IMG/VR virus record: IMGVR_UViG_3300028430_000557
Span: 1 to 24,472 of that record
Direction: 5' to 3' (one strand)
Source: a virus
Length of the DNA stretch: 24,472 nt
The translations under genes were made by a program, and so were the position numbers. Shown here piece after piece: positions 1-24,472 of the stretch (position 1 is the first letter of the stretch; the number at the start of each line of letters is the position of its first letter). A model generated the notes under the pieces. That model ran no database searches. It worked only from the letters and a program-made list of their open reading frames with translations, and had not been told where the DNA came from.

Positions 1-1
1 G

Positions 2-2989
2 ACCACAGTGTTTGCTGATCATTACACTGCTGTCGAGAAAATGGAGCTGTCGTACGCCCAACGCTCAAAAGACGCGAATGGCGACCGAGATAAGTTGAAT
101 GCCCTAGACAAGGCTCGTCTCGACGAAAAGCGCGACATGGACCTCAAGTATTACGGGGACGTGGCTGGCGCGGCTTCCAGTTTCTTCGGTAAGCAAACTG
201 CCGCCTACAAAATCCTGCATGCGGTCGAAATGGGCTTCCGCGCTTTTGAACTAGCGTCGTCCATTTCTTCAGTCGCGCAAAAAGGTGTTGAAGTATCCAG
301 CAAAGTGGCTCTCAACGGGGTTCTACAGGCCAGTAACACGGCTACCGGTGCCACGGCTATGTTCGCTTTTCTTGGCCCGTTCGGGTTCCCCGCCATCGCG
401 GCCATGCTCGCAGTACTGGGCTCGTTGGGGGCCAACACGGGCGGATCGGGCGGCGCGGGTGGCGTAGTAAGATACGAAGCTAGGCAGAAGACGCAGGGTA
501 CTGGCACGGTCTTCGGGGACGACGCGGCTAAATCCTCATCCGTCCAGAATAGCCTGAAGGTCGCTGCTAGCAATTCGGTCAAAAGCCTAGAAACTTCTAA
601 CAGGATGTTGGAGGTTCTCAAGGATATCAACACCAACATTTCTGCTTTGACGATTGCCATCGCCAGAACTATGAAAATTTCGGGCGGCATGTTCGACACC
701 AGCGGTCTCGGCTTGGGTACTAAGGGGACGAAAGGCTTTCTGGGCATCGGCGGTTCCACCACGACCCGCTCGTTGTCAGACATGGGGATCCAGTTTAACG
801 ACCAAACTTTGGGCGATATTCTAACCAGGGGCGTTTCTGGCAGGTCGTATCAAGAAGTTATGGCCACTAAAACCAGCAGCGGTTTCCTAGGCATTGGTGG
901 TGGCACCAAAACGTCGTACAGTACGTCATACGGTGACATTGACAAAGAGGTTCAATCAGCTATCCAGGAAACGCTTCGGTCTGTCCAAAGCGGCATCGTT
1001 GAAGCAGCCAAAGTACTCGGTATCACCGGGGCCGAAGAGACACTCAAGAATTTCACTCTGGCGCTCGGTACAGTGTCATTCGCCAATATGACGGGAGCCG
1101 AGATCGAAGAAACACTTAATGCGATGTTCTCTAAGGCCGGGGACCAAATGGCTAACGCGGTGGTCCCAGGGCTAAGGACCATGCAGAAAGTCGGTGAAGG
1201 TTTCATGGAAACCATGATCCGGGTCGCCAGAGAGTACCAAGTCGTTGATCTACAGCTGGCCAGTATCGGCAAAACTTTCAAGACAGTCGGCCAAGAGTCG
1301 ATTGTCATGCGCGACAGACTTGTTCAGCTGTTCGGTGGCATCGATGAGTTTTCAAGTGCTACGAGCTATTTCAAAGACAATTTCCTCACAGACGCGGAAC
1401 GCATAGCGCCCATCGCGAATGTCGTAAGTATGGAAATGGGTCGTCTAGGCTTGTCGGCAATTCGCACTAAAGATCAGTTCAAAACGTTGATTATGAACCT
1501 GGATCTGTCTACAGTCGGTGGACAGAATATGTACGCTGCTCTGATTAAGCTGGCACCCGCTTTTGACGAAGTGGCTACTGCCGCAGAAGAGGCGACGAAA
1601 AGCGCTCGTGATCTAGCCCAACAAAGGGTGAACGACGCAAAAGACGCCTTGGACGAAAAACAAGACAAGCTTGTTGACGCCTATCGGACACAGTCTGACG
1701 CTATTCAGGCAGTCGTTGATAAATTCAGGAAGTTTTCTGACCAGCTTAGGTCGTTTAAGAACCAGCTGCAGACAGGGACACTGGCAGGGCTTTCTCCGCA
1801 AGACCAGTATTTTGCGACAAAGTCTGCCTTCGAAGCCACCAGGGCCAGGGCGGCTCAAGGCGATTCCGGGGCGATAGCTCAACTGCAATCCGTTAGCGAG
1901 GCTTTCCTTGACGCTTCGCGCAATTACTTCGCGAGCGGCACAGGGTATTTCCAAGACCTCGAAGCTGTGAAGGGCGTTGTTGACACTGTCCTCAAGTTTA
2001 CGGACAACCAGGTTTCTACAGGAGACGCTCTACAGAAATCTCTCGACCAGATGGTCAATACGTTTGCAGAAAACAACGGCCTGTTGCTGCGAGTGCAAGA
2101 CGGCATTGTTTCTCTGGACGGCACGTTTAAGCTGTCTTCTGAGCAGATCGCTAATGCCGTGTTTACCCAGGACGGTAGGCTGGTCGATATTCGTACAGCG
2201 ACCATCGACGGCGCTGGCCAAGTAGTTACCTCGGTTAATACGTCGGCCATCGTAATCGGCGGTGCTGTTCAGGGGGCTATGGGGGCTGTTCAGGCCGCTA
2301 TTACCGATATGGGCAGTGCGTTGGCGTCCTATCAATCAGCGGTAGCGGCACAGAATGCCCTTATCGCACAGCAGCAGCAAGACGCGGCAGCGGCAGCGGC
2401 GGCGGCACAAGCGGCAACTTTAGCGGCTATCCAGGCAGCGCAGAACGCTAACAACTCGGGGACTGCAACTTCGGTTACCCAGCCCGTCAATGCCGGTCCC
2501 ACCTACTCGGACCATTACTCTGAGATAAGGGCCGAACGTCCGGACGTGGTTTCCGAAGCCGAGCGTCTTCTGGCCACCGCTGACCGTAATTCTCCTTGGT
2601 TCAACCAACACGGGCTCAATGGGGGTGTAAATGGGTTCATCGATTGGTGGTTGCAGAACAAACCCGCTAACGACGTTTATTCGCCTGACAGCCACGCTGT
2701 CGGTAATTACACCGGTATGGTTGGCGGGTCAGGTGGAACCGATAGCCGCAAAATCAGCTTCCGTGCCACCCCCGGTGAGCTTGTCTCGGTGCACACCCCA
2801 AACCAGGTTAAGGCGGCGGTTGACCAGGGCAAGCGTACCGAAGCCCTTCTTGAACAAATGATAAGCCTCCTTGATGGAGCCAACCAGCAGCGGGCAGATG
2901 CTCACAGCGAAATGGCTGGGCTCATGGGCAAGCAGATCAGCGAAGCGTCAGCCACCAAGCGGGCTTCGCGCCTTAGGAAGTTGGCATGA
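2..2989 (+). CDS. Tail tape measure protein, C-terminal part (5' end outside window)
   Basis: The reading frame is open to the left edge and begins in the middle of a charged helical segment, so the true start lies outside the window; about 995 codons are visible. Tape measure proteins set siphovirus tail length and pass into the host envelope at DNA entry. What is seen: charged coiled-coil-like stretches (about residues 10-50 and 530-600, counted from the GTG at position 8), a hydrophobic segment at about 116-141 followed by a Gly-rich linker, two copies of FLGIGG at 244-249 and 293-298, and a low-complexity Gln/Ala tract near 780-815. Length, alanine-rich helices, a hydrophobic segment and position before the tail-tip genes fit a tape measure; no single diagnostic motif is present. 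The stop overlaps the next gene by 4 nt (ATGA). Confidence 0.8.
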   Translation, partial: TTVFADHYTAVEKMELSYAQRSKDANGDRDKLNALDKARLDEKRDMDLKYYGDVAGAASSFFGKQTAAYKILHAVEMGFRAFELASSISSVAQKGVEVSSKVALNGVLQASNTATGATAMFAFLGPFGFPAIAAMLAVLGSLGANTGGSGGAGGVVRYEARQKTQGTGTVFGDDAAKSSSVQNSLKVAASNSVKSLETSNRMLEVLKDINTNISALTIAIARTMKISGGMFDTSGLGLGTKGTKGFLGIGGSTTTRSLSDMGIQFNDQTLGDILTRGVSGRSYQEVMATKTSSGFLGIGGGTKTSYSTSYGDIDKEVQSAIQETLRSVQSGIVEAAKVLGITGAEETLKNFTLALGTVSFANMTGAEIEETLNAMFSKAGDQMANAVVPGLRTMQKVGEGFMETMIRVAREYQVVDLQLASIGKTFKTVGQESIVMRDRLVQLFGGIDEFSSATSYFKDNFLTDAERIAPIANVVSMEMGRLGLSAIRTKDQFKTLIMNLDLSTVGGQNMYAALIKLAPAFDEVATAAEEATKSARDLAQQRVNDAKDALDEKQDKLVDAYRTQSDAIQAVVDKFRKFSDQLRSFKNQLQTGTLAGLSPQDQYFATKSAFEATRARAAQGDSGAIAQLQSVSEAFLDASRNYFASGTGYFQDLEAVKGVVDTVLKFTDNQVSTGDALQKSLDQMVNTFAENNGLLLRVQDGIVSLDGTFKLSSEQIANAVFTQDGRLVDIRTATIDGAGQVVTSVNTSAIVIGGAVQGAMGAVQAAITDMGSALASYQSAVAAQNALIAQQQQDAAAAAAAAQAATLAAIQAAQNANNSGTATSVTQPVNAGPTYSDHYSEIRAERPDVVSEAERLLATADRNSPWFNQHGLNGGVNGFIDWWLQNKPANDVYSPDSHAVGNYTGMVGGSGGTDSRKISFRATPGELVSVHTPNQVKAAVDQGKRTEALLEQMISLLDGANQQRADAHSEMAGLMGKQISEASATKRASRLRKLA
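731..905 (+). repeat. Degenerate internal repeat, GFLGIGG-containing, in the tape measure gene
   Basis: Two segments encode closely similar peptides, KGFLGIGGSTTTRS and SGFLGIGGGTKTSYS, about 49 residues apart. The peptide is better conserved than the DNA (ggctttctgggcatcggcgg against ggtttcctaggcattggtgg), so this is an old or selected duplication, not a recent one. Confidence 0.6.
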
Positions 2990-4530
2990 TCGTCGTCGAA
3001 TTAACAGCGGCCATTGACGCAGCCGGGGCCACGAAGACTTTTTATTTGTCCACCGACCCCTTTGTCACTACCCCGAGCGATACCCCAGCGAACACGGAAT
3101 TTCTAGCTGTCTTGGTCAACCCCGGCTCGTTTGGTACGTCGGTGTTCACTGATGGCCGCACCGGTGGGGGCGCTACGCTCCAGAACGGCGAAATGATTGT
3201 GTCGAACATGGACGGGTCTTTCGATCCGTGGCAATTCTACAGTTTCGATGGCCGTCAGATAACAGTCCGAATGGGCGAGCCGTCAGGCGGGTACCCTGGT
3301 TCCATGGTGACCCTGTTTAAAGGAACAGTTGAAGCCGTTGAACTAACCTGGGACAGCGTTGTCATTCGGGTGATGGACCTGCAGAGATCGCTACAAGTAC
3401 CGCTGTTGCCAAACACGTACGGGGGCACTAATTCGCTTCCGAACGGCATCGACGGGACAGCGAACGACATTAAAGGACAGAAAAAACCGCGCGTATATGG
3501 CCTCGTGTACAACATTCAGCCCCAGGCAGTCAACACTTCTCTGCTCATTTACCAAGTCAGTGACAGGGCCGTGCAGGCTATTGACGCGGTGTATGACCGG
3601 GGGGTTGCTCTCGCACAGGGGTCTGATTTCGCGACTAATGCCCTTTTACAAGCCGCGACTGGTCTATCGGCTGGCACGTACTACACTTGCAAAGCGGAGG
3701 GGCTTTTCCGTCTCGCGTCGACGCCTGCCGGATACCCGACAGCGGACGTCACGGAGGGCGCGAGTGCTTCGCTGCGTACCCCAGCTCAAGTCCTTAGCCG
3801 CATGGCTACCGATGCTGGGCTGACTACAGTTTCTTCCGACATAACTTCTCTGGACAATCTTACGTCGACTTCTGGAACTTCTTGGGAGTGTGGCGTTTAC
3901 GTTACGGACGACGTCACATTCGAAGATGCTATGAACCAGGTATCTACTGGATTCATGGTGGCGTATTATTTCGATGCCCTAGGTCGTTATCGAATGGGCA
4001 TGTTGGTAGCTCCTTCCGGTATCCCCTCTTTATATATCACCGAAGACGTCGTTCTGCCGGGTATCGAGCGCGTAACTCCGCCCGAAATGGCTGTTCCCCC
4101 CTGGGCTGTTATTTTTAAGCACACAAAGATTTGGGCGGTTCAAGACACTGATCTAGCTGGTTCCGTGAGTGCCGCTTCTAGAGCCTTTCTTGCTGACGAG
4201 TATCGTACAGTTAGGTCAGAAGATGCGGCTGTGAAAACCAAATATTTGCTAGCCCAGGAATACGAAGTATACAGCTTGATGGCTGATCGCTCTAATTCCG
4301 GATGGGCTGCTACGCAGGGCGCAAGGGTGAGGGACTTGCTCAAAGGAGCGCCGAACATGTTCAGGGTTCCAGTGCCCCTAGATATCATCCAGGGGGCTTC
4401 CTATAAAATGTTGGACGTGGTATCCTTGACTATCAGCCGGTTTTCAATGAGCGGCGGCAAGCTCTTCTTGTTACTCGGCATTGACCTGGAATTGGCTGAT
4501 AACACGGCCATTCTAACCTTGTGGGGTTAA
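2986..4530 (+). CDS. Putative tail-tip/hub protein
   Basis: This 514-aa protein follows the tape measure gene with a 4-nt ATGA overlap and a Shine-Dalgarno AGGA seven nt before the ATG. In siphoviruses this slot usually encodes distal tail or hub proteins. The sequence is rich in predicted beta strands, with repeated Gly/Ser/Thr turns, no signal peptide and no transmembrane segment. A central part (residues about 150-330) has several YxxG and TYYT-type strands as in multi-domain baseplate hubs. I recognise no catalytic motif. The tail role rests on position and composition; the exact part (hub or distal tail protein) cannot be set from sequence alone. Confidence 0.6.
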   Translation: MIVVELTAAIDAAGATKTFYLSTDPFVTTPSDTPANTEFLAVLVNPGSFGTSVFTDGRTGGGATLQNGEMIVSNMDGSFDPWQFYSFDGRQITVRMGEPSGGYPGSMVTLFKGTVEAVELTWDSVVIRVMDLQRSLQVPLLPNTYGGTNSLPNGIDGTANDIKGQKKPRVYGLVYNIQPQAVNTSLLIYQVSDRAVQAIDAVYDRGVALAQGSDFATNALLQAATGLSAGTYYTCKAEGLFRLASTPAGYPTADVTEGASASLRTPAQVLSRMATDAGLTTVSSDITSLDNLTSTSGTSWECGVYVTDDVTFEDAMNQVSTGFMVAYYFDALGRYRMGMLVAPSGIPSLYITEDVVLPGIERVTPPEMAVPPWAVIFKHTKIWAVQDTDLAGSVSAASRAFLADEYRTVRSEDAAVKTKYLLAQEYEVYSLMADRSNSGWAATQGARVRDLLKGAPNMFRVPVPLDIIQGASYKMLDVVSLTISRFSMSGGKLFLLLGIDLELADNTAILTLWG

Positions 4531-4531
4531 C

Positions 4532-5392
4532 GTGGCGAACGCTTTGATCGCGTTCCAGAACCGGGTTGACCAAGCCGCGTTAAGCGGTGGATCTTACATT
4601 GCTGGGTTGCCACTTTCCAACCTGCAAAACAGACGAATAAAATCAGTCGCGAGGTCGTCTGATCTTTCTCTGTCTTCCACCCAATTCACCGTGGATATCG
4701 GTACCGGCAAGTTTGTTCGCATTGTAGCTTTGGTGGGCCACAATCTGTCGTTGTCGGCTAGGTATCGTCTTCGCGGTAGTTCTGACGTTTCGTTCGCCAC
4801 TTCCGAGTACGATTCGGGTTGGTTGGACGTTTGGCCGCGAGTTTATCAGTCCGCCCAAATAGACTGGCAAGCGCTTAACTGGTGGACAGGCCGCTATTTG
4901 GAAGAAGAACGCCAGGGCTACACTTGGAATTTGCCGATAGTGCTTCCAGCCCAGGTCAACTACCGTTACTGGAAAATGGAGCTTGACGACGCGGCCAGGA
5001 CCGACGTAACATACGTTGACGTTGGCAGGGTTTTCATCGGCGGTGTTTGGCAGCCTGTTGTCAACATGTCCGAAGGTGCTCAGCTCGGATGGGAAACCAA
5101 CACTCAGGTACAAGAAAGTCTTAGCGGCGCAGAGTTTTTTCAGCGCAGGACCCCCTATCGCGTGGCTCAGTTCGAATTAGGCTGGATGCTGGACGACGAA
5201 GCATTCGGTAAAGCATTCGACATATTTCGGCGAATGGGTGTGGACCAAGAAGTGTTCTACATTTACGACCCGAGCGACACCGTACAACTTCTTCGGAGGT
5301 CGTTTCTCGGACGCTTCCGGAGACTGTCTCCCATCGAAATCAGAAACTTTTTGCTGCGCAAAACCGTGTTGGAAGTGAAGGAATTGCTGTAA
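4532..5392 (+). CDS. Putative minor tail protein with a carbohydrate-binding-like fold
   Basis: The 286-aa protein starts at a GTG one nt after the previous stop, with GGGG five nt upstream. Residues about 30-190 alternate beta strands and aromatic loops (FVRIVALVGHNLS, then a DSGWLDVWP segment and a YRYWKMELDD strand). This pattern resembles galactose-binding/discoidin-like jelly rolls, in which a VALVGHNL-type strand is common in phage minor tail proteins. The C-terminal part (200-286) is Arg- and aromatic-rich. It lies between the hub candidate and the fibre-like gene, so a tail-tip adaptor or host-contact role is likely. The fold is inferred by eye. Confidence 0.55.
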   Translation: MANALIAFQNRVDQAALSGGSYIAGLPLSNLQNRRIKSVARSSDLSLSSTQFTVDIGTGKFVRIVALVGHNLSLSARYRLRGSSDVSFATSEYDSGWLDVWPRVYQSAQIDWQALNWWTGRYLEEERQGYTWNLPIVLPAQVNYRYWKMELDDAARTDVTYVDVGRVFIGGVWQPVVNMSEGAQLGWETNTQVQESLSGAEFFQRRTPYRVAQFELGWMLDDEAFGKAFDIFRRMGVDQEVFYIYDPSDTVQLLRRSFLGRFRRLSPIEIRNFLLRKTVLEVKELL

Positions 5393-6021
5393 TGCCCAAC
5401 AACGTCACAATGGATTCTGGTGTCGGCGGCGACGGGAATACTTACACTGACGGTGTGGGTAATGACACCACTCTTCGCGGCATGGACAACGGGGGCCACG
5501 CTAGGTGGTTTATCCCCCTGATTTCTGCCGTAATCGGCGTGGCCAGCTACGTCAAGAACACACTAGTGGCAAACGCACAGGCCGCAGCGACGACTGCGCA
5601 AACTGCCGCCACGAACGCCCTGAACGCCCCAGGGACCCTCGCTTCGTCTACCACGGCTTGTACCCTGGCCACCCAAACCAAAGTTTTCACGCTTAATGCT
5701 GCTGGGAAGGCTTATGGCCTGGGGCAAAGAGTTCTGTTGGTGTCAGCGGCGAACATCAACAACCAAATGTCTGGTCTGGTTTCCATTGCCCCCGGTGCTG
5801 GTTCTTCGATGACCGTCGTCATCGATTGGGTTAATCCGACCGCCCCTAACCTCGGCTCTTCGTTCAGCGATTGGCAGATCAGCCTGGGTGCCAATGCCGG
5901 GGTGTCGTCTGTGGCGGGGCGTTCTGGGGCTGTCACATTGGCTACTGCTGACCTTTCCGACTACGCCGCAAAACGTCTTGCAGACCAAAAATTCGCTGTC
6001 TGCATGGCTCTTCTCTTCTAA
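5392..6021 (+). CDS. Fibre-like structural protein, possibly truncated
   Basis: This 209-aa protein starts with TAATG coupling to the preceding gene (1-nt overlap) and an AAGGA site nine nt upstream. The N-terminus is Gly/Asp-rich (about residues 8-35). A hydrophobic stretch (40-58) is followed by an Ala/Thr helix (60-82) typical of trimeric fibre stalks. Near the C-terminus, SVAGRSGAVTLATADLSDY (about 173-191) matches the VAGRxGAVTL motif commonly found in phage tail-fibre shafts. In most fibres that motif leads into more shaft and tip sequence; here the protein ends about 18 residues later, so it may be a short adaptor or a decayed longer fibre. Confidence 0.6.
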   Translation: MPNNVTMDSGVGGDGNTYTDGVGNDTTLRGMDNGGHARWFIPLISAVIGVASYVKNTLVANAQAAATTAQTAATNALNAPGTLASSTTACTLATQTKVFTLNAAGKAYGLGQRVLLVSAANINNQMSGLVSIAPGAGSSMTVVIDWVNPTAPNLGSSFSDWQISLGANAGVSSVAGRSGAVTLATADLSDYAAKRLADQKFAVCMALLF

Positions 6022-6034
6022 AAGGATCTGACAA

Positions 6035-6439
6035 ATGCCCGTTACTCCGAATAGCGCTGTAACCCCCCAGGCTGTCGTCACTGGCTACGCGAAGGTCACA
6101 GGTGCCAACTCGAACTACGCAGCTCCTACAAACACGGTTCAACTGTTGGCTGGGCAAGCGAATGGGGCTCGCCTTACCTCCGTCACCGCCCTGGCCCTGG
6201 CCAACACTTCCGCCGTCGAACTCCAGCTATTCAGTTACGATGGCACAACGTACAAATTCATCATGTCAAAATTGATGCCGACGGTGTCTATTTCAGGCAC
6301 TACGGCCCAAGCTCTGGTGGACTTCGGCTACAGCGAAAATAACCCGCTTAATCTTGCGCCCAACGAACAGTTGGTGGCGGCTATTGGTGCCGCCCTGGCT
6401 ACCGGCGTTCAATTCCGTTGTCAGGGCGGGGCGTACTAA
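6035..6439 (+). CDS. Small beta-rich virion-type protein
   Basis: This 134-aa protein begins 13 nt after the previous stop, with AAAAGGA upstream. It is rich in Ala, Thr and Val, with short alternating strands (QLLAGQANGARLTSVTALAL, then VELQLFSYDGTTYKFI), and has no signal peptide or membrane segment. Such small beta proteins in tail modules serve as fibre tips, fibre adaptors or decoration proteins. The position between a fibre-like and a Gly-rich tail protein supports a virion role. I do not recognise a named family. Confidence 0.5.
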   Translation: MPVTPNSAVTPQAVVTGYAKVTGANSNYAAPTNTVQLLAGQANGARLTSVTALALANTSAVELQLFSYDGTTYKFIMSKLMPTVSISGTTAQALVDFGYSENNPLNLAPNEQLVAAIGAALATGVQFRCQGGAY

Positions 6440-6445
6440 TTCGCC

Positions 6446-7438
6446 ATGAAACGCGTTGCCCACAATTTGTGTGTCAACCATGCTCCTTTACCCAGGGCTT
6501 GTGATCCTGGGTATCGCCGCAGACGTGCTCGCGTTAAATCTATTGGCCGTATGCCTGGATTCCCGCCCAACTCCAAAATGGCGAATCCAGCCGATAGACT
6601 TGGCAGAGTGTTTAGCTTCGCTGACCAGTCTATGTCTTTGCGCAAAAGGGGGGCGCGGATTCTCCAAATCTCCCCGGCGGTTAACGGCAAAACCGTCTGG
6701 AACCTCGATACTGACGGGCCGTTGAATTTGGGGACGCAAGGCGTTTGGTACGCTACCCCCTTAGGTTCGTTTGTCGTTTTCGTCAAAGCCTGGGGAGAAG
6801 GCGGCGAGAAACGCTATTCCAACAACATTCCTGGTGTAGGTGCCTTCTCAGGCGGCGCGATACAACTTGTCGCCTCAACCACAATTCGTCTCGGTGTCGG
6901 ACAAGGGCGGGGTAACGGAGGGCCTTACGGTGCGAGTGGCGGTGGCTGGTCTGGCGTCGTGCTTGACGCCAGCGACGTCGCTGTTCTAATAGCTGGCGGC
7001 GGCGGTGGAAGCAGTAGCATTAATTACCAAGTTTCGTCTATAGGTGGCCCTGCCGGGTGGCCGAACGGCTCAGATGGGGCGGTGGACCCGCACGGCAATG
7101 ACCAGGGGGGCAAGGGGGCCACCCAGACCGCGCCTGGAAACGGGGGTAATGCGGGTGGCGGCATAAGCGCAACAAATGGTCTTGCGGGAGTTGGTAGAAA
7201 CGGCGGAACTGGCGGTTGGGGCGGGGCTGGCGGTGGCGGGGGGTATTTTGGCGGCGGCGGCGGCTCTGGCTCTGATTACTCAGGGGCTGGCGGTGGCGGC
7301 GGCTCCAGTTACTTTAACCCATCTTTAGTTTCCGGCGCTCTCATGTTGTTTGGCTCGGGCACAACGCCAGGTAATGCGTCTGATCCGCAACGCGATGGCG
7401 CTGGTAACGAACTCAGCGGCAGACTAATTCTTCTGTAA
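6446..7438 (+). CDS. Glycine-rich tail protein, putative receptor-binding tip
   Basis: The frame encodes up to 330 aa. From about residue 105 it resembles Gly-rich phage tip proteins: an FVVFVKAWGEGG strand, then an IQLVASTTIRLGVGQG segment, then dense GGG runs (about 165-290) and a short C-terminal strand ending in LSGRLILL. Such Gly-rich domains form polyglycine bundles at fibre tips and bind receptors. The first 35 codons are Arg/Cys-rich and unlike the rest, so the start is uncertain. ATG codons at 6551 and 6578 are alternatives, but none of the candidates has a clear Shine-Dalgarno site. Another frame over 6479-6570 encodes a hydrophobic segment (see findings). Confidence 0.65.
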   Translation: MKRVAHNLCVNHAPLPRACDPGYRRRRARVKSIGRMPGFPPNSKMANPADRLGRVFSFADQSMSLRKRGARILQISPAVNGKTVWNLDTDGPLNLGTQGVWYATPLGSFVVFVKAWGEGGEKRYSNNIPGVGAFSGGAIQLVASTTIRLGVGQGRGNGGPYGASGGGWSGVVLDASDVAVLIAGGGGGSSSINYQVSSIGGPAGWPNGSDGAVDPHGNDQGGKGATQTAPGNGGNAGGGISATNGLAGVGRNGGTGGWGGAGGGGGYFGGGGGSGSDYSGAGGGGGSSYFNPSLVSGALMLFGSGTTPGNASDPQRDGAGNELSGRLILL

Positions 7439-7450
7439 GGACACAATCAC

Positions 7451-8020
7451 ATGCGCTACCAACGCAAGGATCTCGCCACCGGTTCCAACATCGGCGGCTT
7501 GGCTTTTTTGCCTCCGGAGCTGCAAGGTCTTAGACTTGACCTTCTCGCTGACCTGTCGTGGCTGGACCCCCAATTAGGGTACAAGGGACAGGGGTTTTTC
7601 CCCGTCGAACAAAGGCTCGAAGACGCCAAAGAGGTCAAGGCGGCGCAAATCGAGTTGGCTTTTACCACGAGATTCGCTAACGGCTTCCCGTGCGTCATCG
7701 GAGGCAACACTGAAACTCTTCAAATGAGGCCCGCGGATCAGGTCAATTGGTTGATCTTCAAGGACGCCTGTGACGACAATATTGCGGCTGGAGACGGGAG
7801 TGCACAAAACCCGCTTCCGCTTAGAACCGCGTCTAACAACGAATATTCGCTCACCAACGTACAGGGCAGAAACCTTATGGTAGCTTTGCGTACGTATGGA
7901 GCGGGTCTTCTGCGTAGGCATTGGCTGTTGAAGGACGCCAACAAGAACGCCACTACCGAACAGGAAGTCCAAGCGATTGACGTAAGTGCCGGTTGGCCCC
8001 CAGGAGGCTACGTTGTCTAG
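7451..8020 (+). CDS. DUF4376-like tail-associated protein
   Basis: The protein has 189 aa and an AAGGA site nine nt before the ATG. Residues about 60-165 follow the DUF4376 pattern: an N-terminal helix with KAAQIE, a GFPCVIGGNTETLQMR segment, DQVNWL, a polar linker, an RTASNNEYSLT segment and a final helix near the LLKDAN end. DUF4376 domains occur in phages next to fibre and tip genes and resemble tail-fibre assembly proteins; whether they are chaperones or virion parts is not settled. The stop overlaps the next gene by 8 nt. Confidence 0.6.
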   Translation: MRYQRKDLATGSNIGGLAFLPPELQGLRLDLLADLSWLDPQLGYKGQGFFPVEQRLEDAKEVKAAQIELAFTTRFANGFPCVIGGNTETLQMRPADQVNWLIFKDACDDNIAAGDGSAQNPLPLRTASNNEYSLTNVQGRNLMVALRTYGAGLLRRHWLLKDANKNATTEQEVQAIDVSAGWPPGGYVV

Positions 8021-8480
8021 TTTCACTGCGGCCAAATTCGAGCCCGTCATACTGCCCAACGGTAAGCAGAAAACACGCGAAGGACGCAAAGTGTTTCGTG
8101 TTCTGGGCGCAGATGGCGACGGCATGCGGTTTCATGTGGGTTTCCCTGGGTCGGGGATCTCCGTACACGTTCCTGAGGGCTTTGAGACAGACGGGCCGTC
8201 TATTCCAACTCTGCAATCAGAAGGGCTGGCGGCTGCACTTGGGTTGATTACTTGGGTGGTGCCCCAGAGCGCTCGAAATCGGGCTATGAAAGCTTCTGCT
8301 GTCCATGATTTGCTTTGTGAAGACCCTCGTTTCGAGCGAGCTGCGGCTGACGGCGAATACTGGGTAGCTATGAGCGCGGAAGGAACTCCGAGGTTTTGGC
8401 GGTGGGTGTTTTTCCGTGCCGTCACCCTGAACAAAAGCAAAGAACGGCACAACCACCACATCAAATTCGGCGACGAATAG
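8013..8480 (+). CDS. DUF1353 family protein
   Basis: The chosen start is TTG at 8013 because AGGAGG lies five nt before it; an in-frame GTG at 7986 lacks such a site. The 155-aa product carries the DUF1353 signature: VPEGFETDGPSIP (about residues 51-63) followed by an Ala-rich helix and KASAVHDLLCE, with the conserved TD and HD pairs. DUF1353 proteins are frequent in tailed phages, between tail and lysis genes; their biochemical role is not established. The C-terminal WRWVFFRAV segment is hydrophobic but short. Confidence 0.75.
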   Translation: MSSFTAAKFEPVILPNGKQKTREGRKVFRVLGADGDGMRFHVGFPGSGISVHVPEGFETDGPSIPTLQSEGLAAALGLITWVVPQSARNRAMKASAVHDLLCEDPRFERAAADGEYWVAMSAEGTPRFWRWVFFRAVTLNKSKERHNHHIKFGDE

Positions 8481-8501
8481 GCTAATAGGGGAAAGGCGAG
8501 A

Positions 8502-8843
8502 ATGTCTGGCGTAACAAGATCACGGCCTAAGTTGGTGTCGCCACCGACCCCTGAGGCTATAGCTATTGAAATGCACTCGAAATCTATGGACCGGGTGGCA
8601 GACGCACTAACTACAGTGGCGGAAGAAATGAAGCTGCACCGTGAGCAGTCTAAGCCGGTGCATGACTTTTACGATCTCGCGGGGGACGCTCTTACCTGTT
8701 TCCGTCGAAACATCTCCAAGTATGGCCCTTGGCTTTTGGCCTCTATGCCCGTAGCCATCAGTCTTATCAACGGCGTATCGCCACAAGCGGCCAAGCTCAT
8801 TCAATTCATCGTAACCCTCATGCAGAGTGCTCCAAATGGGTAA
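8502..8843 (+). CDS. Small membrane protein, candidate holin
   Basis: This 113-aa protein has a polar N-terminal half (1-70, partly helical and amphipathic) and a hydrophobic segment at about 75-90 (GPWLLASMPVAISLI), followed by a second weakly hydrophobic segment at 97-107. Its stop overlaps the start of the M15 peptidase gene by 8 nt. A membrane protein just before an endolysin is a usual place for a holin, which times lysis by making holes in the inner membrane. The long soluble N-terminus is atypical, so it could be another inner-membrane lysis protein. An AAAGG site precedes the ATG. Confidence 0.5.
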   Translation: MSGVTRSRPKLVSPPTPEAIAIEMHSKSMDRVADALTTVAEEMKLHREQSKPVHDFYDLAGDALTCFRRNISKYGPWLLASMPVAISLINGVSPQAAKLIQFIVTLMQSAPNG

Positions 8844-9252
8844 AATCTTCCAAAGCCAAAAACTGGTAGGCGTCCATCCCGACCTAGTGAGGGTTGTGGT
8901 TCGTGCTGCAGACTTATTTCCGTTCGACCTGCTGGTCGCCGAAGGTGTCAGAACCTCGCAACGGCAAAAAACACTTTACGCCCAGGGCAGGACGGCCCCC
9001 GGCAAAGTCGTCACATGGACGATGAAGAGCAAACACTTGAAACAAGACGACGGCTTCGGACACGCCGTCGATCTGTACACCCAGACCAACGGCAAACTCG
9101 ACACCACCAAACAGGTTGAAATCGGGAACGCTATGGGCGAAGCCGCTCGTGAACTTGGTGTCAACATTCGCTGGGGCGCGGACTGGAACCACAACGGACG
9201 TCCTTTCGAAAAAGGCGAAACCGACAGCCCCCATTTCGAGTTGAAAGTCTAA
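8836..9252 (+). CDS. M15 family peptidase, endolysin
   Basis: This 138-aa protein is a zinc peptidase of the VanY/L-Ala-D-Glu endopeptidase type that cuts the peptide stems of peptidoglycan at lysis. Seen: VAEGVRTSQRQKTLYAQG (about 34-51), the metal motif SKHLKQDDGFGHAVDLY with H67 and D79, and the terminal SPHFEL with H133, so all three zinc ligands of the family are present. The gap between H67 and D79 is about five residues longer than in the compact SxHxxGxAVD form. ATG at 8836 is preferred over GTG at 8827. No signal peptide is seen, so release needs a holin. The stop overlaps the next ATG (TAATG). Confidence 0.88.
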   Translation: MGKIFQSQKLVGVHPDLVRVVVRAADLFPFDLLVAEGVRTSQRQKTLYAQGRTAPGKVVTWTMKSKHLKQDDGFGHAVDLYTQTNGKLDTTKQVEIGNAMGEAARELGVNIRWGADWNHNGRPFEKGETDSPHFELKV

Positions 9253-9371
9253 TGCGCAAGAAATTCATCGTGGCCGGGATCATCGCTGCTATCTTGTTCG
9301 AGACGGCGGAAGTGATCTTTTTCGTTCACGTCATGCAATCCCCGCGCGATTGTGTTGCGGGTACGGACTAG
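9252..9371 (+). CDS. 39-aa membrane peptide in the lysis block
   Basis: The short frame starts with TAATG coupling to the endopeptidase stop. It encodes MRKKF followed by a hydrophobic stretch to about residue 28 (IVAGIIAAILFETAEVIFFV) and a short polar tail with one Cys. The charged N-terminus and single membrane span suggest a type II-like inner-membrane peptide. Between an endolysin and a lipoprotein gene it could be a lysis regulator or a minimal inner-membrane spanin partner. It is shorter than known i-spanins and lacks their periplasmic coiled coil, so that idea is weak. Confidence 0.55.
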   Translation: MRKKFIVAGIIAAILFETAEVIFFVHVMQSPRDCVAGTD

Positions 9372-9380
9372 GAGGTCCAA

Positions 9381-9623
9381 ATGAAGAAGGTTATCGCGTT
9401 CTGTATGGTTGCGATGTTGTCGGCATGCGCTTCCATCAGTTCCATTGACGCCATTTCAGCTGTCGAAACTGGCTTCAAGGTGGGCAACATGACTGTCGCT
9501 GCTTACTGCAAACTTTCTCCGGAAAGCAGGGCAGCAGTGCGGAAAAAGTATGACATTCCGCACCTGATTCAGTGCCCGAACGACCCGCCCATCGAGGCTA
9601 TGCCTCCCAACGACCCTGGCTAA
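9381..9623 (+). CDS. Small lipoprotein, possible outer-membrane spanin subunit
   Basis: The 80-aa protein starts after a perfect AGGAGG five nt upstream. It opens with MKK, a hydrophobic core and the lipobox LSAC at 13-16, so cleavage and lipidation at C16 are expected, followed by about 65 periplasmic residues with two Cys (C43, C65) and a Pro-rich end (PNDPPIEAMPPNDP). Outer-membrane spanins (Rz1-like) are short Pro-rich lipoproteins encoded next to endolysins, which fits. No clear long i-spanin gene is nearby, so an o-spanin role is inferred; an immunity lipoprotein is another option. It is the last late gene before the convergent hairpin. Confidence 0.65.
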   Translation: MKKVIAFCMVAMLSACASISSIDAISAVETGFKVGNMTVAAYCKLSPESRAAVRKKYDIPHLIQCPNDPPIEAMPPNDPG

Positions 9624-9696
9624 ACTCCGAGCCTCTCCGAGGGGCCTCCCGCGCCCCAGGCTGTCCAGCGCTACATACGTAGCCGGACCCTACCTC

Positions 9697-9726
9697 CCGC
9701 CCGCCCGTCATACACCGGGCGGGCGG
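9697..9726. terminator. GC-rich hairpin between convergent gene blocks
   Basis: CCGCCCGCCCG (9697-9707) pairs perfectly with CGGGCGGGCGG (9716-9726) around an 8-nt loop. It lies in the 116-nt gap between the last + strand gene and the last - strand gene, so it can act in both directions. No T-run follows on either strand, so it is not a classical intrinsic terminator. A small GCTAC/GTAGC hairpin lies just upstream at about 9669-9682. Confidence 0.65.
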
Positions 9727-9739
9727 TGTCGTATGTGTG

Positions 9740-10177
9740 CTACGTCTCGTCGCCCCCGGTGTGCACCACGTCCGAGAGATCAATTCTGCCCGCGTCAAAA
9801 GTAGCTCCATCGCCCCTGACGAGCTTGACCTCGATATGTTGGCCGTCTTCTGACAGTTGCCCCATTAAAGGCCCCACCAGTTCAACCTTCACCCGGCCCT
9901 TTTTCTTAAAAGCAACGACCGACCCGTTTTTCGATACGCGGATTTTTCCCGAAGGCACACGATGCTGGCGAATCCAACCCTCGCTGACGCAGTATTCGAT
10001 GACCCTGGGAGCAATTACTCCGTCGATCTTGACGCTAATGCGCCGCATGAAAATAGGGCAGTGCCATTCGCTGCTCGGTTCAACCGACAAACGGTCTGGT
10101 ACTGCCTCTGACTTGTACCGGTCTTTCGGCGAAATGGTGCGCCAGTCGAATGGCGGGACGTAGTCAGTTCGTTCCAT
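9740..10177 (-). CDS. Hypothetical protein, 145 aa
   Basis: This is the last gene of the - strand block; it overlaps the end of the helicase gene by 14 nt and has a GGAG site nine nt before the ATG. The sequence has a polar N-terminus (PPFDWRTISPKDRYKSE), an IxVKIDG strand, and a C-terminal half of short basic beta strands (KIRVSKNGSVVAFKKKGRVKVELVG). The basic strands could bind nucleic acid, but no family is recognised. Being in the same unit as purZ-mazZ-datZ and the helicase, it may serve replication. Confidence 0.6.
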   Translation of the reverse strand: MERTDYVPPFDWRTISPKDRYKSEAVPDRLSVEPSSEWHCPIFMRRISVKIDGVIAPRVIEYCVSEGWIRQHRVPSGKIRVSKNGSVVAFKKKGRVKVELVGPLMGQLSEDGQHIEVKLVRGDGATFDAGRIDLSDVVHTGGDET

Positions 10178-11678
10178 AGGGTAACACTCCAGTTTCGCGG
10201 GCGTAGCCCATTACAGCTGCTGCGATATCTTCCTTACGCTGCAGAGCTTTAATCACTGCTGCGTCTTGGCTTGAGGCTATGAAGTCACCGATAGCGATTG
10301 GCGCAGATTGTCCAGCTCCTTGATTCCGTTCCTCGCACTGCCCCCGGTCGTTCAGGGAGTAGTTGTTTTCGTAGAACCACGTGGTGTGGCACGGGTCGCT
10401 TGGGTTCCCCATGAGGGTGTGGCCGTAGCGCAAAGCTTGTTCTTGGCCTATGAGAACCCGACATGACGGGTCCTCGTTGAACTTAGCTTTCTCACTAATT
10501 CGGTCACGCTCGTTTTCTTTGTGCCAAGCGTTGCCCCGTATCACAGCAGGGTTGAATTCGACGAGGACCCTCTCAAGAATATCAATCGAATGTTGATAGT
10601 GACACACTACGATGATTTTTGTAGGGATCTCGTCCGTTATGATCCGCCGTATTTCAATCGCCTTGGGATTTTTCTGCGGCGGCATCAACTCATGTACGTT
10701 GCCATCTTCGTCGATTATGAACCCGGAAGTGATCTGCTGCATTTTCATGAGCTTTGTGATGACTTGGTCGGCGGTTACGACGGTCCCAGTTTCAAGCTCT
10801 ACCAAGAAATCCTGGCGCATCTGGTCATACAACTTCTGTTGTTCTGGTAGAAGCTTAATCATCCTCGGATTGACGTAATCGACGCCTGGAGTTTTAAGCC
10901 AGTCCGATTTCCGAGCAAAGAAAGAACACCGCGCCAAGATTGCTTGCAGTTGGTCTTCGTTCTTGGCCCCTAGAACAACACGGCCTTGGAACCCACCCAT
11001 TTGGCAGAACATATTTCTGAACGAAGCAGGCATCACGCCTTGCAATTGAGCGATAAAGCGCAATTGCCCCCACAAATCATGGGGTCCTTGGGTCACTGGT
11101 TTCCCAGTTAAAACACGTCGAACAGCGCAGACTTTGGCCAGGGCTATAGCCTCTTTGGTGTCCACGGACTGCGGGTTTTTGATCGACACACTTTCGTCCG
11201 CCCCGATGACGGTACGGTCACCCAGCACATCGGCCAGGATAGAGAGCGTGGCTTCGTATCGGAGAGCTTCGTAGTTGACCGCGATCAAGCCGCCTTTGTC
11301 TTTGTTTTTGAAGATAAAGTCTACGGCCTTCTTCCGGTTGTTAGAATCCAGTGCCATAGCGTCAGCTGGGTAGCCGAACTTTTCAGCTTCAAGTGCCCAA
11401 TCCACCTTGAAAGCATTAGGTGCCAGAACAACCTGCCACCTAAAGTCATAATCTCTTCGCAGCAGCGCCCCCTCGTTAAGGAATGTCGGTGTTTTCCCGA
11501 CACGCGGCTCTAGGAAGTGGCCCCACCCCACAGCGGGGCGGTCACCGGGGTGGCCGATAATTCGGCGGTGAAACGGCGTGTCGTCCACGGTGTCCATGGT
11601 CGCAACACCTTTATATGAGCGACGCAAAGCTTCAAGTTGGGCCTCGCGGGGTTCGCAGTTTAAAAGCCAGTCAATCAA
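10164..11678 (-). CDS. SNF2-like DEAD/DEAH helicase
   Basis: This 504-aa superfamily 2 helicase/translocase starts at TTG (11678), overlapping the datZ stop by 4 nt, with GAGGA nine nt upstream. Motifs in order: I PRVGKT (58-63), VNYEALR (134-140), II as DESV (161-164) in VIGADESVSIKNP, III LTGKP (190-194), IV KIIVVCHYQ (354-362), V RVLIGQEQALRYG (407-419), and VI QCEERNQGAGQ (447-457). Motif VI normally reads QxxxRxxRxGQ; here the second Arg, the expected arginine finger, is Gly454. Such phage proteins are used for replication, recombination or transcription-coupled remodelling. The coding overlap places it directly in the purZ-mazZ-datZ unit. Confidence 0.85.
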   Translation of the reverse strand: MIDWLLNCEPREAQLEALRRSYKGVATMDTVDDTPFHRRIIGHPGDRPAVGWGHFLEPRVGKTPTFLNEGALLRRDYDFRWQVVLAPNAFKVDWALEAEKFGYPADAMALDSNNRKKAVDFIFKNKDKGGLIAVNYEALRYEATLSILADVLGDRTVIGADESVSIKNPQSVDTKEAIALAKVCAVRRVLTGKPVTQGPHDLWGQLRFIAQLQGVMPASFRNMFCQMGGFQGRVVLGAKNEDQLQAILARCSFFARKSDWLKTPGVDYVNPRMIKLLPEQQKLYDQMRQDFLVELETGTVVTADQVITKLMKMQQITSGFIIDEDGNVHELMPPQKNPKAIEIRRIITDEIPTKIIVVCHYQHSIDILERVLVEFNPAVIRGNAWHKENERDRISEKAKFNEDPSCRVLIGQEQALRYGHTLMGNPSDPCHTTWFYENNYSLNDRGQCEERNQGAGQSAPIAIGDFIASSQDAAVIKALQRKEDIAAAVMGYARETGVLPYGTN

Positions 11679-12280
11679 AACGGCAGATCCTCGATATAAC
11701 CATTTTCGACGTCAGACGTCAGCGGGTCTGTTTCGGGCTTGTTGGCGGGCAGCTGGAACCCCATACGTAAGCTGTGTACTTCCTCTTCGACCACTGCCGC
11801 CATTTCCAGGGGCAGCGCAGCACGTCGTACAGCGGCATGAAAGCGCTCGAGGGTGACGGAGTATTGGCGAACGATGAGGCTGTTGCCCATAGAAATTTCC
11901 ATAGCTACATGGAACAACTCATCGATTAGGTCCGCGACCTTCACGACAGCCAGAACATCCTCGTCATAAACAGGTATCTCGAAGCCCATAATCTCTGCTT
12001 GTTCGATTTCGTAGGCATCGAGTTTGTCTGGGTCAGTCACGGCCCTTTTGACCGGACCGGGCATATCCCCCGTTCGGGCTTCAACTGCGTCGTGATACAG
12101 TGCACATTCGACCGCTTGCAACCGCATGTTAAGTGGCCAATGCCACTTGTAACGGTTAACTATTTCTGTGGTGTATAGCGCTACAAAGTAGCTGTGTTCC
12201 GCCACATTTTGTGTGCGGAAACGGGGGGCGATCTGCCACCTGGGGACAAACGCCAAAAGACGGAAGTGATGGCTAAACAT
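11675..12280 (-). CDS. datZ: DatZ-type HD dATP phosphohydrolase
   Basis: DatZ removes dATP (dATP to deoxyadenosine plus triphosphate in characterised members), so adenine is kept out of phage DNA and Z is used instead. The 201-aa HD-domain protein shows the YfbR-like layout: RW at 14-15, EHS with H29, the HD pair H63-D64 within LYHDAVEARTGDMPGPVK, E67 and D72, and D117 in VKVADLID. These match the metal and substrate residues of the YfbR/DatZ group. I chose ATG 12280 because GGAGG lies six nt upstream; an in-frame start at 12307 is less likely. It overlaps mazZ by 8 nt and is followed by the helicase gene with a 4-nt overlap. On its own it could be a general dNMP phosphatase; next to purZ and mazZ the DatZ assignment is strong. 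Confidence 0.9.
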   Translation of the reverse strand: MFSHHFRLLAFVPRWQIAPRFRTQNVAEHSYFVALYTTEIVNRYKWHWPLNMRLQAVECALYHDAVEARTGDMPGPVKRAVTDPDKLDAYEIEQAEIMGFEIPVYDEDVLAVVKVADLIDELFHVAMEISMGNSLIVRQYSVTLERFHAAVRRAALPLEMAAVVEEEVHSLRMGFQLPANKPETDPLTSDVENGYIEDLPF

Positions 12281-12581
12281 TTTTGGCCTCCAGACCAATA
12301 TTAGCAACGATCATGGCGAAGTTGGCTACGTCCGCAGCTTCAAACATGATACACGTGGTGGAACCTTCTGCGAGCGCTCCGTCGAGTTCTTCAATTTCGC
12401 CCCGCAGAAGTTCCATAGTTTTTTCGAGATCCATTCCCTCCCATCTACCTTTGCTGGCGTTCTTGCGCAGCTTGTAGATCATGGCGTCAAAGAACCGCTG
12501 CAGATCAGGGCGCAGGTGTGACAATTCGTTTGGCACACTGATCTGCAACATCTTGGCCCCCTGGGCGAATCCCTCAGCCAT
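12273..12581 (-). CDS. mazZ: MazZ-type MazG-like nucleotide pyrophosphatase
   Basis: MazZ hydrolyses (d)GTP to (d)GMP and pyrophosphate, supplying the dGMP that PurZ uses. This 102-aa all-helical protein shows the MazG core: a KGRWEGMDLEKTMELL helix, EIEEL (ExxE, near residues 62-65) and FEAADVANFA (ExxD, near 81-84), the metal-binding acids of the family. Single-domain MazG length is normal. The purZ stop and the start overlap (GTGATG at 12584-12579); GTG 12584 and ATG 12581 are almost equivalent. An internal ATG at 12551 has a stronger AGGGGG site and would give 92 aa with all motifs retained. The specific nucleotide cannot be read from the motif; it is assigned from the purZ-datZ neighbours. 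Confidence 0.88.
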   Translation of the reverse strand: MAEGFAQGAKMLQISVPNELSHLRPDLQRFFDAMIYKLRKNASKGRWEGMDLEKTMELLRGEIEELDGALAEGSTTCIMFEAADVANFAMIVANIGLEAKNV

Positions 12582-13729
12582 CACGCGACCTGCCGAACGT
12601 CTCGGGAATAAGGCCCAAAGCCGAGAAGAATGGTGGGGGACGGACCATTCGAGCCCATTACTCTACGCCAGTCTTCGTCGATATTGTCGAGAAGGGCGTC
12701 CAGCATGGCCGCGCTCAAATAGTTACAGAAATTCAGGAAGATCACGTCAGGCTGGTTTGCCGCGATGCACTCCCGGAATTGGACGCGTGACCACGTAAAC
12801 ACCCGGCGCACTCTCTTCGTTACTGTGGTCAGTTCGGGTTCGAGGCCCAGCGATTCCCAGCTGACCTCGTTTTGGTCCTCGTAGCATCCGCCCGACGACC
12901 CCTGGGTGTTTCCAACCCTGATTGGGAAGGTGCGGAAACAGGCCACGACCTTGCGCACCTTATTGTACGGTATACGGGCGTCCGATATGGCTTGCATGAC
13001 CGTGCATTCCCTGCTGGTCACATTCGGATAGAACCTAGCCGAATTAAGGCCGAGAGAGAAGCCTTGGGCAGTTTCGACAAAGACCACGTCCTTGTCCCAC
13101 CGCCAGAAGTCGTCCCATTCCCGAGCACCTTCTGCGAGCGGGGGCAACATGGGACGGTATTCTTCAAACGCGACTTTGCCAGTCCTCATGACCTTATTGG
13201 CAATCGCGGGACCGATTCCTTTCCCCGTGCCAGCAATCCGTCGCAGCGTGTTCTGATCCTCGATACGGTCGTTCTCAGTGATTACCGCCGCATTGGGGTG
13301 GATCATAAGCCTCGAAGGCGGTATGCCTGACGCAGCGTGTTCTTTTCTCAGAATGTCGCTGTCAATCACTGAACCTGCGTTCAGAAGAGTGTATGGCTTG
13401 TGCCCCAGACGTTCCAAGAACACTGAGGCCACGGGGATTTGTTGAGTCATGATTTTCTCAGCAAACAACCCTCTGCCAACTACAAATTCGTTGCCCGCAT
13501 CGGGAACATTGTCGGCAGTGAATTCCGTCGCATCGAGATAGGCAGTATGGCCCGAGTTGGGGCCAGCGTTGGTCGTGATGATGTTCGGCACCCTCCCGAC
13601 CAAGTGCGCGTATTCGGCTAGCACCCCGGCCATCAGGCCTTTTCCGGTAGAGCCGAATTGACCATCCACTAGGACGTATGCCCCAGGTTCCTTGAACCAT
13701 TCGGGCAGGTTGATAGACTTGTCGAGCAT
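12581..13729 (-). CDS. purZ: PurZ, deoxy-aminoadenylosuccinate synthetase
   Basis: PurZ joins aspartate to dGMP, the committed step to dZMP (2-aminoadenine); host PurB then releases fumarate. The 382-aa protein is shorter than bacterial PurA (about 430). Seen motifs: P-loop GQFGSTGKG (23-31), where the catalytic Asp of PurA (GDEGKGK) is Ser27; NSGHT with the conserved His61; GTGKGIGPAIANKV; a TAQG segment then YPNVTSRE (GAQG and YPYVTS in PurA); and LNFCNYL (332-338), where the guanine-reading Asp of PurA TKxD is Asn336. The Ser is the known hallmark that lets PurZ accept the 2-amino group of dGMP. GGAGGA lies five nt before the ATG and a strong promoter is just upstream. It is the first gene of purZ-mazZ-datZ-helicase. 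Confidence 0.95.
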   Translation of the reverse strand: MLDKSINLPEWFKEPGAYVLVDGQFGSTGKGLMAGVLAEYAHLVGRVPNIITTNAGPNSGHTAYLDATEFTADNVPDAGNEFVVGRGLFAEKIMTQQIPVASVFLERLGHKPYTLLNAGSVIDSDILRKEHAASGIPPSRLMIHPNAAVITENDRIEDQNTLRRIAGTGKGIGPAIANKVMRTGKVAFEEYRPMLPPLAEGAREWDDFWRWDKDVVFVETAQGFSLGLNSARFYPNVTSRECTVMQAISDARIPYNKVRKVVACFRTFPIRVGNTQGSSGGCYEDQNEVSWESLGLEPELTTVTKRVRRVFTWSRVQFRECIAANQPDVIFLNFCNYLSAAMLDALLDNIDEDWRRVMGSNGPSPTILLGFGPYSRDVRQVA

Positions 13730-13753
13730 TGTAGTCCTCCAGGTTGACTTAAC

Positions 13754-13782
13754 AGTATAGCACGAGGATATTGGCGTGTCAA
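13754..13782 (-). promoter_or_regulatory. Sigma70 promoter for the purZ unit
   Basis: On the - strand TTGACA (13782-13777) is followed by exactly 17 nt and TATACT (13759-13754). TGC stands just before the -10, giving a TGn extended -10. Predicted start is near 13747, leaving a leader of about 18 nt with the ribosome site. It lies in the 57-nt gap between the DUF6378-like gene and purZ. Confidence 0.85.
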
Positions 13783-13786
13783 TCCC

Positions 13787-14047
13787 CTATTTAGGAAGCC
13801 TGTCCTCTACGAGTTTCGCGTATCCGGCTATGTCGTGCCAGTTGTCCGCGTAGTTAGGGTCGCCGGAAAGAGCCCTCGCCAACTTGTGGAGAATAAGAGT
13901 TGTTCCCTCGCGCTGGGTATCATCCATACGGAACCAGCCGGAAGTTCCCCTAGCCACGACCATGAAATCCTGGCTAATTTGGGCCACGTCTTTGAAATCC
14001 CCATATCGATCAGCGCGGGTCTTGAGGGTGTTGTTCAATTCAGACAT
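13787..14047 (-). CDS. DUF6378-like small phage protein
   Basis: The 86-aa product starts at ATG 14047, with AAGGAA about six nt upstream; a longer frame back to 14155 adds Arg-rich, non-conserved sequence inside the nuclease gene. The pattern RADRYGDF near the start, a middle Gln/Leu helix, a KLARALSGDP segment and a DNWHDIAGYAKLVED ending fits the DUF6378 family seen next to phage nucleotide and replication genes, usually with the DxWxDIAGY signature. This family resembles small helical nucleotide-binding proteins, but no activity is established. It lies just before the purZ promoter. Confidence 0.7.
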   Translation of the reverse strand: MSELNNTLKTRADRYGDFKDVAQISQDFMVVARGTSGWFRMDDTQREGTTLILHKLARALSGDPNYADNWHDIAGYAKLVEDRLPK

Positions 14048-14070
14048 ATTCTGTTCCTTCCTGTCCCGCC

Positions 14071-14562
14071 TCACATAGGCGTTATTCTGGCTATGCCCAA
14101 ATGCTCTAGCAGGGGCTTCAAGTTGTAGTAACCTCCGACACCCCTTTCCACCCACCGCGTGGGGTCGGCCACATACCCGGCGTCGAGCCTGTACGACACG
14201 TCGGAAAAGCCTCGCATGTTGGTATGCACGGCCACAAGACGGTGTTTGCCTTGGTGAACAAGGGCCACGAGCACCCCAGAAGCTTTTCTGTAGGGGGTAT
14301 AGGGGTGCTGGCCTTCGTGGTATACCTTGCTGATACCGTGCAATTCATACTGTTGTTTCGGAGTTACGTTGATCTGCCGGTCGAAGTCATCTGCGACCGG
14401 GCCAAGGTCTTTAATCTCCAAAACACACGGCATATACGGGAACAGAGCCACAAGAAGGTCGGGGATCCCGACTGTAAACCTATTGGTTAACTTGTGGCAG
14501 TAGCCATTGTCTTTTTTCACAGACGCCCGTATTTTCGCCTGCACGTCAAGTTCTTTACTCAA
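14071..14562 (-). CDS. VRR-NUC-like PD-(D/E)XK nuclease
   Basis: This 163-aa protein starts at TTG (14562) with GGAGGT five nt upstream and overlaps the preceding gene by 8 nt. It has the nuclease core of the VRR-NUC/PD-(D/E)XK type: KLTNRFTVGIPDLLVAL with D35, then CVLEIKDLG with E49 and K51, and VTPKQQYEL (66-74), the Q-containing helix seen in this group. Such enzymes cut branched or ssDNA/dsDNA junctions in phage replication and recombination. In a Z-DNA phage it might process Z-containing intermediates or act on host DNA; neither is shown by sequence. The C-terminal half (90-163) is not recognised. Confidence 0.75.
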   Translation of the reverse strand: MSKELDVQAKIRASVKKDNGYCHKLTNRFTVGIPDLLVALFPYMPCVLEIKDLGPVADDFDRQINVTPKQQYELHGISKVYHEGQHPYTPYRKASGVLVALVHQGKHRLVAVHTNMRGFSDVSYRLDAGYVADPTRWVERGVGGYYNLKPLLEHLGIARITPM

Positions 14563-14761
14563 GTTCTACCTCCCTCGGTGGAAGCCCAGGAAACTCGGGT
14601 GTGACCTGGGGGTGTTCTACCCTACCAATCAAGTAAGGCGTCATGTATTGCTCGTGGCCCTCCCCAACCATGTGGAAGCCCCAACTGCTGATTGTCCCAC
14701 GCCCTCCGCACTTCTTCATCAGAGTGATAATCTGCAGGGGGTCGAACGTGCAGTCGGTCAT
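14555..14761 (-). CDS. Hypothetical 68-aa protein overlapping an out-of-frame gene
   Basis: ATG 14761 has GGAGGGG six nt upstream, a strong ribosome site; an in-frame GTG at 14803 would add 14 residues. The product (about MTDCTFDPLQIITLMKK, then SSWGFHMVGEG and IGRVEHPQVTPEFPG) looks like folded protein, not random sequence, and its stop overlaps the TTG of the nuclease gene. It shares 140 nt with the 3' end of the next upstream gene in another frame. Both frames look protein-like, so this is either a true overlap or an assembly frameshift. No family is recognised. Confidence 0.5.
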   Translation of the reverse strand: MTDCTFDPLQIITLMKKCGGRGTISSWGFHMVGEGHEQYMTPYLIGRVEHPQVTPEFPGLPPREVELE

Positions 14762-15026
14762 CAAGCTCCCCTCCACCACGTACAGCGTTTTCTTTAGAGA
14801 CACGTGCGTACTCCGAGGGTTCTGCGGGTTCCATTTCGGACCAGCGGTTTTTGTAGGCCAGCCAATCGGCGATTTTCATCCATCCGCGCCCAGGCGTCTC
14901 CGCATGGGGGTCAGGTTCAAACCACGCGTTCGACGCTGGCAAAAATTCGAACTCTTGCCAGTTATCCGCTAAGAAGACCCAAGCCTTCCCTGCGCGCCCG
15001 TCCGCTATGCCGTACAACGTAATCAT
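14622..15026 (-). CDS. Hypothetical 134-aa protein
   Basis: The gene starts with a 4-nt ATGA overlap with the preceding stop. The N-terminal part (MITLYGIADGRAGKAWVFLA, then FEFLPASNAWFEP) is aromatic and protein-like. The C-terminal third (from about residue 88) shares DNA with the 68-aa gene. A Trp-rich segment (GRGWMKIADWLAYKNRW, about 47-63) is a local feature. No family is recognised. The gene lies among small genes between dpoZ and purZ. Confidence 0.6.
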   Translation of the reverse strand: MITLYGIADGRAGKAWVFLADNWQEFEFLPASNAWFEPDPHAETPGRGWMKIADWLAYKNRWSEMEPAEPSEYARVSKENAVRGGGELDDRLHVRPPADYHSDEEVRRAWDNQQLGLPHGWGGPRAIHDALLDW

Positions 15027-15277
15027 AGCTCAATCCAAATCATGTTTGGACAACGCGCCCGTAGTCGTATTTCTTCCAACCATTTATGGCTGTCACGGTT
15101 ATACCGAAAACTTTCGGTAATCACCACCTTGTTAAATCGGAGCCCTGCCAACGCCGATACTCCCATGGAAGGGTTCCAAGCGAACATAGTCGACTCAGTA
15201 TCTGTCAGGTGCCTTCCGTTACGGAAGCCAGCTAATTCTGCGTGATTATGGTGGCCAAACACCCACAATTCGCGCAT
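15023..15277 (-). CDS. Hypothetical 84-aa protein following dpoZ
   Basis: ATG 15277 overlaps the dpoZ stop (TGATG) and has AGGGGG four nt upstream. An upstream extension to 15343 lies inside dpoZ and looks like non-coding frame. The product (MRELWVFGHHNHAELAG, then FNKVVITESFRYNRD and a Trp helix) has a His-rich N-terminus and an alternating alpha/beta look, but no family is recognised. Translational coupling to dpoZ suggests a replication-linked role. Confidence 0.65.
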   Translation of the reverse strand: MRELWVFGHHNHAELAGFRNGRHLTDTESTMFAWNPSMGVSALAGLRFNKVVITESFRYNRDSHKWLEEIRLRARCPNMIWIEL

Positions 15278-17187
15278 CACGCCCCCTTTATGCCGTAGAC
15301 CACTTCGTTGACCATGCTCTCGCCGTAGGTGGCCACGGCCCAATTAGGCCCAAACCCACTATCCATGACGAATGGTACACGCAGATTAAAGGGGGGTCCT
15401 TTCACGTCCACCGCCATTTCCTTCATCCTCTTAGCCAGTTTGGTACCGGCATCCCCGAGAGGGGCCTGGAAGATGATTGAGTCGTGAATTGTCATGATCA
15501 GGTGCGCAGCGTCGTTTTCTTCCTGCTCAAGCCATTCGTCGATGGCCAGCAATTTCACCTTGATGACGTCAGCATTACCACCTTGGATTATTTTAGACAC
15601 AGCCTTATAGGCGAAGCGGGGGTTGTCAAGCCTGCATCTTCTGCCGCACACCGTGCGGACGTACCCGCGCTGCAATAGATTGTTCTTGGCCGTGATCTGG
15701 AACTGCCGGATCCCTGGAAACAGATCGAACCACCAATCGTGGTATTGGCTGGCCTTTTCGAGAGGCCATTCCATGTGTTCGGCGAATGTTTTCTTCTGCA
15801 TGCCCGTAAGAATGCCCATATTCATTCGCTTGGCCGTCGGGTCACGTTCGACGTTCATACCTTCCGCAACAACATGGTGCATGTCCAGCGGAGGATCGTT
15901 GTTGTACCCATCCAACAACCGGGGTTCGCGGGAGTAGTGGGCGAACAAGCGCGGCTCACACTGGCTGTAGTCGTTCTCGTACAGTTGGAACCCCTCATCC
16001 GGTATAAAACACCGACGGAACCTGGGGCCAAGCTTTTTATTGCGCTTGGTGATGGCCTGCATATTCGGTTCGGAACACGACAAACGACCCGATATGGTAC
16101 CACCTTCGTCGGATTTTAGCTGGTTGAGCTGTGCATGAACCCTGCCCTTGAATACGTGGCTGTCGCGTAAGGGGTATGCGAATTTGGAGAGCAGGTTCGC
16201 GTTCTGGCGCAACGACATAATATTTTGCCCAGGCTCGCTTTGTCGCAGGAATTTCTCCGTGAAGCTCGGGTTACCAGCATCGGTGGTGGGCCAGTTAGTG
16301 ATCCCGTGCAGTTCCATATATTCCTTAGTCTGCTTCGGGCTCCGTTCGTTAAAGTCCTTCGGCAGAGCGGACTTCGCAACAACCAGCTCTTTCTCGATAG
16401 CCGAAATCAACTCGGGTAAGTATTGCTCGTCTACCTTCCACCCCCGGCGCTCCATTCGGAACAGCGTCCAAATTAGCCGACTTTCGACCTTATGGATGAA
16501 TTCCTGGCTGCTGTCTACTTCGTCTCTTTCCGTGATTAGTGCATATTGCGCTTCTCGCAACAGAAGAGTGGTTAGACCGTCGCCCTTGGCGTAGTCCATA
16601 ACGAGGTCGTCGTTCCCTGGCATCCTCCAGAAATGTTCCATCACGCTCTCGGGTCTTGTCGAGGGTAACGGCACCCCAAGCGTCCGAGATATGTGTTCGT
16701 AAAGCTGATCTCCCTTCTTGGGAGTTACACCCCGGCGCAACGCGCAATTGGCGAGAGAGTATGAGAACTGGTGTTCATCCAGCATCGGTTCGTTGATGCC
16801 AGTATCTTCACACTCGCGCCCAAGCATGATGCCCGCATTCGCAGCCATGTGCATGTCGAATTTGGCGTGGTGCATTACGGTCAACAGACCTTTTCTGCGC
16901 CTTTCCTCGAACGCCTTAGCGAGGAACCCCTCGAAGTAATGGGGCTGTATTTTGTCGGTGGACGTCTTGAGCGGGGGACACGCGGGGTCGTATAGATTTC
17001 CCCCACCCCCGTGCCTCACGGGGATGTAAAAATTGTTGATAGCGTCGAGGGTGATTACGTACCCGACTGGCTGGTGGATCTTCCAATCAAGACCCGAAGT
17101 TTCAGTGTCGAACGCGATGATCGGCGCGTCTCTCACTATTCTCAAGGCTTTTTGAGCCTGTTCCCCCAACGTCATGCTGCTGGCCAT
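15277..17187 (-). CDS. dpoZ: DpoZ-type family A DNA polymerase with 3'-5' exonuclease
   Basis: This 636-aa PolA-family polymerase would copy the phage genome with dZTP. Exonuclease: FDTET (D27, E29), HHAKFD (D111), and YAKGD (D203), so proofreading appears intact. Polymerase: SGRLSCSEPNMQ, motif A NDYSQCEPR (D406), motif B AKRMNMGILTGM (K453), and motif C IHDS (D569). Unusual: Met457 and Thr461 occupy the positions of the usual Phe and Tyr in NFGxxYG, and Ser follows HD where Glu is typical. ATG 17187 was chosen over 17226 because the longer form adds a basic tail over a GC hairpin zone; the ribosome site is weak. It lies in the same - strand block as purZ-mazZ-datZ, as in other Z phages with DpoZ. 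A general PolA role is certain; the Z preference is inferred. Confidence 0.85.
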   Translation of the reverse strand: MASSMTLGEQAQKALRIVRDAPIIAFDTETSGLDWKIHQPVGYVITLDAINNFYIPVRHGGGGNLYDPACPPLKTSTDKIQPHYFEGFLAKAFEERRRKGLLTVMHHAKFDMHMAANAGIMLGRECEDTGINEPMLDEHQFSYSLANCALRRGVTPKKGDQLYEHISRTLGVPLPSTRPESVMEHFWRMPGNDDLVMDYAKGDGLTTLLLREAQYALITERDEVDSSQEFIHKVESRLIWTLFRMERRGWKVDEQYLPELISAIEKELVVAKSALPKDFNERSPKQTKEYMELHGITNWPTTDAGNPSFTEKFLRQSEPGQNIMSLRQNANLLSKFAYPLRDSHVFKGRVHAQLNQLKSDEGGTISGRLSCSEPNMQAITKRNKKLGPRFRRCFIPDEGFQLYENDYSQCEPRLFAHYSREPRLLDGYNNDPPLDMHHVVAEGMNVERDPTAKRMNMGILTGMQKKTFAEHMEWPLEKASQYHDWWFDLFPGIRQFQITAKNNLLQRGYVRTVCGRRCRLDNPRFAYKAVSKIIQGGNADVIKVKLLAIDEWLEQEENDAAHLIMTIHDSIIFQAPLGDAGTKLAKRMKEMAVDVKGPPFNLRVPFVMDSGFGPNWAVATYGESMVNEVVYGIKGA

Positions 17188-17218
17188 GTGCTTAGTCCCG
17201 CTCCAGGTGTGTCGTCGT

Positions 17219-17233
17219 GCCCGCACGGCGGGC
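17219..17233. other. Small GC hairpin upstream of dpoZ
   Basis: GCCCGC (17219-17224) pairs with GCGGGC (17228-17233) around a 3-nt loop. It lies between a larger hairpin and the dpoZ start in a 123-nt gap without a gene. Confidence 0.5.
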
Positions 17234-17252
17234 GTCGGCTGGCCTCGGAGTA

Positions 17253-17282
17253 GGGGCGCGGCGTACCTACCTGCCGCGCCCC
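17253..17282. terminator. GC-rich hairpin between the 279-aa gene and dpoZ
   Basis: GGGGCGCGGC (17253-17262) pairs perfectly with GCCGCGCCCC (17273-17282) around a 10-nt loop. It follows the stop of the 279-aa gene in the - direction and is not followed by a U-tract. It may weaken read-through, stabilise the 3' end or mark an RNA-processing point that sets dpoZ expression lower than the gene before it. Together with the small hairpin it fills most of the gap; no promoter was found here. Confidence 0.6.
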
Positions 17283-17310
17283 CGTGCCCGTCCGTGGCCG
17301 TCGTCGTGGC

Positions 17311-18150
17311 TCAGTATTCCTGGCTGGTAGCTCCGCCAGACTGCACGTCGCCCTCGTTCCCGACACTCTCTTCGTCCGCCACCTTGTAGCTGGTGAACTG
17401 TTCGGCGATCTTCTGGCACCGAGCAAATTCTTCCTCGGTGGCGAAGCCGTGCGAGATGAAGTCGTAGTTCTTGAACGGCCCCTCGTCACCCGTTTCCTCG
17501 ACAACCCTCGCCCGGAAGCGCATGGCTTGGAGGGGCAGGTTGCGGAAGGTGATCTTGGAGTTGAGGTCCTTGCCCTTCTTGGTCTGGGAACGAGCGAGGC
17601 TCATGATGATGGGCGAGAATTGCGGGAAGTCGGGCAGGTAAACGAGATACTCGTACACCAGCACAGCGGCGGGCTTGCTGTCAGGATCGCCCTTCACGGA
17701 AGACCCGAACTTGTCGAGCCCAGACCCGGCGACCGTGGGGGCCGTCTTCCAGGTCTGCTCTTCCTTGACGTTCTTGAGCTTCACGCGGAATTCGCCGTTC
17801 GGCGGCTCCCAGTGAATTCCGTCCTCGGCACGGGCCATCACCTTGCGCGGATCGCCCATAGGCGCCATGAGCAGGTATTTCTTGCGGAAGGAACAGACGA
17901 TGAAGTCGAATTCAGGCCCGATCGGTTCGCCGAGAACGTTGTGCCAGAACAGCCCTGCCTTGGCCTCGTCGAAGGCGGTGACTTCGGCTGAAATAGCCTG
18001 CAGAAGCTTGATCCGGGGAAGAATGAGGTCGGTGGCGTCAACCCCGCTCAGAACTGCGCCCTGGCCCTGCATATTTTGCAGGTAGGCAGGGAGGGAGGCG
18101 TTTCCAGCCACGGCGACTTCGTTGCTGGCCTTGTTGGTTTGGTTCGTCAT
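17311..18150 (-). CDS. Conserved phage replication-block protein, candidate ssDNA-binding
   Basis: The 279-aa product starts at ATG 18150 with AAGGA nine nt upstream; a longer frame to 18489 adds Arg-rich non-genic sequence. It has a polar N-terminus (1-20), a LPAYLQNMQGQG segment, then VDATDLILPRIKLLQ and AGLFWHNVLGEPIG, an RKKYLLMAP strand, ARAEDGIHWEPP, and an acidic C-terminus (VADEESVGNEGDVQ). The acidic tail after a beta-rich core and the position between PrimPol-helicase and polymerase genes resemble ssDNA-binding proteins. The family type is known in phages, but I cannot prove DNA binding from motifs. Confidence 0.6.
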   Translation of the reverse strand: MTNQTNKASNEVAVAGNASLPAYLQNMQGQGAVLSGVDATDLILPRIKLLQAISAEVTAFDEAKAGLFWHNVLGEPIGPEFDFIVCSFRKKYLLMAPMGDPRKVMARAEDGIHWEPPNGEFRVKLKNVKEEQTWKTAPTVAGSGLDKFGSSVKGDPDSKPAAVLVYEYLVYLPDFPQFSPIIMSLARSQTKKGKDLNSKITFRNLPLQAMRFRARVVEETGDEGPFKNYDFISHGFATEEEFARCQKIAEQFTSYKVADEESVGNEGDVQSGGATSQEY

Positions 18151-18278
18151 GGTATTTCGTCCTTGGTTCCAGAATGTTAGCACTCTCGCTCTCGTCACAC
18201 CACTTGCAGCAGGTGTCGCTGTCGCTGACTTCCACCACCACCCCGGTGTTCGGGAAGGTGGCGAAGCCGTTGTCCGGG
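18151..18278 (-). other. 128-nt gap with a Cys-rich open frame
   Basis: No start-proven gene is present. One - strand frame stays open and reads protein-like, with DSDTCCKWCDESES near 18232-18191, but it has no ATG; GTG codons near 18247 lack a clear ribosome site, and it runs into the 279-aa gene in another frame. It could be a decayed small gene or one with an unusual start. The AAGGA at its left edge belongs to the 279-aa gene. Confidence 0.35.
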
Positions 18279-18773
18279 TTACTTGACCTTCGTTACGCTG
18301 GTCAGTTGCATAGACGACATTTTGAACTTGTCGTCTGGCATTTCGAGCCCCAGGTCTTCGACCCGCTGCCGCGCGAATGACGAGAGCGTCCCTGAGTTGA
18401 CGGTCTCCTGAATAAGCTCGGCAGCTTGTTGCTGGGGGTCGCGCAACCAATCGAAGGCTTCCGCCTTTTTCTCGGGGATGATTGCACAATTGATGCGGGT
18501 TGAAACACCTACCCGACGCTTAATATCGTCGAGGGTGATCGTGCGGATCTTCCGCTCCAGCATCATTTCGGGGATGACGTGTCGGCTGGTGCGTTCAATC
18601 ACCGCCAACATGGCTTTACGCGCCTCGTCCAGACGCTCATATTCGTCTTTGACGCGAATGTAAAGTCTAGCAACATCGTCAGGGTTGCCGGTGGCGTGAG
18701 CTTTGTCGAAGGCTTCTTGCCCTTCGATTACCGCGCGTTCCAACCGCACGGCCAGTTCTTCCAGGATGCCCAT
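18279..18773 (-). CDS. Conserved phage protein, 164 aa, helical
   Basis: ATG 18773 has GAGGA six nt upstream and a strong promoter about 50 nt before it. The N-terminal half is a long charged helix (ELAVRLERAVIEGQEAFDKA, about 5-25, then ARLYIRVKDEYERLDEARKAM). A middle segment has IPEMMLERKIRTITLDDI and RVGVSTRINC, and the C-terminus is Ser/Thr/Lys-rich (SSMQLTSVTKVK). It resembles conserved replication-block proteins that accompany the 279-aa family; no enzymatic motif is seen. Confidence 0.6.
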   Translation of the reverse strand: MGILEELAVRLERAVIEGQEAFDKAHATGNPDDVARLYIRVKDEYERLDEARKAMLAVIERTSRHVIPEMMLERKIRTITLDDIKRRVGVSTRINCAIIPEKKAEAFDWLRDPQQQAAELIQETVNSGTLSSFARQRVEDLGLEMPDDKFKMSSMQLTSVTKVK

Positions 18774-18822
18774 TTTAGTTCCTCGTTACAGCTTGCTAAC
18801 ACGGCCCTTGACCGATAACACC

Positions 18823-18851
18823 ACTGTACCATACCCCTGATCGGCTGTCAA
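18823..18851 (-). promoter_or_regulatory. Promoter for the 164-aa/279-aa/dpoZ stretch
   Basis: On the - strand TTGACA (18851-18846) is spaced 17 nt from TACAGT (18828-18823), with TGG directly before the -10 (extended -10). It lies between a strong hairpin and the 164-aa gene, a usual layout for a new transcription unit. Confidence 0.75.
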
Positions 18852-18878
18852 GTACCCTATGTCAGCCCAAATACGGTT

Positions 18879-18914
18879 CGGCCCCCACAGCGCCTGGAAA
18901 CACTGTGGGGGCCG
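18879..18914 (-). terminator. 12-bp GC hairpin after the 171-aa gene
   Basis: CGGCCCCCACAG (18879-18890) pairs perfectly with CTGTGGGGGCCG (18903-18914), loop 12 nt, with one more T-A pair outside. It lies 3' of the 171-aa gene and before the next promoter. There is no U-tract after it in the - direction. Confidence 0.7.
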
Positions 18915-18946
18915 AGAGGCGCACGTCAGGGGGTTAGTCCCCAGAT

Positions 18947-19462
18947 TTACGCCTCTTCCGCCGGGGGCGCAGCGGATTCGTCAGTCGCCTTGACCTTCTT
19001 GATCTTCGACCCGTCGCGGTTGTGGGTCGGGCTCACAGGCGCCGGGGGACGAGAAGCCTTCAGCCACGCGGCGTCCGCTTCGACCCAGGACGCATGCTTC
19101 CCAGGTTCACCGGGCTCGTAGATGCCGTGGCGATTGCGAGCCGCCGCGCGGAGCATGTTCGCGACAGTCATGCGGAACCGACCGGGGAAACCGTGGCCAT
19201 CGCGCTGTTCGTGGAACTTGGCGACGTCGAGGTTGTTGACAGCGGCCAGACCGAACAGGCCGTCGACGTCGACGCCATTCGGAACCTGGGTTTCAGTCTT
19301 GACGACGTCATCCGTGCCCTCGACCTTGGTTTCGGTGACCTTGGTCTTGTACGCCGTAGCGTGCTTCTCGATCAGCTGGGTGATGAAGTCGTTGTTCTTC
19401 TTCCCGCGATACTTCGGGTCCACGATGGACTTCGGCGCGGTTTCAGTGGCGGTATCGGTCAT
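18947..19462 (-). CDS. Hypothetical protein, 171 aa, charged tail
   Basis: ATG 19462 was chosen because GGAG lies seven nt upstream; a longer frame to 19573 overlaps the previous gene and looks non-coding at its start. The product has a VDPKYRGKKNNDFITQLIEK segment (about 12-31), a Gly/Asn motif DGLFGLAAVNNLDVAKFHEQ, and a RFRMTVANMLRAAARNRHGIY segment that could bind DNA by its basic helix. The C-terminal part is Lys/Ala/Glu low complexity. No family is recognised; a small basic replication-block protein is a fair reading. Confidence 0.6.
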   Translation of the reverse strand: MTDTATETAPKSIVDPKYRGKKNNDFITQLIEKHATAYKTKVTETKVEGTDDVVKTETQVPNGVDVDGLFGLAAVNNLDVAKFHEQRDGHGFPGRFRMTVANMLRAAARNRHGIYEPGEPGKHASWVEADAAWLKASRPPAPVSPTHNRDGSKIKKVKATDESAAPPAEEA

Positions 19463-19508
19463 TTTCGTTCTCCACAGGAGGTTGCGGGGGCTCAGCCCTA
19501 AGATACAC

Positions 19509-19537
19509 ACCAAACCACGGCTCCTAGGCTCTGTCAA
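19509..19537 (-). promoter_or_regulatory. Weak promoter candidate before the 171-aa gene
   Basis: TTGACA (19537-19532, - strand) is followed after 17 nt by TTTGGT (19514-19509), with TGG just before the -10. The -10 hexamer matches consensus poorly (3 of 6). The -35 overlaps the end of the preceding gene. It is listed because the -35, spacing and TGn agree with three stronger sites in this block. Confidence 0.4.
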
Positions 19538-20108
19538 GGTATGCATCAGCGTCGTCTGAATCTTCTGCGCCACTGAATTTGTTTCGATTATAGTACAAAA
19601 CTTCTCTGTAATTTTTCCGCGCTTCTTCGATCTTCCGAACTCTCTCTTCGCCGGTCATTTCGTCATTGAAACAGAAAATACCAGTTGTAAGCTCGAATTG
19701 AGCCGCGTGGTACTCCCAATCCAGCAGACGCACGAAATATCTGTTCTTTTTGCCCTTGAGCCACCGACCTTCGTATCTCACCGAATTCGGGACAAGATAG
19801 GTCCGCACTTGTTCTTCTTTGCCTACCACATACAACCATTCGGCCATAGTGGAGAAGAAAATCAATTCCTCGGCGGGTTTCGGCATTTCGCCTGTCCACT
19901 GAATACCCCTGTACAAGGCCAGGAACTGATCCTTATGCCAGTCCTGATAATCTTGGTACAGAGCTGAACGGGCTACGGCTCGCGGCCAAGAAGACCTAGG
20001 GTCCATCCCAGGCATAGGGCGAACGTTCAGCATCGGTACTCGCAGTTTATCGTTGAACAGCGGGTTTTGAGCTTCGAGGCGCTCTTTCCAATAAAGGAGA
20101 ACCGACAT
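19524..20108 (-). CDS. Hypothetical protein, 194 aa, following PrimPol-helicase
   Basis: The gene starts one nt after the PrimPol-helicase stop (TAATATG), with GAGGA eight nt upstream; coupling is likely. The product is rich in Trp, Tyr and Arg: SALYQDYQDWHKDQFLALYR (about 48-67), an AEELIFFSTMAEWLYVVGKE segment and RYFVRLLDWEYHAAQFE, then a charged end. It looks like a compact alpha/beta protein that could bind DNA or a helicase. No family is recognised. Confidence 0.6.
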   Translation of the reverse strand: MSVLLYWKERLEAQNPLFNDKLRVPMLNVRPMPGMDPRSSWPRAVARSALYQDYQDWHKDQFLALYRGIQWTGEMPKPAEELIFFSTMAEWLYVVGKEEQVRTYLVPNSVRYEGRWLKGKKNRYFVRLLDWEYHAAQFELTTGIFCFNDEMTGEERVRKIEEARKNYREVLYYNRNKFSGAEDSDDADAYLDRA

Positions 20109-20109
20109 A

Positions 20110-22581
20110 TTAATATTCCTCGGATGCGGTTGGGGGGATTACGATTTCTTCAAGCTCGTCATTCGTAGCTTGATCGAGAAGTTGTGACACAATATTCCCG
20201 TGTCTTTTCCGTAGAAAATCTACGATATCCTCTTTGCTTGGGAACTTGTGCACCCTCACGCGGTCTTTCACGGTCTGGCCGGATTTCGAGTCCGTGTACT
20301 GGACGGAGACTTGCCCGCCTTTCTCAAGTGCCCCTTCCGGAAGCACCTGCCGAATGAGCGTCCCGATTGAACCAGAATACACCGATCTGCCATGTTGACG
20401 CACAAAATCTCGGTAGTCTGCTTCCAAAACCGGCAAGCATACCCTATCCGGCCAGCTGTCTCTCCGTACAGTATCGTATCTTTTGTCATTTTCATCGATC
20501 TTGGCGCTATTGTAAGCATACCACCAGTGAACATGATTTTTGGCGTCTAACGGGAAGCCTTGGGCAACACGGTTGATCATCCAGCTAACTTCCGGATCAA
20601 CGCCCATCCGCTGGATTTGTTGCTTGATATCGGTGGATAGGGGCCTACGTATATTCTGCTTGTCGTACTTCCTGTCCAGGAACCACCTGAGAATGTGGGG
20701 AAGGTGCGCTGCTGTCCACTTGCGGATCTCCGACCAGAACCCCAGGTTGTTGATATACTTGTCGCTCACGTGCAGAACTGTGAACCTACGCTCATTCGGG
20801 TTCGGATCGATGAAGATGGGGTTGTTTTTGTCGTTAGACGTAAACAGGTAATGGATATGATTCGGTTTGTTGAAGGCATTGACGCCCTTGGGCTCGATCA
20901 CAATAGTCTCATCAGTGATCAACGACTTCAACTTAGCGGCCACACCCTTCTGATAGCTATGAACAGCCTCATCGCACTGGAAGAAAATCTTGTTGTCTGC
21001 CAGTTGGTTAAACTTCGACGTAAGCGTCTCAATATCGTTGGTTTTGGCATAGTGGTGATCACCTACTATTTTCCCTAGAACCCATTCGCCGAGAAACGAC
21101 TTGCCCGCCCCCTGCTCGCCGATCAACACTAAACATGTTCCAGGCTTAAAGGCTGGCTGTTGGAACATGTCGGCACACCAGTCTAGAATCCAGCAAGCAT
21201 GTATTTCGTTGCCATTCGCCAGCACGTTAAGCACATAATCGAGAAAAGGCTTTATATCCTCGTCTGTTACGGGCTGGCTATGGGGCTCGACGGCCCAACC
21301 TCTGAATTGATTGACGTAGTTTTTGCCTCGCCAGTCGACTATTTGTTCTTGCGTGGTGGGATCGAATGTAAGGCCTCGCACCTGACGGAAGGCGGTAGAG
21401 TTAAACAGCAAGGTAGATATGTTTACCAGCTTGTTGCCAACGGTAATCTTCCTACCACCGAGAGAATTCGTGGCTTGATCCTTGGTCATCCAGGGCGAAT
21501 CATGCCCCTCCCTCACTAATTCAAGGTCGATAACCTTACCTTCTTTGTACCAGATGACGAACTGCTCGGTAAGCTTTTCTAGCTCGATGATGCCGTCGTT
21601 GTCGGACAGTAGGCGATATAGAGCCCTCAGGACTTTTTCCCCGTCCAGTCCTATCAGCTCTGCCAGTACCTTGCCCCCCGTCACTTTCGCGGTGGGGTCG
21701 TTGTTCAGCTTGTTCCAAGTGTTCTCGAAATTGAGCTGTCTCTGCCTCTTGTCCTTGCTGTTGGTGTCGGCTAGCTTAAGAAGATTTTGGAATATTTCGC
21801 TCGCGTCATCTTCCGTCAGTTGGAACACGTCTTCTTTAAGGTCGCTCTCGTGCAACACTCCGTTCGCGATCAGCGAATTCTGACGTATGCGCCATAGCAG
21901 CCCACCTATGGCCAGAGACATGTCATTCCGGACACCGTCGCTAAAGTAATTGGCCAGTAAGGCTGTAGCTTGCGCCATCCTCACCCGTTTTACCAGATAC
22001 CACGTCGCGATGTGCGCCGCCGAAACCGACGTATCTACGTCCTGCGACCATTCGACCATTTCGTCGAAGTCTGCCCTATAAGACCCCGGCATAACAGTAA
22101 ACAGCGCATTTTCAGGCCTCCCGCCCCTGATCTCTACAGAATAGTTGCTGATGTTGGGATCGTCGCCATTGTCCCTATTCCATCCGGGGGTTGGCGTCCC
22201 GATTTTCAGGCTTTTCATATAGCGGAGAATAGGGCCGTGGATATCCCTATCGAAATCTTCGTGGAGAACGTACACCCTGTGAGAACGGGGTTTACTGGCT
22301 CTTCCCCATTCCCAGGGGGTCCTCGGCAAAAACATGTCCAGGGCGGGCTTGATGAAGGGTACGTTACTGTCTTCGTCAATGTCGACATATTTGCCGAAGA
22401 ATAGAGCCCCGACATTGAGCTTCGTGTTGTTTTCCAGCTGTCTCAAGAGCGCCGGTATATCGGCACTCATGGCGGTTCTGGGGTCCCAGTCCGAAAAAGG
22501 GTCCTTGCGGCCCTCCTGTACCTTGACCGGTATCAAGCCAGTGTTACGCAGAAACTGCAGGCTCGTGGCGCGATGATCCAC
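20110..22581 (-). CDS. PrimPol-helicase fusion (AEP primase-polymerase plus SF3-like helicase)
   Basis: The 823-aa protein joins a primase-polymerase-like N-terminus to a helicase. N-terminal AEP features: VDIDED (D67, D69) as the DxD metal motif, RSH (S100-H101) as the SxH motif, and VEIRGG (E150) with the family loop VMPGS. Helicase: Walker A GEQGAGKS (488-495), Walker B IFFQCDEA (532-539, D537-E538), a TSND sensor (581-584) and ERRFTV with Arg fingers R598-R599, as in DUF5906/D5-type SF3-like helicases. It starts at GTG 22581 with GAGGGG seven nt upstream. Such proteins prime, extend and unwind phage DNA; the Z phage S-2L also uses a PrimPol. Here a PolA-type polymerase is present as well. 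Confidence 0.8.
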   Translation of the reverse strand: MDHRATSLQFLRNTGLIPVKVQEGRKDPFSDWDPRTAMSADIPALLRQLENNTKLNVGALFFGKYVDIDEDSNVPFIKPALDMFLPRTPWEWGRASKPRSHRVYVLHEDFDRDIHGPILRYMKSLKIGTPTPGWNRDNGDDPNISNYSVEIRGGRPENALFTVMPGSYRADFDEMVEWSQDVDTSVSAAHIATWYLVKRVRMAQATALLANYFSDGVRNDMSLAIGGLLWRIRQNSLIANGVLHESDLKEDVFQLTEDDASEIFQNLLKLADTNSKDKRQRQLNFENTWNKLNNDPTAKVTGGKVLAELIGLDGEKVLRALYRLLSDNDGIIELEKLTEQFVIWYKEGKVIDLELVREGHDSPWMTKDQATNSLGGRKITVGNKLVNISTLLFNSTAFRQVRGLTFDPTTQEQIVDWRGKNYVNQFRGWAVEPHSQPVTDEDIKPFLDYVLNVLANGNEIHACWILDWCADMFQQPAFKPGTCLVLIGEQGAGKSFLGEWVLGKIVGDHHYAKTNDIETLTSKFNQLADNKIFFQCDEAVHSYQKGVAAKLKSLITDETIVIEPKGVNAFNKPNHIHYLFTSNDKNNPIFIDPNPNERRFTVLHVSDKYINNLGFWSEIRKWTAAHLPHILRWFLDRKYDKQNIRRPLSTDIKQQIQRMGVDPEVSWMINRVAQGFPLDAKNHVHWWYAYNSAKIDENDKRYDTVRRDSWPDRVCLPVLEADYRDFVRQHGRSVYSGSIGTLIRQVLPEGALEKGGQVSVQYTDSKSGQTVKDRVRVHKFPSKEDIVDFLRKRHGNIVSQLLDQATNDELEEIVIPPTASEEY

Positions 22582-22655
22582 AATATTACCCCTCGACTAG
22601 GAGTTAAAACGTTTGTTCGGTGTTCGGCTTGAGCCCGGTATTTCCAGGTGTACTT

Positions 22656-22991
22656 CTATTCCACATCGTTGCGGCCCCTGTTTTTGTGGCCGTGATCGCG
22701 AGGGTCCTGGGCGTTCCACCCGCCCCTCTTCAATCTATCGGCCAAATCCATTGCTTGTTTGTCGTTGAACGACCTAGATTGAGCCTCCAAGGCCACAAGA
22801 TACCCCGGCGCAGGCTGTTCTTTCAGATCGTCAATCGTGAGGCCGAACGGGCTTAGAGCCTTTACTGCGGCAGACATTGCCATTTCTCTCTCGGCCTCTG
22901 CCGAGCTTTCGTCTGCAGCCCGGTTCAGCAGCTTCCTAGCTCTTTCGATGGCTCTTAACGCCAGCATCGATTTAGGGCTTTGCTTGTCCAT
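22656..22991 (-). CDS. DUF2786-like small protein
   Basis: The 111-aa product has an N-terminal helix pair of the DUF2786 type: MLALRAIERARKLLNRAADE (9-28), then EAEREMAMSAAVKAL and PFGLTIDDL, with the conserved leucines and the closing GLT-DDL element. The C-terminal part is polar (RGGWNAQDPRDHGHKNRGRN). DUF2786 domains occur in phages and bacteria beside nucleic-acid genes; function is not known. A GGGG site precedes the ATG and a TTGACA promoter lies directly upstream. Confidence 0.6.
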   Translation of the reverse strand: MDKQSPKSMLALRAIERARKLLNRAADESSAEAEREMAMSAAVKALSPFGLTIDDLKEQPAPGYLVALEAQSRSFNDKQAMDLADRLKRGGWNAQDPRDHGHKNRGRNDVE

Positions 22992-23012
22992 TCGGTCCCC
23001 GCGATATATACC

Positions 23013-23042
23013 ATGCTACCATGTAGCGCGGTCATGTGTCAA
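23013..23042 (-). promoter_or_regulatory. Promoter for the DUF2786/PrimPol stretch
   Basis: TTGACA (23042-23037, - strand), 18-nt spacer, TAGCAT (23018-23013) with TGG just before it (extended -10). Two copies of CATGGTA, one nt apart, cover the -10 and could be an operator. Confidence 0.6.
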
Positions 23043-23053
23043 GTGGTAGGTGC

Positions 23054-23254
23054 TCACGGCCTACTTTTAAGTATACGGATACACTTTTTACACGTGACCT
23101 TGGCGCGGTTGTTCACTTCTTCCTTGCGGCCAGGATCGAATGTACCGCATAGGCTACCCGGCATTCCAGCGCCCCAATGAATCGCGCCGTTGTCGAGAAC
23201 GGTCGACGATAGTTTTTGGGCTACGGGGTTTTCCGGCCATGGGAACCTAGTCAT
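23054..23254 (-). CDS. Small protein with CxxC zinc-ribbon-like motif
   Basis: The 66-aa product starts in an 8-nt overlap with the preceding gene. It has IHWGAGMPGSLCG (C36) and VTCKKCIRIL (C55, C58), with H26 nearby; CxxC plus a third Cys and a His could bind one zinc ion. Similar IHW...CG...VTCxxC proteins are common in phage early regions, function unknown. It is followed by the promoter of the DUF2786-like gene. Confidence 0.65.
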   Translation of the reverse strand: MTRFPWPENPVAQKLSSTVLDNGAIHWGAGMPGSLCGTFDPGRKEEVNNRAKVTCKKCIRILKSRP

Positions 23255-23597
23255 GGCTTGGCCTTTTTTGCCTGAACAACCACCACACGAAAGCTTGAGA
23301 TCGCGCCATATTGTCTAGCGCGTTGACTATGACCTTCGAGTTATTTTGTGTTCGATCTATGGTCATAGCCGTCCGTACTGCCTCGGCTAAACCTTCTTGT
23401 AGCCCTTGACGATATGCGTCGTCGACTTCGGTTATAACTTCGCCTTTTTTAATCCTCGAAAAACGCACAAATTCAGCTCGCAGGTCGGCGGTTGTTGATT
23501 CCATGTCATCGATGATGTTTTGAAGGCTCGCACCGCGATTTTTCGCGTATGTGATAGCGAACCTTAGAGCTTCACGAAATGCCGGATCTTTGGTCAT
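23247..23597 (-). CDS. Hypothetical protein, 116 aa, helical
   Basis: It overlaps the preceding gene by 4 nt and the next by 8 nt, as in compact early operons. The sequence is mostly helical: PAFREALRFAITYAKNR, SLQNIIDDMESTTADLRAEF, then acidic and basic helices. No motif or family is recognised. An early regulatory or host-takeover role is possible but only by position. Confidence 0.55.
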   Translation of the reverse strand: MTKDPAFREALRFAITYAKNRGASLQNIIDDMESTTADLRAEFVRFSRIKKGEVITEVDDAYRQGLQEGLAEAVRTAMTIDRTQNNSKVIVNALDNMARSQAFVWWLFRQKRPSHD

Positions 23598-23842
23598 AGC
23601 TTAACCTCGTTCACATTTAGCGCGGCACGGGCATGCGCGATATCACGTTCGAACCTAGCCAGCAGCGTGTGGAAAACGTGATCGTTTACTGCTTGCTTGC
23701 CCCCGTCTTTTAGGAGCGAATGAGCACCGATTAAACTGATGGCGGTGCGTTTCAGCGCTCTTTCCATCATGAGGGCCTTGCGCTCTTGCTCTTCTAGTTG
23801 AGCGCGCATTGATTCCAGCTTGTGTCTCAGCGTCTCGGTCAT
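23594..23842 (-). CDS. Short coiled-coil protein
   Basis: The 82-aa product begins with a clear heptad-like helix (MTETLRHKLESMRAQLEEQE) and continues helical (LMMERALKRTAISLIGAH). Both ends overlap neighbours by 4 nt, a sign of translational coupling in the early run. It may form a dimeric coiled coil; no family is recognised. Confidence 0.55.
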   Translation of the reverse strand: MTETLRHKLESMRAQLEEQERKALMMERALKRTAISLIGAHSLLKDGGKQAVNDHVFHTLLARFERDIAHARAALNVNEVKL

Positions 23843-24168
23843 TTCTTGTTCATAGCCCTTCTTACTTCTCTTTCATAACCCTTGATGACGTCGATAAACC
23901 GTTGATACCTGACATGGCCGTACTCTTTAGCCTCTGCCAGTGCCGCGAGTTTCGCTGATCTTAGCCCTTGCAGGTAACCATTCTGTGCGGCTATGGAACC
24001 CTCTTTTTCGATCAGGTGCTGGTTGATGATACGGAAGCGTTCGACGTCGTCCCAATCAAACGCGCCCGCCGGACCGGTGTTGGCGTCGAAGTCGTAGGAG
24101 GCTTCAACCTCCACCCACACGTCGTCTTCTGGCCGGTTTTCACCGTCATATGCAGTCCAGTCGCTCAC
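23839..24168 (-). CDS. Hypothetical protein, 109 aa
   Basis: It is coupled by a 4-nt overlap to both neighbours. The N-terminal part is acidic (DDVWVEVEASYDFDANTGPAG) and beta-like; the second half is a charged helix (EKEGSIAAQNGYLQGLRSAK). An acidic start with a long helix is common in small phage inhibitor proteins, but no function can be assigned. Confidence 0.55.
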   Translation of the reverse strand: MSDWTAYDGENRPEDDVWVEVEASYDFDANTGPAGAFDWDDVERFRIINQHLIEKEGSIAAQNGYLQGLRSAKLAALAEAKEYGHVRYQRFIDVIKGYEREVRRAMNKK

Positions 24169-24425
24169 TGGTCAGCCTCCCTCGTCATGGCGTCTTTACA
24201 CCTAGAAGTTAGGGACAACCTCCCGCCATCGTCGTACAAGAAACCCAGGCGCACCATAGTCCTGACGTTGCTGGTAACCTTGGACGCTTCGAAAGCGTTA
24301 GCCGCACATAGCTTAAGACTTTTCACATCGGTCGCACCAGCCATCACCCTATGGGCGATTATGAGCCACGGCCCCCCTAGGGGCCTCATGGGTTTGGTCG
24401 TGGTGTGCACAGCTGATTCTTTCAA
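24165..24425 (-). CDS. Small early protein, possible winged-helix; 5' end uncertain
   Basis: The frame starts at TTG 24425 with AAGG upstream, yet it stays open to the window edge, so it could begin outside. The 86-aa version has DVKSLKLCAANAFEASKVTS (about 33-52) followed by a VRTMVRLGFLYDDGGRLSLT hairpin-like segment, an order that resembles a winged helix-turn-helix. It lies at the head of the early run, where a regulator would fit. Evidence for DNA binding is only this pattern. Confidence 0.45.
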   Translation of the reverse strand: MKESAVHTTTKPMRPLGGPWLIIAHRVMAGATDVKSLKLCAANAFEASKVTSNVRTMVRLGFLYDDGGRLSLTSRCKDAMTREADQ

Positions 24426-24472
24426 GTTGGGCCTTCTATGCCAGCTTTGTTGTCTTGTCGCTGTCGATCTGC

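Follow-up and report, generated by a model that had tools for sequence, protein, structure and literature searches.

Does the phage from which this DNA derives carry a genome in which adenine (A) is replaced by 2-aminoadenine (Z), and what kind of polymerase copies it? The window analyzed here is a linear, 24,472-base (24.5-kb) fragment that makes up a whole IMG/VR record, and a preliminary description had assigned to it a complete Z gene set, consisting of purZ, mazZ and datZ plus a PolA-type dpoZ. We hold with considerable confidence that the source belongs to the tailed phages of the Wolominvirus-related, OH-like group and that A is replaced by Z in its DNA. As a Z-genome phage it appears to be largely ordinary, and the real question remains over its polymerase.

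Organization of the Z locus

Genes for a tape measure protein, an endolysin and other probable tail proteins occupy the plus strand up to about 9.6 kb. A replication block follows on the minus strand, running from a primase/helicase gene (22581 to 20110) to an SNF2 helicase gene (11678 to 10164), with two small proteins encoded on the same strand between the primase/helicase gene and the Pam3 gp33-like and gp34-like genes. The features of the block are listed below.

20110-22581, minus strand: primase/helicase (DUF5906, VapE-like), with which the conserved replication block begins
18279-18773, minus strand: Pam3 gp33-like protein; OH counterpart annotated as a Gam-like host-nuclease inhibitor
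17311-18489, minus strand: Pam3 gp34-like protein, part of the conserved block
15277-17187, minus strand: family A Pol I of the OH-like clade; 3'-5' exonuclease residues intact, no DpoZ signature
14622-15026, minus strand: conserved hypothetical protein that most OH-like loci carry between pol and purZ
14071-14562, minus strand: conserved neighbor with a weak endonuclease-family (phrog_93) match; OH counterpart annotated as a putative nuclease
13787-14155, minus strand: DUF6378 protein, probably starting at ATG 14047; purZ follows it directly in most OH-like phages, and non-Z phages commonly have it as well
13754-13782, minus strand: sigma-70-like promoter TTGACA-17-TATACT (11/12), just upstream of purZ
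12581-13729, minus strand: purZ, predicted succino-2-amino-dAMP synthase of the PurA superfamily, with Ser27 and an ATP-type donor pocket (N333-F334-x-N336)
12273-12584, minus strand: mazZ, MazZ-2-like, predicted (d)GTP pyrophosphohydrolase with E63xxE66 and E82xxD85
11675-12307, minus strand: datZ, predicted HD-type dATP triphosphohydrolase, likely start ATG 12280 after GGAGG
10164-11678, minus strand: SNF2-type helicase, whose gene closes the run of overlapping genes that begins with purZ, mazZ and datZ

The genes for the PolA, PurZ, MazG-like and HD proteins all lie on the minus strand where the preliminary description had placed them. The overlaps that it had noted among purZ, mazZ and datZ are real and measure 1 to 35 nt, depending on the start codon: purZ and mazZ share 1 nt if mazZ begins at ATG 12581 and 4 nt if it begins at GTG 12584, while mazZ and datZ share 8 nt with the likely ATG 12280, just downstream of GGAGG, and 35 nt with TTG 12307. 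A further 4-nt overlap joins datZ to the helicase gene. The polymerase gene, which starts at ATG 17187 (or possibly at the upstream GTG 17226), had also been counted among the neighbors, but several other ORFs separate it from purZ. Likewise, the set can be called complete with respect to the known list of Z genes but not as a genome, the window being a fragment.

The promoter-like site has TG in front of its second hexamer, and about 25 nt separate its end from the start codon of purZ. No other match to TTGACA-17-TATACT occurs in the window, and none arose in 100 shuffles. From this site and the gene overlaps, coexpression of the overlapping genes can soundly be inferred, and purZ, mazZ, datZ and the helicase gene are probably cotranscribed from the promoter directly before purZ. 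In OH, only 1 nt lies between the DUF6378 gene and purZ, and so there is no intergenic promoter at that place. The E values (6e-59 for PHROG PurZ, 2e-19 for PHROG dATPase and 2e-55 for Pfam Pol A), together with the recurrence of the window's gene order in about 70 contigs, exclude chance.

All 71 OH-like purZ rows in our first set contain DUF6378, which also lies near purZ in phiVC8, ZP6 and BUCT555 and has a copy in S-2L; its profile gave no match in three further OH-like loci (L106, L139 and L164). We considered DUF6378 as a fifth, Z-specific enzyme and rejected this idea, as the protein is common in Salmonella and Klebsiella phages and was missed in those three loci. It shows neither profile similarity to MazZ nor a fold match.

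PurZ, MazZ and DatZ identities

The PurA-like protein carries the noted Ser in the catalytic slot, Ser27 in DGQFGSTGKG, where Escherichia coli PurA has Asp, and the equivalent residue is Ser in 71/71 OH-like sequences. Ser in this slot was rejected as proof of PurZ, since a rhizobial plasmid PurA-like protein from outside the clade has it as well. The best solved relatives of the window PurZ are the phiVC8 and S-2L enzymes. A tree had been proposed as a check, with a position among ordinary PurA sequences counting against PurZ, and when we built it the window protein instead grouped with phiVC8, S-2L and SH-Ab PurZ in one phage PurZ clade (100/99.8), outside of which fell PurA, PurZ0 and the rhizobial paralogues (one rhizobial row is only 30% filled and serves as outgroup only). 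The PurZ clade divides into an OH-like clade (100/99) and, as its sister, the phiVC8/S-2L/SH-Ab clade; a larger quick tree was also built. The window protein largely keeps the residues reported for the dGMP and donor pockets of S-2L PurZ (PMC8342488), namely S27, T28, N58, H61, T62, T168, R182, Q222, R271, V272, T301 to T304 and R308, and the base pocket is of the ATP/dATP type (N-F-x-N/Q), with N333, F334 and N336. In the NCBIfam model NF038379, which has a cut-off of 300 bits, the window and OH proteins score 225 and 241 bits, compared with 397 for phiVC8, 350 for S-2L and 322 for BUCT555. This cut-off, a tool setting, seems to have been set on the other PurZ clade, leaving out the OH-like one.

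The MazG-like protein contains the expected ExxE and ExxD motifs as E63xxE66 and E82xxD85. It is 45% identical to OH MazZ (E = 6e-20), which has been classed as MazZ-2 (PMC8342488), and its similarity to the ZP6 and K300-type proteins is weak; none of the Pfam models passed the gathering threshold for the window MazZ. An AF2 model (pLDDT 87.6) matched the fold of OH MazZ (E = 1e-7), and its best PDB match, the MazG-related 2yxh, was weak (E = 0.03). In the place of S-2L R83, OH and phiVC8 have Arg, and the window MazZ has a Lys nearby in a part where the alignment is uncertain.

The HD protein, described first as matching YfbR/DatZ, has H38, H72-D73 and D126. Its best PDB match is E. coli YfbR, and when tested against S-2L DatZ (PMC8065100) it retained 14/14 residues: R23, W24, I26, Q33, A36, H38, H72, D73, E76, G80, P85, K87, K123 and D126. 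All of the metal-binding and catalytic residues of the S-2L enzyme (H34, H66, D67, E70, D119, K81 and K116) are matched, and S-2L W20, I22, Q29 and A32 correspond to W24, I26, Q33 and A36. The Ile of S-2L DatZ excludes the 2-amino group (PMC8065100). YfbR has E and S where the window protein has Q33 and A36. The deep branches of the DatZ tree are weak, with a single YfbR as outgroup. Together, the PurZ trees, residues and synteny support the predicted identities of purZ, mazZ and datZ.

Gene loss among the relatives

A single-sequence scan of viral contigs found no relatives, whereas a scan guided by the window/OH pair succeeded and returned 70 viral contigs and one probably mislabeled MAG contig, all with purZ; the conserved block is present in nearly all of them. 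Among 71 OH-like rows, window and OH included, datZ is present in 30, absent from 34 and cut off in 7. Eight records of 36.8 to 45.1 kb contain no DatZ anywhere, while it was found in 10/10 controls, and thus parts of the Z gene set are not indispensable. All datZ-less loci have a TP-type MazZ, and all loci with an RW-type MazZ (15/15) keep datZ. Inspection by eye of the ORFs in the gaps of datZ-less phages did not reveal a recognizable datZ substitute. Conversely, five contigs of one lineage have datZ and lack mazZ in the available sequence. A subclade of about 40 PurZ proteins has an S/T-H-x-D donor pocket, like the T-K/H-x-D of PurA, which suggests that these proteins reverted to a guanine nucleotide as donor. 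The relatives that lack datZ or mazZ reveal the steps that the pathway can do without.

The polymerase and its relationship to DpoZ

The polymerase is of the proofreading PolA type, as first described, with the exonuclease D/E/D residues and the HD of motif C in place. The dpoZ label itself did not hold up: the protein scores no higher with the DpoZ model than ordinary phage Pol I does, has neither the helix-O Phe nor insertions 2 and 3, and falls into a clade of its own. With NF038380 (cut-off 500), the window polymerase reached 298 bits, two ordinary phage Pol I proteins 299 and 315 bits, and true DpoZ proteins 909 to 939 bits; the 298-bit NCBIfam match was therefore discarded as support, because non-Z polymerases score equally. 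The phiVC8-type insertions 2 (helix O) and 3 (O1-P) are absent, the R440-K451 span comprising 5 or 6 residues in OH-like polymerases versus 12 and the 466-495 span 11 residues versus 29 to 31. The helix-O Tyr-to-Phe change is the one mutation common to both DpoZ subfamilies, phiVC8-like and Wayne-like (PMC8599892); the window polymerase and 90/94 OH-like rows have Thr instead of Phe at this position. Where phiVC8-like DpoZ has L455 and G548, the window protein has Met and Ser. At phiVC8 positions 455, 459, 548 and 583, the OH-like rows (n = 94, including some near-duplicates) have Met/Leu, Thr (90), Ser (93) and Ser (93), compared with Phe/Leu, Tyr (77), Asn (81) and Glu (80) in non-Z Pol I (n = 83) and Leu, Phe, Gly and Ser/Glu in phiVC8-like DpoZ (n = 11). 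By these sequence tests, identification of the window polymerase as a DpoZ is not supported.

Three changes set the OH-like polymerases apart from ordinary Pol I: Tyr to Thr in helix O, Asn to Ser in motif 6 and Glu to Ser in motif C. The same positions are changed in phiVC8-like DpoZ to Phe, Gly and, in part, Ser. In Pol I, the Asn of motif 6 makes contact with the minor groove of DNA, the site of the extra amino group of Z, and a role for its replacement in the handling of Z is for this reason plausible. Some of the 65 loci newly fetched with the polymerase itself are contigs that the PurZ scan had already returned. Of the 65, purZ is present in 57, and the remaining 8 stop short of its position, so that purZ accompanies the OH-like polymerase in 57/57 loci long enough to tell. 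We regard the OH-like Pol I, with Thr/Ser/Ser for Tyr/Asn/Glu, as a candidate third Z-associated polymerase lineage. One tentative reading, which we hold to be somewhat less likely than not, is that the Z-DNA of OH-like phages is copied by a third, separately evolved, Z-adapted Pol I. Because datZ or mazZ can disappear within this lineage without loss of purZ, most of the discrimination may rest with the polymerase. The structure of phiVC8 DpoZ revealed no single determinant of the choice of Z over A (PMC8599892). A third Z-linked Pol I clade that lacks the DpoZ insertions and is altered at the same active-site positions offers a natural comparison.

It is possible, if rather doubtful, that replacement is instead partial or mixed, with dZTP being made, a nondiscriminating Pol I and exclusion of A left to DatZ alone, as in S-2L, so that replacement may be incomplete. 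Klenow does not discriminate A from Z, the S-2L PrimPol is nonselective (PMC8342488, PMC8065100), and the missing DpoZ signatures and a DpoZ-model score equal to that of non-Z Pol I are in keeping with such an enzyme. Against it stand the strict linkage of the OH-like polymerase to purZ, the near invariance of its nonclassical active-site residues and the datZ-less relatives, for which there would be no known way of keeping A out.

Common descent with phiVC8-like DpoZ, whose insertions would have been lost in the OH-like line or never gained by it, appears unlikely. In polymerase trees built without the phiJL001 polymerase, the OH-like polymerases (100/99), phiVC8-like DpoZ and non-Z Pol I formed three separate, well-supported clades with an unsettled branching order, and constrained trees joining the first two were not rejected (p-AU 0.285 and 0.352). 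That the same positions differ from ordinary Pol I in both lineages would also fit a shared origin, but the replacing residues are unlike (Thr versus Phe, Ser versus Gly), and profile scores do not favor DpoZ over non-Z Pol I.

Proposed pathway

The reactions can be outlined from characterized relatives, from which both they and Z-DNA are inferred. MazZ would convert dGTP (or GTP) to the monophosphate, and PurZ would join dGMP and aspartate, using ATP or dATP. Host PurB, guanylate kinase and NDP kinase would complete dZTP, DatZ would destroy dATP, and the phage Pol I would copy the genome with dZTP. On this basis, production of dZTP and Z-DNA by the phage is very probable; replacement of A by Z and resistance to restriction, both put forward in the preliminary description, would follow from the characterized pathway.

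Ordinary nucleotide salvage in a phage with normal A-DNA, by a PurA paralogue, a house-cleaning MazG and a YfbR-like nucleotidase, is very improbable: nucleotide recycling was proposed by the authors of the OH report (PMC7139368), a text that yielded nothing on DNA modification in OH, and the YfbR match of the HD protein and the Ser of the rhizobial protein are compatible with it, but PurZ lies inside the phage PurZ clade, its donor pocket is of the ATP type and lacks the PurA TKxD motif, Q33 and A36 are of the DatZ type, and characterized Z phages have the same operon order.

Comparison with known Z phages

The PurZ0 phages Wayne and Pterodactyl (DutZ, DmtZ, DUF5664 and DpoZ-1) share with the window a PurA-family enzyme with Ser and a Pol I; in contrast to the window, they have no datZ or mazZ, their PurZ0 lies outside the PurZ clade, and the polymerases are far apart in the tree. 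Cyanophage S-2L resembles the window in its overlapping purZ-mazZ-datZ run, in the W20/I22/Q29/A32 equivalents of DatZ and in the absence of DpoZ, and its example shows that a phage can have Z-DNA without a Z-selective polymerase. It differs in having MazZ-1 and only a PrimPol, whereas the window encodes a MazZ-2-like protein and a Pol I. With phiVC8 and SH-Ab 15497 (purZ-mazZ-datZ plus DpoZ) the window has in common the same three metabolic steps, gene order and catalytic residues, but its PurZ belongs to the sister clade and its polymerase has neither the L/F/G signature nor insertions 2 and 3 of phiVC8-like DpoZ.

The system most like the window is Ochrobactrum phage vB_OspP_OH (Wolominvirus OH, NC_070933), which has the same order of primase, Gam-like, gp34-like, Pol, nuclease, DUF6378, PurZ, MazZ, DatZ and SNF2 genes, at identities of 46 to 49% for PurZ, 45% for MazZ, 39% for Pol and 23 to 32% for DatZ. 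In OH, unlike in the window, mazZ and datZ are separated by an additional small gene, and the morphology of OH is that of a podovirus, whereas a long tape-measure-type protein is encoded in the window. The OH-like PurZ proteins form a sister lineage of every characterized PurZ, represented here by many IMG/VR contigs and one isolate, and this isolate, OH, makes the questions of Z-DNA and of the polymerase testable.

Loss of datZ and apparent absence of mazZ among OH-like phages

The predicted dATPase gene datZ is missing from 34 of the 64 OH-like PurZ rows that are not cut off before the datZ position. Among the relatives compared with the window (L-numbers), the OH-like purZ phages L044, L047, L056, L064, L069, L077, L084 and L092 have no datZ anywhere in their whole records. 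On the PurZ tree, the presence or absence of datZ amounts to at least seven changes, and every loss in the OH-like rows is accompanied by a TP-type MazZ. In a single OH-like lineage (L033, L034, L035, L036 and L057), the record stretches examined contained purZ and datZ and lacked mazZ. L097 (JAHFKN010000011.1), a phage contig within a 'Gottesmanbacteria' MAG, belongs to the window's own subclade, and its placement in that MAG is probably a binning error.

PurZ donor-base motif and plasmid PurA-like genes

In PurZ of L081, L040, L053 and about 40 further OH-like phages, the donor-base motif N-F-x-N is replaced by S/T-H-x-D, which is similar to the PurA motifs TKLD and THLD. Judging by sequence, the phosphate donor of these enzymes is predicted to be a guanine nucleotide again.

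A PurA-like protein encoded on a Sinorhizobium medicae conjugative plasmid (L098:2989-4029) has the sequence QFGSEGKG, so that its catalytic slot is occupied by Ser; this protein falls outside the phage PurZ clade. On a Rhizobium leguminosarum plasmid (L101:263-2466), a short PurA-like gene lies between folE and purB, possibly as a biosynthetic cluster.

Accessory genes

Several OH-like phages encode secreted proteins with PEP-CTERM-like sorting signals at the C-terminal end. In L056 and L085, as in the loci listed first below, these lie between the polymerase and nuclease-like genes.

Accessory genes of the window and its relatives
L064:5987-6703, PEP-CTERM-like secreted protein
L069:6253-6906, PEP-CTERM-like secreted protein
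L047:5948-6676, PEP-CTERM-like secreted protein
window 9740-10177, codes for a DUF3297 protein; lies downstream of the helicase gene
window 13787-14155, codes for a DUF6378 protein; lies upstream of purZ

Among the loci of the first set, the DUF3297 gene was found in the window and at none of the others. Some DUF6378 relatives are named 'phosphofructokinase' in public records. Relatives of DUF6378 are carried by many non-Z phages and also lie near purZ in phiVC8, ZP6 and BUCT555; S-2L has a copy.
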